Shown here one piece after another: positions 1-64,000 of a stretch of 64,000 bases of DNA. The notes below the pieces were generated by a model. The model was not told where the DNA came from, searched no databases, and was given only the letters and a program-made list of their open reading frames with translations. Source of the stretch: a bacterium A37T11 (GTDB lineage: Bacteria; Bacteroidota; Bacteroidia; Sphingobacteriales; Sphingobacteriaceae); NCBI GenBank assembly GCA_900109895.1, contig FOBR01000028.1:1-64000 (forward strand). Reading direction: 5' to 3'. The translations under genes and the position numbers were made by a program. How positions within the stretch are numbered: the first letter of the stretch is position 1; each line of letters begins with the position of its first letter.

Positions 1-140
1 CCGCTCACGCTTCGGCTTCTATTTTGATGATGCCCCGAAAGGTATCCAAATATTCAATTTTGTCGGTTCTGGCATCGCGCCGCAACCTTTTTTATCTTCC
101 GAAACCCTTTTTCTAATTCCCCTCGTTTCGTTTGGGACTG
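1..140 (-). other. Transcribed leader downstream of tandem promoters (probable rRNA operon leader)
   Basis: No open reading frame of note. On the minus strand this stretch lies immediately downstream of three strong tandem promoters and runs out of the window to the left. The arrangement resembles the leader of a ribosomal RNA operon. The rRNA itself is outside the window, so this identity is inference from promoter strength and repetition only. Confidence 0.4.
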
Positions 141-170
141 CAAAGGTAGAAGTATTTTCCTATTCTGCAA
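141..170 (-). promoter_or_regulatory. Tandem promoter 1 (primary sigma factor type)
   Basis: On the minus strand TTG (170-168), a 19-bp spacer and TACCTTTG (148-141) match the Bacteroidota primary sigma consensus TTG-N19-TAnnTTTG exactly. It is the copy nearest the left edge of three equally spaced-out, near-identical promoters pointing left. Confidence 0.75.
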
Positions 171-256
171 AAATTATTTTTTTTTATTTTTTTTTCAGGA
201 ACTCGCTTCCTAAACCGCCTGCTTTTTCACTTTTCTTCTTAACCCTTAGCGGGGTG

Positions 257-286
257 CAAAGGTAGAAATGTTTTAAACATTTCCAA
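257..286 (-). promoter_or_regulatory. Tandem promoter 2 (primary sigma factor type)
   Basis: Minus strand: TTG (286-284), 19-bp spacer, TACCTTTG (264-257). The sequence just downstream (TGCA, CCCGC, AAGGG) is also shared with promoter 3, so the whole module including the initial transcribed region looks duplicated. Confidence 0.75.
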
Positions 287-412
287 AACAAAAACATTTT
301 TATTTTGTTTCTATTATTAAAGCTGGTTTACGGCCCTCCTTTATTTAACTATACACCTTCAAATAACGACCGCCATTCCGTTTCACTCATCCCTTATCCC
401 CTTGGCGGGCTG

Positions 413-442
413 CAAAGGTAGAAAGGATTTTCGTTTCTCCAA
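413..442 (-). promoter_or_regulatory. Tandem promoter 3 (primary sigma factor type)
   Basis: Minus strand: TTG (442-440), 19-bp spacer, TACCTTTG (420-413). It is the most upstream of the three tandem promoters. Spacing to the next copy is about 156 bp, and that copy lies about 116 bp from the last. The rest of 443-581 is AT-rich and holds nothing I recognise. Confidence 0.75.
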
Positions 443-581
443 AAAGAATTTTACAATACCAATTAAGTTATTGATTATCAATAAAAAATAATCATATAAA
501 TTAAAAGACATAACTCATTTAACATTTTTTATCATCTAAAGTCCTTCTCAATTGTTATGTTTACCGTACCAAAGTATCGTG

Positions 582-1322
582 ATGTTAAAAAGAATAATGT
601 GTATTATATGTGTAGCGATTGTATCAAAGGGGCTTGCTCAACAAAACACCACCCTAAAAGGTGGTGTGTTTGAGCAAAAAACAAATTTACGAATTAGCGG
701 AGCAACCATTAGCAACCAAAAGACGGGGCAAACACAGCTTACCGATGATCGCGGCCTATTTAGCATCAAAGCGCAAATAGGCGATACATTGCGTATATTT
801 AAGGAAGGGTATGCTGAAAATCAGGTAGCCCTTACCTCGCTTTCTGATGTCATTATAAATCTTACACCCGTCATCGCGTTAGATGAAGTGACGGTGGTTG
901 GTAAAAATAAAAATCAGGAAATGCAGGACATTATGAACGATTACCGCAAGAAGGGTACGTTTTATAATGGCAAACCTCCGGTGTTATCTTATATATTTAC
1001 GCCCATTACTGCGTTATATGAGTTATTTGGCCGCACACCCCGCAATGCGCGTAATTTTCAGAAATACATGAATAATGAGGTGCAACAGCAAGTTGTTGAT
1101 CAGAAATTCAACAAAGAGATTGTAGCCCAGCACACCGGGCTCAGTGGAGAGGATTTGACCAACTTTATGGCCTGGTACCGTCCCAGTTTTGAAAAAGCAC
1201 AATATTGGAATGAGTATGACGTGATTGATTATTTACAAAAATCGCTCGCCCAATTTAACAAAGACAAGCGCCCCAAGGCAGAATCCCTACCAAAACTTGA
1301 AATCCCACCACAGCACAAATAA
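582..1322 (+). CDS. Secreted carboxypeptidase-like regulatory domain protein
   Basis: A 246-residue protein. I chose the ATG at 582 because it begins a classical signal peptide (MLKRIMCIICVAIVSKGLAQ); the frame is open to a TTG 30 bp upstream. Residues about 23-90 form a CarboxypepD_reg-like beta-sandwich, the domain found at the N-terminus of SusC proteins, ending in LDEVTVVG, which also resembles the SusC plug junction. No plug or barrel follows; the rest (about 150 residues) is charged and helical. It probably acts in the periplasm or at the outer membrane, but its role is unknown. It converges on the rhomboid gene with a 1-bp gap. Confidence 0.8.
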   Translation: MLKRIMCIICVAIVSKGLAQQNTTLKGGVFEQKTNLRISGATISNQKTGQTQLTDDRGLFSIKAQIGDTLRIFKEGYAENQVALTSLSDVIINLTPVIALDEVTVVGKNKNQEMQDIMNDYRKKGTFYNGKPPVLSYIFTPITALYELFGRTPRNARNFQKYMNNEVQQQVVDQKFNKEIVAQHTGLSGEDLTNFMAWYRPSFEKAQYWNEYDVIDYLQKSLAQFNKDKRPKAESLPKLEIPPQHK

Positions 1323-1323
1323 T

Positions 1324-1965
1324 TTACCTGTGCAGCATGCCCTGCACTTCCCCGAAAAAATAAGGAACAATGCCCGGAAACATGACTATAGTAATCAGCA
1401 AGCCGGCCAAGGCTCCGTAAAAGTGGGCATCATGGTTAATACCATCATAGGATGACCGCGCCATATAGGCACAGTATATCAGATAAAGTGGTCCAAAAAT
1501 TACCGCCGGAATACCAATTGGAATAAAAAACAGATAAATGCTCATCCCCGGCATAAACAAGATCATACTAAACAGAACTGCGCTGATCGCCCCTGAAGCA
1601 CCCAGACTATGGTATGAAAAATTATTGCGTTGTTTATATACGGTAGAGGCATCACTTAATACCATGCTTAGCAAATAAAGCAGGGCAAACTGCCCATGCC
1701 CCCACCCGCTGGTGGCCGCCATAATCTTTTCAAGCGGGAAACCAAAAAAATAGAAGGTAAGCATATTAAAGATCAGGTGCGACCAATTGGCATGCACCAG
1801 CCCGCTTGTAATCAATGTGTGTAAATTTTTACCACGGCTTACCGTATATGGATGCAGCATCAGTCTGCTAAACACTTCCGGATTATAAAACGTATAAATA
1901 CTGGTTACTACCGTAAATAAAAAAATAATACTTGCAACGGGTGTATCTGCGATTATTGATTCCAT
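1324..1965 (-). CDS. Rhomboid family intramembrane serine protease
   Basis: A 213-residue polytopic inner-membrane protein with about six hydrophobic segments. It carries the rhomboid signature GASGA with nucleophile Ser124, and the catalytic histidine in HFYGALAG (HxxGxxxG, His181). The HANWSHLIFNM segment near residue 58 matches the conserved oxyanion-side His/Asn region. The family cleaves transmembrane segments of substrate proteins inside the bilayer; the substrate is unknown. The 29-bp gap to the upstream radical SAM gene on the same strand suggests co-transcription. Confidence 0.9.
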   Translation of the reverse strand: MESIIADTPVASIIFLFTVVTSIYTFYNPEVFSRLMLHPYTVSRGKNLHTLITSGLVHANWSHLIFNMLTFYFFGFPLEKIMAATSGWGHGQFALLYLLSMVLSDASTVYKQRNNFSYHSLGASGAISAVLFSMILFMPGMSIYLFFIPIGIPAVIFGPLYLIYCAYMARSSYDGINHDAHFYGALAGLLITIVMFPGIVPYFFGEVQGMLHR

Positions 1966-1994
1966 ATGCTATTTCGGCGATGAAGATACTAAAA

Positions 1995-3065
1995 TTAAAA
2001 CAAAAACAGTTGTTTTCCATGTTGCGGATTAAACAGATCCAGCCTGAGGGATGGCATCCCGGCATCAGGCATGTATCGCTTCAAGGCCAGGGAAAATAAT
2101 TGGCGAATACTTTCAGCCTCCTGCCCTTCACCCTTCATACGCCGACCCCATTGGCTGTCGTTTAACGAACCACCATGGCAGGCAGCAATGCTATGCAACA
2201 CCTTTTCTGCCCGATCTGGGTAGGCCTTATGCACCCAATCGGTAAAAATTTCTGCTATAGCACCATTCAGCCGCACAATGGTAAATGAGGCCGCACGGGC
2301 GCCATGTTCAGCCGCTATTTTTATTAATGCAGGCATTTCATCACTATTCAGGCCCGGAACGATCGGCGCACACATCAACATTACCGGGATGCCCGCTTCG
2401 GTCAGCTTCCTTATCACTTTCATCCGTCCCATCGCGGTAACCGTCCGGGGTTCCATCTTTTGGCGCAGCTCTTCATTCAGCGAATTAATGGTCACGGCCA
2501 CATTCAGCAAATCCAGGGCAGCCAACTCGCTTAATATATCCAGGTCGCGCAGGATTAAATTATTTTTACTGATAATAGATACCGGATGGCGGTATTTGAG
2601 GAACACCTCCAGCAAAGAACGGGTTAGTTTCAACTTTCGTTCTACCGGTTGGTAGCAATCCGTATTTCCGGACAGCATGATCACCTGTGGCTTGTAGCCC
2701 TTTTTATTAAATTGTTGCTCCAGCACCCGGGCCACCTTCCGTTTTACCATAATTTTACGTTCAAAATCAAGGCCGGCACTATAACCCCAGTATTCATGGG
2801 CATTACGGGCATAACAATAAATACATCCATGCTCGCAACCCTGGTATGGATTGACCGAATACATAAAAGGCAGATCAGGGCTATCAGACACACTGATTAC
2901 CTTTTTCGGGTGCTCGTCTATCAGCTGCGTATCCGTATTTTCCAAAAAAGGCTCATCCAGCCCTTCCGGATGTTCCGTCACATAACGGTTAGCCGAAAAT
3001 TTATTGTGCGTATTGATCTGCGCACCGCGGCCCTTAAAAAAATCATCGTTTTGTACCGTATCCAT
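1995..3065 (-). CDS. PA0069 family radical SAM protein
   Basis: A 356-residue cytosolic radical SAM enzyme of the PA0069/SplB-like family. The Cys77-x3-Cys81-x2-Cys84 cluster sits in YQGCEHGCIYCYAR, expected to bind the [4Fe-4S] cluster that cleaves S-adenosylmethionine. The N-terminus (GRGAQ...NRF) and the PYQGCEHGC block are typical of this family. The reaction catalysed is not established. The start is the only ATG compatible with full domain length, and a perfect promoter lies only 6 bp upstream, so the mRNA would be almost leaderless. Confidence 0.88.
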   Translation of the reverse strand: MDTVQNDDFFKGRGAQINTHNKFSANRYVTEHPEGLDEPFLENTDTQLIDEHPKKVISVSDSPDLPFMYSVNPYQGCEHGCIYCYARNAHEYWGYSAGLDFERKIMVKRKVARVLEQQFNKKGYKPQVIMLSGNTDCYQPVERKLKLTRSLLEVFLKYRHPVSIISKNNLILRDLDILSELAALDLLNVAVTINSLNEELRQKMEPRTVTAMGRMKVIRKLTEAGIPVMLMCAPIVPGLNSDEMPALIKIAAEHGARAASFTIVRLNGAIAEIFTDWVHKAYPDRAEKVLHSIAACHGGSLNDSQWGRRMKGEGQEAESIRQLFSLALKRYMPDAGMPSLRLDLFNPQHGKQLFLF

Positions 3066-3070
3066 TCCAG

Positions 3071-3100
3071 CAAATATACTAATTTAATTAGTACATACAA
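3071..3100 (-). promoter_or_regulatory. Promoter of the radical SAM gene
   Basis: Minus strand TTG (3100-3098), 19-bp spacer, TATATTTG (3078-3071): an exact match to the Bacteroidota consensus. Transcription should begin within a few bases of the start codon at 3065. Confidence 0.65.
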
Positions 3101-3136
3101 ATAAAATCCACGCTGGCAAAATCCACAAAATACCCT

Positions 3137-3144
3137 TATTTTTG
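3137..3144 (+). promoter_or_regulatory. -7 element upstream of the M1 aminopeptidase gene
   Basis: TATTTTTG matches TAnnTTTG and is 32 bp ahead of the ATG at 3176. The -33 element is weak (TGG-like at about 3114-3116), so this is a moderate prediction. Confidence 0.45.
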
Positions 3145-3175
3145 CCGCTTGGAATATCCATTAACAAGCGTTTAT

Positions 3176-5623
3176 ATGAAATACCCCGCATTATTATTTT
3201 GTTGCCTGCTTTCCTTTTTTGCCCATGCACAAACATACCGTGCTTCGGACACTAAGATCAATGACGTTGTCAGTACCAGGCTTGATGTACGTTTTGATTA
3301 CGACAAAAGCTACCTGTATGGCAAAGCCTGGATTACATTAAAACCTCATTTTTATGCGACGGACTCCTTGACGCTCGATGCCAAGGGAATGGATATTAAA
3401 GAAGTTCTATTGATTGAAAAGGCCAAAACTACGCCGCTTACGTATACTTATAAAGACAGCCTTCAGCTGAAAATTAAACTGAACAAAAAATATGGAGCTG
3501 AACAGCCCTATACCGTATTTATTCAGTATACCTCCAAGCCTGATGAGCGGAAATCACATGGCAGTGCTGCCATTACTGATGATAAAGGCTTATATTTTAT
3601 CAACCCAAAAGGTACTATTAAAGATAAGCCTACCCAAATCTGGACGCAGGGAGAAACCGAAAGCAACAGCGTGTGGTTCCCGACTATTGACAAGCCTGAC
3701 CAGAAATCGACCGTCGACATTACCATGACCGTACCGGCGAAATATGTAACACTTTCAAATGGTTTGCTGGTTAAACAAATCAAAAACGCGGATGGCACGC
3801 GCACCGACCGTTGGAAACTGGACCAACCCATTGCCCCATACTTGTTTTTCATGGGTGTAGGTGACTATGCCATTGTTAAGGATAGTTATAAAGGCAAACC
3901 GGTTGATTATTATGTGGAAAAAGAATACGCCTCTGTGGCCCGGAAGATCTTTGGTAACACGCCTGAAATGATCGGCTTTTACGCTAAATTATTGGGTGTA
4001 GATTATGTATGGCCTAAATATAGCCAGATTGTAGGCCGTGACTATGTCAGCGGCGCTATGGAAAACGTTACAGCAACGCTGCACCAGGAGTCAGCCCAGC
4101 AAAATGCCCGTGAACTATTGGATGGCAACCAATGGGAAGATGTAATTGCGCATGAATTATTTCATCATTGGTTTGGCGACTTGGTGACCACTGAAAGCTG
4201 GAGCAACCTGACCGTGAATGAAAGTTTTGCAAACTACAGTGAGTACTTATGGGAAAATTACAAATACGGCAAAGATGCTGGGGATGCCCAGGGCTATAAA
4301 GAAATGCAAGGTTATTTGCAAAGCGGCAGCGAGAAAAAAGACCTGGTGCGCTTTTTTTATAAGGACAAAGAGGACATGTTTGATGCTGTTAGTTACAACA
4401 AAGGTGGCCGCATCCTGCATATGTTAAAACATGATGTGGGGGATGAGGCCTTTTTCAAGGCTTTGAATTTATACCTCACTCAAAATAAATTTGGCACTGG
4501 TGAAGCACACCAGCTGCGCCTCGCTTTTGAGCAAGTTACCGGGCAAGATCTTAATTGGTTCTGGAACCAGTGGTATTTTGGTGCGGGCCACCCTGTGCTT
4601 GATATCAGCTACGGTTATGACAGCATTGGGCATACTGCCAGCGTTACTATTGCACAGCAGCAGGAAGGGGACACGCTTTTCAGGCTTCCGATTGATATTG
4701 ATTTTTACTTAAATAAGCAAAAAAAGCGGTACAGTGTGGTGATGGATCAGCGGAAACAAACTTTTACTTTTCCTGCTGCCAGCAAGCCTGATCTTATCAA
4801 TGTGGATGGTGATAAGGTTTTGCTGGCCGAGAAGAATGACCACAAGAGTATGGCTGATTTTATGAACTTGTACAAATTGGCCGGTGGCTATGTTGACCGC
4901 AAGGAAGCTATTAGTTATGCTGCCGCTCATCCGGATGAAAATGGTTCTAACGCATTGATCAGCCTGGCGCTTAACGATCCTTTTCACGGTATTCGCAGCG
5001 ATGTGTTGCAAGGAACCAATCCGACGGCTTATTCGGCGGATGATTTTGCCGTTATTGAGCGCTTGGCCAAGTCTGATCCTAACCGTATTGTCCGTTCGCA
5101 AGCGGTGGATGTTTTAGGTTATTTGAAGGATAAAAAATATGAACCTCTTTTTCTTGCCGGGGTTACTGATTCTTCGTATAGTGTTGCTGGGGCTTCATTG
5201 CAGGCTTTGGCGGCCATTAATCGTGACACCGCGTTGTCGCTAGTTCCCAAATTATCGGTTGATGCCCGCGGCAGGCTTGCCACCATCTTGAAGAAGTTAT
5301 CTTTGGTTAGTAAATCGGATGCTGATTTTGATCAGGTTTACGGGGATTTTGCTGATATGCCTGACAACCAGGAAAAAGCGGATATCTTGTTTGACATGGT
5401 GGGTTATTTGGGCAATCTTCACGATACTGATCACTTTAAAAAGTTGACGAATGAAATTGTCCGGTTCCGGGATGTGATTATTAAGCAATATCCGCCTTTT
5501 AAGGATATTTCTAATCAGATGCTTTCTAAGGTCATCCAGTCCAAGAAGGCTGCGCTTTCTTCTTCGGCCAATGCTGCTGCTGAACAGGATCAAATTAACT
5601 ACTTGCAAGGAAAGATCTTGTAA
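3176..5623 (+). CDS. M1 family zinc aminopeptidase
   Basis: An 815-residue secreted metallopeptidase that removes N-terminal residues from peptides. The ATG at 3176 starts a signal peptide (MKYPALLFCCLLSFFAHAQ); a TTG start at 3149 would add nine residues ahead of it and is less likely. An N-terminal beta-sandwich is followed by the exopeptidase motif GAMEN (residues 293-297), the zinc site HELFH (326-330) and the third ligand glutamate 23 residues later in NESFANY (Glu349). The C-terminal third is a helical HEAT-like region as in other M1 enzymes. It is monocistronic, and 370 bp without a clear gene follow. Confidence 0.93.
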   Translation: MKYPALLFCCLLSFFAHAQTYRASDTKINDVVSTRLDVRFDYDKSYLYGKAWITLKPHFYATDSLTLDAKGMDIKEVLLIEKAKTTPLTYTYKDSLQLKIKLNKKYGAEQPYTVFIQYTSKPDERKSHGSAAITDDKGLYFINPKGTIKDKPTQIWTQGETESNSVWFPTIDKPDQKSTVDITMTVPAKYVTLSNGLLVKQIKNADGTRTDRWKLDQPIAPYLFFMGVGDYAIVKDSYKGKPVDYYVEKEYASVARKIFGNTPEMIGFYAKLLGVDYVWPKYSQIVGRDYVSGAMENVTATLHQESAQQNARELLDGNQWEDVIAHELFHHWFGDLVTTESWSNLTVNESFANYSEYLWENYKYGKDAGDAQGYKEMQGYLQSGSEKKDLVRFFYKDKEDMFDAVSYNKGGRILHMLKHDVGDEAFFKALNLYLTQNKFGTGEAHQLRLAFEQVTGQDLNWFWNQWYFGAGHPVLDISYGYDSIGHTASVTIAQQQEGDTLFRLPIDIDFYLNKQKKRYSVVMDQRKQTFTFPAASKPDLINVDGDKVLLAEKNDHKSMADFMNLYKLAGGYVDRKEAISYAAAHPDENGSNALISLALNDPFHGIRSDVLQGTNPTAYSADDFAVIERLAKSDPNRIVRSQAVDVLGYLKDKKYEPLFLAGVTDSSYSVAGASLQALAAINRDTALSLVPKLSVDARGRLATILKKLSLVSKSDADFDQVYGDFADMPDNQEKADILFDMVGYLGNLHDTDHFKKLTNEIVRFRDVIIKQYPPFKDISNQMLSKVIQSKKAALSSSANAAAEQDQINYLQGKIL

Positions 5624-5819
5624 AACTGCTGTTTTGATATGGCTATGTACTTCTTCAATGTAATCTTGTTCTTTGTGTTTGTCACTATTTTCCTTGTCGA
5701 CGTGATGTTGAAGTTTGTGTTTGGGGATTTTTTCTCCTGCAAAGGAATGGGAGAATTGGTTGGGGTGACGGTACAGGGAGTGGAACGTTAAATCTATACT
5801 GCACAGTTGCAATTTATAT
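5624..5819. other. Gene-poor gap after the M1 peptidase
   Basis: A 50-codon plus-strand frame (5639-5791, starting MAMYFFNVILFFVF) is present but is strongly phenylalanine/valine biased and has no recognisable relatives or promoter. I do not call it a gene. The antisense frame across 5297-5875 is also unconvincing. The M1 gene has no obvious terminator hairpin here other than the large structure that follows. Confidence 0.3.
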
Positions 5820-5917
5820 AAAAGCGAAACTGCCCGTTGCGGAGGGAAACACCACTTCGTGAGCCAAGGTCTCACTTCGTTATATTTCCCATTTCCGCAT
5901 CAGGCAGCCCCGCTTTT
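5820..5917. repeat. 98-bp long imperfect inverted repeat (structured RNA or miniature element)
   Basis: Nested complementary segments: AAAAGCG 5820-5826 with CGCTTTT 5911-5917; CTGCC 5830-5834 with GGCAG 5903-5907; TGCGGA 5838-5843 with TCCGCA 5894-5899; GGGAAA 5844-5849 with TTTCCC 5885-5890; and a terminal hairpin GTGAG 5859-5863 with CTCAC 5871-5875. Small internal loops separate the helices. It could act as a terminator between the convergent M1 gene and pseudogene, or be a miniature repeat. Confidence 0.6.
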
Positions 5918-5995
5918 ACTTAATACTCAACATAAAAATTTCCTTACATATTTTTGGAATACATCTTGAGGGTGCCTAGCAGGCAGACGAATTAG

Positions 5996-6380
5996 TTATG
6001 GCAGCACTTCGTGGTAGGCTATTTCTCCTTTGGTAAATGCAATTGCGAGTTTATGGACGGTATTTTTTTGGTTAAGGTACGGTTTGGCATATCCATAGAT
6101 CTCTATTTGATACAAGGCTGCTTTTACGGATGCCTGGAGTGCTTCCTTAGTCTTGGCATATTTGATCTCCACGACATAAATCAGATCCTTGACTTGAGTA
6201 TGTAATAGGTACGACCGGTACTACTATGGCTTACGGCCTGATGGTCCATATTAGCCAAGATCATGGCTATCTAAAACAGAGCATGATAATGCACCTCATT
6301 TTTGTTGGCATGCTGGTCATCGTAGCTGATATTTGCCAGCAATTTGTCCAAATTGTCTATGCTAAAAATGCTTTTATCCA
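5996..6380 (-). pseudogene. Decayed C-terminus of an AAA ATPase/PD-(D/E)XK nuclease-superfamily protein
   Basis: On the minus strand the segment below 6380 reads ...DNLDKLLANISYDDQHANK..., then a stop (TAG near 6271), then after a frame change DLIYVVEIKYAKTKEALQ and KAALYQIEIYGYAKPYL, ending at a stop at 5996-5998. This is the typical C-terminal part of Bacteroidota ATP-binding proteins with a PDDEXK_9 (DUF1703) domain, including the E-I-K nuclease-like core motif. The N-terminal ATPase is missing and the frame is broken, so the gene is dead. Confidence 0.7.
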
Positions 6381-6406
6381 CTTTCATAAGCGGATAAAAG
6401 CATTTT
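6365..6406 (-). terminator. Terminator of the beta-barrel protein gene
   Basis: A perfect 15-bp stem (6365-6379 with 6392-6406) and a 12-nt loop; on the minus strand it ends in a T run. It lies 26 bp past the stop of the gene at 6432 and overlaps the 5' edge of the dead PDDEXK gene. Confidence 0.75.
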
Positions 6407-6431
6407 AAAAAGAATCGGTGATCCTATCTGT

Positions 6432-7253
6432 TTATAGTGTATAAGAATAACCTACCATAACAATACCGGCACCGGTGTTGTTCTTACCGTTCTCAGCATC
6501 TTTCTGTATTTTGATGAAACCGTAGTTACCACCACCTTCAATAAAGATATTGCTGCGTTTAAGTTTATAGTTAAAGCCAACTTTGGCTTCAAAACCTACA
6601 TTTATTTTATGAAGATCGTCTTTAATGTCGGTTTCCTTATTTAAAGGCAAAGCCAACGGGTTAGCTGAGCCACCAATAAAATCCGGAAGGGTTTGAGTGC
6701 CGGCTTCATCCAAATAAACCGTATTATTTGGTTCATTATTTCCTGTAGTGGTACTCTTGGCATTTAACAAGAAACCAATAAATGGACCAACACCTCCATA
6801 TACTCGCCAAGGACTATCCTGATGCAAGTCCCAACCAAATTTGGCCAATACGGGAACCATTAAATAATTGAATTTCGCTTTGGCTTTATAATCAGCATAA
6901 ATATACTTAGGTATATTCCCGCCTAAAGCAGCCTCTATCGTTGGCAATAACTCAGCTGGTATCTGAGACGTTATTTCAGCCGTAGGTATGGCCGAAATTC
7001 CATCTTTCTTACCGCCCTGCGCGGAATATTCAACGGCTGGTTCAATAGAAAATAAGTTAGAAATTTTAAAATCAGCAAAAATGGCAAAACCTGGGCCTAC
7101 AGTTGAACTATAGCCTTTACTTAAAGGTGTTTCGTCTTTGCCTGCGGACGTAAGATTAGGAATACTGAGGCCCCCACGGACCCCAATGGATACTTGAGCC
7201 TGAAGAAAACCGGCAAATAATAAACCGATACAAAGAAGGGTAACTTGTTTCAT
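6432..7253 (-). CDS. Outer-membrane beta-barrel (porin family) protein
   Basis: A 273-residue protein with a signal peptide (to about residue 19, ...FAGFLQAQ) followed by VSIGVRGGLSIPN, the typical opening strand of the OMP_b-brl_2 family, and alternating-hydrophobicity strands to the C-terminus. Last residues GAGIVMVGYSYTL end in a hydrophobic strand, as expected for an outer-membrane barrel. The function is not known. It has its own terminator downstream and a 104-bp gap, with the terminator of the upstream gene, before it. Confidence 0.8.
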   Translation of the reverse strand: MKQVTLLCIGLLFAGFLQAQVSIGVRGGLSIPNLTSAGKDETPLSKGYSSTVGPGFAIFADFKISNLFSIEPAVEYSAQGGKKDGISAIPTAEITSQIPAELLPTIEAALGGNIPKYIYADYKAKAKFNYLMVPVLAKFGWDLHQDSPWRVYGGVGPFIGFLLNAKSTTTGNNEPNNTVYLDEAGTQTLPDFIGGSANPLALPLNKETDIKDDLHKINVGFEAKVGFNYKLKRSNIFIEGGGNYGFIKIQKDAENGKNNTGAGIVMVGYSYTL

Positions 7254-7308
7254 GGAATTACTGTTGTTATGAATGGCTAATAATGTATTAAAAATTTATA
7301 AGCAGCAA

Positions 7309-7341
7309 AAATGGCTAATTCTGTCCTTGAATTAGCCATTT
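7309..7341 (-). terminator. Terminator of the DUF4468-like gene
   Basis: A perfect 13-bp stem (7309-7321 with 7329-7341), a 7-nt loop and a T5 run on the minus strand, 16 bp beyond the stop codon at 7358. Confidence 0.75.
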
Positions 7342-7357
7342 AATTGCCATATTTTTA

Positions 7358-7936
7358 TTACAAAGCCGCTATAGGTGTAGTAATAACAGAAGGTTTGGAT
7401 GTTTCTTGCTGCTGAATTTGTTTTTTCAACTGATCGCTCAAATTTTGGATAGTTTCGTAGGCATGCTTGCGCTGCCGGTCCCAACTGCGCTGATTGAGTG
7501 CACTTAGGTCTTGTTCAAGCGGTATGGGTTTTACATTAGCAGGAACCAGACTTCCATACCGGCTGATGACGTAAGGCTTGTAGTAAATATCCGTAAACCA
7601 ATACCGCAAAATGCCGTCCTTATTTTCAATGATGGCGGTATATAGCAAATAGCCCGCTACATAATTGCCGATCCCGGCGTTCTTTTTGAGCTTTGTTTTG
7701 CCTGAAACTTTTAATTGTCCATCGGCCGTAGTACCTACTTTGGCCGACTCATCGGCAAAAAAAGCCGTAACGCTGCTTTTAAGCTGATCATCGGTCATGC
7801 TCGCTTCCAATTTATCCTCACCAAACAGGACAAATTTGCCACGCTGGTCTTTTGAAAAGCCTCCATTGACCAATGAATCGGGATGCGATGGAAAAAATCC
7901 CACAAAAAGGGACAATACAATACTATTGAGTGTCAT
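7358..7936 (-). CDS. DUF4468-like secreted protein
   Basis: A 192-residue protein with a short hydrophobic N-terminus that may be a signal sequence. Residues about 50-135 (from SVTAFFADES through GKTKLK and IENKDGILRYWFTDIYY) resemble the DUF4468 domain, a TBP-like fold common in secreted Bacteroidota proteins. The C-terminus is a Gln/Lys-rich helix. No catalytic residues are evident and the role is unknown. It is flanked by its own terminator, so it is likely monocistronic. Confidence 0.6.
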   Translation of the reverse strand: MTLNSIVLSLFVGFFPSHPDSLVNGGFSKDQRGKFVLFGEDKLEASMTDDQLKSSVTAFFADESAKVGTTADGQLKVSGKTKLKKNAGIGNYVAGYLLYTAIIENKDGILRYWFTDIYYKPYVISRYGSLVPANVKPIPLEQDLSALNQRSWDRQRKHAYETIQNLSDQLKKQIQQQETSKPSVITTPIAAL

Positions 7937-8063
7937 GATTGTTAAAATTTAGTGTTAATTATTTCTGTTTATTAAAAACATTCAAAATTAGGATTTAATT
8001 CAGGAATATAAAAACGCAAATTTTATCGAAACCGACCAAAATATTATCCAAAAAAAGATTTTT

Positions 8064-9938
8064 CTACTTTAGAACTTCTACGTCCAAAAAACTGTCACTA
8101 TATACGGTATGCGTGGCTTTAATATAGTCACTTTGTTCGGCCTTGTACGGGTTTTCAACAAATTTCTGCGGATTGCGGGCAAACAGCGGGAAGGCGGTGC
8201 TTTGTACCTGGATCATAATTCGGTGCCCCTTTTTAAAGGTGTGCAATACATCCTGCAGCCTAAAGCCTACTTCAGTTTTCTGATTGGGAACAAAGGCTTC
8301 GGGCTTTTCAAAGCTTTTTCGGAAGCGGCCCGGCATAATCTCCGAGCGCACCATTTGCCAATAATTGCCCAATACTGTTTTTGGATCTGTGAGGTAGGGG
8401 TGGTTTGGCTCATTCATCGGATATACGTCGATGAGCTTAACAATCCAGTCAGCATCCGTACCGGTGGTAGCTACTTGCAGCTTTGACAAAAGCTCACCGC
8501 CCAGAGTGATATCTTCGGTCAAAGTGTCCGTTTGGTAAGTAAGCACATCAGTACGCCGGCCGGCAAAGCGCTGGTCTTCGCTCATGTAGTTATGCGGGGT
8601 GAAACCGGTAGTGGTGCTGAGATCTTCGGTATAGGGTACCGGCTTCATGGGGTCGCTTATAAAAGATACGGAGCCATTGCCTTCAGGTCGGTCAAAACTG
8701 ATCTTTCCATCGCTGTTGAGGTATAGTTTAAGGTGAATAGCGTTGGCAGCGGGCCATTGATCAAAGGTTTCCCATTGTTTTTTGCCGGTATCATACATAT
8801 AGGCATTGGGCAGGCCTGAATTCTTGTCGCCCTTGCCCTTGAGAAAATGGTAAAAGAACTTGGCTTCTATTTGCTGTTGGTAAAATGTTGCAATACTGTC
8901 ACCAAAATACACGTTGCTGTGCAGGGTATGGCCTGTTTCGCGTGACCACCGCCCGTGGCCAAAGGGGCCCATAACGATGGTGTTATAGGCGCTGGGATCT
9001 GATTTTTCAATGGCACGGTGTATGGCCAGGGGCCCGGTGAGATCTTCTGCATCGTACCAGCCGCCCACCAGCATAACGGCCGGCATCACCTTTTTATAGT
9101 GCTTGGGCAATGCACGTTTCTGCCAAAAATCATCGTAGTTGGGATGGTTCATGGTTTCCTGCCAAAAAAAATTGTCCGCATACCATTGGTTAAAGTTTTT
9201 AAGCGGCCCCACCTCCAGCAGGAACTGAAAGCCATCGGGCCCTGGTTTAGGTATCATCTGCTGGTTGTACCACGCGGCGCTGGTGGTATCGGATTTTTGA
9301 ACCCCAAACACGGGATACGTAAAGATGTAGCTTTCCAAAAATGCACCATTGTGGTGAAAATCGTCAAAGAAAAAGTCAGATATGGGCGCCTGCGGCGAAG
9401 AGGCCTTCAAGGCCGGGTGGTTTGATAGGATGCCAGCGGCGGTGTAGAATCCGGGGTATGAAATGCCCCACTGGCCCACGCGGCCGTTATTATAGTTCAC
9501 GTTTTTGACTAGCCAGTCTATAGCATCGTAGGTATCTGAGCCTTCGTCCACATCATTTTTACTTTTTTTATCATCAATTACGGGTGTCATGTTGGTCCAG
9601 GTACCTTCGCTTTTCCAGCGACCGCGAACATCCTGATATACAAATATATAACCTTCTTTCATCATCGTGGCCGATGGACCCAGGCGAACCGGATAATTGG
9701 CCTCGCCATAGGGGGCTATGCTGTAGCAGGTGCGCTGCATGAGGATGGGGTATTTTTTCTGAGGGGAGGCATCTTTAGGGGTATATATGGCTGTAAACAG
9801 CTTTTTACCGTCGCGCATGGGTATGTAAACCTCTTTTTTCGTGAAGTGTGTGGAAATGTATGGATCTACCGCCGGCACTTGTGCAAAAAGGGATAACATG
9901 CCGAAGCATAAAAGAAAAAATAGGGCGAAACGCTTCAT
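8064..9938 (-). CDS. CocE/NonD family hydrolase (X-Pro dipeptidyl-peptidase-like)
   Basis: A 624-residue secreted alpha/beta hydrolase with a signal peptide (residues 1-20). The nucleophile elbow is GQWGISYPG with Ser160; QDVRGRWKSEG near residue 102 supplies the oxyanion region; the acid lies in GGWYDAEDLTGP and the histidine in MGPFGHGRWS. A C-terminal jelly-roll (XPD-type) domain follows. Family members hydrolyse acyl or X-Pro peptide bonds (cocaine esterase, glutaryl-7-ACA acylase, Xaa-Pro peptidases); the true substrate here is unknown. It appears monocistronic. Confidence 0.88.
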   Translation of the reverse strand: MKRFALFFLLCFGMLSLFAQVPAVDPYISTHFTKKEVYIPMRDGKKLFTAIYTPKDASPQKKYPILMQRTCYSIAPYGEANYPVRLGPSATMMKEGYIFVYQDVRGRWKSEGTWTNMTPVIDDKKSKNDVDEGSDTYDAIDWLVKNVNYNNGRVGQWGISYPGFYTAAGILSNHPALKASSPQAPISDFFFDDFHHNGAFLESYIFTYPVFGVQKSDTTSAAWYNQQMIPKPGPDGFQFLLEVGPLKNFNQWYADNFFWQETMNHPNYDDFWQKRALPKHYKKVMPAVMLVGGWYDAEDLTGPLAIHRAIEKSDPSAYNTIVMGPFGHGRWSRETGHTLHSNVYFGDSIATFYQQQIEAKFFYHFLKGKGDKNSGLPNAYMYDTGKKQWETFDQWPAANAIHLKLYLNSDGKISFDRPEGNGSVSFISDPMKPVPYTEDLSTTTGFTPHNYMSEDQRFAGRRTDVLTYQTDTLTEDITLGGELLSKLQVATTGTDADWIVKLIDVYPMNEPNHPYLTDPKTVLGNYWQMVRSEIMPGRFRKSFEKPEAFVPNQKTEVGFRLQDVLHTFKKGHRIMIQVQSTAFPLFARNPQKFVENPYKAEQSDYIKATHTVYSDSFLDVEVLK

Positions 9939-10058
9939 CTAAATCATATATTAATGGAAACAAAACCCAAAGATGGGTATTTTTTATGGAATATTATATG
10001 ATTAGGGACGTAAACACTTTGAAGATTGTCTATTATAGGTAGTAGGCAAAATTATAAA

Positions 10059-10085
10059 CGGTGACGGAATATATTTCCGTCACCG
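10059..10085 (-). terminator. Hairpin terminator
   Basis: An 11-bp perfect stem (10059-10069 with 10075-10085) with a short AT loop, 13 bp beyond the stop of the small lysine-rich protein gene. The T-rich tail on the minus strand is short. Confidence 0.6.
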
Positions 10086-10098
10086 CACAAAGGTTAAA

Positions 10099-10275
10099 TT
10101 ATGCTTTTTTGCTTTTCGCGCCAGAATTTATGGCCGATTTTTTTGCATGATCACCGGTATTTGATGTTTTTTTATCAGTGGCATGCTTTGCAGTATCCGT
10201 TGAAGATTTAGCCGAAGCTTTTCCATTGGATGTTGACTCTGCTTTTTTCCCTGTTGCTTTTTTTGAATTTTCCAT
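10099..10275 (-). CDS. Small Lys/Ala/Ser/Thr-rich protein
   Basis: A 58-residue low-complexity protein beginning MENSKKATGKKAEST and ending in lysines. About a quarter of its residues are lysine, with almost no hydrophobic residues, so it is probably disordered and basic, reminiscent of histone H1-like tails. A terminator hairpin sits directly after it, and an A-rich stretch sits ahead of the ATG, which is typical of Bacteroidota translation starts. It may bind nucleic acid or be a stress-type protein; nothing in the sequence proves either. Confidence 0.6.
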   Translation of the reverse strand: MENSKKATGKKAESTSNGKASAKSSTDTAKHATDKKTSNTGDHAKKSAINSGAKSKKA

Positions 10276-10377
10276 TTTTTTTAAATTTAATTTATAAACT
10301 TTTTGTAGAATCCTTAAGAATAATTATATGAATTTAAGGATTCATATATAACCCTTTTTTGTAGGTTCGTTTTGGTA

Positions 10378-10611
10378 TTAATCACTACCTTCTGTTTTTA
10401 CTATTTTATTGTAAAGGCCCATGATTAGAAATGGTGCTGCCCATTGTCCAACAAATAGTGCGGAATTTCTTCGTCCCATAAATTTTAACGTTAAAGATAT
10501 TCCCATTGACAACAGTGCTGCTGATAAATAGACCCCAGAAGGGATCTTTGCTGTTTGGCTTTCAATAGCCTTGGTTAATTGCCCCTCATCGGGCGTTGAC
10601 ATATTTGACAT
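10378..10611 (-). CDS. Small membrane protein, two transmembrane segments
   Basis: A 77-residue protein. A polar N-terminus (MSNMSTPDEGQLTKAIES) is followed by hydrophobic segments at about residues 27-43 and 50-68, separated by the basic turn GRRN. The topology suggests an inner-membrane hairpin protein. I do not recognise a named family. It lies 102 bp upstream of the lysine-rich gene on the same strand and may be expressed with it. Confidence 0.6.
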   Translation of the reverse strand: MSNMSTPDEGQLTKAIESQTAKIPSGVYLSAALLSMGISLTLKFMGRRNSALFVGQWAAPFLIMGLYNKIVKTEGSD

Positions 10612-10813
10612 AACAATTAATTTATTTATAATTAGAAAATAATTATATGCATAACATCGGGAAATACATATTGTTTTAATTTTATAAACAATTAGTATTT
10701 TTTTTGTAGGAATAAGCCTACTTAAAGGTTAAAAATAATTTTGTTTATAGGTTTTTCTTCATCTAACATCTTAATGGAAAATAAGTTTATAAAAAGAAAC
10801 ATATATATCCATT
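10612..10813. other. AT-rich intergenic region, no gene seen
   Basis: Strongly AT-rich. I see no convincing open frame, RNA or promoter matching the -33/-7 consensus here. It separates operon A's terminator from the small membrane protein. Confidence 0.4.
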
Positions 10814-10849
10814 AAAAAAAACGCGGGATGCTATCACAGCAACCCACGC
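10814..10849 (-). terminator. Terminator of SusC/D operon A
   Basis: On the minus strand an imperfect GC-rich hairpin (10822-10849) is followed by eight T residues (10821-10814), 24 bp past the stop of the last gene of operon A. Confidence 0.65.
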
Positions 10850-10872
10850 CTAACAAATCAAACACAAAATTT

Positions 10873-11793
10873 TCAATTCCCTGATCCCGAAGCAGTGGTT
10901 ATTTCTACCCTAACATCATCAATCGCCGCTTCCAGCTTACGCTCTTGCTGGTTCCATTTGAAGAAATAAAAATTTTTATCAGCTATTTCAATGGCTGGCA
11001 TAATAATTACTCCATTAACGCCATAACCAATGGCCGACTCCGATTCCAAATCAATTTCTGAACCAGTTTTTGTAAATAAACTTAAGGTTTTGCCAATGAA
11101 ATTGATTTTCGTTAAAGAATCGCTTAATAAAGTATCCCCTTTAAAGCTCTTCATCCGGTAGTCGTCAGCCGTGAAGTTTTTGATCAGCTCTTCCCGTAAT
11201 GGTTCTTTGTTTCCACCCCAATTCGCGGCGGTTGCTTTTTCAAGGCGTATTTCTGTTGGGTTCCTGTTGGTCTTAAAGATAAGGTCATCTCCATCTTTTC
11301 CATAATATAAAAACTCAAATTCACCGGCGGCACCACGGCCACCGGTTCCAAAATCGTCACTATTGGCACCGTCAGATAGCTCATCGATGTAATTATACGT
11401 GGTAAATCTTAATTTAATAGTACTACCCAGGGCTACGTCATATTCACTGGTATCAGTTTTTGATCCATGATTGCTCGCCTCCATCCGTACATAAGTACTG
11501 TCTATAAAATCAAATAAATAGGTATATTGCGCCATATTGCTATCTCCGTCTATTATACGAGGAAAATACACAAACTTCCATCCATATTCAGATGATTGCA
11601 GCTCTTTGTACAAATCCGCACGTGCAGTTTCTATGCGTTCATTAGGTGTATTTCCAAAAATGCTTTCTGTGTCTTTCTTGTCACAGCTAGCCATTATCAC
11701 CGTGATAATTGGGATGAAAATGAGTAATAACAAATAGTTGTTAATAAATGTGCTCATTTTATTTTTTAAGTGTTTTAACATTCGTTTCTTCAT
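10873..11793 (-). CDS. DUF4302 domain lipoprotein
   Basis: A 306-residue surface or periplasmic lipoprotein with lipobox MASC near residue 36. The segment GNTPNERIETARADLYKELQ followed by YGWKFVYFP is the hallmark of DUF4302, a family almost always encoded beside SusC/SusD and a zinc metallohydrolase lipoprotein. It is the last gene of operon A, separated by one base from the metallohydrolase gene, so the two are translationally linked. Its molecular role is unknown; association suggests help in binding or processing the imported substrate. Confidence 0.85.
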   Translation of the reverse strand: MKKRMLKHLKNKMSTFINNYLLLLIFIPIITVIMASCDKKDTESIFGNTPNERIETARADLYKELQSSEYGWKFVYFPRIIDGDSNMAQYTYLFDFIDSTYVRMEASNHGSKTDTSEYDVALGSTIKLRFTTYNYIDELSDGANSDDFGTGGRGAAGEFEFLYYGKDGDDLIFKTNRNPTEIRLEKATAANWGGNKEPLREELIKNFTADDYRMKSFKGDTLLSDSLTKINFIGKTLSLFTKTGSEIDLESESAIGYGVNGVIIMPAIEIADKNFYFFKWNQQERKLEAAIDDVRVEITTASGSGN

Positions 11794-11794
11794 T

Positions 11795-13189
11795 TTAGTG
11801 GGTCTGTTTTTCCCAGCTGCAGGTGTGCAGCCTACTATCTAACAATCTAAGTTTAATATCGTGGTTTTTTGCGGATGCGGTTGCATCTGATTGACTTTCC
11901 GGTACGATAGGGGTCGACAGGTTTTTAAACGTATTGGCCTGTAACGCGTAGATATCTATTTTTAAACTATTCTTAAAGTAGTCTGCCACAAACTGCTCTT
12001 TCTCCTTGAGTTTTTGTTTACCGGCGCTGGCCACTTCCAAATTTGCAGATATTTCTGATAAACGATTTAAATTAATAGGACCCTCAAGTGATTGTTCAAA
12101 CGCAGGTATCAATACATTAAGACTAAATTCCATCAGTTCTCTCAATTGTGCCGGGGATTTAAATAGATTTGTCGTAAATAAACTATTAAAATGTTTATAC
12201 AGGGATCCATCAAATCTTTGCACTACCAAGAAAAAATCAGAAAACGCCAGATTAATAAATGGATAGCATACATAATTCAAGTAATTATTGGCAATTGTCG
12301 GATCAGCGTTGGTAAGATCATCTTCGTATACATCCAGTAAAGGAACAAGCGCCTTTATATCCGCAATAAGCCCAGGTATTTGTTTCTTATATTCTGCTCT
12401 TTGCGCCGGTATATCTGATAGGCTAATGATAAAATCATCACGCTGCTTGGTGTATTTGTTGACTTCCTCACTGACCATATCTTCCCACTCCTGAGGCGAA
12501 TGCGTAACGATGTTCTTTACCATTTCCGCAAAATCTTCCATAATGTTCATACGGGCATAACTACTGATAAAACCTTCCTGATGTGATACTTCTTCCGGAA
12601 CCTGCTGCCATTGGGCCGTATAACCTTCAGGTGTGATCTTTTGGAAATTCTCTTCATCAAAGGGTACATTCTGATTGAGGATGTGCGTGAACTCATGATG
12701 GATCAAGCCGCTATAGGCCCTTAATGAACTGGTATTCCCAAGGTCATTCTGGCTAAGGTCATTGACTTGAAAAAGTAAAACGTTTACACCTCCCGATGCC
12801 TGCCCCCACGCACCCGGGGTACCATTTGGGGTGAGGTCTACCCCACCGAACAAGGTTAACTGCCTGGGTGAATTGTGTTTAATAAAGTCCTCACCCACAG
12901 TTTCTACATACGAATCGATCCAACTGCGTTTAATGATACGCATCAGTACCTCGGCATGTTCGGCAGTGGTTGGGAAATTATATTTTCCCAGGTCAGACAA
13001 ATTCCATTCATTCCAACGATAGCGCACAGCGATGTTGTAAGTATTAGTCAGATTGTCCGTCACCCAGCGATCAAACTCATTCATTGGGGGGGTAGTGGTG
13101 TCTAACTGGCTTTTGCTGGGCAGGTTTTCCTTTTTACTACAGGCCGCGAAGCTAAACAAGGCACATATGATCAATAAGCTTTTTTTCAT
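11795..13189 (-). CDS. Substrate import-associated zinc metallohydrolase lipoprotein
   Basis: A 464-residue lipoprotein (signal peptide, lipobox FAAC, Cys17). The zinc motif HEFTH is at residues 165-169 in SGLIHHEFTHILNQ, and the helix containing EDFAEMVKN about 60 residues downstream is a candidate for the third ligand. It matches the Bacteroidota family named for its constant association with SusC/SusD and DUF4302 (TIGR04549 as I recall). It probably cleaves a peptide or glycopeptide at the cell surface before import, which is inference. The C-terminal 200 residues are helical. Confidence 0.85.
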   Translation of the reverse strand: MKKSLLIICALFSFAACSKKENLPSKSQLDTTTPPMNEFDRWVTDNLTNTYNIAVRYRWNEWNLSDLGKYNFPTTAEHAEVLMRIIKRSWIDSYVETVGEDFIKHNSPRQLTLFGGVDLTPNGTPGAWGQASGGVNVLLFQVNDLSQNDLGNTSSLRAYSGLIHHEFTHILNQNVPFDEENFQKITPEGYTAQWQQVPEEVSHQEGFISSYARMNIMEDFAEMVKNIVTHSPQEWEDMVSEEVNKYTKQRDDFIISLSDIPAQRAEYKKQIPGLIADIKALVPLLDVYEDDLTNADPTIANNYLNYVCYPFINLAFSDFFLVVQRFDGSLYKHFNSLFTTNLFKSPAQLRELMEFSLNVLIPAFEQSLEGPINLNRLSEISANLEVASAGKQKLKEKEQFVADYFKNSLKIDIYALQANTFKNLSTPIVPESQSDATASAKNHDIKLRLLDSRLHTCSWEKQTH

Positions 13190-13215
13190 GTTCTTAGCTA
13201 TTAAAAGAATTTTAA

Positions 13216-14733
13216 TTACCGTACGTTTGGTTTTAGTCCCGATTCTTGTGCTGCAGCAGGTATCTGTAATTCCCGCCTGGGATCATCTTTCTTCAAAATC
13301 ATATTGTCCTGTGGCAATATGAGGTGCTTGACCTCCAAGTTAAGCCGGCGAATTTCAAACCAGCGTAAACCTTCATGAAGATATTCCATCCGTTTCGCTT
13401 CGGCTATGCATTTCACATACACTTTTTGTTGAGCTGTCATGGTATAATAAGGTGACAGTTCATTTTCCTTTGCCGGAAATGCCTTCTGTATGGCTTCCTC
13501 CGTTAACGGCGTAGTCACCCTGTTATACCCTGATGTCTTTTTCTCATAAAATATGGCCAGATCGGCCCTTGCTGCTTCAAAATTACCGACCATCGCATAC
13601 GCTTCTGCCCGGTTTAACAGTACTTCATCATAGGCAAAAATAACATGCTGTAAAAAGCCATTTCCTATGCCTGCAGCCTGGTTGGTATAGACAAAATGTT
13701 CTGTATATTTAGGAACAAATTGATTCCCTCCGATCTCATAACTGTAAGTTTTATAAGCCCAGGAATTACTAACGGGCCTGGGGGCATTGAATAAGGCGTT
13801 TATTAAGTGCTGAGTTAAGTCAAACTGCCCTGGTGAGCCTGCGTAGTAACGCGCATAGTAGGAGGGCGATGCTCCCACCATGATATTAGCAGGCTCATCG
13901 GGTGAAGAGTATTGTATTTCAAGTGCGTCAGAACTTAGTGATTTATAGGCTACAGACCAGTCTCTGAGTTGGGTAGAAGGTGAGGTTAATAATTCTGAAG
14001 CATATTGGATGATCTTGGCCCAACTATCATTACCTCCTTTATTCAAATAAAAGCGCGTGGCAAAGGCCTTTCCGGATTCAGGTGTAAAACGAAACTTGGG
14101 CGATGCATAATTACTTCCTACCAATTCCAGGCCTTCAAGCAAGTCTTTTTCAATAAAGTCATATACTTCCTGAACAGTGTTGCGGGTATATTTTTTAAAT
14201 GGCTCCTCTTCCGGTTCTGTTACGTATGGTATACCAGGATCTGTTGCTGCTGTTTGCGGGTTATATTGCTTTGCCCACAAGTTAACCAACATAAAATGGT
14301 AATAAGCCCTTATCAGTAAAGCTTCGCCCCTGGATGGCAGATCTTCAGGGCGGTCGCCCAATTGGCTAATCGAGGCCAGTGCCTGATTTGCCACAGCAAT
14401 GGACTTATAACAGCCTACCCAATACCCCAGCGGACTATCTTCGTCCTGATCGATATTATTTACTTCCCATTTATAGGCAAGATCATTGATTCGCTGAAAA
14501 TGATTTTTTTTTCCTTCATCTTCGACATTGTCTGACATGGATTCCGTAATGTCATAGTGGGTAGTACCTTCGTAGGCGCTAGCCAAGAGTAATTCTACTT
14601 TTTCGTCAGAGTTGATCGTTGTACGGTCATCCGGAATCTCAGATAAATACTTGCTGCAACTTACGGACAGCAGGGTACTTATACCAATTATCGTAACGAA
14701 TTGTGTGACTGTAATAATTTTTGTTATTTTCAT
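13216..14733 (-). CDS. SusD/RagB family nutrient-binding lipoprotein (operon A)
   Basis: A 505-residue outer-membrane lipoprotein with a lipobox ending at Cys26 (STLLSVSC). It has the SusD architecture: N-terminal TPR-like helices with the signature ALLIRAYYHFMLVNLWAK, and a C-terminal YLHEGLRWFEIRRLN followed by a pro-rich end, matching the SusD/RagB domains. It forms the lid over the SusC transporter encoded 13 bp upstream. Its specificity cannot be read from the sequence. Confidence 0.93.
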   Translation of the reverse strand: MKITKIITVTQFVTIIGISTLLSVSCSKYLSEIPDDRTTINSDEKVELLLASAYEGTTHYDITESMSDNVEDEGKKNHFQRINDLAYKWEVNNIDQDEDSPLGYWVGCYKSIAVANQALASISQLGDRPEDLPSRGEALLIRAYYHFMLVNLWAKQYNPQTAATDPGIPYVTEPEEEPFKKYTRNTVQEVYDFIEKDLLEGLELVGSNYASPKFRFTPESGKAFATRFYLNKGGNDSWAKIIQYASELLTSPSTQLRDWSVAYKSLSSDALEIQYSSPDEPANIMVGASPSYYARYYAGSPGQFDLTQHLINALFNAPRPVSNSWAYKTYSYEIGGNQFVPKYTEHFVYTNQAAGIGNGFLQHVIFAYDEVLLNRAEAYAMVGNFEAARADLAIFYEKKTSGYNRVTTPLTEEAIQKAFPAKENELSPYYTMTAQQKVYVKCIAEAKRMEYLHEGLRWFEIRRLNLEVKHLILPQDNMILKKDDPRRELQIPAAAQESGLKPNVR

Positions 14734-14746
14734 ATGCTTTACAAGA

Positions 14747-17700
14747 TTAGAAACCTACAATAAGTGATAGGATATATTGTTTGGGAATAGGCAAAGCTAC
14801 ACCGCCCGTGTCAAAAAATTCCGGGTCAGCCCCGTTCAATTTTGAATCAGAATAGAGCAGGAACGGGTTTGTTGCAGCTACGCGAAGGGCCACGTTCGTT
14901 AAATGGTACTTTCCCAACAGGGATGAAGGCAAATTATAACCAAGTGCAATATTGCGTACCCGGATGTAGGAGCCGTTAGCAACACGCTCTGTGGAAAAAT
15001 TATAGGCATTATAGGCCCTTTCCAAATCACCGATCTGATTACGAAGCCGTTTATCGGGAATAACGGGTATATTGGTTTTGTTCTCATCGCCGGGCAACAG
15101 CCATCTGTTTACAAAATCCCTGGAAGGCACAAAACTTTCGGAGTAACTATCCGAATAGATCGGCTTCAGCCGCATCTTGTTCCCGGCCGATCCATATAAA
15201 AAGAAACTAAAGTTCCAATTTTTATACCGGAAGGTGTTGGAAAAGCCGACCGTCAGGTTCGGGTCAACAGCGCCTTCGTATTTCAGATAATCGGTGATCT
15301 TGTCCCTATCCTGCATATCCACATCTTTTATTGTGATATCCTCCTTCCCGTCTTTCCCAATATTGAATTGCGGCAATCCCTGATCATTTAGCCCCCTAAA
15401 ATCAAGCGAATAAAGGGAGTTGCGCGGCTTTCCAATGATATTGCCTCCATTGTCCGTCACCAGATCAAAGACATTCGGCCTTAACTTTATCTTGGTGATC
15501 TCCTGATGGTATACACTAAAATTGACGGCACTGGTCCAGGTAAAATCTTTTTTATGGATATTGTTGCTAGATAACGTTACTTCCAGACCACGGGTTTTCA
15601 TATCGGCATTATTGGCACTTTTTTCCAACTCGCCTCCAATACCTCCAACCTGGACATTATCAATCAGGTCAAATGATTTATTCTGATATGCCTCAACCGA
15701 TAGGGTAAGGTTATTGCTGAAAAATCCCAGATCCACTCCCAGGTTGCTGGCATATTGTTTTTCCCAGGTCAGGTCGGCATTTCTTAAGGCTGTAATATCG
15801 AGGATCGATTCCCGGGTATCGGGTTGACGCCTGTTTGTCGATATCGCATTGGTGAAAATAGCATAGGCATTGGTCGCAGGCCCGGTATTGGCTGTGAGCC
15901 CATAGGAATATCTGACTTGAAAGTCGCTCCATATAGGGCTTTTTACCTTTTGCATAAAGGTTTCTTCCATCACATTCCATTTTGCGCTCAGCGTCCAGGT
16001 AGGTATCCAACGGGATTTGGGAGATTCACCCTGCCGGTTAGACCCATCATAACGACCAGAAAAGGAAGCGAAATATCTATTTTTATAGCCGTAAGTAGTT
16101 TTGATTAAAAATGCGACCGTACGCTCCCGGAAACGATCCAGGTTAAAATACGATTGTCCTTCATTGATGACTTTTTCAATAATATGCGGATCTGTAAATG
16201 GTACATATCCCCGATCATATTGTATGCCGTAACCTGTAAACTGAGGTGACTCCCTGTTCACAAACCGCACCTCCTGAGCCGCCAGCACATCGATATCATG
16301 AGTATCATTAATACGGTCAGCGTAGTGCAGCGAATTCCGTACATAGTAAGACAACAAACTATTATCTGTCTTTTTATAGATACCTCCATTTTCCAGGGCC
16401 GATATGGGTAAAAAACCTATCTTATCCAAGTCTGTATATAAGAAACGATTGCTATTCCTGATCTGCTGCGAACTGGCAGCATTATAGGCCATGATGGTAT
16501 TTGAACCTTCATAGACCTTGTGTTCGCGGGTTGAGTTGAAAAAGCGGGCAGACCCGACAGTAGAAAAATCGATCTTACTGGTAATTTTATACTTAAAATC
16601 GGCCTGGAACTGAAAATCCTTTACACCAATATCCATTTTATTATTGTCAAGCTCGTTGAGTATATTAAAGGGTGCAAAATTGGCGGTATAGTATTCAAGG
16701 TTGCCATTGTTGTCTTTAGGCCGCAGCATTCGACTGGTGGATATAGCATATCCAAATGGATTGATGTCAAAATCGCGCGTTACCTTTCCATAATAAGTAT
16801 CATTTTGCGAGTCAAAGGTACCTGGCGCCTGCTGATCCCTGATGGAACCCAGCATTGACAAGGTCAGATCCACCTTGTCAGAAAAGAAAAATGTATTTTT
16901 TAAGTTTACGGTAAGTTGATCTACCTTTTCACCGACGGTCCATCCCGGATCATGCAAATAGCCTAAAGATGCATAATAGGTGTTTTTATCACCCCCACCA
17001 GAAAAAGAAAAGGAATGGGTTTGGGATATGCTGTTTTTAAAGAGGGTCTGAAACCAATTGGTATTTGCCTTTTCATAGGTTTGGAGAAACCGATTGAGGT
17101 CTTGTGGTGTATTTTTCAACTGAAAACTTTGACTTGCCTCGTCATAAATTCCCATTTTGCGATAAGCAATACCAAGAACACCTGAGTTTGCAGACCCAGC
17201 AATGTCGCTCATATTGTAGAAGCCTTTTTCCAATTCCTCTTTAAGCATTCCCATACTTTCATAAGAATTGAGGATGTCAAAATTATCATAACTTGGAATA
17301 GTCCTCATAGAAAACTCATTGTTGTAATTCACGGCAACCGGCGCATTTTTCTTTCCTTTTTTGGTCGTGATCACAATCACCCCATTTAAAGCGCGCGCGC
17401 CATATAGAGAGGTTGCTGCTGCATCCCGTAATACATCTATTTTATCTATATCACTCGTATTAATACCCGCAAGAGATGACCCAATGAGTGTAGTAGCATT
17501 TCCGGAAGTAAGATCATTGAATGATTGCTCGACGATATCTTCACGCACTACACCATCAATTACCCATAGCGGTGAAGTTTGGCCCAAAATAGATGATCCG
17601 CCCCGTATCGTTATTTTAGGAGCAGAACCAAACGTGCCAGACACGTTCTGGATGTTGACCCCCGCCGCACGTCCCTGAAGCATCCGGGAAATATCGGTGG

Positions 17701-18142
17701 TACCCTCCACCTTTATATCGGCCATCTTCAAATTTTGAGAAGCGCCCGTAAACATTCGTTTATCAATCGTCTCATAACCGGTTACTACCACTTCCTGCAA
17801 CTCCTCCTGGCTGGATTTCATGGTTACCGTAAGAAATGTTCGTTCGATAGTGACCCGCTTAGGAATCATGCCTGTGAAGGTAAAGATCAATATATCCTTC
17901 ATATTGGCCATGATGGTAAATGCACCGCTACCATCTGTTACAACTGCCCCTTTTCCGTTTTCTAATCTTACAGAAACGCCCGGTAATGGTTGATTGTGAT
18001 CATCTACTACTTTTCCTTTGATGGTATTTTGGTGAAAATATACGCTTGCATTTAAGCTGCCTGAGCTTGCTAGGAAAAATAAAACTACCAGTAGGAGGTA
18101 TATCTTTTTCATAGTAGAGACTTCTTGATAAACTTTATACAT
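14747..18142 (-). CDS. SusC/RagA family TonB-dependent transporter (operon A)
   Basis: A 1131-residue outer-membrane importer: signal peptide, CarboxypepD_reg domain (about residues 40-115), the LQEVVVTGYE junction, a plug with ALNGVIVITTKKGK, and a 22-stranded barrel ending in ILSLIVGF. An alternative start at Met11 (18112) gives a tidier signal peptide, MKKIYLLLVVLFFL. With the ECF promoter at 18164-18192 the first ATG has a leader of only about 13 nt. No STN domain is present, so it is not itself a sigma-regulating transducer; its control comes through the ECF element. Confidence 0.93.
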   Translation of the reverse strand: MYKVYQEVSTMKKIYLLLVVLFFLASSGSLNASVYFHQNTIKGKVVDDHNQPLPGVSVRLENGKGAVVTDGSGAFTIMANMKDILIFTFTGMIPKRVTIERTFLTVTMKSSQEELQEVVVTGYETIDKRMFTGASQNLKMADIKVEGTTDISRMLQGRAAGVNIQNVSGTFGSAPKITIRGGSSILGQTSPLWVIDGVVREDIVEQSFNDLTSGNATTLIGSSLAGINTSDIDKIDVLRDAAATSLYGARALNGVIVITTKKGKKNAPVAVNYNNEFSMRTIPSYDNFDILNSYESMGMLKEELEKGFYNMSDIAGSANSGVLGIAYRKMGIYDEASQSFQLKNTPQDLNRFLQTYEKANTNWFQTLFKNSISQTHSFSFSGGGDKNTYYASLGYLHDPGWTVGEKVDQLTVNLKNTFFFSDKVDLTLSMLGSIRDQQAPGTFDSQNDTYYGKVTRDFDINPFGYAISTSRMLRPKDNNGNLEYYTANFAPFNILNELDNNKMDIGVKDFQFQADFKYKITSKIDFSTVGSARFFNSTREHKVYEGSNTIMAYNAASSQQIRNSNRFLYTDLDKIGFLPISALENGGIYKKTDNSLLSYYVRNSLHYADRINDTHDIDVLAAQEVRFVNRESPQFTGYGIQYDRGYVPFTDPHIIEKVINEGQSYFNLDRFRERTVAFLIKTTYGYKNRYFASFSGRYDGSNRQGESPKSRWIPTWTLSAKWNVMEETFMQKVKSPIWSDFQVRYSYGLTANTGPATNAYAIFTNAISTNRRQPDTRESILDITALRNADLTWEKQYASNLGVDLGFFSNNLTLSVEAYQNKSFDLIDNVQVGGIGGELEKSANNADMKTRGLEVTLSSNNIHKKDFTWTSAVNFSVYHQEITKIKLRPNVFDLVTDNGGNIIGKPRNSLYSLDFRGLNDQGLPQFNIGKDGKEDITIKDVDMQDRDKITDYLKYEGAVDPNLTVGFSNTFRYKNWNFSFFLYGSAGNKMRLKPIYSDSYSESFVPSRDFVNRWLLPGDENKTNIPVIPDKRLRNQIGDLERAYNAYNFSTERVANGSYIRVRNIALGYNLPSSLLGKYHLTNVALRVAATNPFLLYSDSKLNGADPEFFDTGGVALPIPKQYILSLIVGF

Positions 18143-18163
18143 ACTCTTTGGTTTTTATAATGG

Positions 18164-18192
18164 ATACGGCAGTAATCCAGAAATTACCCCAC
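18164..18192 (-). promoter_or_regulatory. ECF-type promoter of operon A
   Basis: Minus strand GTGGGGTAAT (18192-18183), 13-bp spacer, CCGTAT (18169-18164). The same two blocks with the identical 13-bp spacer occur ahead of operons B and C. The block spacing fits an ECF sigma promoter. It lies 22 bp before the first susC start codon. Confidence 0.75.
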
Positions 18193-18372
18193 AGTTTTAA
18201 AATTTTTTTTAATTTTTTGGAAATTATTTAAAAACATTCACTTTAAATTTAAAAAAGTCTTTATTTTTTTAATAAAAAATAGATTTTACCTTAAAGAATA
18301 ATTAAATATTAATCGTTAATAAATTTATTTCCATGATATAAATTTATCATGGAGATAAATTGTGAAATAGTA

Positions 18373-19362
18373 CTAGCGCGAAGTTGGATTCATTACAGAA
18401 ATTAGCTCCCTGGTAACCGAATAGGTAGTAGGAACTATATCATTCTGACCTTGTGGTACGCCATCTCTATCAACCGCATAGGAGAAAATACCACCTTTCG
18501 TTCCTTGGGAAGGCTGCCATTTAGCATAACTATAAGCCCGACTATTTTGTAATGGATTTGTGACATCGCCCCAATAAGTACCCCTTTCTTCATAAAATGA
18601 AAATCCAATGAGGTATTGTGACGGTTTAATTTTATTTGCATAAGAATCAAACGTGTCCTGTAGGGTATTTATAGAACGGCCATAGGACTGCACAATAGCA
18701 TAATCTACCAAACTATAAGCCACAGAAAATAAGTTAGTATTGCCCCCTTGGTTAGTATCGTAAATTAGTAATTTGTCACTTCCTGACTTTGGCCCCAAAT
18801 ATTTTGACAATGCTTTCATTACTCCTTCAACCCTTTCTAATTCTTCCGGATTAAAAGACCTTTCTACATCCAGGTCAAGTCCATCCAAAGAATAAGCTTG
18901 AACATTTTCTTCGAATATTTTTTTTGCGAGTGCTATATATCCTTCCTCATTGTTAGCATAGTCCGGGTTTATTAAATTTGAAATTCCTTTACTCATTACT
19001 ACTTTTGTACCTCTACTATGTAAATGTGGCACATATACCACTTTTAATGAATCCCAAAAAGCATTGTCGGCTGGTGTATAATCCGGAAACACCAAGGCAA
19101 TGTCCAGACTATCCGGCAATTCTTTCATGGAGGTCTTATTGGCAACCGGATCTGTGGCCTTGTCACGCCAGGTCCTGAAATAAGCCGCCATTAACTGATG
19201 TTCGCTCTTTTTGTAGTCATTCAGGCTTTTTAAATACAGGGCCATACTGTCCACTGGCTTTGGACCTACAGGGTGCATCGGCCCCTTTTTACAGGCACTA
19301 AAGCCCATTACAATGGCCATTCCGGCCAGCCTAAACATCATTTTTTTTGACTTTAACATCAT
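18373..19362 (-). CDS. GH18 endo-beta-N-acetylglucosaminidase-like lipoprotein (operon B)
   Basis: A 329-residue lipoprotein (lipobox FSAC, Cys24) with the glycoside hydrolase family 18 active-site motif DGLDLDVE at residues 160-167; Glu167 is the expected acid/base and Asp165 the residue that assists the substrate N-acetyl group. The short single-domain form with SEHQLMAAYFRTWRDK near the N-terminus resembles Bacteroides endoglycosidases that cut the chitobiose core of N-glycans. It sits after a SusC/SusD pair, which fits release and capture of oligosaccharide at the cell surface. A hairpin terminator precedes it, so its level may be lower than that of susC/D. Confidence 0.85.
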   Translation of the reverse strand: MMLKSKKMMFRLAGMAIVMGFSACKKGPMHPVGPKPVDSMALYLKSLNDYKKSEHQLMAAYFRTWRDKATDPVANKTSMKELPDSLDIALVFPDYTPADNAFWDSLKVVYVPHLHSRGTKVVMSKGISNLINPDYANNEEGYIALAKKIFEENVQAYSLDGLDLDVERSFNPEELERVEGVMKALSKYLGPKSGSDKLLIYDTNQGGNTNLFSVAYSLVDYAIVQSYGRSINTLQDTFDSYANKIKPSQYLIGFSFYEERGTYWGDVTNPLQNSRAYSYAKWQPSQGTKGGIFSYAVDRDGVPQGQNDIVPTTYSVTRELISVMNPTSR

Positions 19363-19411
19363 TTTTGAATTTATAAGTGAAACAATTATTGATAATTGGC
19401 TATTGAAAAAA

Positions 19412-19441
19412 ACCGCATGGCCTGAATGTGAGCCATGCGGT
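19412..19441 (-). terminator. Hairpin between susD and the GH18 gene
   Basis: A perfect 10-bp GC-rich stem (19412-19421 with 19432-19441) and 10-nt loop followed on the minus strand by a T6 run. It is 12 bp beyond the susD stop and about 50 bp ahead of the GH18 start, so it may attenuate rather than end the operon. Confidence 0.7.
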
Positions 19442-19452
19442 AAAAAGATGTA

Positions 19453-21075
19453 CTACTTATTTTTAGTATCCCACCAAAGGCGGGTTGCCCCATTGTCTGG
19501 ACCGCCGAGTAGGGAAACGGCTTTGGCAACTTCAGCTCCATTGGAGTTGTATTCTGCCGTGGGATAAGGCAATCTTCTGATCTGTTTCTTTGTATTGATC
19601 ACGCCATTACTGTAGTTGACCACCACCGGGAATATTTTTGGATATCCAGTCCTTCTATATTCGGCCCAAGCCTCGCAACCTTCCGGATAAATCGCGATCC
19701 ATTTTTGTGTAATGATGCGTTCCAGTTTTGTTTCGAAATTATCTGATTCGTTCCATTTAATCGTAATTTTGCTGAGGTCGGAGGATGTAGCAGCTATATT
19801 ATTGGCAGCGTCAACCGGATCGGTATATGCCGATGGCTTGCTGGTACCATCCGCTAAATAAGTACTCGCCTGCGATGCACTGAATCCTTCTTTTCCAAAA
19901 GACTTGGTAACACCTTGCTCATACAAGTCCTTTGCGTTCCCACCCATGTTCCAACCCCTGAGGGCGCCCTCTGCTCGTAAAAAACAGACTTCGGCAGGTG
20001 TCATCCAAACTACTGGTGTGTTCACATTCGTATTCAGCGAAGAGAAATTGACCCGGTCGTCTTTTGAGACAATATCGATTCCCCTGCGGATGCCCTTATA
20101 TGTCCCAGGAAACTGGGTAGATGGTTTGAAATAAGTCGCAATTCTCGGATCTTTATATCCCAACAGGAACGATTCCATGTCTGCAGACATCCTCGTATCT
20201 CCCTGGTAAACCACGTCTATGACATACAACGGATTAACAATAACATATCCCGTCTGTGTCTGTATACGTGCTATCTCAGTGGCATTGTCTGTAATAAAGC
20301 CGTGCGGATCGGCCACGGCTTTCTCTGCTTGTTGTTGTGCTAATTGGGGCGCTACATAACTAAGCCGCATGGCTATTCGCAAGCGCAACGAGTTAGCAAA
20401 TTTGATCCACTTAGTAAGGTCGCTACCATAAACCAAGTCAAATTTTTGAATGGGTTTTGCTTCTGGCTTCTCTTTTATAAATGCATCCAGTGATAGTATA
20501 GCCGAGTCAATATCTGTAAAAAAAGTTTTGTAGATGGATTCCTGGCTATCGTAGCCTACAGAAAACCCCCCTTGCCCATACTGGGAATAGGGCATAGGGC
20601 CGTAAAGGTCTGTTACCCGTTGCATTGACAATACCTTCAGTATTTGTGCTACAGCAAATACCTCTGGAGCGTCGACAGAAGCCCGCTGTTTGACCTGAAG
20701 CCAGGCTTGCATTACATTGTTAAGTTCATTGTTAAAATAGCCACTGGTCCATCCATTGTTAATGGAATAATTTAAATTGTTTTTTCCTCCTCCAAAAGGT
20801 GTAGGGGATGAAAGCATGCCGCTGAATGCATCCGCACAAAGGTTTTGTGCTACCTGATAGACAGATGCATCGCCAGTAGTGGCATTGGGCATGATATTTT
20901 TCTGCATTTGTACTAAAAATATGGCTTTGCCAATATTGTCATACTGTAGCATGGAATCGGTTGCATTGGCCGGGTTGGTATTATAATCTTCAAACTTTTT
21001 AGTACACGAGGCAATGGTGCTCCACATGAAGGTTATAATCAGTGCTTGTGAAAAAAACTTTATGTTTCTGGTCAT
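19453..21075 (-). CDS. SusD-like family 2 lipoprotein (operon B)
   Basis: A 540-residue outer-membrane lipoprotein (lipobox ending in IASC, about Cys23) of the SusD-like_2 type. Typical segments are TKKFEDYNTNP at the N-terminus, LKVLSMQRVTDLYGPMPYSQYG, and a C-terminal IITQKWIAIYPEGCEAWAEYRRTGYP. It pairs with the SusC encoded 47 bp upstream and binds the imported substrate, here probably a glycan because of the GH18 gene downstream. Confidence 0.92.
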   Translation of the reverse strand: MTRNIKFFSQALIITFMWSTIASCTKKFEDYNTNPANATDSMLQYDNIGKAIFLVQMQKNIMPNATTGDASVYQVAQNLCADAFSGMLSSPTPFGGGKNNLNYSINNGWTSGYFNNELNNVMQAWLQVKQRASVDAPEVFAVAQILKVLSMQRVTDLYGPMPYSQYGQGGFSVGYDSQESIYKTFFTDIDSAILSLDAFIKEKPEAKPIQKFDLVYGSDLTKWIKFANSLRLRIAMRLSYVAPQLAQQQAEKAVADPHGFITDNATEIARIQTQTGYVIVNPLYVIDVVYQGDTRMSADMESFLLGYKDPRIATYFKPSTQFPGTYKGIRRGIDIVSKDDRVNFSSLNTNVNTPVVWMTPAEVCFLRAEGALRGWNMGGNAKDLYEQGVTKSFGKEGFSASQASTYLADGTSKPSAYTDPVDAANNIAATSSDLSKITIKWNESDNFETKLERIITQKWIAIYPEGCEAWAEYRRTGYPKIFPVVVNYSNGVINTKKQIRRLPYPTAEYNSNGAEVAKAVSLLGGPDNGATRLWWDTKNK

Positions 21076-21122
21076 CTTTTTATCTTTTTGATCAAAAAAA
21101 TTTATTCTTTATCGGCTTTTTC

Positions 21123-24100
21123 TCAAAAAACCACCTTCAAATTAACTCCATAGCTTCGAAGGCTCGGTTGCATGAAATAATCGAATCCCTGCAGGTATGA
21201 TCCTGTAGCCATAGATAGTTCGGGATCGAAAGGGGCATCATTATGTAGCATGAAGAGATTCCTGGCGGTAAAACCAATGCCCAAGGATTGTATTTTACCG
21301 GAAAATACGTGGGCCGGGAATGTATAGCCAATATTTAGTTCGCGTAAGCGAACGTTTGTGGCACTGTAAACATATTCACCCAATAGGTCGGCACGATTGG
21401 CCTGCAGCACGTTCTGGTAATAATCTTGTGCACTAAATTGCTTTCCATTAATGTTTATCCCCCCGGCATCCCTCAGATCCGCAGAGGCCTTGGAAGCCCC
21501 GAACCCGTCCATAATGGCCTGGGTGGCAGAAACTACTTGTCCGCCAAAGCGCCCGTCGATCAGAAATCCAAGACTGATGTTTTTATATGTAAATGTGTTA
21601 TTGAAACCTAAGTTAAAATCAGGGCTGGCTCTTCCTACTTTGATTGTTTTGAGTGTTGCAAGGGGATTACCATCATCGTCTGTTATGATCTTTCCGTTAG
21701 CGTCGCGTTGGAGAGCTTTTTGATAGATATCACTCAATGTTCCACCTTCGGCAATTACCCCTGGGCCACCACTCAAGGAATCTTGCGATTTATAAGTATT
21801 GTCAAAAGGGTCGTAATAGTTCCTTAGGGTTTCTTTTATCTTATTCCTGTTTAGTGAGAAAACCACACTTGGGTTCCATGTCAAGTCTCCAAATTTGCCT
21901 TGGTATCCCAAAGATGCTTCCACTCCTTGGTTGTTTATCTTACCAGCATTGACATAATAGGAACTATATCCAACTCCGGCAGGTGGTGCAATGGTAAAAA
22001 TCTGGTTAGAGGTATTCGTGTTATAATAGGTTACCGAGAGGCTTAGTTTATCTCTGAAAAACCGAAGGTCTGTACCTACCTCTACAGACTGTGTCTTTTC
22101 AGGCTTAAGTGTCTGAAATGGGACTGCTCCTATCGGATTAACCACTCCGCTACTCACGGGATAAGATGGATTGGTCAAAAATGCCCCAGGAGGGTTACCC
22201 ACGTAACTCAAAGATGAGCGAACTTTTGCAAAAGAGAACCAGGAAGGCATTTGCACCATATCGCTCACAATGGCAGAAAGGCCTACTGAAGGATAAAAGG
22301 TCGAGTTTTTATTTGCAAAAGCAAGTTGGGATATCCAGTCATTGCGCCCTGTTAAATCTAAAAACAGGTAATCCTTAAATCCCAGGGTAGCGGTCATAAA
22401 GAGGGCTTGGGTTTCATTATGTATGGCAGCATTACCAGTACCTGAAATATGCTCCTGATCTATGTTATTGGTAGAAAAAAAGTTTGGTATGCCATTCTCT
22501 GCCAAAGCTCCCCCCGCTCCAGTAGTTGTTGTCCGATTATTCATGATGCTTCCTCCTAACACAGCAACCAGACTGAAATCCTGGAATTTCTTATTAGCGG
22601 TTAATAACAAATCTGCATAAACTTGCCTGTTGGTCGTGGTATTTTGGTTATAACTTCCATTGGGACTTCCGGTAAAAAGCTCCAGTGTGGATGCATAACG
22701 CTTGTTCTCCAAAAAATCGGACGCATTGTCTATTCTGGCCCTACCTCCAATTTTCAACCAATCATTTAGTTTCCAGGTCAATCCCAGATTTCCCATAAAG
22801 CGTTCCCGATCAAGCGATGTCAACATGCGGTTCACTGTCCAATATGGGTTTTGCATGGCCAAGGTTTGGTCTCCATAGGGCCAGTATTGCACATTTAAAT
22901 TGCGTGAAGGGTCATAACGTTCGTACTCCTTGTAGGTTTGCAAATCGTCTCCTCGCGGAAATAAATAAATTGGAACCAATGGATTGACATATTGGCCACT
23001 GTAAGGTGGATTGTCCATCCCTTGATTAATATAGGTTATTCCCAAATCGAGGTTTAGCTTGTCATTTGCAAAACTAGACGTATTGCGACCGGAGATGCTA
23101 TACCTGTTGAGTTTGTTATTGGGTATAATACCGCGCGAATTTAAGGATGATGCCGAAACAAATGTTTGACTCCGTTCGGTGCCTGTAGACACACTGACAG
23201 AATTATTAAAGTTATTGCCTGTTTGGAAAAAATCATTTGGTTGATAATTTTTTGGACTACTTAAGGCATCTCCCCAGCTTGAAAAAGATTTATTGCCTTC
23301 AGATGACACTAAGGAGCCATATTTGTTTTGCACCTCAGGCTCCGTAAATGGAGAAGAAAATGTGTTGTCTGAAGAAAAGCTCACTTTGGTCTTGCCAGTG
23401 CTTCCTTTTTTCGTTTCGATCATGACCACTCCATTGGCTGCCTGTCCTCCATATAAAGCAGCTGCTGACGCTCCGCTCAGTATGGAGATACTGGCAATGT
23501 TTTCAGGGTCGATATTTGCAATTCCATCGCCATAATCGGTTCCTCCAAAACTGTCACCCGCCTGTCCTGTGGAAGCTAATGGTTGCATCGGGATCCCATC
23601 AATTACGTAAAGAGCCCCGTTATTATTGGCGATAGACTTCACTCCTCGCATAACTACCCGCGTCGAACCGCCGGGTGAGGGTGTTGAATTGATCGTTACC
23701 CCGGCAATTTTACCGGTTAGGCTGTTTACAAAACTGGCATCTTTCACCCTTGTCACTTCGTCACTCTTTATTTCCTGTACGTTATAGGTAAGTTCTTTGG
23801 GTTTACGATGTATACCTAATGCGGTAACAACCACTTCATCCAGGGCATTGTCTTGGGGAATTAGCTGTACACTTAAAGTGCTTTGACCAGCCTGTACCGT
23901 AATAGTCTTGGCCGTATAGCCAATAAAACTAGCGGTCAAAGTTACTGTGCCGGCTGGCACTTCCAAGCTAAAGTTACCAGAGGCATTTGTTGAGGTTCCA
24001 TTTTTTGATCCTTGTACCAGTACTGAGGCCCCAACAACGGGTTCATTTGTTTGTCCATCGGTCACTTTCCCCGTAATTGTTCGATTTTGGCTATATGCGC

Positions 24101-24146
24101 TCATAATTGAAAGCAATAACAAGCCTAATAGGATAATTTTGTTCAT
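21123..24146 (-). CDS. SusC/RagA family TonB-dependent transporter (operon B)
   Basis: A 1007-residue outer-membrane importer: signal peptide (to about residue 19), CarboxypepD_reg domain ITGKVTDGQTNEPVVGASV, junction ALDEVVVTALG, plug with AANGVVMIETKKGS, and a barrel ending SYGVNLKVVF. Operons A and B therefore use different SusC types. Its start codon is about 100 bp downstream of an ECF-type promoter. It is divergent from the histidine kinase gene. Confidence 0.93.
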   Translation of the reverse strand: MNKIILLGLLLLSIMSAYSQNRTITGKVTDGQTNEPVVGASVLVQGSKNGTSTNASGNFSLEVPAGTVTLTASFIGYTAKTITVQAGQSTLSVQLIPQDNALDEVVVTALGIHRKPKELTYNVQEIKSDEVTRVKDASFVNSLTGKIAGVTINSTPSPGGSTRVVMRGVKSIANNNGALYVIDGIPMQPLASTGQAGDSFGGTDYGDGIANIDPENIASISILSGASAAALYGGQAANGVVMIETKKGSTGKTKVSFSSDNTFSSPFTEPEVQNKYGSLVSSEGNKSFSSWGDALSSPKNYQPNDFFQTGNNFNNSVSVSTGTERSQTFVSASSLNSRGIIPNNKLNRYSISGRNTSSFANDKLNLDLGITYINQGMDNPPYSGQYVNPLVPIYLFPRGDDLQTYKEYERYDPSRNLNVQYWPYGDQTLAMQNPYWTVNRMLTSLDRERFMGNLGLTWKLNDWLKIGGRARIDNASDFLENKRYASTLELFTGSPNGSYNQNTTTNRQVYADLLLTANKKFQDFSLVAVLGGSIMNNRTTTTGAGGALAENGIPNFFSTNNIDQEHISGTGNAAIHNETQALFMTATLGFKDYLFLDLTGRNDWISQLAFANKNSTFYPSVGLSAIVSDMVQMPSWFSFAKVRSSLSYVGNPPGAFLTNPSYPVSSGVVNPIGAVPFQTLKPEKTQSVEVGTDLRFFRDKLSLSVTYYNTNTSNQIFTIAPPAGVGYSSYYVNAGKINNQGVEASLGYQGKFGDLTWNPSVVFSLNRNKIKETLRNYYDPFDNTYKSQDSLSGGPGVIAEGGTLSDIYQKALQRDANGKIITDDDGNPLATLKTIKVGRASPDFNLGFNNTFTYKNISLGFLIDGRFGGQVVSATQAIMDGFGASKASADLRDAGGININGKQFSAQDYYQNVLQANRADLLGEYVYSATNVRLRELNIGYTFPAHVFSGKIQSLGIGFTARNLFMLHNDAPFDPELSMATGSYLQGFDYFMQPSLRSYGVNLKVVF

Positions 24147-24249
24147 GATCTATTTATAAATAATTCATTTTACTATATAAGTTCATTATTTTGGTTAATT
24201 GCATCCTGAATATATCAAACGATCAGGTAGCAAGCCTCATTTTAAGTTA

Positions 24250-24278
24250 ATACGGGGCACTTAGAAAAATTACCCCAC
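24250..24278 (-). promoter_or_regulatory. ECF-type promoter of operon B
   Basis: Minus strand GTGGGGTAAT (24278-24269), 13-bp spacer, CCGTAT (24255-24250), identical in blocks and spacing to those ahead of operons A and C. It lies in the 243-bp divergent region between susC and the histidine kinase. Confidence 0.75.
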
Positions 24279-24389
24279 TTAAATAAAATTTTATTTTTCT
24301 GCATACACTTTATCTGACTTAATAAAATACATAATCAAATTTCTCACCCGATCTGGGGTGATTTTTTAATATGTCCCGTATGTGAGGAT

Positions 24390-25490
24390 ATGAATATATC
24401 CTATTTAAATTTCTTTGACACATTGGATGTGATCATTCCGCCTGTAATAATCACTGATGCTAACTATTTGCATTTATTTAGAAACCGTGCTTTTTATGAG
24501 CAAATTGGTTACGGTTCAGTGGAGATGTATAATAGTAATGCCTGGCTCGAGCTTGTCTACCCGGATCCAGACTATCGAAAAGAAATTTTGCGGCAATGGA
24601 ATGAACAGGTTGTTGAAGCAGCACAAACTGGTTCTTCACAAATTCATCTTTTATCTAGAGTGCATTGCCAGAATGAAAATTACAAGTGGTATGATATCCA
24701 TGAACACCGGCTTGGCGACCTGAAAATAATTACATTTTTAGATGTAAACCGCTTACAGCTGCAAAATGAAGAATTATTGCGAGTCATAAAATTCAATAGC
24801 CTGTTTAATGCTACATTAGCCCATGACATACGTTCGCCATTAGCAACTCTGGACTTGTTGCTAAAGTTTAAAAATAAATTTTTCCCTACCAATGAGGAAC
24901 AATTACAAAGCCATTTTCAACGAATTTCCAGACAGCTTCATCGAATTTTTGATGTGATTGACTCTGCTGTACTCCATCAGGCGGCCGGTTCTGACCACTT
25001 TCAATTCACAATTCGTAAAATAGCTATCAGAAATCTCTTGAAACATATCCTTACTTATTACGAAGAGGAATTAATTGCCATGAACATCACGCTGGATGGA
25101 AACATAGAAAGCGAGATTTTTATAGAGTATGACGCTTTTATTCTGGAAGTCATGCTTCGCAATATTATTAGTAATGCCATTAAACATTCACCCAGAAACG
25201 CAACCATTACAATCACAACCATTCAGTCTCTCCACCATATAGACCTATCTGTTACGGATAATGGGGAGGGACTGACGCAGGAACAAATAGACCATATTTT
25301 GGAACCAAGGGGTGGTAACCTATTACCCACACGTGAAAATTTCAATGACGGGTTTGGATTGGGGCTTAGAATGGCAAAGGATCTTTTGGAAAATCATTAT
25401 GGCAAGTTACTTGTAGAAAGTTTACCGGGTATTGGATCTGTATTCACCATCCGCCTTCCAGGATATATCCCCAAGTTTCCGGATTATTAA
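24390..25490 (+). CDS. Cytosolic PAS-domain sensor histidine kinase
   Basis: A 366-residue kinase without transmembrane segments. An N-terminal PAS-like domain (about residues 15-125) precedes the dimerisation/phosphoacceptor helix ATLAHDIRSP with His145. The catalytic domain shows the N box NIISNAIKHSP, the G1 box DNGEGL and the G2 box GFGLGLRMAKDLL. No response regulator is encoded nearby, so it is an orphan. It is embedded between SusC/D operons B and C, ends 3 bp from the convergent PKD-like gene, and may add a second input to this region, which is inference. Confidence 0.88.
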   Translation: MNISYLNFFDTLDVIIPPVIITDANYLHLFRNRAFYEQIGYGSVEMYNSNAWLELVYPDPDYRKEILRQWNEQVVEAAQTGSSQIHLLSRVHCQNENYKWYDIHEHRLGDLKIITFLDVNRLQLQNEELLRVIKFNSLFNATLAHDIRSPLATLDLLLKFKNKFFPTNEEQLQSHFQRISRQLHRIFDVIDSAVLHQAAGSDHFQFTIRKIAIRNLLKHILTYYEEELIAMNITLDGNIESEIFIEYDAFILEVMLRNIISNAIKHSPRNATITITTIQSLHHIDLSVTDNGEGLTQEQIDHILEPRGGNLLPTRENFNDGFGLGLRMAKDLLENHYGKLLVESLPGIGSVFTIRLPGYIPKFPDY

Positions 25491-25493
25491 AAT

Positions 25494-27002
25494 TTATCGT
25501 TCAAGATACGTTAAGGATGCTACTTCTCCAAAACCTATGTGATTATCAATCAGTTTTAAAGGCTGCATGCCCGGAGTTACTTCAAACCTTTCTAATTTTC
25601 CGGAGGTATCGTTTCCAGGTATAAAAGTGCATACTAATATTTGCTTTTGCATGTCTTTATAACGTGCTTTATTGTATGATGGCGTTTTGACGTCGTCTGA
25701 CCCATACAAAAAATTATGAAATTGAAGGAGGTTGATAGTTGCCGGGCCATAATCAGCCATGAGTTCTTCTTTCCCTTTTTCATCGTCATATTGGTAAAGC
25801 CTGCCATTAACGGAATAAAATAGGGTACCGTATTCAGGGCTTATAGCAAAATGCGTTGCATGGGCAATAACCGTTGATGCCACCTGCTGATAGGATAACT
25901 GAGTAAAGCGATTGAACCGGGCAATATAAACACTATCATTACTGTGATCCTTCAAAACGGCCACATATTGCCCGTTTGAGTACAAGCTGTACGCTAAGTA
26001 AAGCAGGTCTTTGCCTGTTTTGTAATTGAATAAATTGCCTTTACCAAACGATGAACAATAGTTTAAACCCAAGACATGCCACAGAAATTCTCCGCTGGCC
26101 GTATTAAAAAGTACGGTAGGGTTTTGGGCAATAAAGAAGTTTACGGCTAAAAATGGAGATGCAGTAAATGGCAGCAAGCTACCGTCAGCTTGCTGGATGT
26201 TGGTAATATCAGAAAATTGTTGGTCACCTGAAATTACCTTTCCTCCTGCATAAAACAAATCCCAATAACCCAAAGGGTATAGGCGCATATCTGGTAACGT
26301 GGAGGTGCCATTCAAAATATATTTAAGGTTGGTGATATCGTTTAGGTCGTCTTTCCTCAGCAGCCACACACCTTTTGTGGTGCCGATGAAAATACCACCC
26401 TTTTGCCCCCCCCCAATTTGTGTAACACCGTATTCTACAAAATTAGGAAGTCCTTTTAGCAAAAGGCCACTATGTTGGTTTTCCAGAACATCTTTTAAGT
26501 ACACAAATTGGTTTTCTGTCTCTTTGTAGGAAAGCATGTCCAAACGGCTTTTTTCGCCTTCTTTGCACAACAATAAGTAGCCTTCATATATTTCATTCGT
26601 AACCAACAAGGTAAAAAATTTCTCAGTGAATAATTTTGATCGCCTGTCTGTGATGCGCAGCGACATTTCATATGCCCCCTTATCCCAACTTATAACCATA
26701 TTAATACTTGGACCTGTAAATATTACTTTTGAGTTGGTTGGCGAATAACCTACATTATTAAGCCATATCCATTCATAAGTGTAGTTAGCAGTGTCTCCAA
26801 TGGGATCCTGAGAATAAGTTATGTTGGGTTTGATGCGGAGGACACTGTCTGAATATACAGTGTATATACTGTCCATGCCCGTCACGATGGCTTCATTAAC
26901 AGGGGTATAGTGCCCGTCAGATGGCTTGTTACAAGAGTGCGTGAGAGCCATGCTTACTACTGCCATCAATAAACTGATATACTTATATGCTTGTTTTTTC
27001 AT
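25494..27002 (-). CDS. PKD-like family lipoprotein (operon C)
   Basis: A 502-residue lipoprotein (lipobox ending HSC, about Cys24). It matches the PKD-like lipoprotein family found at the end of SusC/SusD/DUF4843 operons: an N-terminal Ig-like region (about residues 40-140, with YTYEWIWLNN) and a C-terminal region of repeated beta-blades that looks like a propeller. It is probably a surface glycan- or peptide-binding accessory. It begins 2 bp after the DUF4843 gene stop, so both are co-translated. Confidence 0.82.
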   Translation of the reverse strand: MKKQAYKYISLLMAVVSMALTHSCNKPSDGHYTPVNEAIVTGMDSIYTVYSDSVLRIKPNITYSQDPIGDTANYTYEWIWLNNVGYSPTNSKVIFTGPSINMVISWDKGAYEMSLRITDRRSKLFTEKFFTLLVTNEIYEGYLLLCKEGEKSRLDMLSYKETENQFVYLKDVLENQHSGLLLKGLPNFVEYGVTQIGGGQKGGIFIGTTKGVWLLRKDDLNDITNLKYILNGTSTLPDMRLYPLGYWDLFYAGGKVISGDQQFSDITNIQQADGSLLPFTASPFLAVNFFIAQNPTVLFNTASGEFLWHVLGLNYCSSFGKGNLFNYKTGKDLLYLAYSLYSNGQYVAVLKDHSNDSVYIARFNRFTQLSYQQVASTVIAHATHFAISPEYGTLFYSVNGRLYQYDDEKGKEELMADYGPATINLLQFHNFLYGSDDVKTPSYNKARYKDMQKQILVCTFIPGNDTSGKLERFEVTPGMQPLKLIDNHIGFGEVASLTYLER

Positions 27003-27004
27003 AC

Positions 27005-27730
27005 TTAGTATCTATCTGGTGCCTTCGGGCCTGCTTGCATCAACATACCGTTTACCTCGTAAACAGGTGTACCGGCAGCCTGTTGTTCTTTTAAATATTT
27101 TTTTAGCTTATAGGATTTTGCATCTGCCTGAAATTTTAAAATATTAAGGATGTTTTCAACCGTATACTCTTGGTTTTCAAGACTGATTATTAAGCGTAAC
27201 TTTTTATCTGAATAAATTCCGTAATAATCTGCGATATGATCCCAGTCGTCTGGCTTATCAATATGATCAGAAGTTGTAATCTTGAAAATCGTGGCATATT
27301 CCTGGTCTTCACCATCCTGCCAGATGCCGGGAAAATTGGTGTTGGGTATTAAATGTAGTACTATCGTAAGTGTATCGTCATGAATTGCTGGCGAGCGTAG
27401 CATATGGATTGACACCGAATCCTGCGCCAAATTTGGTTTAAAAATGTAAGAAGCAGGTAATATATAATCCCTACCGGCTACCGCGGTACTGCTTTCATCT
27501 GTTTGTAATAGATAGGAAGAAGGCTGGTTAAGGTTATTACCAAATAAATAAATAGGTACCCAAACTATGGTGTCATTTACAAATTCCCTGATCGCACCAA
27601 AATCAACTTCCGCATGATTTTCCCCATTCTTAAAAAACACACCCTGGTCACCTGAATAGAACTGGGTTGCTTCTTTTCGGCAACTTTGGCCAATTATAAC
27701 CGCTGCAATATAGAGAATGGCTTTTTTCAT
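27005..27730 (-). CDS. DUF4843 domain lipoprotein (operon C)
   Basis: A 241-residue lipoprotein with lipobox GQSC (about Cys17). A beta-rich, Calx-beta-like body with GVFFKNG near the N-terminus and VAGRDYILPASYIF fits DUF4843, a family restricted to Bacteroidota SusC/D operons. Its start overlaps the susD stop by 4 bp. It is a likely surface-exposed accessory; function unknown. Confidence 0.82.
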   Translation of the reverse strand: MKKAILYIAAVIIGQSCRKEATQFYSGDQGVFFKNGENHAEVDFGAIREFVNDTIVWVPIYLFGNNLNQPSSYLLQTDESSTAVAGRDYILPASYIFKPNLAQDSVSIHMLRSPAIHDDTLTIVLHLIPNTNFPGIWQDGEDQEYATIFKITTSDHIDKPDDWDHIADYYGIYSDKKLRLIISLENQEYTVENILNILKFQADAKSYKLKKYLKEQQAAGTPVYEVNGMLMQAGPKAPDRY

Positions 27731-29184
27731 GATCCTCGTCTTTGGGTTTCTACTAACGGCAAAGGTACAACATACCGGTTCTTGTCCATATTCAGACTAT
27801 TAGCAGCACCTCTTCCGTTTGGAATTTGTGCTAGGTTATTACGTTTAAAGAAATAAAACAATTGCCCCTCTCCCCAAAACTCCCTGAGATAGGCGTTTAA
27901 GAGTTCATTGCCCAAATCTACACCTTCGTTTAACAGTATTTCGCCCCGGTGTTTTCTTACTTGATTGAGACAGTCAATGGCTTTTAATTTACTCTGAGTA
28001 CATTCGGCCACTATATAATAGGCTTCTGAAAGTCGTGAAAGTGGAATCCCTGCGGTACTGGCATCCGGCTGGATGGTGGCAGGTCGATATTTTATGAATA
28101 GAACATATGGATTAGAGCTGCTAGGTACAGTAGTCCATTGACTGATATAATAATAGTCTGATAAATTATATTTATACAAGCTAAACAATCGTGTCTGGTC
28201 TGGCATTAACAGCGTCTCAAAAGGCAATGATGACTCGAATAAATTGAGGTATTGCTGCCTCAAGGTAGGCTGAGGCAAGTTAAAAATAATTCCTCCCGGA
28301 AAAATAGGGTCAATCTCGTCTGGCGTGGCCGGATCTGGATCCCAGGGAAAAACAGCTGCAGCTTCAGAAATGAGGCTTTCAGCTACCTCAAGCGCTTCCT
28401 GTTTATGGCCGGTATACAGATTTACACGGGCCTGCAGCAATTGAGCCGCATAATAGTTAAAGCGCCTGTCTCGGTGCTGAAAGAAGGGTTGACTGGCTAG
28501 TTCAGCAAAACCTTTAGAGTTGCTGCCCCGGACAGGGTCCTGCTGCAAATTTAGGAGGGATTGTTGTATATCCTTGCCGATGCTATCTGCTATTGCGCTG
28601 GCGGGCAAAAGTGGTTGAACGGCATCAGTGGCCTTTACCATGTATGGAATGGAGAGCGCACCGGAATCTTCTGCATAGACCGGTCCGAACATACGCAACA
28701 GGTCAAAATGCAGAAAGGCCCGAAGGCCATAGGCTTCTCCTAGGAGCAGCGATTTCTGTGTTTCACTGATGACGCTCATGGTGCCTTTTAGCCGGCCAAT
28801 AAAGCTATTTATATTGAGAATACTTGTATAACTGTCTTGCCAAGCGCGGCTAAAGGGGTTTGCAACGCTGGTATCCTGGTAGGCATAACTGGCTTGGCTG
28901 ATCCTTTGGTGTGCTGATGTAATACCTGAGAGGTGATAGTCTTGCAAGTTGTAGTATTGGCCCATCACATCAATTATTCCCATGGTAAGTTCTTTGCCAT
29001 ACAAGGTGGGCGATGCCATTCGGAGATAAATACCGTTTAGAGCTTCATGGATGGTAGCCTCGTTGCTGAACACCTTATCTTGCAAGTACTGGTCTTTGGG
29101 TTTTACGTCAAGATAATGGTTGCATGAACCACAAATAATACTTCCGGCACAGCTTAGTAAAAAATATAGCGCTCGCTTCTTCAT
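27727..29184 (-). CDS. SusD/RagB family lipoprotein (operon C)
   Basis: A 485-residue outer-membrane lipoprotein (lipobox ending in CGSC, about Cys21). The N-terminal HYLDVKPKDQYLQDKVFSNE segment and the helix YGLRAFLHFDLLRMFGPV are SusD hallmarks; the C-terminus (NRYVVPLPLVE) also fits. It partners the STN-type SusC encoded 11 bp upstream. Confidence 0.92.
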   Translation of the reverse strand: MKKRALYFLLSCAGSIICGSCNHYLDVKPKDQYLQDKVFSNEATIHEALNGIYLRMASPTLYGKELTMGIIDVMGQYYNLQDYHLSGITSAHQRISQASYAYQDTSVANPFSRAWQDSYTSILNINSFIGRLKGTMSVISETQKSLLLGEAYGLRAFLHFDLLRMFGPVYAEDSGALSIPYMVKATDAVQPLLPASAIADSIGKDIQQSLLNLQQDPVRGSNSKGFAELASQPFFQHRDRRFNYYAAQLLQARVNLYTGHKQEALEVAESLISEAAAVFPWDPDPATPDEIDPIFPGGIIFNLPQPTLRQQYLNLFESSLPFETLLMPDQTRLFSLYKYNLSDYYYISQWTTVPSSSNPYVLFIKYRPATIQPDASTAGIPLSRLSEAYYIVAECTQSKLKAIDCLNQVRKHRGEILLNEGVDLGNELLNAYLREFWGEGQLFYFFKRNNLAQIPNGRGAANSLNMDKNRYVVPLPLVETQRRGS

Positions 29185-29195
29185 ATGTTTATTTA

Positions 29196-32100
29196 TTAAA
29201 ATATCATACTAATGCTGCCTGAGAAAGTACGGGAAAATGGATACTCCGTACCCCGCTCTGCCAAGATGTTAGATAATCGGAATACGTCATTCATATAGAG
29301 AGTTAGCCGCAGTTTGTGAATGGATGCCGTATGCAGCCAATTATGTATGTTCCCCTCAAACTCATAACTTATGGAGATGGATTCGCCACTTAAATAGCTT
29401 TCTTTTTGTATAAATCGGGACGATATGGGGGTATAATCAGTTATGGAAATGCCTTTAAACCGGGCTATATCACCAGGCACCTTCCAACGGTTGTATAGTG
29501 CTCTGCTATCTTGGTTATCACTCAATTCATCATAGGTAATGTTTTCAACTTTATTATATAAGGCTTCATTGAACCGCGCATTGCGCATTACGTAGCGCAT
29601 ATAAACTCCAAACGTGAGTGCCTTGTAATTGAAGAACGAACTGAGTATTCCCTCGGCAAGGGGCCGGCTGTTGCCCACCACGACAATGTCATTCTGATCA
29701 TAGTTAAATGTATGCTTACCATCCTTAGTCATGAAAACTTCCCTTCCGCTAGACGGATCGATGCCCTGTGAAGGTACGGCCCACAGATCATCGGGGCTGT
29801 TACCGTCCATAAAACGAAACAGTGAGTTATTAAGCAACAGATCCTGGTTCTGGCTTTTCAATAGCGCAGCGAGCCCTTCATATTGGCTTTTATACATTGA
29901 CATGGTTGCGCCGATGGTCCAAATGACCTGTTCACGGGGTCTGTAAATGGGTGAAAAGCGCCATATTGCGTCCAGGCCACTTACCTTCAGTATGCCTACG
30001 TTCATTGTAAAATTAGTGGTGCCGTTGGAGGCAGGCAGGTTAATAGTGGCAATAAGTGGGTCTGTATTTTTTTTATATAGGTTGATGGTCAGCGAAAATC
30101 GCTGATCCCATAATTCCAAGTCCATACCGAGGTTTGTTTGTTGGGTATTTTGCCAGCGGAGCTGAGGGTTACCAAGGGTGTTATGTACCAAGCCTTGGCC
30201 GAACAGGCTGCTATCAGACAAATGTGTATAGGCAATAGTGGAAGCAAAACTTCCAAAGTTTTGATTACCTGTAAGTCCCGTATTGATCCGCAAGCGGAAC
30301 AGGCTGATGGTATTTAATGAACGCATAAAAGGCTCGCGGTTGACATTCCACCCGATCCCTGCCGACCAAAAACTGGCATAACGATGGGCCGATCCAAATT
30401 GGGTGGATCCGTCGATGCGCCAGGTAGCGTCCGCAAAATACCGGTGGTCGTAGGTATAATTGGCACTGGCGAGCGCATCTATTCGCCGGATGGTTGGAGG
30501 CGATTCTAATGGGGGCAGAATGACAGGCTGTGCCTGGTAAGACTGGGAAGGGTTTCCGTCGGCATTGGATGGAAAGCCCTTTAAGGTATAGCCCTTTAAA
30601 TTCAAATCATTTTCCTGAATTTCAGCGCGGCCATTGACGGTTAATATATGTTTTTGACGGAAAGTTTTGTTCCAAGTAGCCATGATATTACCCTGGTAAG
30701 CCTTCCTGTTTTGCCGCAAATAATCATAGCTGCCCTTAAGCTTTGCATTTTGGTTATCAAAGCGGGTATCTTTGGGAGAGATAAACGCTTTTTGGGTATT
30801 TTGACCTCCTTGTACTTGCAAATTGGCCGAAAATTGCCATTGCGGGTTGAGTTGCCATAAAGCCACTATGTTTTGCTGAAAGTTCCATTCACTTCCTCTT
30901 GAAAACGAATTTTGCAAGTCGTTGTAAATATGATTGGGCTCCTCTATTGATGTTTGCGAATCATCTACCGTAGGCACCGTAGCCAGGTATTTAGCGGTAT
31001 CGCCTTCGCGATAATAAGGATTTTGTTTAACATAATCAGCAAAATTAGATGTAGGAGACCCGTAAGAATGGTAGCCGCTAAGGAAACTTTTGGCCCGGAT
31101 ATTCCATTTACCTTTTCGGTAACCAATGTCGCCCCATGCTCCCCAATTATTTCGGCCAGTTCCCTTCATCACCCCATGAATATCCTTGTAATTGCCTCCC
31201 CCTCCCACCTGCCAATCGTTATTGCCGCCCTGCAGGTATAGCGAGTGATTTTGGCTGAACCCTGTTTGCAGGGGGTTATCCAGCCAGTAGGTATTAATAC
31301 CCTCCTGCGCCCAGGTATTGCGTTGGTTGTATAGCCTATCCAGCATAAATTGGTCTCCTGAAACAACTACCTGGCTATTTGGCTCATCTTTTACTACCGA
31401 TTCAAAACGGCCCGATAGCCGCTCAAAATCCACTTTTTCAGTAGAATTCATCATATTATAATCGCTGAGGTCCGCAAGTTCAAGGTTTACATCGGCATTA
31501 TAATAAATGTTGAGATCGCCAGCCTGTGGTTTGACGGTTTCCACAACTACGACACCATTGGCCGAACGTGCTCCATACAACGCTGACGATGCTGCATCTT
31601 TCAGCAGAGTAACGGTAGCAATGCGGTTAATGTCAAGCTCCGTTATTTGCGAAAGTGTGGACTCAAAGCCATCCAGAATAAATAGAGGCTGGTTAGGATC
31701 ATTGGCATACTGATTTTCTACCTGCAGCCCGGAGATGCTGGTTTTGCCCCGAAGCTCAATTTGCCCCAATTTATTAGGATCACTTCCCCGTAGGTTATTG
31801 GCGATTAGGGCAAAGGAAGGGTCCAGCGTGCTAATGCTGTTAATGATGTTACGGTTGTCAAGCATTTTAAGTGTAGCACCACTCATGACCGTCACGGCAC
31901 TGGTGAAGTTATACTTATTCCGGTTAACGATGCCTGTAACAAGTACTTCGTTCAGCTGGTTATTAAAGGGAACCAATGCGATTAGTTGCGAAGGGAGGTC
32001 TCGCAGCAAAAAATGTATATCCTGATAGCCGATATGATGTATATGAATAGTATCTGTCAGGAGTGGGTTTATCAGGGTTACATGCCCCATTTGATCACTT

Positions 32101-32525
32101 ATAGCTGGGTTTTTGCTACTTTGGTACAAGTTTGCCCCGCTTATTGCCTGGCCACTGCGGGCATCCACCAGGCATAAAATTATTTTCTTTTTTTCTCGTA
32201 GTAATTGTGGAATATCGGCAGTCAATTCAGGTTTAAGTGATAAGACAACCACTTTATCCCGAATTTTATATTGAATGGGTTGTGTAACAAAAATCCGCTT
32301 CAGCACATCTTCGAGTTCTGCATCTTTTATTTGGATACTGACCGGTAATGCATGTGCCATAACCTGATCATTATAGAAAAAATTGATTTCTGCCTGTTTT
32401 TTTATATGCTCAAGTGTGGTTATAAGGGTAACATTCCGTGCATCAATGCTTATCTTTTGCCCAAAAGAACATCGGGGAAGCAAGGCAAATAATCCACTTA
32501 TTACACCTATTAGAATGATTCTCAT
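29196..32525 (-). CDS. STN-domain SusC/RagA TonB-dependent transducer (operon C)
   Basis: An 1109-residue outer-membrane protein. Unlike the transporters of operons A and B it carries an N-terminal STN (secretin/TonB short) domain at about residues 24-75, which in this class contacts the FecR anti-sigma in the periplasm. A CarboxypepD_reg-like domain, the LNEVLVTGI junction, a plug with SANGVVVVET and a 22-stranded barrel follow. It is therefore both importer and signal input for the adjacent FecI/FecR pair. Confidence 0.92.
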   Translation of the reverse strand: MRIILIGVISGLFALLPRCSFGQKISIDARNVTLITTLEHIKKQAEINFFYNDQVMAHALPVSIQIKDAELEDVLKRIFVTQPIQYKIRDKVVVLSLKPELTADIPQLLREKKKIILCLVDARSGQAISGANLYQSSKNPAISDQMGHVTLINPLLTDTIHIHHIGYQDIHFLLRDLPSQLIALVPFNNQLNEVLVTGIVNRNKYNFTSAVTVMSGATLKMLDNRNIINSISTLDPSFALIANNLRGSDPNKLGQIELRGKTSISGLQVENQYANDPNQPLFILDGFESTLSQITELDINRIATVTLLKDAASSALYGARSANGVVVVETVKPQAGDLNIYYNADVNLELADLSDYNMMNSTEKVDFERLSGRFESVVKDEPNSQVVVSGDQFMLDRLYNQRNTWAQEGINTYWLDNPLQTGFSQNHSLYLQGGNNDWQVGGGGNYKDIHGVMKGTGRNNWGAWGDIGYRKGKWNIRAKSFLSGYHSYGSPTSNFADYVKQNPYYREGDTAKYLATVPTVDDSQTSIEEPNHIYNDLQNSFSRGSEWNFQQNIVALWQLNPQWQFSANLQVQGGQNTQKAFISPKDTRFDNQNAKLKGSYDYLRQNRKAYQGNIMATWNKTFRQKHILTVNGRAEIQENDLNLKGYTLKGFPSNADGNPSQSYQAQPVILPPLESPPTIRRIDALASANYTYDHRYFADATWRIDGSTQFGSAHRYASFWSAGIGWNVNREPFMRSLNTISLFRLRINTGLTGNQNFGSFASTIAYTHLSDSSLFGQGLVHNTLGNPQLRWQNTQQTNLGMDLELWDQRFSLTINLYKKNTDPLIATINLPASNGTTNFTMNVGILKVSGLDAIWRFSPIYRPREQVIWTIGATMSMYKSQYEGLAALLKSQNQDLLLNNSLFRFMDGNSPDDLWAVPSQGIDPSSGREVFMTKDGKHTFNYDQNDIVVVGNSRPLAEGILSSFFNYKALTFGVYMRYVMRNARFNEALYNKVENITYDELSDNQDSRALYNRWKVPGDIARFKGISITDYTPISSRFIQKESYLSGESISISYEFEGNIHNWLHTASIHKLRLTLYMNDVFRLSNILAERGTEYPFSRTFSGSISMIF

Positions 32526-32585
32526 ACCACACCATGCAGCAAATATTTACAAATATAGGCATGCAGGTGAAATTATAATATTATA

Positions 32586-33800
32586 TTAAGGTTTGGATTT
32601 TACCGTGATATAACGGTCATTCCGAATGAATTTTACCCCTCCGGCTTCTTCTAGCAAACTCAGCACATCCTCTATGGGAGTTTCACAAGGTATGGTTCCA
32701 GTAAAGAGTGCCGTAGGCTTGCTACCTTCATAATTAATACGGATGTCATACCAATGGCTTAGGTTATCCATGACTTGGATGATGGAATCTTGCCTGAAAG
32801 CAAAAAGACCATCTCTCCAGGCTCCTATTTCTTTTATGTTTACTGATCGTAAAATTGGCTCCCTAACGCCACGGGTATTGAAATATGCTTGCTGGCCGGG
32901 AATGAGCTTACAGGTTTTTCCTTGATTGTACTGTAGATTCACGGCCCCTTCCATCAGAGTAACAGATGAAGACGGGTCGGCCTGATAATTAGAAATATTA
33001 AAGCTTGTACCCAATACGTTAACGGTAATTTCGGCACTTTTTACCTTAAACGGGTTGTCCACATCTTGGGCAATTTCAAAATAGGCTTCACCCTCCATTT
33101 CTACTTGGCGCCGGTTTTCAAAATCGACTGCAAAGCGGATAGTTGATTTGGAATTGAGCCAAACCTTGCTACCGTCTGCTAACTCCAATCGATAACGTTG
33201 AGCCCGAGGCAAGCTTATTTGCGCCCACAGCCCTTTCATCGTCGTAGATTTTGAATTATCTTCACTAAATATTAACAAATCATCAGATTCCTTACTGATC
33301 AGCAAATTTCCTACTTTAACCAATTGGCCTTTATGCGCATTATTTAAAAGGATGTCGGGCTGGCCCTTAATCCGAAGCGTAGCCTCAGAAACATTCGCTT
33401 GTAAATTTCCGGCATCCGGAAATAGATATTTAACTGAGGTGTTTTGATAATGATAATACCATCCCCAGATGCCGGCCATCACAAAAAAAGTGACGGTGGC
33501 AGCTATGCGCAAAAAGGTTAATTTTCTTATCTTTCTTCGCTTGTCCTGAATGATTGACTGCCTAAAGCGCTGAAATGACCGCTCTTTTATTTCGCCGTCC
33601 GGCTTGTCATTTTGCAAGGTAAGCTGTTGTATAAGCTGCCGGCCCTCTTTAACAACAGGGATAAGATTTGGATATTGATTTTGAGCATCCTGCCAAAATT
33701 TATTTAATTCATCGGTTGGATGTTTCACCCAAGCGACAAAATCGTCATTGGCTAAGAGGTCATGAATACTGGTTCCTAAAAAATTTGAGGACTTTTGCAT
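32586..33800 (-). CDS. FecR family anti-sigma factor (operon C)
   Basis: A 404-residue single-pass inner-membrane protein: an N-terminal cytosolic sigma-binding domain (residues 1-65), basic stretch, transmembrane segment at about 97-116, the periplasmic FecR domain (about 185-285, with RYRLELADGSKVWLNSKSTI) and a C-terminal STN-like DUF4974 domain. It relays binding of substrate at the STN-type SusC to the ECF sigma factor encoded at 34140. It is 60 bp upstream of that susC. Confidence 0.92.
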   Translation of the reverse strand: MQKSSNFLGTSIHDLLANDDFVAWVKHPTDELNKFWQDAQNQYPNLIPVVKEGRQLIQQLTLQNDKPDGEIKERSFQRFRQSIIQDKRRKIRKLTFLRIAATVTFFVMAGIWGWYYHYQNTSVKYLFPDAGNLQANVSEATLRIKGQPDILLNNAHKGQLVKVGNLLISKESDDLLIFSEDNSKSTTMKGLWAQISLPRAQRYRLELADGSKVWLNSKSTIRFAVDFENRRQVEMEGEAYFEIAQDVDNPFKVKSAEITVNVLGTSFNISNYQADPSSSVTLMEGAVNLQYNQGKTCKLIPGQQAYFNTRGVREPILRSVNIKEIGAWRDGLFAFRQDSIIQVMDNLSHWYDIRINYEGSKPTALFTGTIPCETPIEDVLSLLEEAGGVKFIRNDRYITVKSKP

Positions 33801-33815
33801 GATAAATTTTATTTT

Positions 33816-34043
33816 CTATCCACATGGTAGCAATACCCGGGCTTCTGTATGATCTGAAAGGATCAGCTCGGATGCCTCTAACCTGATCTGTTCGATCAGT
33901 TGCGCAGCTTGCGGATTTTTTTGTTGAATACCTACCCAGTATGCATTAAGCAAAGCATCCGGGAATAATAGCCATTGTATGAAAACATCGTTACCTAACA
34001 GGTCATCAACGGTAATGGCTGAAAATTTAATGTTATGTTCCAT
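33816..34043 (-). CDS. Stand-alone FecR N-terminal (sigma-binding) domain protein
   Basis: A 75-residue frame that reads ITVDDLLGNDVFIQWLLFP and continues in parallel with residues 11-65 of the full-length FecR encoded 15 bp downstream (SIHDLLANDDFVAWVKHP). It has an ATG and no transmembrane or FecR domain. It is either a solo soluble anti-sigma domain or the remnant of a duplicated fecR cut off at its 3' end. It is the first gene after the ECF promoter of operon C. Confidence 0.6.
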   Translation of the reverse strand: MEHNIKFSAITVDDLLGNDVFIQWLLFPDALLNAYWVGIQQKNPQAAQLIEQIRLEASELILSDHTEARVLLPCG

Positions 34044-34093
34044 ATTCTAATTCAATTTTTGATCATCTAATTAATCTCTCTTATTGTGAATGA

Positions 34094-34122
34094 ATACGGT
34101 GGTTTTTTCATTATTACCCCAC
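34094..34122 (-). promoter_or_regulatory. ECF-type promoter of operon C
   Basis: Minus strand GTGGGGTAAT (34122-34113), 13-bp spacer, CCGTAT (34099-34094), the same element as ahead of operons A and B. It lies after the fecI stop codon and before the FecR-N/fecR/susC/susD genes, so fecI is outside the unit it drives. Confidence 0.75.
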
Positions 34123-34139
34123 GATTAAAAAAATTTTTT

Positions 34140-34751
34140 TTAAGAAACTTTTAAAATATCGTACATTTTATTTAAAGCCTGTACTATCAGTATACCGACG
34201 ATTTGACTGCCCATTACCTGACGCAATGCATCAATGGCCCTACCCATCAATTTATAGGTATCTTTGACAGACAGATCAAGGATCGTTGCCACTTCCTGGT
34301 ATGAGAACTCTTCATAAAAACGCAGAAATATGGCTTCCCGCTGTCGCGCGGTCAGTGTGGCTATCGCTACAGCAAGCCGTTTTGATAACTGCTCCTTTTG
34401 TTCGTTATTAATGATGATATGTTCAGCGGATAATATGAATTCAAATTCTGGACCTTCTTCGGGTTTATTTAACACATAACGGTTGCCTGCCTTAAGTTTA
34501 TCACTTAGATGGTTTCTAAAGCCTTTATATAGATAATTTTTTAGGGAAGGGGGTTGTCGCAGGTTTTTGCGATTTTTCCATATACGCAAGAAAAGGTCCT
34601 GTATAGCATCTTCGATAAGTTCTGTATCAGATGTATACCGTTTACCATAATTATACAACGCGTCGTGAAATGATAAATAAACGTGTTCAAAAGTTTTTTC
34701 ATCACCCTCTACGATACCATGCCAATTAAATTCTGTTTGATCCAGATGCAT
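34140..34751 (-). CDS. FecI-type ECF RNA polymerase sigma factor
   Basis: A 203-residue sigma-70 family protein with region 2 (DALYNYGKRYTSDTELIEDAIQDLFLRIW) split around residues 30-65 and a region 4 helix-turn-helix (LTARQREAIFLRFYEEFSY...VATILDLS) near the C-terminus. It is the likely reader of the three GTGGGGTAAT-N13-CCGTAT elements at 18.2, 24.3 and 34.1 kb. A -7-like element at 34777-34784 on the minus strand suggests separate primary-sigma transcription. Confidence 0.92.
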   Translation of the reverse strand: MHLDQTEFNWHGIVEGDEKTFEHVYLSFHDALYNYGKRYTSDTELIEDAIQDLFLRIWKNRKNLRQPPSLKNYLYKGFRNHLSDKLKAGNRYVLNKPEEGPEFEFILSAEHIIINNEQKEQLSKRLAVAIATLTARQREAIFLRFYEEFSYQEVATILDLSVKDTYKLMGRAIDALRQVMGSQIVGILIVQALNKMYDILKVS

Positions 34752-34776
34752 CCGAAATCGTGTTAACTTGTCGATT

Positions 34777-34784
34777 CAAAATTA
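34777..34784 (-). promoter_or_regulatory. -7 element upstream of the ECF sigma gene
   Basis: Minus strand TAATTTTG fits TAnnTTTG and lies 26 bp before the start codon; the expected -33 element reads TTA instead of TTG, so the match is imperfect. Confidence 0.4.
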
Positions 34785-34824
34785 TTTAAAATTAATGTTA
34801 ATATAATTAATATCAATAAAATAA

Positions 34825-35535
34825 TTAATAACGGTTGTAAATATTAACTTCCAAGCAGCTGGCCAGTGCTGCAGTTTCGGTTCGCAGGCGTGATGTCCCC
34901 AGTGAAATGGGCTGGAAACCCTCATGTATGGCTATGTTTACTTCAGATGGACTAAAATCACCTTCAGGCCCTATTAAAATAATAGTTGGCTGACCAGGAA
35001 TGACCAATTTAGAAAGATATGATTTTTCGCCATCCATACAATGGGCAATATATTTGCCGCCCAGATGATTTAGTTTCAAAAAATCTGACATCTTAATCAA
35101 AGGGTTGAGCTGGGGGGCATATGCTTTTAATGACTGTTTCATGGCAGCTATGACCACTTTGTTAAAACGTTCAATTTTTAATTCTTTTCGCTCTGAGCGT
35201 TCGCATAGAATTGGGCTAATTTCATCTATACCGATTTCTGTAGCCTTTTCAAGAAACCATTCAAACCGGTCAGCGTTCTTAGTGGGAGCTACGGCTATAT
35301 GCAGGTAATGGTTGCGCTGCCCATATCCAGGAATATATTGAATAATTTGAATTTGCGTTTTTTTTGGATGCGCCAGCCTAATTATAGCAGTAAAGAGCCC
35401 ACCCCGGCCATCTGTAAGATGTATTTCTGACCCTACTTCCAGTCGCAATACCCGGATACAGTGAGCACTTTCTTCTTCATTAAGTTGGTAGGTGATTTGT
35501 CCGGGCTCGATATTGGGGGTATAGAACAGCTGCAT
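34825..35535 (-). CDS. rsmE: 16S rRNA (uracil(1498)-N(3))-methyltransferase
   Basis: A 236-residue SPOUT-class methyltransferase that methylates N3 of U1498 in 16S rRNA using S-adenosylmethionine. The knot motifs are TIILIGPEGDFSPSEV (about residues 185-200) and LGTSRLRTETAALASCLEV near the C-terminus, with an N-terminal PUA-like domain (LTDGRGGLFTA). It lies 11 bp after the CNNM-type gene in a four-gene leftward block. Confidence 0.93.
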   Translation of the reverse strand: MQLFYTPNIEPGQITYQLNEEESAHCIRVLRLEVGSEIHLTDGRGGLFTAIIRLAHPKKTQIQIIQYIPGYGQRNHYLHIAVAPTKNADRFEWFLEKATEIGIDEISPILCERSERKELKIERFNKVVIAAMKQSLKAYAPQLNPLIKMSDFLKLNHLGGKYIAHCMDGEKSYLSKLVIPGQPTIILIGPEGDFSPSEVNIAIHEGFQPISLGTSRLRTETAALASCLEVNIYNRY

Positions 35536-35546
35536 TTAATAATGAA

Positions 35547-36860
35547 CTAATCCTTGTCATCTTCAAAAGGTTCTTGCAGCAATTCAAGTTTTACGTATTC
35601 AATGTTTTGCTGCGTCTTTTTTAAGACAATAAAGTTGTATCCGTTATATTCTTTGCGTTCACCAACATCAGGAATTTTATCAAACAGGTTACTTACCAGC
35701 CCAGATATGGTATCATAATCAGTACTTTCCGGAAGTTCTTTAGGTAAAAATTCATTTACGTCATACACACTGGCTGACGCATTAACAACATATTCTGTAT
35801 CAGATACTTTTTCAACAATCGGCTTTTCTTCATCATATTCGTCTTGTATCTCGCCCACCAGTTCTTCCATAATATCTTCAAGGGTCACCATCCCGGCCGT
35901 ACCGCCAAATTCATCCAGCACAATGGCTATCTGTATGCGCTTTTGCTGAAACTCGGCCATCAGATCATTGATCTTTTTCGTTTCCGGGATAAAATAGGGC
36001 TTGCGGATAATTTTTTTAAGAATAAGTTCTTTGTGGTCTACCAGCAAAGGCAAAATATCTTTGGCATGCACAATACCAACAATTTTGTCAATAGATTCTT
36101 CGTAAACCGGTACGCGAGAATAGCCTTCCCTAATAAGAGTTTTAAGAAATTCATCCTTGGGACTGCTTAATTCAATGGCTGATATTTTGGTACGGGGAAC
36201 CATGATATTCTTAACAACCCGCTCGTTGAAATCAAAAACATTTTTTATGAGTTCATGCTCTGCCAGATTGATGGCCCCGCTTTCACGTCCTTGTTCTAAC
36301 AAGTACTGAAGTTCTTCGGATGAGTGATGAGCTTCACCAGCATTGGCCACTATACCAATAGGGCGTAAAATAAGACTTGCAAAACCATTTAACACCCAAA
36401 TGATGGGCCTGAAAAGGACAAAGAAAAACCGTAGAGGTAAAGCAACGGTCATGGTAGTTCCAACAGGCCGCTGAATAGCAATAGACTTGGGTGCTAATTC
36501 ACCAAAAACAATGTGCAGCACCGTAATAATGCTAAAAGCAAGCACGTGCCCCAAATTGGTTGCAAAAACTGAACTTAATTCAATATTAAAAAGGCTAAAT
36601 AATTTATGGACTATTTCGCTCATTACTTCTTCGCCTACCCAACCCAATCCCAGTGAACATAAGGTTACTCCCAACTGAGTGGCGGCAAGGTATGCATCCA
36701 GGTGCTGAATGATATGCCTGGCTATTTTCGCAACGTTATTTCCGGTTTTAGCCCTGATTTCTATTTGCGAACCCCTTACTTTGACGATCGCAAATTCCGC
36801 AGCGACAAAGAAACCATTGCCTAAAACCAAAAAAATCGTCCAAAAAATCTGTAGACCCAT
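35547..36860 (-). CDS. CNNM/CorC-type hemolysin family membrane protein
   Basis: A 437-residue inner-membrane protein: a DUF21/CNNM transmembrane domain (residues 1-180, with GNGFFVAAEFAIVKVR), a CBS-domain pair (about 210-330, with VPRTKISAIELSS and AIVLDEFGGTAGMVTLEDIMEELVG split by the linker) and a C-terminal CorC_HlyC domain. The family transports Mg2+ or other divalent cations out of or into the cell. It is 4 bp from the pyrophosphatase gene. Confidence 0.9.
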   Translation of the reverse strand: MGLQIFWTIFLVLGNGFFVAAEFAIVKVRGSQIEIRAKTGNNVAKIARHIIQHLDAYLAATQLGVTLCSLGLGWVGEEVMSEIVHKLFSLFNIELSSVFATNLGHVLAFSIITVLHIVFGELAPKSIAIQRPVGTTMTVALPLRFFFVLFRPIIWVLNGFASLILRPIGIVANAGEAHHSSEELQYLLEQGRESGAINLAEHELIKNVFDFNERVVKNIMVPRTKISAIELSSPKDEFLKTLIREGYSRVPVYEESIDKIVGIVHAKDILPLLVDHKELILKKIIRKPYFIPETKKINDLMAEFQQKRIQIAIVLDEFGGTAGMVTLEDIMEELVGEIQDEYDEEKPIVEKVSDTEYVVNASASVYDVNEFLPKELPESTDYDTISGLVSNLFDKIPDVGERKEYNGYNFIVLKKTQQNIEYVKLELLQEPFEDDKD

Positions 36861-36864
36861 GGAC

Positions 36865-37410
36865 TTATTGATTTTCTACAAATAGCTTTTTATATAGATC
36901 TATGCTTTCATTGATCACTTTGTAGGCAAAGGATTTTCCTAACAATTGCTCAATGGTGACGTTTTTTTTCTCCAATGCTTTATAATCCTGAAAAAATCGA
37001 ACAATTTCTTTCATCGTATGTGGTGGTAGTTCTGAAAGGTCGTTGATGTAGTTTACCGACATGTCATTTTTTGCTACAGCAATAATCTTGTCGTCCTGTT
37101 CGCCATTATCAATCATATGCATCACACCAATCACCTTGGCTTCTATTACTGACATTGGGTAAACATCAACCGAACAAAGCACCAAAATATCTAGAGGGTC
37201 TTTATCGTCGCAATAGGTGCGAGGGATGAATCCATAATTGGCGGGGTACATAACCGATGAAAAAAGAACCCGGTCCAACTTAATAAGACCGCTTTCCTTA
37301 TCTATTTCATATTTTGCTTTGGATCCTTTAGGGATTTCAATAATGGCGTTTACTAAGGACGGAACCTCGTCGCCAGTAGAAACTTCATGCCAGGGATGTG
37401 ATATACTCAT
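36865..37410 (-). CDS. ppa: Inorganic pyrophosphatase
   Basis: A 181-residue cytosolic family I enzyme that hydrolyses pyrophosphate to phosphate with Mg2+. It has [38 protein letters not shown] (the metal-binding D-K-D-P-L-D-I signature) and [13 protein letters not shown], the conserved blocks in the correct order, and the usual length. It sits between the CNNM-type transporter and DedA genes with short gaps. Confidence 0.95.
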
Positions 37411-37425
37411 TTTAAATTTTAAATT

Positions 37426-38079
37426 TTATTTGACAGGGTTCTTTTTTGTTTTATTGCTTTTTATTTGCCGTTTTATTAAGGCAATGATAATCGGTAAGAA
37501 GGCTAATATGATAAATCCAACAACAATATATTCCAAATAATTAATAATCTGTGGAAATTCTCTTCCCAGGAAAAAACCTGAAAGTGTTAGTGACAAAACC
37601 CATAATACGCAACCAACAATATTATAAAGTATAAACTTTCTGAAATCTACACGTACTACACCAGCAAATATAGGTGCAAACGTACGTATAATAGGTACAA
37701 ATCTTCCTAGGACGAGGGCCGCGCCCCCATATTTATGGTAAAACTCTTCTGCCATTATCACATATTTCCGCTTAAAAAACCAGCTATCTTCTCTTTTAAA
37801 CAACATGGGTCCAGCCCTTCTGCCAAACCAATAACCTACAAAATTTCCGGCTATACCTGCCCCCACCATACTCAGGCATAAGGTAGTTATACCAACGTCC
37901 AAGTTGCCTGAGGAGCAAAACAGACCGGCCAGAAACAATAAATAATCGCCTGGAAGGAAAAACCCAAAAAACAGGCCAGTCTCCGCAAAGATAATGAATA
38001 GTACTAAATAAATGCCGCCAGTTTTCAGCAGGGATTCTGCATCCAGCATTTGTGATAACGACGACCAGAGCTCTTGCAT
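37426..38079 (-). CDS. DedA family membrane protein
   Basis: A 217-residue inner-membrane protein of the DedA/VTT superfamily with five or six hydrophobic segments. It has the family markers FFLPGDYLLFLAGLF near residue 40 and GRFVPIIRTFAPIFAGVVR near residue 125 (conserved Arg and Pro). DedA proteins are implicated in undecaprenyl-phosphate or lipid flipping and envelope homeostasis. It is the first gene of the DedA-ppa-CNNM-rsmE block. Confidence 0.9.
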   Translation of the reverse strand: MQELWSSLSQMLDAESLLKTGGIYLVLFIIFAETGLFFGFFLPGDYLLFLAGLFCSSGNLDVGITTLCLSMVGAGIAGNFVGYWFGRRAGPMLFKREDSWFFKRKYVIMAEEFYHKYGGAALVLGRFVPIIRTFAPIFAGVVRVDFRKFILYNIVGCVLWVLSLTLSGFFLGREFPQIINYLEYIVVGFIILAFLPIIIALIKRQIKSNKTKKNPVK

Positions 38080-38178
38080 ATATATTTGTCACAAAAATAC
38101 AAATATATATTAACCATTTGGAAACAGAATTGTTTTTTACGATAATGAGGCTTTTAAACCTTCTTTATGGTAACGGTG

Positions 38179-39453
38179 CTAACCTGCATTTTTCTTTTCC
38201 CTGGCAGCGGCTTTCTTCTTTTTAATATACCGGTATAATACGGTTTTATCAAAATTAGGGTCTTTGGTGAGATGGGAAACGTTAATCCGTAACGCTGTTC
38301 CTTCACGCCACAAAAAGCCCCCGGCTGTTAGTTGCCTGCCACGGTATGCATTAATAATGCTTCCGCTGGCGATACCTGTCGCACGTTTGGCTTCATTAAA
38401 ACTACGGTAGGTTTTTACCCAAACACCGTCAAAAGTATATTGGGAGATTTGACGTATGCGCGATGTACGCTGGATGTAATCTTCTCCTTTTTCCTCCAGT
38501 AGCTTACTAAGATCAAGCTTTTTGGCTATACTCTTACGCCATAAATAGCCTTTGCAAGTCACATGTTTTCCACGGAGAGTGTCAATCATATGTCCATATA
38601 ATACGCCAATGGCATCCGCGGCTTCTTTTGCGGTATGGTATGTATTAATAAGGTTGCCGTCAAAATCATATTGCCCTACCCGCATTACGTGCCGTTTGGC
38701 TAAGGGCGAAAAGTTGGCATCGTGTTTTTTAAGGTATGCCTTGTAGTCTATTTTCGGGGCATTGCCCTTTGCCCACAGATATCCTCCTGCTGTTACGGTA
38801 TATGCCTTTCGGGATGACTGGGTGATAAAATTTTGGCTGAGGCCTACTATTCTGGACGCTTCCCGTGCGTTCCGGAATGTTTTGATCCAATTACCGTCCA
38901 GATCGTATTGGCTGATCTGAAAACAGTCACTTTTAGCTTTTTTAACAGCTATGCGGTCTAGTATTTCCTTTTTTTCTTCTGGAGATGTATTCGTAAAAGC
39001 TGGCACCATGCGGCCTAACTTTTCCATTCGTTCCTGCTTTTCGGCCTGTGTGGCCAGGTACAAGTTGTCTGCCCGGTTATTCAGGGTATCATCATCTTTG
39101 TAAAAAATGACGAAATTTTTATCACGGATATTAAACGGCTTTACAAACGCATTATATACAAGCCTACCAACGCGATGATTGTGTGTTTTGCCATTCATCG
39201 CTGGTGAAATGCGCATGTATATACGCGTTTCATTCAGAAATACATTAAGCGCTGTTTGCTTTATTTGCACTAATACTTTTGGTTTTACAAATACGTCTTT
39301 ACCTGTTTTTGACTTTCGGACATAAGCCAAACGCCTTATGCGGCCCATATTTGATACTTCGTAGTATTTTTCCAACAGTGGGATACCTTTCCACTCTTCA
39401 CCTTCCATATCTTCCCAGGATAGGTTTTGGTACGGATAGATTTTCTCTGACAT
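38179..39453 (-). CDS. NUMOD-repeat protein with degenerate HNH core
   Basis: A 424-residue protein. An N-terminal NUMOD4-like region (residues 1-55, YEVSNMGRIRRLAYV) leads to an HNH-type region where the usual VNHIDGNKLNNR motif reads VIFYKDDDTLNNR, so the metal-binding Asn-His is lost. Three NUMOD1-type DNA-binding repeats follow, each about 50 residues: ISQYDLDGNWIKTFRNAREA..., VGQYDFDGNLINTYHTAKEA... and ISQYTFDGVWVKTYRSFNEA..., each ending in GGYLW/KGYLW/GGFLW. It looks like a nuclease-dead, possibly domesticated DNA-binding relative of homing endonucleases. Confidence 0.8.
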   Translation of the reverse strand: MSEKIYPYQNLSWEDMEGEEWKGIPLLEKYYEVSNMGRIRRLAYVRKSKTGKDVFVKPKVLVQIKQTALNVFLNETRIYMRISPAMNGKTHNHRVGRLVYNAFVKPFNIRDKNFVIFYKDDDTLNNRADNLYLATQAEKQERMEKLGRMVPAFTNTSPEEKKEILDRIAVKKAKSDCFQISQYDLDGNWIKTFRNAREASRIVGLSQNFITQSSRKAYTVTAGGYLWAKGNAPKIDYKAYLKKHDANFSPLAKRHVMRVGQYDFDGNLINTYHTAKEAADAIGVLYGHMIDTLRGKHVTCKGYLWRKSIAKKLDLSKLLEEKGEDYIQRTSRIRQISQYTFDGVWVKTYRSFNEAKRATGIASGSIINAYRGRQLTAGGFLWREGTALRINVSHLTKDPNFDKTVLYRYIKKKKAAAREKKNAG

Positions 39454-39484
39454 AATTTTTAAATCAGTTGGTTTTATTACAATT

Positions 39485-39514
39485 CAAAGTTATAAATAAA
39501 GGTATAAGTTTCAA
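39485..39514 (-). promoter_or_regulatory. Promoter of the NUMOD-repeat gene
   Basis: Minus strand TTG (39514-39512), 19-bp spacer, TAACTTTG (39492-39485): an exact consensus match, giving a leader of about 26 nt. Confidence 0.65.
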
Positions 39515-39718
39515 AATCGTTAAATCTTATCAGGGGTAATTTATATTGAAAAATCAACTTCTGCACTTTAAACTCATCATTGAATATATCAATAAGCCTT
39601 ATTTTATTTACGTAATAATTTTAGTACTATATTCTAATGATTTTAACTTAGCTAGTCGACTTAAAGTGATATCCTAAAAAAGGACGATCATATTCCCGAG
39701 CAAAAATCGGGTAGCAGC

Positions 39719-40060
39719 ATGGATGTGGTAGAACAAACCGCCTTTTCATCGGTTGGGCAGGCCAAGCAATTCTATAACCTTAAACATACTTCCGAACGCG
39801 CCTCAAAAATACGCGTATTATGTTCCTTTCTGGACCTAATCTTATTTCATCGGCAAATCCCTGTTTTTGGGAAAATGAATTTAAATAGTTGTTTTTCTGT
39901 TTTTTATTATTTCCCTGTCCGGCTTCCTGTCATCATCAGCTATGAAGGCATCCACCAGGTAGAAACCTATGAATACCCGAAGGAAGCAGTCCGTGAAGCT
40001 TTGCTAAATGCCCTGGCCCATAAAATGTACGAGGGGTACGGCATATCCATCTGTTTGCAG
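39719..40060 (+). pseudogene. Fragment of an AlbA_2-type ATP-binding protein
   Basis: An open stretch whose second half reads IISYEGIHQVETYEYP followed by KEAVREALLNALAHK, the conserved core of the AlbA_2/RecG-like (divergent AAA-4) ATP-binding family. It lacks the N-terminal domain, and its 3' end is cut by the IS66 remnant at about 40040-40060. The first half (from 39719) is of unknown origin. It is a relic rather than a gene. Confidence 0.5.
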
Positions 40061-40786
40061 GTAACCCCTGAAGCTGTCCAGCATGCTTTTGGTGGCCACC
40101 ATCCCCGCGTGGGCTGGTAGTCAAACAGGGTAATATCATCCATGGGGCTATGGTATACCCAATAGTAACCCTGGTGGCAGGCACCTTTTTTATCACTTTC
40201 CAAGACCTTTAACGGCGTCTCGTCCACCTGTAAATAACCTTTTGCTTTGATATCAAACATAAGCTGGTCATAAAGCGGGTGGAGTTGGCCATTCCAATGA
40301 CATACCTGTCCCCAGCGCTTTGGGTATGGGGAAAGTGCCGCTTTCCAGTCTCTTGTAATACAGCACAAAGCCCCCATGCTCCCAATGCAAGAGTTTCATA
40401 TGGGTGCAACGTCGGTTCAGAAAGACGAATACTTCCCCGCTGGTGGCAATCCGGCCAAGCTCATTGATGACCAAGCCGCACAACCCGTCAAAACTTTTGC
40501 GCATGTCGCAGTGGCCGCGGTACAAAAAATAAACATGCGATGACCCCAAACTGAACACAATACAACCTGATCAGACGCGACAAGAGAACCAGATAAAACC
40601 ATCTCCCTGGAAATCTTCTTTACTTTTGGCTACCCAGTAACTAAACTTACCAAGGGTAACCCCCTGCGATAAACAAAATTTCCGCTGACTTTGTCCGCTT
40701 TCCTGCCACTGACTAACCAGCGACATCATCTTTTCTGTAAGATCCATATAACTAAGTTTTGACCGTAAAGGCAGAGCGCTTATCAA
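40040..40786 (-). mobile_element. IS66-family element remnant
   Basis: The minus strand holds, in order, a TnpA-like frame (40747-40571, MDLTEKMMSLVSQWQESGQS), a TnpB-like frame (40558 to about 40290, RGHCDMRKSFDGLCGLV) and a middle piece of TnpC (about 40290-40045, GYLQVDETPLKVL and GACHQGYYWVYHSP). The TnpB 3' end and the TnpC N-terminal half are deleted and fused, the TnpC piece is frame-shifted, and its end is missing, so it cannot transpose. It is a different IS66 lineage from the intact copy at 61-63 kb. Confidence 0.75.
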
Positions 40787-40816
40787 TTAAGGAAAAGATG
40801 TACTTCGTCGGGCTGA

Positions 40817-41010
40817 TACGGTTACAGAACGGTGCAACAGCAATTGCCTTATGTGTTCACAACCACCACGAGACCGGGAAGATGTCTATTACCTCCATGC
40901 GGGGAGCCCACCTTAATGGGCAACTTGATTTTTGAGCTATTGGAACAGCTCAAAAGGGAACTACCCGACACAGACCTGCATTGTTTAACCAACGGACGGG
41001 CATTACGCAG
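40817..41010 (+). pseudogene. Relic of a second hxsC (His-Xaa-Ser system radical SAM protein)
   Basis: The plus strand reads TERCNSNCLMCSQPPRDRED, identical in sense to residues 104-122 of the intact HxsC at 56.1 kb, then loses about 72 bp and shifts frame, and continues GEPTLMGNLIFELLEQL and DLHCLTNGRA before the homology ends at about 41010. The DNA match to the intact gene is high but not identical. It is dead. Confidence 0.8.
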
Positions 41011-41240
41011 AGGCCGCGGCCCCACAAAAATGGAGAGTATTTAAACCAAACTTCGAGAAGCCCAATATTGACATGCAAACTTTTATTGGGATCACCAAAT
41101 GAACCAATATAGATCGCCACTTTTTCCTTTGTCAGGAAAATCGCCGGAACGGCATGGCCCAGTTCATGAATCACGACGGTTAAAGCCCTTGTTGTTGCAA
41201 GTACTAGAAATAGAATAAGAATTATGAATAGGTATTCCAT
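41005..41240 (-). pseudogene. Truncated M50-like membrane metalloprotease
   Basis: An N-terminal hydrophobic helix (MEYLFIILILFLVLATTRA) is followed by VVIHELGHAVPAIFL with the HELGH zinc motif and then IGSFGDPNKS. After about 75 residues homology stops at the junction with the hxsC relic. Site-2-protease-like proteins of this form are much longer, so only the 5' part survives. Confidence 0.5.
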
Positions 41241-41365
41241 ACCTTTATTTTAGGTTATATAGGAGATAAAGCCTATATCCGTTATACTTCCAATCAGCAT
41301 TACCGTGTCGGAACTGAAGTTCTCTCTGTTAATGGTGGGCAAGACCGATTTCATACCTGTTCAAA
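41241..41365. other. Junk-like junction between relics and operon D
   Basis: A plus-strand stretch here can be read as GDKAYIRYTSNQHYRVGTE then VLSVNGG, which resembles a PDZ-like piece of a C-terminal processing peptidase. It has no start and is very short, so this is only a possible gene fragment. No terminator of operon D was evident. Confidence 0.25.
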
Positions 41366-42445
41366 CTATAAAGAGGAACCTGATTTGTTTTCCTGATAAG
41401 TCGCTAAAACATCCTTTAAGTATTTAATAGTTTCTGGGTGAGCTGGTTTTTCGTTGCTTTGGGCCAAGTTTAATGATTTAGCAGCAAAAGAAATCGCTTG
41501 GTCTCTGTTCCCTCCCTTATACCAACAACGGCCTGCCAGATCATAAACGATTATGAAGTCTGTGTCTTCAGGTGCATTCCTTATTATTATATCAAACAAT
41601 TCAGCTCCATACAAGTACGTCCTTGGTAAAAGATCTTTGGTTTGAGCGATCAGATCTCCGACGTTAGCAAGAAACTGGAAATCCGCATTATTTTTTACAA
41701 CACAATCCCTGCTCAAAGCAACCGCTTTAGCCTGGTCAATATGCAAAAGAGATTCAATTTGAGTATAATAATAATCATTTTCCTCCGCTAATGAAGGGCG
41801 GAAAATTTGACTTTTGCGGTAAGCTTCAGCATAATTACCCTTTCGATTTTCATCGATCATATCTTGCAAAGCCATCACACTATCTGCAATAATCCCTTTC
41901 CGATTTTTCAAGTCATCAATGATAAGAGAGATTTCCTCATGGTTAAATCCATAGCCGCCTACGTTGCCATTTTGATCTATAACCATCGTGGTAGGAAAAC
42001 CATTTATCCCATAAACAGATCTAAAATCAGTAGCTGATGGGCGCTTACCATGAGCATCAAACACAAACTTACAAGCAAATTTTGCCCCATTCTTCCTCAC
42101 GAATTTATCGAAATTTTCTTTACTATCAGCACTACAGACCGCCAGCATCACCACATCATCCGCATTAGCCCTATAAAGACTATCCATTTTTGGCATCCCC
42201 TTAATACATGGAACGCACCATGTCGCCCATACGTCCAGCAAAATTACCTTGTTTCTAAAGTCCGATAGTTTACAAGCCTTTCCATTAGTATCTATAAATT
42301 CAACATCTGGTGCCTGCTGGCCAACGGTTATATTACTACTACTTACCATTTGAAATGAAGGCTTAGTTTGCGCGCTAATAGCGAACACATTCAGCAAAAA
42401 AGCCCCAATAAAACTTAATATTGCACTACTTTTAACTAAAATCAT
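41366..42445 (-). CDS. TlpA family thioredoxin-like protein (operon D)
   Basis: A 359-residue exported protein (signal peptide to about residue 25). Residues about 40-185 are a TlpA/ResA-like thioredoxin domain with the redox motif WCVPC (Cys77, Cys80) and cis-proline region GFPTTMVID. The C-terminal half is helical with a TPR-like character (GGNRDQAISFAAKSLNLA). It probably reduces or isomerises periplasmic disulfides. It follows the DUF4369/TlpA gene by 5 bp, so both are in one operon with SusC/D. Confidence 0.85.
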   Translation of the reverse strand: MILVKSSAILSFIGAFLLNVFAISAQTKPSFQMVSSSNITVGQQAPDVEFIDTNGKACKLSDFRNKVILLDVWATWCVPCIKGMPKMDSLYRANADDVVMLAVCSADSKENFDKFVRKNGAKFACKFVFDAHGKRPSATDFRSVYGINGFPTTMVIDQNGNVGGYGFNHEEISLIIDDLKNRKGIIADSVMALQDMIDENRKGNYAEAYRKSQIFRPSLAEENDYYYTQIESLLHIDQAKAVALSRDCVVKNNADFQFLANVGDLIAQTKDLLPRTYLYGAELFDIIIRNAPEDTDFIIVYDLAGRCWYKGGNRDQAISFAAKSLNLAQSNEKPAHPETIKYLKDVLATYQENKSGSSL

Positions 42446-42450
42446 TGTTT

Positions 42451-43833
42451 TTATTTGTTTGTATATAATTCTGCAAGTTTTCTTCTTAGCACGCCACCAA
42501 ACAGGTTGCGTGCAACAATTTTTCCTTCAGGACTGATCAAAAAATTTTGTGGAATACCATTAATACTATATAGATTTGCCGCCTCATTTTCCCAATATTT
42601 CAAATCCGTAACCTGTACCCAGTTCATCCAATCGTCCCTTATGGCTTTCTCCCACAAACTTTTGTTTTTATCGAGCGAAACGCCCAGTATTTCAAATCCT
42701 GCAGCGTGGTATTTCTTATATTGTTCTAATAGGTTCGGATTTTCTTTACGGCAAGGCCCACACCAGCTAGCCCAAAAATCAATCAGGACATAGTTTCCTC
42801 TTAGTGTTGAAAGAGCAATTGACCGACCAGAAGTATCACGTTGCGTAAATTCTGGCGCCAATTTATCAACACAGGTTTTTCTGACCTTATTAAAAATCTC
42901 CTTCAATTTTGGCACTTTCAGGGAATCGGGGAGTGCCCTATACACTTGCCATAACCTGGATGAATCAGAAGCGATCATCAAATAAGCAACTGTTAATTCC
43001 CTGCGCAGTTCATTCCTTTTTGAAGTAGTAAGATATTCATACCAGGCCATTTCTTGAATAGAATAAATTAGTTCACTAGATACGATGTTTTCATATTTTT
43101 TTAAGGAGTCTTTTTCGCTTCCATAAAAGTTACTCAACACACTATCTGTCATATTTTTTCTATAAGTCTGTTCAAGCAAATAGACCTTACCCCTTTCTAC
43201 ATCCTCCAAAAACCCGCGACCAGCGTTAGAATGCTGAACATAAAGCGGCAACTGGTTAAATATAGGCATAACAATATCATACAAGACCTGACCATCCGAA
43301 TTGACAATATTACTAAGCACATAAATAATAATAGGTGATTTAGGATTTTCTTTAGCAAAATTTTCATAGACACCCCTCATCTCCGCATCATTTTCCAAAT
43401 CTGTTACTTGACTTATTTTGGATTGTAGCTTGAGATAATCTTTTTGTGCCTGAGATCCCGTAAGTTCAATCTTTGAAAAGGTTTTTTTATGAATGATTTT
43501 CATTATACCGGGCTCAATATAAGCCATCAATATATCATCATCCCATTTATTTCTGTTTTTTCCTTCTTTATATTTTGGTATTATATTAACCAAGGCCGGT
43601 TCATCGAGATTTCCGCTGAGGGTGTACTTCCCACCACTGACTACACCTGATATCTGCGGACCGGTATTTTTACTTTCATCCATAAATTTCAACACAACCG
43701 AAGCTATGTCTGTTTGGTCTTTATCCAATGTTCCTTTAATAACAAAGTGGTTTTTCATAGAATGTTGAGCCCTACCTATAACTGGTATCCATAGCGACAG
43801 CAGAACTATGTTTAATTTAATTAAAATTTTCAT
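42451..43833 (-). CDS. DUF4369/TlpA-like thioredoxin protein (operon D)
   Basis: A 460-residue exported protein: signal peptide (to about residue 23), a beta-rich DUF4369-like domain (about 28-130), a helical middle, and a C-terminal thioredoxin domain with WCGPC (Cys358, Cys361) and GIPQNFLISPEGKI as the cis-proline loop. Proteins with this order are frequent in Bacteroidota next to SusC/D genes. Two tandem thioredoxin-like proteins suggest that the imported substrate is sulfur- or disulfide-rich or that its receptor needs oxidative folding, which is inference. Confidence 0.87.
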   Translation of the reverse strand: MKILIKLNIVLLSLWIPVIGRAQHSMKNHFVIKGTLDKDQTDIASVVLKFMDESKNTGPQISGVVSGGKYTLSGNLDEPALVNIIPKYKEGKNRNKWDDDILMAYIEPGIMKIIHKKTFSKIELTGSQAQKDYLKLQSKISQVTDLENDAEMRGVYENFAKENPKSPIIIYVLSNIVNSDGQVLYDIVMPIFNQLPLYVQHSNAGRGFLEDVERGKVYLLEQTYRKNMTDSVLSNFYGSEKDSLKKYENIVSSELIYSIQEMAWYEYLTTSKRNELRRELTVAYLMIASDSSRLWQVYRALPDSLKVPKLKEIFNKVRKTCVDKLAPEFTQRDTSGRSIALSTLRGNYVLIDFWASWCGPCRKENPNLLEQYKKYHAAGFEILGVSLDKNKSLWEKAIRDDWMNWVQVTDLKYWENEAANLYSINGIPQNFLISPEGKIVARNLFGGVLRRKLAELYTNK

Positions 43834-43862
43834 CTACTATTCCATTATGTTAATTACGACCA

Positions 43863-45263
43863 TTAATAGCCTTCATTATTGGGGCCCAATGCCGGATTTG
43901 ATTTGATCTCTTTTTCAGGCACGGGATACAACGCGTCACTACTTTTCCAATATTTCGTATCCAAAGTTCCTAATAACTCATCCGCGAGACTTCCACTACC
44001 TTCGTGTGCCGATAATCGTTTCAAATCCAACCAACGTGTTCCCCATTCTGCAAAAAATTCAGTTTCCCTTTCATGTTCCACCATCAAGCGTACATTATCT
44101 TTTGAGGCATTTATTGCAAGCTCTTCCAGCCCAGCCCTGGTTCGTATCACATTCAAGTCCTCAATAGCACCATCCAAGTTATCCTGGTTTGCCCTAGCCT
44201 CTGCCCTGATTAAGAACTGTTCTGCCATACGCATCATTACATACTCCTCCACCGCATCCCCCGAATACGTATCCGCTTTATATTTATAAGGAGCATAATA
44301 GGTATCACCTTCCCCTGATGTCACCTCTGTCAACCAATCTGTTACGCGCTGATCATTATCTTCAAATGAATTTTTGAGTCCATCTCTTATAACGTACTGC
44401 GGATTTCCGTAATTGACAAAGAGTGAACCTTCATAAGTATTTTTCCAATAAGAGACAGGTGGCATTTGCCAGATAGCTTCAGAACTTCCTGTTAGAAATA
44501 CCCCATTCAGATCGGGTAGCACCCCTTCAAACAAGCCAGATTCATCAATCACGACGGAAGCATACTTTTCTGCCTGATCCCACTGCTTCAAATAGAGGTT
44601 GGCCCGCGACAAAAGCCCGGCAGCAGCCCATTTTGTGGCCCTGGCCTTTGTACCTGAATCGTAAGCATCCGGAAGGTTCTGATAGGCTTGGTCCAAATCA
44701 TCCAGAATCTTTGCATATACCTCATTCACCGTGCTCCTTTTGATATTTTTTGTAGTAGTCCAATCGGTAGTCAATATGAGCGGAACGTCCCCATATAAGT
44801 TTACGAGATAGAAATAGCAATACGCTCTTAGAAATTTGGCCTCACCCATTAGCTGGCCTTTTTTTGCATCACTAACCCCAACTCCGGCTTCCTCCAAACC
44901 TTCTATACACCCATTAGCCTGCCCAATTACTTTATAAGCATCATCCCATAAGCCAGCAATTTTGGTATTAGCGGCAAGTAGATTATTACTCATAATCTGG
45001 GTTGAATTTGCATCAGGATCCAACATAATGAGTTCGTCGGATGACATGCCGGTTATGATGGTAACATTGCCATACCCAAACCCTACATTGTTTAAAGTGG
45101 CATAAATTCCTAAAATTGCAGAGTTGGCACTTGCATCATCTACAAATACATGTTCCGTATCAATGGCACTTTTCGGGGGGTCTATCTCCGTAAAACTTTT
45201 ACAAGAAACACACCATAAGATCACAGACAAGTATAAAACTGAACTATATATATTCTTAAACAT
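43863..45263 (-). CDS. SusD/RagB family lipoprotein (operon D)
   Basis: A 466-residue outer-membrane lipoprotein. I place the start at the ATG at 45263 (MFKNIYSSVLYLSVILWCVSC, lipobox Cys at the end); the frame stays open into the susC gene but that extension lacks a signal. SusD marks are GEAKFLRAYCYFYLVNLYGDVP and, at the C-terminus, EHERETEFFAEWGTRWLDLKR split by a turn, ending YPVPEKEIKSNPAL. It partners the transporter encoded 10 bp upstream. Confidence 0.92.
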   Translation of the reverse strand: MFKNIYSSVLYLSVILWCVSCKSFTEIDPPKSAIDTEHVFVDDASANSAILGIYATLNNVGFGYGNVTIITGMSSDELIMLDPDANSTQIMSNNLLAANTKIAGLWDDAYKVIGQANGCIEGLEEAGVGVSDAKKGQLMGEAKFLRAYCYFYLVNLYGDVPLILTTDWTTTKNIKRSTVNEVYAKILDDLDQAYQNLPDAYDSGTKARATKWAAAGLLSRANLYLKQWDQAEKYASVVIDESGLFEGVLPDLNGVFLTGSSEAIWQMPPVSYWKNTYEGSLFVNYGNPQYVIRDGLKNSFEDNDQRVTDWLTEVTSGEGDTYYAPYKYKADTYSGDAVEEYVMMRMAEQFLIRAEARANQDNLDGAIEDLNVIRTRAGLEELAINASKDNVRLMVEHERETEFFAEWGTRWLDLKRLSAHEGSGSLADELLGTLDTKYWKSSDALYPVPEKEIKSNPALGPNNEGY

Positions 45264-45273
45264 CGGCTTAAAA

Positions 45274-48200
45274 TTAAAATGTAAGTTGTAAACCACTGGT
45301 GAAAATACGTTGTGGAGCAAATCCATATTCCCGGCTTGGGTTGGTAGCATCCTGTCCCTTATAATTTGACAAGGTAAACAGATTTTGTCCTTGCAGATAA
45401 ATTCTCAAATTTTGAAAATGGGCACTGGTTAGCCAGGGTGACGAAAATTTGTACGACAATGAAACATTTTGCAAACGGAGATAAGACGCATCCGACAAAT
45501 TGCCATCTGAAGCTGAAAAGTTGTACAGATCATCGCCAGAACCTGTTGTATACTTATGCACTTGGGTCAAATCTCCGGGGTTTCTCCACCTGTCAAGCAC
45601 ACTGACAGGCTGGTTAACAGGTCCATCGTAATTATAGTTAAAAATAGGATAGAATCCGCGTTGCTTTTTAAAATCAAACAAGAAACTCAAACTCCATTCC
45701 TTATAAGAAACCGTATTTTCAAGGGCTCCAGTAAATTTTGGATTCAAATCCAAATTGTACAAGTCTGAGTTAGACCCATAAGAATCGATACTACCATTAC
45801 CATTCGTATCCCTGAACGTATATATACCGGTTTGGGCATCCAATCCGGTATAGTGCAATACTTTTGAGACGTTGGAGGGCATCCCTATTACATATTCATC
45901 CGCATAGGAAGTATTTTCAAGTCCCGGAAAGGACAAAAGCTTATTGCGGTTTAAGCTTACATTAAACGAGGTGGACCAATTAAAAAGCTGCTTTTGAAAA
46001 TTAACACTAGTAAGTTGCAATTCAAAACCTCTGTTTTGTAGCAATGCCGGTATATTAGCCACCACAGAATAGAAACCTGTATATCCCGGGAGATCATTGT
46101 TTACTAAAACATCGCTGTTCCGCTCTTGGTACACAGCAGCAGTTAACGATAAGCGGTTGTTAAAAAAGCCCAACTCCAAAGCCGCTTCGAGTTTTTTATT
46201 GACTTGCCACTTGAAGCCTGGATTATAGGGTTGATACAAATTGATCACAGGGCTACCATCATATCCGCCACTTCCTTGAGAAGATTGCCACAGCTTGAGA
46301 TATTGGTAATCACCTGCCGCAGCACTGCCCGTAGTCCCCGCACTCGCACGCAATTTACCAAAACTAAGAAATGATCCTTTTAGAAATTTCTCTTCTGAAA
46401 AAATCCAAGCAGCCCCTACCGAGCCAAAAGTACCCATTTGGTCATTGGCCCTAAACCGCGATGAACCATCTCTCCGGGCAGCAACATCCAGAATATATTT
46501 ACCCTCATAATTATAGTTAACCCTTGCAAAGTACCCCTGAAAGCGGTATTTCTGATATTTATTCATAGCATAAATATCCGTCGCATACCGAATATCTTCC
46601 AATAAATTATCATTTACATAACCAGATCCCTGCGTGTCCTCTCCTTCCGTAGTATTGTCTTGCAAAGTCCCTCCCAAAAGCACTTGAAGGTCGCCCTTTG
46701 CCAATCTTGTTTGATAAGTAACTTTGGGCTCTAAAATCCATCCGTTACTGTTATTCTTGCCAAAACGGCTAATTCCGGTATAATCTTCAGGATTCGGACC
46801 CTGAGTGGCCTTCGGCACCGTCTGGATCTGATCCATCCGGGTGGTACTATATCCAAAACTAGCGCTGATATTGAGATTGCTCAAGAGTTGATAACCAATG
46901 GAAAAGTTACCGATGAGACTGCTGGTATTTGCTTTATAAGGTTGAAAAAAACTTGGCGCAAACGAAGGCATATTATAACCGTACGCTGCATAGTTCAATT
47001 TCCCATTGGCATCCAGTATATCGGGGGCATTGGGAGCCAAGTCAAACTGGTAGATGGAGCCGCCAGGAAGCCTGCTGTCTGTAACACTATAATTCACGAT
47101 AGCCGTAGTCTTCAATTTGTGATCTTTAGAACTATGATCTACCGTTAACAGGGAAGAGATTCGCTGATCCCTAAAATTTGACCCAAATTCAGAAGGAATA
47201 GGTGGAGTATCTTTATGAAAACCACCACTCAGCCTAAACGAAGTAAATTCATTTCCACCTGAGTAGGCCAGCTGCATATCATAAGTTTTGGCATTTGCCG
47301 CTAATTTTTTTTGCCAATCTGTATACTTGTCCTGATCCCAAACAACTAGATCAGGGGCATTATATTCATCCGGTGTAATGCCGTCATTTGCAAAGGCTTC
47401 TTTTCGCATCTCCAAGTATTGCGAGGTATTTAGCAATTTAATTTTTCCAGGATTAGTGGTGATACCGGTATAAAAATTCAAATCCAAGGCTGTCTTACCA
47501 GATTTTGATCTTTTTGTTGTGATAAGAATTACCCCATTAGCTGCCCTTGAACCGTAAATGGAAGTGGCGCTCGCATCCTTTAACACTTCAATACTGCTAA
47601 TATCCGCCATATTTAATCCATACAGGGGGCTTTGCCCCGAATTACTACCCAAAAAACCGTTCTGATTCAGCCCCGCATTATTTAAGTCACCTGTACTTAC
47701 CGTCAATGGCACACCGTCTACAATATAAAGCGGGGGTGTGGCATTTCCTTGGTTAAGCAAGTTCTTTTGACCACGAATGGTCACGTTCATATTTCCGCTT
47801 GCATATCCTGAATTCGGTGAAATATCTAAACCAGGCACTTGGCTAATCAGTGCCTCCAGCACATTTCCAACCGGTTTTTTTTCCAGTTGTTCTGCAGTTA
47901 CAACGCTAACAGACCCTGTATTCAGCCGTCTGGTGGTTTTTCCATACCCAATTATTACAGTCTCATCCAGGGGATCTATCGTTTTTGACAAATAAAAACC
48001 AAAAATTCCTGATCCTAACCGTCTTATTTTTCGATTATTCTCCTGGAATGTTTCATCCATGGGTAAACTAAATAACTGTTTACAGGAAATCGATAACGTG
48101 GCAAAACCCAGATATGAAATTTCAATCTTTGCATCTTCTGGCACATTTTGCAATACGAAATAACCATCATGGTCTGTGGTAGTCTGTATGGTCGTGTGCA

Positions 48201-48660
48201 TTCCATCGCTATTGATCACATGGATAGTTGCTTCTTGCAACGGATTCCCTATGCTATCTGCTACCTTACCTTTTACTATGAGGTAGGTACGAATAAGTGA
48301 TTCACGTTCTTTGATCAGGATAGTCTTTTGCCTAATCTCATAGCTTAGCGGCAGCCCTTGCAGCAATTGGTTGATAGCATCTTTTAAGGAGGCATTTTGG
48401 AGAGCAATACGCACGGTTTTATTACTGTTCATGTTTTCGGCCGCCCAGAGGAAGTTAAATCCCGTTTGCTGACGAATCTGAATAAAAGCATTCTTAAGGC
48501 TAATTTGTTGGCTCGTCAAGCTTACCTGCTGTGCGAGTCCCCTAGCCTGCGTGCTTAGGATACCTACTAAAAGGAGAAATGTGGATAACTTTGTCATGAC
48601 CCATAATTTTTTCCACGGATGGTATATCCGGATTTTTCTCTGTGTATAGTTTTTATACAT
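45274..48660 (-). CDS. STN-domain SusC/RagA TonB-dependent transducer (operon D)
   Basis: An 1128-residue outer-membrane importer and signal transducer. The N-terminus (MYKNYTQRKIRIYHPWKK) is a long signal region; the STN domain covers about residues 47-115 (ISLKNAFIQIRQQTGFNFLW); a CarboxypepD_reg domain, a plug with SRAANGVILITTKRS, and a barrel ending RIFTSGLQLTF follow. The STN domain implies it signals through the FecR/FecI pair encoded immediately upstream. Confidence 0.92.
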   Translation of the reverse strand: MYKNYTQRKIRIYHPWKKLWVMTKLSTFLLLVGILSTQARGLAQQVSLTSQQISLKNAFIQIRQQTGFNFLWAAENMNSNKTVRIALQNASLKDAINQLLQGLPLSYEIRQKTILIKERESLIRTYLIVKGKVADSIGNPLQEATIHVINSDGMHTTIQTTTDHDGYFVLQNVPEDAKIEISYLGFATLSISCKQLFSLPMDETFQENNRKIRRLGSGIFGFYLSKTIDPLDETVIIGYGKTTRRLNTGSVSVVTAEQLEKKPVGNVLEALISQVPGLDISPNSGYASGNMNVTIRGQKNLLNQGNATPPLYIVDGVPLTVSTGDLNNAGLNQNGFLGSNSGQSPLYGLNMADISSIEVLKDASATSIYGSRAANGVILITTKRSKSGKTALDLNFYTGITTNPGKIKLLNTSQYLEMRKEAFANDGITPDEYNAPDLVVWDQDKYTDWQKKLAANAKTYDMQLAYSGGNEFTSFRLSGGFHKDTPPIPSEFGSNFRDQRISSLLTVDHSSKDHKLKTTAIVNYSVTDSRLPGGSIYQFDLAPNAPDILDANGKLNYAAYGYNMPSFAPSFFQPYKANTSSLIGNFSIGYQLLSNLNISASFGYSTTRMDQIQTVPKATQGPNPEDYTGISRFGKNNSNGWILEPKVTYQTRLAKGDLQVLLGGTLQDNTTEGEDTQGSGYVNDNLLEDIRYATDIYAMNKYQKYRFQGYFARVNYNYEGKYILDVAARRDGSSRFRANDQMGTFGSVGAAWIFSEEKFLKGSFLSFGKLRASAGTTGSAAAGDYQYLKLWQSSQGSGGYDGSPVINLYQPYNPGFKWQVNKKLEAALELGFFNNRLSLTAAVYQERNSDVLVNNDLPGYTGFYSVVANIPALLQNRGFELQLTSVNFQKQLFNWSTSFNVSLNRNKLLSFPGLENTSYADEYVIGMPSNVSKVLHYTGLDAQTGIYTFRDTNGNGSIDSYGSNSDLYNLDLNPKFTGALENTVSYKEWSLSFLFDFKKQRGFYPIFNYNYDGPVNQPVSVLDRWRNPGDLTQVHKYTTGSGDDLYNFSASDGNLSDASYLRLQNVSLSYKFSSPWLTSAHFQNLRIYLQGQNLFTLSNYKGQDATNPSREYGFAPQRIFTSGLQLTF

Positions 48661-48784
48661 TTGTTAAATAATAGTTCGGTTAACGAAAATTTGACTTAAA
48701 CACTCCATTTTCGGAAGTCGGGCCTCTGGCTGGGGGTGGTTCGAACACCTCTGGCCTTTTTTTGCCGTATTCCCTTTTTTATGT

Positions 48785-49987
48785 TTATTTTTCCATAGGC
48801 GGTTTTTTATTTGAAAGATTTTTTGGTATAACAGTTATTTTTCTTCCATCTATATTAAAATCCACTTTACCGGTGACGCGCAGCATGTCAAGCACTTCAG
48901 ACACATGGCTCAACCGGTCTATCACACCAACAAAAACCTTATTCCGGAGTCCATCATCGGCAAAAACTACGTCTATATTGTACCACCGGGCTATTTTGCG
49001 CATGATGCTTTCCAGTGGTTCCTCATTAAAGCTAAAAAGGCCCTCTTTCCATCCAATAGCACTACCCACATCTATTTTTGACTTATTAAGGGATGTGCCC
49101 AGACCTGCACTTTGCTCCCCAGGGATTAGTTCAACCACTTGTGCGCCTTGTGAAACCCTGACTTTCCCTGTAATTAAGGTGGTGATAGTTTGTCTTTCAT
49201 CCGCATAAGCCGAAACATTAAACGAAGTACCAAGTACAGTAATAGATTGGCTTTTAGTATTAACAATGAACGGATCTGCCTGTTTATTAATTACCTGAAA
49301 ATACGCTTCCCCCTCCAATTCAACTTCCCTTCTATCTCCCGAAAATTTAGACGGATACTTTAACGTACTAGCAGCATTCAGCCAGACCATTGTACCATCG
49401 GGAAGAATGATCTGGTACTGACCTCCACGGGGAGTAGTCAATGAATTATAAGTGATGGATGATGTAGCATGAATGGGTGCTTTGATGGCTGTTCCATCAT
49501 TGTAAACAATAACGCTACCATTTGACCTGATACCCGCTTTAGCACTGTCAAGATCTATCTTACTACCATTGGCCAACGTCAAGGTCGCTTTATTATAACC
49601 CGGCAAAATATCTTTCTGAGCTACCATTTGGGCTTGTGGATTAATAGGCCTACGGGACGAAAGAAAATAAATGCCTATTGCCAATGCCACCAACAAGGCC
49701 GCGGCAGCGAGTAATTTCATTTCCCATCCCATTTTAGGCACAGGCAGCGATTTATGTACAGTCAAAGGAATACGCTGGTCCGCGCGCTTTAACAAGCTGT
49801 TTATACGCTCTTGGTTGTCCATTGCATCCGGATTCTGTCGCGCCAGCTCCCGTTCAAGCATGTCCGACAATTCGCCATTTTCGCCCGCTGCCTCAAAGTG
49901 CTCAAGCAACGCTTTGACCTCATCCGGCCGACATTCCCCCCGAAGAAACTTTTGGTACAATTGCTTTAACTGCGATTCGTTATCCAT
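48785..49987 (-). CDS. FecR family anti-sigma factor (operon D)
   Basis: A 400-residue single-pass protein with an N-terminal cytosolic sigma-binding domain (QLKQLYQKFLRGECRPDEV), a transmembrane segment at about residues 92-110 (LAAAALLVALAIGIYFL), a periplasmic FecR domain (about 180-275, including GTMVWLNAASTLKYPSKFSG) and a C-terminal DUF4974 domain. It regulates the sigma factor encoded just upstream. Confidence 0.92.
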   Translation of the reverse strand: MDNESQLKQLYQKFLRGECRPDEVKALLEHFEAAGENGELSDMLERELARQNPDAMDNQERINSLLKRADQRIPLTVHKSLPVPKMGWEMKLLAAAALLVALAIGIYFLSSRRPINPQAQMVAQKDILPGYNKATLTLANGSKIDLDSAKAGIRSNGSVIVYNDGTAIKAPIHATSSITYNSLTTPRGGQYQIILPDGTMVWLNAASTLKYPSKFSGDRREVELEGEAYFQVINKQADPFIVNTKSQSITVLGTSFNVSAYADERQTITTLITGKVRVSQGAQVVELIPGEQSAGLGTSLNKSKIDVGSAIGWKEGLFSFNEEPLESIMRKIARWYNIDVVFADDGLRNKVFVGVIDRLSHVSEVLDMLRVTGKVDFNIDGRKITVIPKNLSNKKPPMEK

Positions 49988-50079
49988 TCCCTTTTATAGT
50001 ATATACGACTGGGAAAAAAAAACTTGTCAGTCCAAAAGCAGATTTTTTTATTTTATTTCTTCGAAGCTTACTGGGGATG

Positions 50080-50679
50080 CTATAAAAGCCCGAACATGGT
50101 CGCAAACCAAAGGCTGAGGAATATTTCCGGGTGATCTTTAATACGCTTTTTAAGCGATTGGCCCGCCTGCGATATATGGTAGCCGACCGTAGAAATACTT
50201 ATACCCATTATTACACTGATCTCCTGGTGGTTCTTTCCTTCCAGTTTATGCAAGCTAAAGCATTTCCGTTGTTGTTCCGGCAGCTCACTAACCATTTGCT
50301 GCACCTGGGCAATGTGCTCCTTGGCGATGATCAACTCCTCGATATAGGTGTAAACTTCTTCGGCAGCTTGTGTAAAGTGAGCCTGCATTTTTTCATCCCT
50401 AGCTCCCCGACGGTAATAGTCAATCGCAATATTCCTGGCAACATGTACCAATAAGCCCTCAATGGGCTTCTCAGGCAGTATTTGACTCCTTTGTTCCCAA
50501 ATTTTCATAAATAACTCTTGTAAAGCATCTGCTGCCAGCTCTTCCGATCTAAGAACACGCAAAAAATTGCGGGCCATTTTATTTTTATATTTATGATAAA
50601 TCTGATTAAAGGCATATTCATCCCCTTCCTGCAATTTTTCTAGCAGTTCTTTTTCATTCATAAGGAGTTTTACAGCCAA
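50080..50679 (-). CDS. FecI-type ECF RNA polymerase sigma factor (operon D)
   Basis: A 199-residue sigma-70 family protein. Region 2 (YHKYKNKMARNFLRVLRSEELAADALQELFMKIWEQR, read in two parts around residues 24-60) and region 4 (LPEQQRKCFSLHKLEGKNHQEISVIMGISISTVGYHISQ, near 133-170) are clear. It is distinct from the sigma factor at 34.1 kb, and no copy of the GTGGGGTAAT-N13-CCGTAT element lies near operon D. Confidence 0.92.
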   Translation of the reverse strand: MAVKLLMNEKELLEKLQEGDEYAFNQIYHKYKNKMARNFLRVLRSEELAADALQELFMKIWEQRSQILPEKPIEGLLVHVARNIAIDYYRRGARDEKMQAHFTQAAEEVYTYIEELIIAKEHIAQVQQMVSELPEQQRKCFSLHKLEGKNHQEISVIMGISISTVGYHISQAGQSLKKRIKDHPEIFLSLWFATMFGLL

Positions 50680-50987
50680 TATTTTGTTCTTATTGTTTTT
50701 CCGGAGTTAAAATTAAAAATATTTAATCAAAACAAACAAATAAATTTAAGATTTTGCCAGTTCTAAAGTGGAATACATGAAATGTTCCCAAATTAAAAAT
50801 GAGCAAAACATTTTAAAAGCAGCCATTCAATGTATAAGCAGCTAGAGATGGCTGGGCTTCCAGAGCCGTTTTATGACTATAAAATGGTGGCAATTGTGTC
50901 CTTAAATTTGAGCCAGAGACCTTTCGCATGGGTGACTTGATGAAAGCGATCAGGATCTGCTAATTTATCTTGCCACACTCATCAGTA
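50680..50987. other. Gap with a relic of an AlbA_2-type ATPase
   Basis: No intact gene. A plus-strand piece at 50830-50940 starts MYKQLEMAGLPEPFYDYK, which resembles the region before the C-terminal beta-strand in AlbA_2/RecG-like ATP-binding proteins, then diverges and stops. It fits the other fragments of this family at 39.9 kb and 53.1 kb. Confidence 0.35.
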
Positions 50988-51257
50988 TTATAAAACGAAC
51001 ACAGTAGCCATCGCTTTTTCCCTCACCGCATCATAATAAACGCCATTATACTCCCCGGCCTTAAGTCCTTTTGCTTTAACCCAAGAGCTAATGGTCTCAG
51101 CCAGCTCAGCTTTCCGCTCAAGGGGCAACCAATGGCCTGCTGCCAGGTTAGACGATCCACCAATGGCAGTAGTGTCGGCAAGGCAAATCAAACGCTGGTT
51201 GTCTACATAGATTGAAAACGATTTGATTTCAGAAGAAACTAGTTCAATAATGACCAA
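50988..51257 (-). CDS. Hypothetical protein, probably a gene fragment
   Basis: An 89-residue frame with TTG as its only start and a stop just upstream of it. The sequence (IKSFSIYVDNQRLICLADTT and LAAGHWLPLERKAELAETIS) has protein-like composition. I recognise no family. Because there is no ATG and it lies among relics, it may be the 3' part of a degraded gene. Confidence 0.3.
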   Translation of the reverse strand: MVIIELVSSEIKSFSIYVDNQRLICLADTTAIGGSSNLAAGHWLPLERKAELAETISSWVKAKGLKAGEYNGVYYDAVREKAMATVFVL

Positions 51258-51680
51258 ACTTCTGTAGAGGTCTCACCATTTTTCGCTATAATTGTAAAAA
51301 ACCCCCATTGTTCAAAACTTGCCCGACCGGGTACTCGTTAATTCCAAAACCTTTTCCGACCTTTATTTCCGCTAATACGGTATTAAAAACAGCTAATGGG
51401 AATAGTAAATCTGTCCGTAATCGGATAAATACTGTACGCTTTCGGACATTTTCCACCATATATAAAAACACAACTTACTGAACATTATATAATTGAGATT
51501 AATGGAACGATTATGCCATACTTTGGCATGCATGCAAGCATTTAAAATAATGAGCCGCGCTGCTCCCCGGAAAATTGGGGATAGGCCATAAGCTCATTTT
51601 TTACTTAACAATTTAAAGAAAACAGGTGTCATAAAAACAACAACACCATAATTAACATTAACATTAAAAAATTAACAATC
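51258..51680. other. Intergenic region ahead of the NTF2-like gene
   Basis: A 61-codon minus-strand frame at 51286-51471 (MFLYMVENVRKRTVF...) has no recognisable domain and is not called. The 3' part holds a hairpin (see separate entry) and an A/T-rich leader to the gene at 51681. Confidence 0.3.
51549..51603 (+). terminator. Hairpin with T run upstream of the NTF2-like gene
   Basis: Outer stem AATGAGC (51549-51555) with GCTCATT (51592-51598), inner stem CCCC (51565-51568) with GGGG (51577-51580), followed by six T. It looks like an intrinsic terminator or attenuator on the plus strand, about 80 bp ahead of the next gene. Confidence 0.5.
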
Positions 51681-52109
51681 ATGAAAACGATCATCACCTC
51701 CCTCTTCTCCGCTTTTATTATCTTCAGCAGTTTCACCGCTAGCAAAGCCGACGGTAAGCCATCCAACGTCTCAGCTGTCAACAACACCCTAGCGCAATAC
51801 GTATCCACCGTCACCCAGGGTCGGGCAGATCATTTGGACCAGCTATTCAGCGATAGCTTCACCCAGCGCATTAACGGCAGCGGGAAGGCCAATACATTTA
51901 ATAAATCGCAAACCATTGGTTTATTAAAGGCCAACAAAAACATCCAGCAACAGTGCACCACCACTTACAGTATTGTAGATGAAAACAACGGCTGCTCCAT
52001 TGCCAAAGTAGAAATGAAATATCCTAGCTTCACCAAAGTAGATTACGTCACCATCACTAAGGACGCAGCAGGATACCATGTCAGCCAAGTGGTTACCACC
52101 TTCAAGTAA
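51681..52109 (+). CDS. Secreted NTF2-like (putative lumazine-binding) protein
   Basis: A 142-residue exported protein (signal peptide MKTIITSLFSAFIIFSSF..., to about residue 23). Residues about 30-140 fit an NTF2-like cone fold of the Lumazine_bd_2 type: VNNTLAQYVSTVTQGRADHL, then DQLFSDSF, TYSIVDENNGCSIAKVEM and a final VSQVVTTFK strand. Function is unknown; the family is found as small periplasmic binding proteins. It is isolated between relics. Confidence 0.7.
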   Translation: MKTIITSLFSAFIIFSSFTASKADGKPSNVSAVNNTLAQYVSTVTQGRADHLDQLFSDSFTQRINGSGKANTFNKSQTIGLLKANKNIQQQCTTTYSIVDENNGCSIAKVEMKYPSFTKVDYVTITKDAAGYHVSQVVTTFK

Positions 52110-52428
52110 CACAACACTCCCTTACCCCATACAAGGTAAAGTTAACATGGCTCACATGTACATTTTCGCTCAATTAATTTCACGGGCCTCTATCCGGGAC
52201 CTTATAATCCGCGTGCTTTTATTGAGTTGTTGCAATATCGCCAGCAACAACTATCAGCAGTGAGGAAATTTGGGGTAAAATTTCAATTTCTCCGCGTACT
52301 CTGACTAAAATTTTTCTCGTTTTTAACCCAAATGTAATCCTTGCCCATCTGCTCCTAAGTAGCTGTCTTTGCCATATTTTCGTATAATTAATTAAAAACT
52401 ACCGTCTCCCAATTTCATAACTGATTTA
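52110..52428. other. Intergenic stretch with possible transposase remnants
   Basis: The plus strand near 52147-52260 can be read YIFAQLISRASIRDLI, which is like the N-terminal part of IS4-type transposases, then stops. Another frame reads AFIELLQYRQQQLSAVRKF. Neither is intact and both are short, so I treat them as weak relics. Confidence 0.3.
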
Positions 52429-53085
52429 CTATGGGCCAGCAATGAACCCTTGGTGAATGAGCAGCGCGTTCATACTTTCCATGTTGGATAAGACCACCAA
52501 TTGCTCAATGGTTGCATAGTCCCTGACATTACCCGTCTTGTCAGGATACTTGTCCCGCCATTGCTTGGCCGTCTTTCCAAATAGCGCCATATTTAATACA
52601 TCGGCCTCATTTGCATAAACCAAAGAAACCTGTGTTTTAGTCAAGGTAGCCGGGATCAAGTTGTCCTTGATGGCATCCGTATGGATGTGATAGTTAACCT
52701 TTGTAAGTGTGCGTTGGAAGTTTCATTCTAATTTAAACCGATTGCTTTCAATTTCTTTTAACCGCTGAAATTCTTTGATTAAGTAAAATTTAAATTCAGC
52801 GCTTATCCAGGTAGCGAACTCAAACGCGATATCTTTATGGGCAAAGGTTCCTCCATAGCGACCAGTTTTTGAAACTATACCAACGGCATTGGTCGTTTCA
52901 ATCCAGCGTTTAGGTGTTAACGAAAAACTGTTTGACCCAGCCTTATTTTTAATTCCATCGAATTCGATGGAATTAAAATCGGGATTATTAAACAATTCCC
53001 ACAGCCCTATAAACTCTATGGTACTTCTATTTCGCATCCAGTTTTGCAAAATATAATCTCTTCGCTCGCTGTCCCGGTGCAGAGC
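52429..53085 (-). pseudogene. KilA-N domain protein, split by a frameshift
   Basis: The N-terminal part (53085 to about 52725: DYILQNWMRNRSTIEFIGLW, then FSLTPKRWIETTNAVGIVSK and GGTFAHKDIAFEFATWIS) and the C-terminal part (52720-52429: VNYHIHTDAIKDNLIPATLT, then FGKTAKQWRDKYPDKTGNVR and DYATIEQLVVLSNMESMNAL) are in different frames, split near 52723. The first 20-40 residues are lost. KilA-N proteins are phage- and island-associated DNA-binding proteins. This one is inactive. Confidence 0.75.
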
Positions 53086-53320
53086 TGCTTGAAAACAACT
53101 ACCTAAAACGGGCCGCCTTGCTGTTGTTCCACCCCCGGCCGGAAAAATTTGTGACCGGCGCATACATCAATATCGGTTATTTTGAATCCGATGCCGACCT
53201 GATCTTTCAGGATGAGGTGCATGGCAACCTGTTTGAGCAGATTGAAAAAGCCATGGACCTGCTGTTTACCAAATACATCAAAGCCATCATCAGTTATGAA
53301 GGCATCCACCGGGTAATCAC
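53079..53320 (+). pseudogene. Fragment of an AlbA_2-type ATP-binding protein
   Basis: Reads NYLKRAALLLFHPRPEKFVT, then GAYINIGYFESDADLIFQDE, then NLFEQIEKAMDLLFTKYIKA and ISYEGIHRV, the region between the AlbA_2 and ATPase parts of this family. It stops being homologous at about 53313, exactly where the 39.9-kb fragment continues (ETYEYP). The end at 53079 abuts the KilA-N relic. Dead. Confidence 0.6.
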
Positions 53321-53445
53321 CCTCTCCTTATACCAATATATCCTAGATGATGTCGCGGCAGATGCGGAATATGTTCATAGTGGCAATAATTAGGTTCCGA
53401 GGTTCATCCTATTCAAGCCATATCATCTAAAACAATAAATTTGTC

Positions 53446-53476
53446 TTGCAATTCTGACTTTGTATAGCTAACTTTA
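53446..53476 (+). promoter_or_regulatory. Candidate promoter of the hxs operon
   Basis: TTG (53446-53448), 20-bp spacer, TAACTTTA (53469-53476), one mismatch to TAnnTTTG, 49 bp before the hxsA ATG. A second -7-like element, TAAATTTG, is at 53436-53443 without a clear -33. Confidence 0.4.
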
Positions 53477-53525
53477 GCAGCAGATACAAGACATAGCATA
53501 CCTCTATAACCAACTATAATAACAC

Positions 53526-54248
53526 ATGGCTAAAAAACTACTAAGTAAAGGCTTTCAGCGCCTATCTCGGAAAACGATGGCGGTCATCGCAGCTTCCATG
53601 GCCGCGCTTGTCCCTGCAAAAGCAAAAGCAATTCATTCTGAAACACCAGAAAATTCACCCAATGGTGTAGACCATTCGCGGTCCGTATTCAAATTACAAC
53701 CAAAATTGGTACTCAAGCTCAACATAAGCGATCCGGACAGGAGCCTTTTGGCTATGCATCGCTCACACAGTTCCCATAGCTCGCACAGTTCTCACAGTTC
53801 CCATAGCTCGCATTATTCATCCTCCGTGGGGAGTACACGCAGCACGACGCCCACTTATACTCCCACTCCAAGACCTTCGACGAATTCCGGGCAAAGCAGT
53901 TCCGGGAGCTCGGAGGGCAATGGTTCATCAAGCACAGCCAGCAGAGGCTACAAACCCAGCGGTTTCTCCTCCCAGGGCAAAACCCTTCCTGCATCGTCTG
54001 CCAATCCTATTGTTTGGGGCAGTCATTGGTTCCATCGCACCTTGTATAAAGGTTTAGAGGGGCAGGATGTCGAAGAATTACAGAAGCTATTGCTCCAGCT
54101 AAAACTGAGTACACCTACCACCGGCTATTTTGGGGAACAGACCGAAAAGGCCGTACTTAAGTTCCAACGTGAAAATGAATTGAAGCCTGACGGTAAAGTT
54201 GGCGAGAAAACATATCAATATATAATTAAGAAGGCCAATGGAAATTAA
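53526..54248 (+). CDS. hxsA: His-Xaa-Ser repeat protein HxsA
   Basis: A 240-residue precursor of the His-Xaa-Ser system. An N-terminal leader or signal (to about residue 35, AASMAALVPAKAKA) precedes a linker, seven consecutive HxS tripeptides (residues 78-98, HRS, five HSS, HYS), a Ser/Thr/Pro/Gly-rich segment (100-165) and a peptidoglycan-binding-like domain (about 173-236: GLEGQDVEELQKLLLQLKL, GYFGEQTEKAVLKFQREN). The repeats are the presumed target of the two radical SAM proteins; the mature form would be exported and possibly attach to the cell wall, which is inference. First gene of the operon. Confidence 0.9.
   Translation: MAKKLLSKGFQRLSRKTMAVIAASMAALVPAKAKAIHSETPENSPNGVDHSRSVFKLQPKLVLKLNISDPDRSLLAMHRSHSSHSSHSSHSSHSSHYSSSVGSTRSTTPTYTPTPRPSTNSGQSSSGSSEGNGSSSTASRGYKPSGFSSQGKTLPASSANPIVWGSHWFHRTLYKGLEGQDVEELQKLLLQLKLSTPTTGYFGEQTEKAVLKFQRENELKPDGKVGEKTYQYIIKKANGN
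53757..53819 (+). repeat. HxS-coding tandem repeat
   Basis: Seven 9-bp units coding for His-x-Ser. Codons vary (tcccat, tcgcac, tctcac), so the repeat is kept at protein level rather than being a recent DNA expansion. Confidence 0.85.
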
Positions 54249-54612
54249 GACATACCCAAACGGCATAGACTTCTATCCGCAAAAATCCCTTTACAGCCAA
54301 GAGGTCATTTTCAAATGTATTTATTGGTATAGCGCGGATTATGAAGTCGATATTATAGATCATGCCGCCACCAGTTATTGTATCCGCTTTCAGAATCTGC
54401 CAAGCAATATTGACTTGCCCATGCTTATCACCAAAGTGAAAAGAGAGTTGCATGACTTTAAGCTCCGGGAGATCGTCCAGCAGGAAACCCGTACCATCCG
54501 CGACCTGTTGGTCGCTAAGGCTTTTGCTTATGAAGATCAAGATGAAATTACCCCGGAGACCGAAATATCAGATCCGGTAGGATTTGACCCTTTATCCGTC
54601 TCCCATGATTAA
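54238..54612 (+). CDS. hxsD: His-Xaa-Ser system protein HxsD
   Basis: A 124-residue small cytosolic protein. It carries LHDFKLRE (residues 71-78), matching the LLNDYxLRE-type motif that defines HxsD, followed by a helix with TRTIRDLLVAKAFAY. Its start overlaps hxsA by 11 bp. It is likely a partner or scaffold, perhaps peptide-recognising, for the radical SAM enzymes; its function is not established. Confidence 0.88.
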   Translation: MEIKTYPNGIDFYPQKSLYSQEVIFKCIYWYSADYEVDIIDHAATSYCIRFQNLPSNIDLPMLITKVKRELHDFKLREIVQQETRTIRDLLVAKAFAYEDQDEITPETEISDPVGFDPLSVSHD

Positions 54613-56101
54613 AACGGCAGAAACCCCCATCAAAAGGAGCCGCAAATTTTTAGGCCCTGAATATTTCCGGAAAGAAGATCAGGCTTACCATTTATTGCCT
54701 TTTCGGTTCATGCGGCTCAACGAAGAAAAGGAAATCCTGGTCAACGATCTCGGTGAATACCTAATCAGCCCCAATGGAACTGCCGCACAGGTCATCCGGA
54801 AAGAGGTTGACCCGATAAGCCAGGAAACGCTTTATGCAGATCTGCTCAGCGGCTTCTTCATTAGCGAAACCCCCATTCCTCCATTGTTGGAGGTCATGGC
54901 CACCCGTTACCGCACCAAAAAATCATTTCTTGACCGCTTCACGTCCTTACACATCTTTGTCATTACCCTGCGTTGCGAGCATACTTGCCATTACTGCCAG
55001 GTCTCGCGGGTCAGTGAAGATAAAAATGCGTTTGACATGAGCCGCCAACACATCGACAAGGGCATCGCCCTCATGATGCAGTCACCGAATCCGCACCTCA
55101 CGATGGAATTCCAGGGAGGCGAGGCACTCCTGGCGTTTGACAACATTGTCTACGCAGTAGAGCAGACCAAGCAACAGGCACTCCTCCACGAAAAGAAAAT
55201 AACTTACGTCATTTGTACGAACCTTGCACCCATAACAGAAACGATGCTGGCTTACTGCAAGGACAACGACATCCTGATCTCCACTTCGCTTGACGGGCCG
55301 GAATACGTCCATAACCCCAACCGGCATAAAAAAGGAAAAGACAGCTATCAGCTAGCACTGAAGGGCATTCAACAATGCCGGGAAACATTAGGCAATGACC
55401 AAGTGTCTGCCTTGCTCACCACCTCCACCTTGTCGCTGGATTATCCGCTTGAAATCGTGGACGAATACCACCATCAGGGCTTTAACAGCATTTTTCTGCG
55501 CTCCATCAGCCCCTTCGGCTTTGCCGTGCGGAACGAAAAGAAAAACAAATACGATACCGGGCGTTTTCTGGAGTTTTATAAAACGGCATTGGACCGTATC
55601 ATCCACTATAACCTGGATGGTCATTTCTATCGGGAGGACTATGCCACCATTATCCTCAAGAAAATACTTACCCCGTTCCCGGTCGGTTATGTTGACCTGC
55701 AATCACCGGCCGGCATCATCAATAACGTCATCGTGTTTAACTACGATGGAAAAGTATATGCCTCCGATGAAGCGCGCATGTTGGCAGAAATGAAAGATGA
55801 GACCTTTTTACTCGGGCACTTAGATGAACACCGTTACGACGAGATCTTCTATGGCGAAAAAGCCCTTGCATTTACAGCCGCAAGTATCAATGAATCCCTG
55901 CCCGGCTGTTCAGAATGTGCTTTCCAGCCCTACTGCGGTGCCGATCCGGTTTTTAATCATGCCACACAGGGCGACATTTACGGTTACCGCCCTACCAGTG
56001 CATTCTGCCAAAAAAACATGGAGATCATCCGGCACCTGTTCTTACTGATGGACAGCGATAAGCGCATAGAGAAAATATTTCACTCTTGGGTCAATAGCTA
56101 A
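54605..56101 (+). CDS. hxsB: His-Xaa-Ser system radical SAM maturase HxsB
   Basis: A 498-residue radical SAM/SPASM-type enzyme. The ATG at 54605 is chosen because it overlaps hxsD by 8 bp. The [4Fe-4S] cluster ligands are in TLRCEHTCHYCQ (Cys124, Cys128, Cys131). A C-terminal Cys-rich SPASM-like region reads GCSECAFQPYCGADPVFN ... FCQKNMEI, for auxiliary clusters. By analogy to peptide-modifying radical SAM proteins it probably acts on the HxS repeats of HxsA; the chemistry is not shown by the sequence. Confidence 0.92.
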   Translation: MIKTAETPIKRSRKFLGPEYFRKEDQAYHLLPFRFMRLNEEKEILVNDLGEYLISPNGTAAQVIRKEVDPISQETLYADLLSGFFISETPIPPLLEVMATRYRTKKSFLDRFTSLHIFVITLRCEHTCHYCQVSRVSEDKNAFDMSRQHIDKGIALMMQSPNPHLTMEFQGGEALLAFDNIVYAVEQTKQQALLHEKKITYVICTNLAPITETMLAYCKDNDILISTSLDGPEYVHNPNRHKKGKDSYQLALKGIQQCRETLGNDQVSALLTTSTLSLDYPLEIVDEYHHQGFNSIFLRSISPFGFAVRNEKKNKYDTGRFLEFYKTALDRIIHYNLDGHFYREDYATIILKKILTPFPVGYVDLQSPAGIINNVIVFNYDGKVYASDEARMLAEMKDETFLLGHLDEHRYDEIFYGEKALAFTAASINESLPGCSECAFQPYCGADPVFNHATQGDIYGYRPTSAFCQKNMEIIRHLFLLMDSDKRIEKIFHSWVNS

Positions 56102-57231
56102 TGGAACTGAAAACAAAGGGAAAGGCAGCAAGTGTAACTGAGCCCATGGTGGTTCGCGTTACCAGGAATCCTGAAAAGATCGATAGCCATACCGCTTTAT
56201 TGGCGGACGATTATCTTCCAGGCAATCTTGAAAATTTCAGGGCCGTGCTCAGCTCGCTTGATCTAACCGGGTTCCCCATCAGCCAGCCGCATGTACACGG
56301 TATCAAGTCCACATCTCACCTAGCAGAAGGAGATATTGTCGCCATCAATACCGATGGCGTCATCAATACCTTGTATCGGGTTAACTCCCATCACAATTTT
56401 CTGCTGGCCACAGAGCGTTGCAACAGTAATTGCCTCATGTGTTCACAGCCACCGCGAGACCGGGAAGATGTGTATTACCTCCATATGCTCCATCGACAGC
56501 TTATTCCACTTATCCCCAAAGACTGCAAAGAATTAGGGATAACCGGTGGAGAACCCACCTTGATGGGCAACCTGTTTTTTGAGCTATTGGAGCAACTTAA
56601 AACTGAGCTTCCCGAAACGGACCTGCACTGTTTAACCAATGGGAGGGCATTCGCGTGGAATAATCTGGCAGACAAACTGGGTAAGATGCAATTGGATCGG
56701 CTCATGCTGGGTATCCCACTCTATTCAGACTACTATAGGGAACACGATTACATCGTCCAGGCCAAGGATGCTTTTCATCAAACTATTCAGGGGCTGTATC
56801 ATTTGGCCGCCAATAAGCAGCGGATCGAAATCCGTATTATTTTGCAAAAACAGTCCATTCCGCGCCTGGTAAAGTTGGCCAAATTCATCTATAAAAATTT
56901 GCCCTTTGTAGAACACGTGGCCTTTATGGGCCTCGAACACCAAGGTTATACACCCCGTAATATGGATCAGCTCTGGATTGACCCGGTGTATTACATGGAA
57001 GAACTGGGAGAGGCCGTGGAGTTCCTATCCCATAAACAACTGAACGTATCCATCTACAACAGTCAGCTTTGCCTGCTGCCCAGGGAACTCTGGCCCTATA
57101 GCCGCAAGTCTATTTCAGATTGGAAGAATATATACGTGGATGAATGTAAAAGCTGTTCTGTGTTTGATCAGTGTGGTGGATTGTTTGTTTCAGGGGAGAA
57201 GGTGCATAGTGAATTTCTAAAGGCAATTTAA
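56101..57231 (+). CDS. hxsC: His-Xaa-Ser system radical SAM maturase HxsC
   Basis: A 376-residue radical SAM protein. Cluster motif TERCNSNCLMCSQPP (Cys107, Cys111, Cys114); GITGGEPTLMGN follows with the SAM-binding GGEP. The C-terminus has Cys pairs (DECKSCSVFDQCGG) for another cluster. Its ATG shares one base with the hxsB stop (TAATG). It pairs with HxsB in all known His-Xaa-Ser loci. A decayed duplicate of its middle lies at 40.8 kb. Confidence 0.92.
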   Translation: MELKTKGKAASVTEPMVVRVTRNPEKIDSHTALLADDYLPGNLENFRAVLSSLDLTGFPISQPHVHGIKSTSHLAEGDIVAINTDGVINTLYRVNSHHNFLLATERCNSNCLMCSQPPRDREDVYYLHMLHRQLIPLIPKDCKELGITGGEPTLMGNLFFELLEQLKTELPETDLHCLTNGRAFAWNNLADKLGKMQLDRLMLGIPLYSDYYREHDYIVQAKDAFHQTIQGLYHLAANKQRIEIRIILQKQSIPRLVKLAKFIYKNLPFVEHVAFMGLEHQGYTPRNMDQLWIDPVYYMEELGEAVEFLSHKQLNVSIYNSQLCLLPRELWPYSRKSISDWKNIYVDECKSCSVFDQCGGLFVSGEKVHSEFLKAI

Positions 57232-57324
57232 CTCAGTTAATTATGATTAAAATATTGGTAGTAATTTTCTTAAGGTCTTACCACAACGCGGTGCCCCTGT
57301 AAATAGTAGCAGCACCTATGCCTA

Positions 57325-58740
57325 TTAATACTCAACTAACCCCAATTCTTCCAGCCGTATGGCCATTGCTTCTACTGAAACGTTAAACACATCCGCAAGA
57401 GATTTAAATGTAATGCCGGCAAAATACTCTGCCTTTGCTAGTTTTCGGGACAAACCTCGCAGACTCCTGCATTCGGCTTTCAGTTGACTGGGACTGCCTT
57501 GAATTAAATTGAAAGCATTGCTTTCATCGATAACAAACTTGTCCGTTAAAAAGAACGTTTGAAAAATCTCATTTATTTGTTTTCTAGGCATTAAAAAGTA
57601 CGACGCAAATTTATCCGCCTGGAGTTCCTGTGGATTTCTCCGCCCCTTTGATTCTCCGCCATCTACGGGAATATCGCGGTGCAATACTGATTGGTTATGT
57701 AGTATTGCATGTCCTAGTTCGTGAGCGGCGGTAAATGCCATTACTTGCGGAGAAAAATCATTTGAAATTAGGACCAATTTCTTTTGTTGGTCTATTATTC
57801 CCGCTACTTCAGACATTTCTGTTTGATTACCATTTAGGCCTAGTTCATTTGAATATAAATAGTCATATCCCAAAACTTTTTTAAACAAGACGTCTGGGAT
57901 TAATATCTGTAAGGGATTGGTGGGGGCATTTTTTGACCAAATTTTGTCGCGGTGCTTCCAAACTAACCGCTGTAGCTGGGTTGCATAATTTTCAACATCT
58001 GCATTCGACATTTTTTTGTTTGATTTTGATTGCTTAAGAAGCATGTTCACATCTTTGTAGAGATGCGCTTTTTTATCAACCTCCGATTCTAAAGCCTCAA
58101 TTTTGGAGGCGGCTATCAAACTTAACTCCCCGAAATGGCTCTTTAATTGACTCGACTGTGATCTTGCGTTTTCGATCCAATCATATTCATCACTTCCAAA
58201 TGATAACAGATTTAATTGTACGATTGATAGACAGCCGCCGAGAGCCGCAACGGCTCCGCTTAGGGCAACCTGAGAGTCCCCCCTTGCGGTTTTAAAAGCG
58301 TTGTCAAAAACAAATCCTGCGATTTGGGCTAGCTCAACGCTCAGGCTTGCAATGCTAAGAGGTATCTCAACAGCAATTTTGAGATCGCCTAACGCTTGGC
58401 GTGCCAGTCTAGCCTTTTTTACCGGGTTTTTCTCAAGATCCCGCGCCTGCCGCGACTTTATTGTTTTATCGAATTGCACAGCGTCTTCACAGAAGAGCTT
58501 TGTCAGTTCGGGAAAAATACGATCTTCTATAGCGGCATTCATATCTAAGAGTTTTGGTAAACACCCAGCATAATTTGGTCGCCTTTTTTCTTCATTAGTC
58601 AAACTAATAACCGTTACCAGCAGCTTTGCTGATATCATGCCTTGAAAAGCAGCAGCGCTTCCAGAACCAGGTTTGTGGTTTCCAGCCCCAAATTTCCTCA
58701 GAAGTTCCTCAGTAGAGATGTCAAGTAATTTAGTATCCAT
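57325..58740 (-). CDS. FTCD_C-like cyclodeaminase/cyclohydrolase - ImmA/IrrE metallopeptidase fusion
   Basis: A 471-residue two-domain protein. Residues about 5-205 resemble the formiminotransferase cyclodeaminase C-terminal (FTCD_C/FchA) fold: GAGNHKPGSGSAAAFQGMIS and ARGDSQVALSGAVAALGG. A linker follows, then an ImmA/IrrE zinc peptidase (about 260-471) with AAHELGHAILH (HELGH residues 340-344) and QELQADKFASYFLMP, the third ligand region, and a C-terminal helix-turn-helix-like VFNVSVEAMAIRLEELGL. I prefer ATG 58740 over the TTG 12 bp upstream. ImmA/IrrE peptidases usually cleave repressors; a fusion to an FTCD_C fold is unusual. Confidence 0.85.
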   Translation of the reverse strand: MDTKLLDISTEELLRKFGAGNHKPGSGSAAAFQGMISAKLLVTVISLTNEEKRRPNYAGCLPKLLDMNAAIEDRIFPELTKLFCEDAVQFDKTIKSRQARDLEKNPVKKARLARQALGDLKIAVEIPLSIASLSVELAQIAGFVFDNAFKTARGDSQVALSGAVAALGGCLSIVQLNLLSFGSDEYDWIENARSQSSQLKSHFGELSLIAASKIEALESEVDKKAHLYKDVNMLLKQSKSNKKMSNADVENYATQLQRLVWKHRDKIWSKNAPTNPLQILIPDVLFKKVLGYDYLYSNELGLNGNQTEMSEVAGIIDQQKKLVLISNDFSPQVMAFTAAHELGHAILHNQSVLHRDIPVDGGESKGRRNPQELQADKFASYFLMPRKQINEIFQTFFLTDKFVIDESNAFNLIQGSPSQLKAECRSLRGLSRKLAKAEYFAGITFKSLADVFNVSVEAMAIRLEELGLVEY

Positions 58741-58766
58741 GCTTGTAAACAATTCAAATGCAATAT

Positions 58767-58798
58767 CAAAAGTACATCTTATAATTTATAAATAACAA
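58767..58798 (-). promoter_or_regulatory. Promoter of the FTCD_C-ImmA fusion gene
   Basis: Minus strand TACTTTTG (58774-58767) fits the -7 element, 26 bp from the ATG. A TTG lies at 58798-58796 with a 21-bp spacer, slightly longer than usual. Confidence 0.45.
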
Positions 58799-58842
58799 AG
58801 TTTGATGTCGCGCTAATAAATCTTTCTCTAAAATCAACAAAA

Positions 58843-58891
58843 GGAAGCACCAGCCGTTCAGCCGACGCTCCTTTATTCCAACCGTGCTTCC
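58843..58891 (-). terminator. Hairpin after the DUF2188 gene
   Basis: An 8-bp stem (58843-58850 with 58884-58891) enclosing a 33-nt loop, with a short T run on the minus strand, immediately past the DUF2188 stop. Confidence 0.45.
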
Positions 58892-58897
58892 ATTCGC

Positions 58898-59119
58898 TTA
58901 TCCCTTTGGAGGATGAGGATCATTTCCGTAACTATCCCGGTCGCGAATCTGGCCGTTGGGCCGATGAATGAATAGTTCGGATTGCTGATTCCTCGAAATC
59001 TCCCTGGCTATATTTATAGCCTCGCTCTGGGTAGAGGTTATCACCGTTACACGGCTATTGCCTTCACCACGTACCGCCCAATTCCCGTTGTGCGGTACTA
59101 CATGTTGATTTTTTGCCAT
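58898..59119 (-). CDS. DUF2188 domain protein
   Basis: A 73-residue protein of the DUF2188 family: HVVPHNGNWAVRGEGNSR, then TQSEAINIAREISRNQQSEL and FIHRPNGQIRDRDSYGNDPH, the standard order and length. It may be a small nucleic-acid- or protein-binding domain; role unknown. It lies 21 bp downstream of a 38-codon gene on the same strand, with a shared promoter ahead. Confidence 0.85.
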   Translation of the reverse strand: MAKNQHVVPHNGNWAVRGEGNSRVTVITSTQSEAINIAREISRNQQSELFIHRPNGQIRDRDSYGNDPHPPKG

Positions 59120-59140
59120 CTTGTGTTTTTGTTTAATAAA

Positions 59141-59257
59141 TTATTTACCCTTTTTAGTGACCGTTTGCTTGTACGTGGTCTTTGGATTGCTCTTAACGGT
59201 TGAGTCTTTAACAAACCTACCGCTTATCGCACTCTTGTTTACCTTTGTTGTTCCCAT
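59141..59257 (-). CDS. Small basic protein (38 residues), DUF2188 partner
   Basis: A 38-residue basic protein beginning MGTTKVNKSAISGRFVKDST and ending TVTKKGK. I know of similar short proteins beside DUF2188 genes in Bacteroidota. It has no membrane segment, is Ser/Thr/Lys rich and probably disordered or a nucleic-acid contact. A promoter with a 20-bp spacer lies 79 bp upstream. Confidence 0.7.
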   Translation of the reverse strand: MGTTKVNKSAISGRFVKDSTVKSNPKTTYKQTVTKKGK

Positions 59258-59335
59258 TGCCTTATACCCTCTTTCATTTTTGAACTTTTTAGTTGAACAA
59301 TTATTTATAGACTATCATTATTAAACTAATAAGTG

Positions 59336-59366
59336 CAAATTTATGTGAAAATATTTTTAAATTCAA
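59336..59366 (-). promoter_or_regulatory. Promoter of the small protein/DUF2188 pair
   Basis: Minus strand TTG (59366-59364), 20-bp spacer, TAAATTTG (59343-59336). It is divergent from a toxin-antitoxin promoter about 12 bp to the right. Confidence 0.55.
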
Positions 59367-59377
59367 CTTATTCGTTT

Positions 59378-59385
59378 TACATTTG
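59378..59385 (+). promoter_or_regulatory. -7 element of the toxin-antitoxin operon
   Basis: TACATTTG fits TAnnTTTG on the plus strand; no good -33. It is 149 bp before the toxin start, so the leader includes the repeats listed next. Confidence 0.4.
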
Positions 59386-59411
59386 TACACACGAAAGCGA
59401 TGAAAGATACT

Positions 59412-59477
59412 TATCACTTTGTGATAGTGGAGATTAAGAGTTTTCAACATGTGGATAACTTGTCACGGATAAGTTGT
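59412..59477 (+). promoter_or_regulatory. Candidate antitoxin operator
   Basis: The palindrome TATCAC-TTT-GTGATA (59412-59426) is followed by direct repeats GGATAACTTGT (59453-59463) and GGATAAGTTGT (59467-59477), 10 of 11 bases alike and 14 bp apart. AACTT/AAGTT also forms an inverted pair. TGTGGATAA (59450-59458) equals a DnaA-box consensus. They lie between promoter and toxin start, as expected for an autoregulated toxin-antitoxin operon. Confidence 0.45.
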
Positions 59478-59533
59478 TTATTTGCGAAGGGAAGGGGGTG
59501 ATGTTCGATGTATTCATTTAATTTATTCATGCA

Positions 59534-59890
59534 GTGGCAACGAAAGATGACGTTTCCCATTTCCTTCGGGATTTTTTTGCCAAACAGTTGGTGTTTGGCA
59601 TTGTTTTCAGGGACAGGCCCAAGAACGTACAGACGCTCTTAGATTTGGAAATTACCCCGGCACAGCGGACAAAAATCGTGGAGTCGATTACGCTCACAGA
59701 TTACAGCGAAGGCCCACTGGATGACCAGCTCCACGGAATAGCAGGCATGTGGGTATTTGGCAAAAGACATAAAAACAACGAACTATATATAAAAATATCT
59801 ATGGGGGTATCAAGCAATCCGGTTATCTGCATATCGTTCCATGCAGCCGAGCACCCCATCCATTATCCTTTTAAAAAGGAAAATATATGA
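59534..59890 (+). CDS. MqsR-like type II toxin
   Basis: A 118-residue protein starting at GTG; an in-frame stop lies upstream, so no longer form is possible. The blocks TLTDYSEGPLDDQ, MWVFGKRHK, ELYIKISMG and SFHAAEHPIHYPF match a toxin family annotated as MqsR-like (BECR-type RNase fold). It would cleave mRNA when free; the partner is encoded next, overlapping by ATGA. The family name is from memory, and DUF4258-like is an alternative. Confidence 0.7.
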   Translation: MATKDDVSHFLRDFFAKQLVFGIVFRDRPKNVQTLLDLEITPAQRTKIVESITLTDYSEGPLDDQLHGIAGMWVFGKRHKNNELYIKISMGVSSNPVICISFHAAEHPIHYPFKKENI

Positions 59891-60903
59891 ACAGTCCAAT
59901 CACAGGAAAAAAAATGAAGATCGTCCGCGAGGCGGACACGTTAACATTTCGCAAGGAAACGTTCCCTGTCGTATACCATTATTACCTATGCGAAGACAGC
60001 GGAGAGCGGTTTACCGACGAACAGTTGGATACGGTTAATATGGTACAGGTCACCAACCAATACCGCGAGAAGTATGGAATCCCATTCCCGGAGGAGATGC
60101 GGCAGATCCGTCAGCAGTATGGCATATCGGCCAGCAAAATGTCAGAAATACTGGGGCTTGGGGCCAATACCTACCGCTTGTATGAAAGCGGTGAAATGCC
60201 CACCGTTGCCAATGGGCGGCTTATCCTATCCGTACGCGACCCGGAGGAGTTCATCAAGCAGGTAACTGCCAGCAGCCATTTCCTGGGAGAGCGGGAGGTA
60301 AACAAGCTTATCGCTAAGGCAAAGACGTTGCTGGATGAGCGGAATATTGTGGCGCGTGACGAGCATCCAAAACAGATTGAGCTGCGGAATGACCCTCCTG
60401 GTTCATTTAATGGCTACCGCAGGCTCAGCCTTACCCGGATATCAAATGCCATTGCCTACTTTGACGAGCATATTGGGGACCTGTATAAAACCAAGCTAAA
60501 CAAACTGCTGTTCTACATGGATTTTTTGGCCTACCAGAAACACGGGCGCTCCATTAGCGGATTACCCTACCGTGCCATCCCTTTTGGCCCTGTGCCGGCA
60601 GAATATGGGCGGCTGTACGTGCGGCTTCAGGATGACGGGAAAATATCCGTGGAAGAAAAATATCGTAAGGACGATTCGTGTTCAGAAATTTACCATGCTG
60701 ATGTGCCTTTCGACGGCGATGAGTTCTCGGAAGGTGAGTTACAGGTCCTGCAATCCGTGGCCAAGCTCTTTAATGGCAAGAGCACAGGAGAAGTTAAAGA
60801 CCTCAGCCATGAAGAGCCTGCCTGGAAGGAAAACAAAGATGAGCGACAGCTGATCAGTTACCAGCAATATGCGTTTTGGGTTGGTGCGGGTTTGATTGAT
60901 TAA
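59887..60903 (+). CDS. MqsA-like antitoxin with HTH and Panacea domain
   Basis: A 338-residue protein. An N-terminal beta-strand region without the usual zinc cysteines of MqsA (only one Cys, in YYLCEDSGERF) is followed by a helix-turn-helix (IRQQYGISASKMSEILGLGA, about 74-95) and, in the C-terminal half, a Panacea/SocA-type (DUF4065-like) domain: KLNKLLFYMDFLAYQKHG, GLPYRAIPFGPVPAEYGRLY. Panacea domains are antitoxin modules in many toxin-antitoxin systems. It is the second gene of the pair. Confidence 0.82.
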   Translation: MNSPITGKKMKIVREADTLTFRKETFPVVYHYYLCEDSGERFTDEQLDTVNMVQVTNQYREKYGIPFPEEMRQIRQQYGISASKMSEILGLGANTYRLYESGEMPTVANGRLILSVRDPEEFIKQVTASSHFLGEREVNKLIAKAKTLLDERNIVARDEHPKQIELRNDPPGSFNGYRRLSLTRISNAIAYFDEHIGDLYKTKLNKLLFYMDFLAYQKHGRSISGLPYRAIPFGPVPAEYGRLYVRLQDDGKISVEEKYRKDDSCSEIYHADVPFDGDEFSEGELQVLQSVAKLFNGKSTGEVKDLSHEEPAWKENKDERQLISYQQYAFWVGAGLID

Positions 60904-60994
60904 TGCTGCAGCTAAGTAAGCATTCTCCCAACCCCCTGTTTTCCGGACTGCTCTATCGTCCTACCTTTGTCTCATACATATATAATTAAGCAGA

Positions 60995-61294
60995 ATGGAA
61001 GCGACCAACAATTTACAAACAGCGATGCGGGATCATTTTGACAACTGGCAATTGAGCGGGCTAAGCCAGATAGGCTACTGCAGCCTTCATGGCTTATCCT
61101 TTGCCAAGTTCAATTACTGGGTCAGGAAGTTTCGCGGAAAGCGGGATGCTGCCCCGGTACCCCAGTCAGGTTTTTTATCGGTATCCGTATCTTCTTTGGG
61201 GACTCCGATATTGGAAGTTACGCGCAAAGACGGGCAGGTACTCCGGTTTTACCGGGGAGCTGATGCAGGTTTTGTCAAATCACTTTTGGACTGA
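60995..61294 (+). CDS. tnpA: IS66 TnpA (helper protein)
   Basis: A 99-residue protein of the IS66 Orf1 type, with the N-terminal helix-turn-helix-like HFDNWQLSGLSQIGYCSLHGL and the WVRKFRG segment. Required for IS66 transposition together with TnpB and TnpC. Its stop overlaps the start of tnpB by one base. Confidence 0.88.
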   Translation: MEATNNLQTAMRDHFDNWQLSGLSQIGYCSLHGLSFAKFNYWVRKFRGKRDAAPVPQSGFLSVSVSSLGTPILEVTRKDGQVLRFYRGADAGFVKSLLD

Positions 61295-61836
61295 TGCTGT
61301 CTGTTTCACCGGCCTACCATTATTACATCTACCGCGGAATAACCGATTTCCGCTGCGGGATGGATTCCCTGAGCGGGATCGTTCGGCGGGAGCTGGACCG
61401 GGACCCGCTTGGGGGTGACATTTACATCTTCTTCAACCGCAAGCGCACGCAGGTAAAGCTGCTGCATTTCGAGGGTGACGGCTTTGCCCTGTACCAGAAG
61501 CGGCTGGAGGCAGGCACCTATGAGTTGCCTTCGGCAGAAGGGCCTGGTCAGGTATGCCTGAGCAGTGAAGAGCTGCTGCTGATCCTGCGGGGCATCCGGC
61601 TTAAAACACCGCAAGCGATTTTCCCTGCCCAAGAAAGCCTGATTTTTTCCACACCGGATTCCGTTATTTACCCCTGCAAGCTGCACGTACGCTGTGCAGG
61701 GGTACTTTTTAATGTCCGGAATGCTGTTTTCGGGGGTTTTCCACAAATCCTTATTTTTAGTGTTAATAACAAAATGGCCGGGTATAAGCCGGATAATACC
61801 GGCCGTTGTATTTTTGTGCTATGCCCGGATCAGTAG
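61294..61836 (+). CDS. tnpB: IS66 TnpB (Orf2) with extended C-terminus
   Basis: A 180-residue frame. The conserved TnpB part (IYRGITDFRCGMDSLSGIV, IFFNRKRTQVKLLHFEGDGF, ALYQKRLEAGTYELP) ends near residue 110, close to the usual family length of about 115. The remaining 60-70 residues read through what is normally a spacer and overlap tnpC by 16 bp; this tail is probably not functional. Confidence 0.85.
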   Translation: MLSVSPAYHYYIYRGITDFRCGMDSLSGIVRRELDRDPLGGDIYIFFNRKRTQVKLLHFEGDGFALYQKRLEAGTYELPSAEGPGQVCLSSEELLLILRGIRLKTPQAIFPAQESLIFSTPDSVIYPCKLHVRCAGVLFNVRNAVFGGFPQILIFSVNNKMAGYKPDNTGRCIFVLCPDQ

Positions 61837-63401
61837 ATTATAAAGGACTTTATGAGCAGATGCAGCACGAGAAAGCAGCTTTGGAAGCTGAACGTGCTGC
61901 ATGGATCATTGAACGGGATGGTCTTCTGGCCGAGCGGGCAGAACTGGTCTTTGAGCTGGATAAGCTTCGCAGGCGGTTGTTCGGCATGAACTCCGACACG
62001 CGGGTGAAGAAAGCGGTGGAGGGCCAGTTGGACCTGTTTACCCTGGAAGCCCCTGAGGCGGTGGTTGAAAAGGCAGCCGAACAGCTGAAAAAGGAACTGG
62101 AACGGCAACGGACGGTCCCTGAGCACAAGCCGCGCAGCGGCAAACGCCTGGTACTGCCAGACCACCTGGAGCGCCGGGAAGTGGTTATCCTGCCCAAGGA
62201 TGATCTTTCCGCTTACAAAGAAATATCCAGGGATGATGTCACCGAGGTACTGGTGATCGAACCCCTGAAGATGTGGGTGAAACGCATCATACGGCCGCGC
62301 TATGCCCTGAAGGACAGCATGGACATTACCCGTAAAGGCATCCTGCAGGCCCCGGCCCCTTCCCGCACCGTACAGCGCGGGCTGTTTGATGAATCGGTAC
62401 TGGCTTTCCTGCTGGTATGCAAGTTCATTTACCACCTGCCCCTGTACCGTATCCGGCAAATGTTCTCCCGGGAAGGTATCCAGGTATCGGCATCCATGCT
62501 TTCCCACAACGTATCAGCAGCTATCAGCTCCCTGAAACCCATTTATAACGCATTGAAAACGGAAGTATTGGGCAGCCGATACCTGCAGATCGATGAAACA
62601 ACCTATAAAGTGCTCCGATCGGGCAAAAAAGGCAGTTGCCATACCGGATACATGTGGGTTTACCACTCCCCGCCAACCGGGCTCCTCTTTTTTGAATACC
62701 GGCAGGGACGGGGACATGAACACCCCAAAAAAACACTAAAGGACTTCCGCGGGGTAGCCCAGACCGACGGCTATGAGGCCTATGAGACCGCTTTGCAGGG
62801 AAACGGCCAGGTTACCCATATCTACTGCCTTTCCCATATGCGGAGAAAATATGATGAAGCTGCCGGAAACGACCTGCCAAGGGCTTCCCACGCCCTGAAG
62901 GAGATGGGTGAGATCTATAAAATTGAGGACCGCATACGCCAGGCTTCCCCCGCACTGGCCGAAGAGCAGATCGTGGAGATCCGACGAAGGGAGGTCATCC
63001 CCATCATGGACCGCATCAAGCAGTGGATGCTCAGGGAATATCCGGCCGTATTACCGAAAAGTCCCATAGGCAAGGCCATCGCATATGCCCTGCAACGCTG
63101 GGACGCCATGTATGCCTATACCCTTCATGGCCATTTACAGGTCGATAATAACAGCACGGAAAACGCCATTAGGCCTTTAGCTTTGGGAAGACGTAATCAC
63201 CTCTTCGCCGGAACGCATGAAACGGCACAGGATGCCGCCATTATTTACTCGCTCTTCGCAACCTGCAAGAAGCAGGGTATCGATCCCCAGAAATGGATTG
63301 CCGATGTCCTGCTCCAAATCAATGACCCCGAAGAAGAACTTAAGTACCGCAATCTCATGCCGCATAGGTGGAAACCTATAAGTAAACCTGAGCAATCTTA
63401 A
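61821..63401 (+). CDS. tnpC: IS66 TnpC transposase
   Basis: A 526-residue DDE transposase; ATG 61821 is preferred over the TTG at 61806. It has an N-terminal leucine-zipper-like coil (LEAERAAWIIERDGL), a zinc-finger-like region, and catalytic residues Asp258 (RYLQIDETTYKVL), Asp316 (AQTDGYEAYE) and the Glu near residue 446 (NSTENAIRPLALGRRNH). The HTGYMWVYHSP segment is the typical IS66 block. Intact. Confidence 0.92.
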   Translation: MPGSVDYKGLYEQMQHEKAALEAERAAWIIERDGLLAERAELVFELDKLRRRLFGMNSDTRVKKAVEGQLDLFTLEAPEAVVEKAAEQLKKELERQRTVPEHKPRSGKRLVLPDHLERREVVILPKDDLSAYKEISRDDVTEVLVIEPLKMWVKRIIRPRYALKDSMDITRKGILQAPAPSRTVQRGLFDESVLAFLLVCKFIYHLPLYRIRQMFSREGIQVSASMLSHNVSAAISSLKPIYNALKTEVLGSRYLQIDETTYKVLRSGKKGSCHTGYMWVYHSPPTGLLFFEYRQGRGHEHPKKTLKDFRGVAQTDGYEAYETALQGNGQVTHIYCLSHMRRKYDEAAGNDLPRASHALKEMGEIYKIEDRIRQASPALAEEQIVEIRRREVIPIMDRIKQWMLREYPAVLPKSPIGKAIAYALQRWDAMYAYTLHGHLQVDNNSTENAIRPLALGRRNHLFAGTHETAQDAAIIYSLFATCKKQGIDPQKWIADVLLQINDPEEELKYRNLMPHRWKPISKPEQS

Positions 63402-63535
63402 TACAGGGGGGTGGACGAATGCTTACGTTGCAATGCTTTGTAGGGTGCAGTCATTTCCTTAATCAATAGAGAAACTTCCTTTACTTCCCTGTGCAGTGCC
63501 TTTAAAATCTGAATGTCTAAAACCGTTATTTCCAT
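63398..63535 (-). pseudogene. Gene truncated by the IS66 element
   Basis: A 45-codon frame starting MEITVLDIQILKALHREVKE and continuing VSLLIKEMTAPYKALQ runs into the right end of IS66 at 63426 and stops inside it. The N-terminal 36 residues look like the helical start of small helix-turn-helix/excisionase-type proteins of Bacteroidota. The rest of the gene is not found left of the element. Confidence 0.55.
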
Positions 63536-63882
63536 ATCTGCATCATTTAAAACTCAAAAATAAAAGCTACTTATACAGGACTTTCCTATGTTGCTTTCAG
63601 AGGTAGCATTTAGCGTTCTGTGGTTATAGAGTTGGGTTATTTTGGGCGTGCCACCGATTGTGTTTTGACAACGCACCGAGCCAACGCAAAAATGCAATTG
63701 TTATCGGGCTATCAGATAGAAGTCCTCGCTCCGTTGCACTTCGTTGTAGGCTTTCTGTTTATATCCCTCACGCAAACGAACCGCAGAAAATCAACACTTG
63801 AAATATTTGTGTATTTTTGTCTCACATATAATAGTTAGCGGTCATTGTAACAGCGACCGTGCAACAAACGACAGTAAGCAAA
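63536..63882. repeat. Intergenic structured repeat unit ahead of the DUF4180 gene
   Basis: The stretch 63641-63775, with GGGCGTG (63644-63650), GGGCTATC and ATCCCTCACGC (63763-63773), resembles from memory a module repeated in many Bacteroidota intergenic regions. Outer pairing is GCGTG 63646-63650 with CACGC 63769-63773. The frame 63620-63838 is not called as a gene. A -7-like TATTTTTG is at 63812-63819, and GGTC/GACC inverted pairs occur near 63840-63858. Confidence 0.4.
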
Positions 63883-64000
63883 ATGAAAGTAGAAACTCAC
63901 AATATAAACAACATAAAAATTGCAGAAGTAATTTCGACAAACAATATCATAAACAACACTTCGGACGGTTTAGACTTGTTAGGAAATTTGTATTATCAGG
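63883..64000 (+). CDS. DUF4180 domain protein (5' part, cut by window edge)
   Basis: The first 39 codons (MKVETHNINNIKIAEVISTN and DGLDLLGNLYYQ) match the N-terminus of DUF4180, a small cytosolic family of unknown function common in Bacteroidota and Firmicutes. The gene runs out of the window to the right. Confidence 0.8.
   Translation, partial: MKVETHNINNIKIAEVISTNNIINNTSDGLDLLGNLYYQ

Follow-up and report, generated by a model that had tools for sequence, protein, structure and literature searches.

A complete His-Xaa-Ser operon in the Sphingobacteriaceae bacterium A37T11, probably encoding a chemically modified, histidine-rich protein attached to the cell wall

The window analysed here is a stretch of 64,000 nucleotides from the bacterium A37T11 (contig FOBR01000028.1), in which four genes occupy positions 53526-57231 in the order hxsA-hxsD-hxsB-hxsC:

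53526..54248, + strand: hxsA, ATG start, 240 aa
54238..54612, + strand: hxsD, 124 aa, small partner protein, TIGR03976 above cut-off
54605..56101, + strand: hxsB, ATG at 54605, 498 aa, radical SAM maturase, TIGR03978
56101..57231, + strand: hxsC, 376 aa, second radical SAM maturase, TIGR03977

For hxsB, the ATG at 54605 was taken instead of the upstream TTG (54584) that starts it in the ORF list. The overlaps are 11 bp (hxsA/hxsD), 8 bp (hxsD/hxsB) and 1 bp (hxsB/hxsC) in both the ORFs and the DNA, exactly as the first-pass annotation had given them, and all four genes are open. HxsD, HxsB and HxsC score 66.1, 587.7 and 374.3 bits against their NCBIfam models TIGR03976, TIGR03978 and TIGR03977 (cut-offs 50, 370 and 267.9, respectively), and Radical_SAM (Pfam PF04055) was found in both HxsB and HxsC. 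Three equivalogs above curated cut-offs thus stand side by side in overlapping genes, and the gene overlapping hxsD encodes a precursor with seven HxS units. These data bear out the earlier claims of a complete Hxs operon and of two radical SAM maturases. The operon is intact, and its type is already known from sequence; its product is probably a chemically modified, histidine-rich protein attached to the cell wall.

HxsA runs from a signal-peptide-like N-terminus through a motif, the HxS array and a Ser/Thr/Pro-rich linker to a PG_binding_1 tail, with the following mapped parts:

53709..53723, + strand: VLKLN, candidate maturase/partner recognition site (HxsA residues 62-66, 11 residues before the first HxS)
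53757..53819, + strand: seven tandem His-Xaa-Ser units (HxsA residues 78-98)
54060..54218, + strand: PG_binding_1 domain, PF01471 (HxsA residues 179-231)

The array reads HRS, five HSS and HYS, so that the count of seven units ahead of the C-terminal domain made on the first pass is correct. Its serines are encoded by six different codons (TCA, AGT, TCC, AGC, TCG and TCT), and one 18-bp stretch is present twice in its DNA. Because HxsA reaches 45.8 bits (E 6.7e-12) against TIGR03979 (NCBIfam), below the cut-off of 121.65, we refer to it as an HxsA-type precursor and not as a TIGR03979 equivalog; against HxsA2 (NF038296) it scores 18.3 of 48 bits.

The operon was compared within a set of 38 loci (the window, L003, and L005-L040 without L004). 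HxsA was found in 33 of them, of which 31 were used (L022, at a contig end, and the divergent L037 omitted); the sets for the other proteins comprised 36 of 38 HxsB (partial L024 and L027 omitted), 35 of 38 HxsC (broken L003, cut L010 and weak L040 omitted) and, from 34 loci with HxsD, 33 aligned sequences (partial L022 omitted). Twelve other Bacteroidota loci show the A-D-B-C order together with a tailed HxsA (in L010 a contig end interrupts hxsC), and therefore the arrangement is not a matter of chance. The 13 tailed rows form a single clade on the HxsB tree (support 96/93), where the window HxsB nests among Bacteroidota HxsB.

The motif [VI]L[KR][LIV]N was present in 22 of the 31 HxsA sequences, namely that of the window and all 21 aligned Bacteroidota HxsA, tailed and tailless, and was not found in the nine from outside Bacteroidota. 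Its distance to the first HxS was 11-12 residues in all 22, compared with a rate of 0.2% in shuffled sequences. The motif is probably a recognition site, and the motif with its near-fixed spacing to the array is among the new findings here.

In the N-terminus of the window HxsA, a hydrophobic 12-mer lies at residues 18-29 and AKA at 33-35 (by eye). A hydrophobic 12-mer ahead of the array occurs in 31 of 31 HxsA (scores 1.53-2.66), preceded by net positive charge in 29 and followed by an AxA-like site in 27; within the first 70 residues, the corresponding means are 1.14 for HxsD and 1.20 for HxsC, with maxima (2.89 and 2.02) that overlap the HxsA range. Export of HxsA is thus plausible. Export through the Tat pathway was considered and set aside, as RRKFLK in Sphingobium L034, KRSFLK in two Legionella and RR in L010 (by eye) have no counterpart in the other HxsA.

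The C-terminal domain matches the peptidoglycan-binding profile PF01471 (E 8.6e-16, 58.3 bits, above the Pfam gathering cut-off of 23), as the first-pass annotation had proposed, and resembles endolysin gp144, lytic transglycosylase and spore cortex-lytic enzyme chains (E 2e-4 to 6e-4); the tail may bind peptidoglycan. PF01471 is present in 15 of the 31 HxsA; since the remaining 16 have no PG_binding_1 match, the Hxs system can do without anchoring to the wall. Furthermore, positions 41-181 of the 190 in TIGR03979 align to HxsA 55-228, covering the array and the PG-binding-like region together, and so a tail of this kind cannot count as a novelty. As for the proposal of a modified repeat displayed on or near the wall, should the host be Gram-negative, which its relatives suggest, the wall is periplasmic, and the repeat would be retained in the periplasm rather than displayed. 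Two plasmid relatives are annotated only as "peptidoglycan-binding domain-containing protein". The tail of Calothrix HxsA, different from PG_binding_1, had no solved relative at E<=1.

Both maturases carry a CxxxCxxC motif (residues 124/128/131 in HxsB and 107/111/114 in HxsC) and four auxiliary cysteines (435, 438, 444 and 468; 324, 349, 352 and 358), all unchanged in 36/36 HxsB and 35/35 HxsC; the four kept in HxsB could hold one cluster. At HxsB positions 369, 387 and 447, which we take to be the SPASM Aux I site according to the AnSME pattern, the window protein has A, S and D, and all three cysteines are missing in 32 of the 36 HxsB and present in L037 and L040. Accordingly, the window HxsB lacks the two-cluster SPASM pattern (Aux I plus Aux II cysteines), and its Pfam SPASM score is 15.6 bits, below the cut-off of 21.5. 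The structures nearest to the HxsB model were 5wgg (CteB; Z 32.3), AnSME (32.2), ChlB (30.2) and TigE (25.4). HxsB falls far under the cut-offs of all other families listed (25 of 49 matched), including PapB (105.5 of 340 bits) and the cyclophane maturases GrrM (56.2 of 310), XyeB (37 of 450), FxsB (35.3 of 370) and YhhB (65.8 of 445), so that their chemistry cannot be transferred to it.

The HxsD model has a beta-beta-alpha-beta-beta-alpha, ferredoxin/S6-like order with a last helix of 38 residues. Foldseek gave no match to solved structures at E<=0.001, and the best VIA Z of 7.7 may reflect just a common arrangement. No RRE role is claimed for either HxsD or the HxsB N-terminus: hhalign against PqqD (PF05402) gave probabilities of 0.7% for HxsD, which had no significant fold match, and 1.2% for the HxsB N-terminus, near the controls (HxsC-PqqD 0.4%, HxsB N-terminus-HxsD 0.3%). 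Among the best 50 matches listed in each of the two HxsD structure comparisons there was no PqqD chain; the model of HxsB 33-82 has a strand-strand-strand-helix-helix order.

A second hxs copy lies on another contig of the same genome (C51), with hxsA reduced to about its last 18 codons and an in-frame TAA in hxsC; no second full hxsA was found in this genome (97.5% complete). Together with hxsC relics at 40820-41004 and an ATP-binding-protein gene fragment adjoining the window operon, these remains, which the first-pass annotation did not record, would fit decaying mobile cargo that is now functionless in A37T11. Such a reading seems very unlikely to us, with the four window genes open and dN/dS between the two copies at 0.154 for hxsD, 0.065 for hxsB and 0.077 for hxsC. 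Judged by these ratios, the copies of hxsD, hxsB and hxsC show purifying selection.

The best full explanation, which we hold with modest confidence, is that HxsA is Sec-exported, modified by the radical SAM enzymes and moored to periplasmic peptidoglycan. The precursor HxsA would carry a Sec-type signal peptide, followed by VLKLN 11 residues ahead of the seven HxS units, and HxsD and/or the maturases would bind its N-terminal region and hold it in the cytoplasm. HxsB and HxsC would then oxidatively modify the array via 5'-deoxyadenosyl radicals; a first guess at the chemistry would be one His(C2)-to-Ser(C-beta) bond per H-x-S, at -2 Da each. The modified protein would subsequently be exported and kept on the periplasmic peptidoglycan by its PG_binding_1 tail. 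According to the available part of PMC11002830, i to i+2 bonds are known (C4(Phe)-C-beta(Ser) by MscB and C2(His)-C-beta(Ala) by HaaB), and hgh combines two radical SAM enzymes with an RRE protein. Bufferins (PMC12452194) provide a precedent for a modified precursor that leaves the cytoplasm by the Sec route. In the portions of the literature available to our search, no experiment on Hxs was found, whether on modification, export or wall binding, in line with the earlier remark that the modification is poorly described.

A different function for the same exported protein would be metal buffering, in which the His array, modified or unmodified, binds periplasmic copper or zinc while the tail holds HxsA on the wall. 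We consider this rather doubtful. The array is rich in His and the predicted export is Sec-type, as in bufferins, which the accessible text of PMC12452194 describes as Sec-exported, modified, copper-chelating precursors with a Sec-type signal peptide instead of a classical leader; noursin, moreover, binds copper via a His cross-link (PMC11002830, available part). However, the bufferin core is Cys, whereas the window HxsA contains none; bufferins are made by MNIO enzymes, whereas the Hxs maturases are radical SAM proteins and HxsD matches TIGR03976, not DUF2063; and the same text of PMC12452194 describes no wall-binding tail. In addition, no copper-resistance or heavy-metal transport family was among the matches listed for the flanks (25 of 110 families, 116 ORFs). 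No Pfam family listed there occurred in more than two of these ORFs at 1e-5, and a conserved fifth gene was accordingly rejected; the channel family Ion_trans matched two. SusC/SusD-like ORFs were seen by eye near the window operon.

In the phylum sample of 395 genomes, HxsB exceeded its cut-off in one, that of A37T11 itself; it was also found on 327 plasmid records, of which 261 are predicted to be conjugative and 303 are from Klebsiella, hence near-copies, and on 2 phage records; viral contigs searched with sequence patterns that reach close relatives only gave no match. Hxs homologues are therefore rare and patchy, some on plasmids, and the operon acts like mobile cargo of sporadic occurrence. 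In a PADLOC comparison, the 116 ORFs flanking 25 hxs loci gave matches to 13 families at E<=1e-60 and to 126 at 1e-10, compared with 1 and 30 in 25 control regions (144 ORFs), which were hand-picked at round coordinates, with no random draw, in 13 of these 25 genomes. Defence-gene matches are thus commoner beside hxs loci than in these controls. Single-protein PADLOC scans (30 of the 116 flanking ORFs, plus the first member) traced matches to L005, L007, L013 and L014 (E<=1e-60) and L012 (1.6e-44); the matches to Old and PDC-M15B are not assigned to a locus.

This distribution and these neighbours could also point to an envelope conflict module, a modified wall-moored peptide acting against phage, incoming plasmids or competitors and kept in defence islands and on mobile elements. 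Nevertheless, PADLOC models overlap and their families are not independent, so that grouping leaves about seven systems versus one; just four to six of the 25 loci, too few for a firm test, stand against one of 25 controls at 1e-60; of the 20 proteins that made up the first two batches of single scans, 14 lacked a 1e-10 match or came from loci lacking a strong one; and any island cargo would give the same pattern, class II lanthipeptide clusters being likewise found close to defence genes (PMC12715929, in its available part). We therefore judge such a role improbable. Still less probable is its extended form, in which two radical SAM enzymes, one without the Aux I cluster, would build a secreted, wall-moored His/Ser ladder that blocks phage, plasmid entry or rivals, with lineages having fixed differing tails (PG_binding_1, or another in Calothrix) or none, and with spread by defence islands and conjugative plasmids.

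Haft and Basu's description of Hxs reportedly dates from 2011. It was made in silico, under NCBIfam TIGR03976-TIGR03979, as cited in the accessible part of PMC9062424. The locus shares with known Hxs systems the three proteins above cut-off and the HxS array, and a PG-binding-like tail also occurs in proteobacterial HxsA such as that of Aeromonas L035. It differs from them in that hxsA comes first, whereas Aeromonas L035 and Klebsiella L036 have it at the end, and in a precursor that scores below TIGR03979 and has VLKLN and a long Ser/Thr/Pro linker. HxsA2 (NF038296) is alignable over the N-terminus and array, and the tailless Bacteroidota loci are also A-D-B-C, but HxsA2 stops just past the array, without linker or wall-binding tail. 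Like the maturases of triceptides, or three-residue cyclophanes (HaaB, YhhB and FxsB), Hxs pairs a radical SAM enzyme bearing an auxiliary-cluster domain with a three-residue motif led by an aromatic-type residue; unlike them, HxsB is far under their NCBIfam-listed cut-offs and lacks the Aux I cysteines, the operon has a second radical SAM enzyme, and the substrate is protein-sized and probably exported.

Overall, the locus is a good extra example and not a new system. Recognition of Hxs has rested on sequence, and the window locus, together with the 12 tailed Bacteroidota loci related to it, offers sharp experimental handles: the short motif at its near-fixed distance from the array can be mutated, the seven targets of the array should produce a ladder of masses, the wall-binding tail is built in and lends itself to localisation, the tailless relatives serve as natural controls, and HxsB lacks the Aux I cysteines. 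Should the chemistry prove to be a His-Ser cross-link, a modified protein, beyond a mere peptide, would be delivered to the wall.

The first-pass annotation had described a tightly overlapped operon with two radical SAM maturases and seven HxS units ahead of a peptidoglycan-binding-like domain. Inspection of the ORFs and of the DNA placed all four genes, with overlaps of 11, 8 and 1 bp along hxsA-hxsD-hxsB-hxsC, as claimed. The window features are:

39931-40037 and 40820-41004, relics 97-100% identical to contig C51 of the same genome
53081-53315, ATP-binding-protein gene fragment just upstream of hxsA, 96% identical to the intact gene before the C51 hxs copy
53526-54248, hxsA
54238-54612, hxsD
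54605-56101, hxsB
56101-57231, hxsC
57325-58752, strand opposite to the hxs operon and adjoining it, ORF fusing FTCD_C (1.3e-19) to an IrrE-like M78 peptidase domain (7.4e-15; Pfam)
59534-60903, downstream of the hxs operon, possible Panacea-type toxin-antitoxin pair, second gene SocA_Panacea (2.1e-19) with HTH

HxsD, HxsB and HxsC each exceeded the curated cut-off of their own NCBIfam models. Both maturases carry CxxxCxxC and four auxiliary cysteines, all of them invariant in 36/36 HxsB and in 35/35 HxsC. The HxsA array consists of HRS, five HSS and HYS, followed by PG_binding_1 (PF01471) at residues 179-231 (8.6e-16, Pfam); solved relatives of this tail are endolysin gp144, a spore cortex-lytic enzyme and a lytic transglycosylase entry with a similar sequence. 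HxsA reached only 45.8 bits (E 6.7e-12) against the HxsA model TIGR03979, under its cut-off of 121.65. Since that alignment spans both array and tail (profile 41-181 of 190), the wall-binding tail is not new. The operon observation was confirmed, and its interpretation was supported in part.

TIGR03979 matched all 31 collected HxsA at E≤0.01, and PF01471 was present in 15 of them; as the search returned a number without names, these are presumably the 13 tailed Bacteroidota-branch proteins plus those of Aeromonas (L035) and Klebsiella (L036). A profile built from the 13 tails matched the Aeromonas HxsA (E 2.7e-6) and gave no match to the Klebsiella one. The Calothrix HxsA tail differs from the PG tail, and comparison with solved structures found no relative for it. 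The 13 tailed rows group as a single clade (support 96/93) in a tree built from 36 HxsB proteins, next to Bacteroidota relatives with tailless HxsA. The PG tail requires at least two changes on this tree; the deep order is unsure because several long branches lie outside Bacteroidota. On two annotated Bacteroidota plasmids, the gene in the hxsA place is labelled only 'peptidoglycan-binding domain-containing protein', and therefore the tailed branch can escape the HxsA name. Three loci with tailless HxsA (L012, L016 and L023) have an hxsD-hxsB gap of about 540-600 bp, whereas these genes overlap in the window.

Ahead of the array, [VI]L[KR][LIV]N is shared by the window HxsA and every one of the 21 aligned Bacteroidota HxsA (13 tailed and 9 tailless together), with 11 or 12 residues between; it appeared in 0.2% of shuffled HxsA versions and was absent from the other 9 of the 31, all from other phyla. 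Because the spacing is kept across two tail types, this motif suggests a candidate recognition or binding site, although shared descent accounts for part of its conservation. All 31 HxsA have a hydrophobic 12-mer ahead of the array; in 29 the residues preceding this 12-mer are net positively charged, and in 27 an AxA-like site follows it. These features are a rough substitute for a signal-peptide predictor, and the HxsD and HxsC comparison proteins overlap them in hydrophobicity. Seven HxS units were counted in 15 of the 31 HxsA and eight in 8.

Window HxsB positions 369, 387 and 447, which we take to be the positions of the other SPASM cluster, Aux I, as mapped by the AnSME pattern, are all non-Cys in 32/36 HxsB. 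HxsB thus probably contains two clusters instead of three. One of these cysteines is kept in each of the Aeromonas and Klebsiella enzymes, and all three in those of L037 and L040. The L040 enzyme (G208:C8) is HxsB-like at 361.9 bits, below the cut-off, and neither HxsA nor HxsD was found in that stretch; it is a possible ancestor-like relative. The HxsB model (mean pLDDT 71.4) lay closest to 5wgg (CteB), AnSME, ChlB and TigE, and 5wgg and AnSME also led the comparison by sequence. The HxsD model is confident at residues 1-90; its fold is ferredoxin-like, the last helix being long, and comparisons gave no significant match.

As to chemistry, H-x-S is an i/i+2 motif. According to a review, MscB forms a C4(Phe)-C-beta(Ser) bond and HaaB a C2(His)-C-beta(Ala) bond, both by radical SAM chemistry from i to i+2, and in the hgh cassette an RRE protein accompanies two radical SAM enzymes (PMC11002830). 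Because these bonds are also i to i+2, a first guess would join C2(His) to C-beta(Ser) within every HxS unit, a proposal by analogy, since HxsB falls far below the cut-offs of such cross-linking families among the NCBIfam matches listed. Among the papers searched, Hxs is named in two relevant ones, of which one words the dependence on HxsB and HxsC as 'putatively rely on' (PMC9062424). Bufferins illustrate that Sec-exported precursors can undergo modification first, and their authors propose a partner masking the signal peptide (PMC12452194); HxsD could, speculatively, mask that of HxsA likewise.

Contig C51 (L003, 4874-9386) carries a second hxs copy with hxsD, hxsB and hxsC, in which hxsA is cut down to about its last 18 codons (3' end) and hxsC is broken by one in-frame TAA. 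Between the copies, dN/dS of 0.154 (hxsD), 0.065 (hxsB) and 0.077 (hxsC), with dS of 0.53-0.77, points to long purifying selection on these genes; we infer that the C51 copy decayed recently. This copy lies downstream of an intact ATP-binding-protein gene and, by eye, ORFs in its vicinity resemble Doc, RhuM and NACHT-type genes. The short window relics comprise a piece of that ATP-binding-protein gene and, at 40820-41004, two hxsC pieces with an internal deletion; the surrounding stretch resembles IS66 debris by eye. Identity to C51 is 97-100% for the relics and only 86.5% for the operon proper of the window, and the pieces therefore have different histories.

HxsB exceeded its cut-off in 1/395 phylum-sample genomes (one further at E≤1e-80) and in 1/60 relatives, in both cases the window's own genome. 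At E≤1e-60 it occurred on 327 of 72,556 plasmid records (303 Klebsiella; 261 predicted conjugative); it was also on 2 of 50,697 phage records, and a viral contig search for HxsB gave no match. The second paper that names Hxs lists hxs genes alongside integrating-conjugative-element genes of Pseudomonas aeruginosa (PMC8446631). A human gut contig labelled phage (L037, MT837156.1) bears a divergent cluster in the order D-C-B, then a gene with MORN-like repeats (by eye) and after it one for a long HxS protein, which packs up to 11 units, counted with overlaps, into 40 residues and by eye lacks a PG-like tail.

At 1e-60 the flanks of 25 hxs loci (116 ORFs) matched 13 PADLOC families, and at 1e-10 they matched 126; the corresponding numbers were 1 and 30 for 25 control regions (144 ORFs) hand-picked from 13 of the same genomes. 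Scanning 30 ORFs one at a time, together with the first member of the set, placed matches in L005, L007, L013 and L014 (1e-60) and L012 (1.6e-44); most remaining single ORFs had none at 1e-10. As PADLOC models overlap and few loci matched, this apparent excess is a lead, not proof, and published work on RiPP clusters indicates that proximity to defence genes can occur for them generally (PMC12715929). In the window, the FTCD_C portion of the adjoining fused ORF is a formiminotransferase-cyclodeaminase domain.

Overall, the window operon is an ordinary member of a known, uncharacterised kind, whose tailed precursor is under-scored by current models; the locus itself is no novelty, and it makes the Hxs product and its role directly testable.
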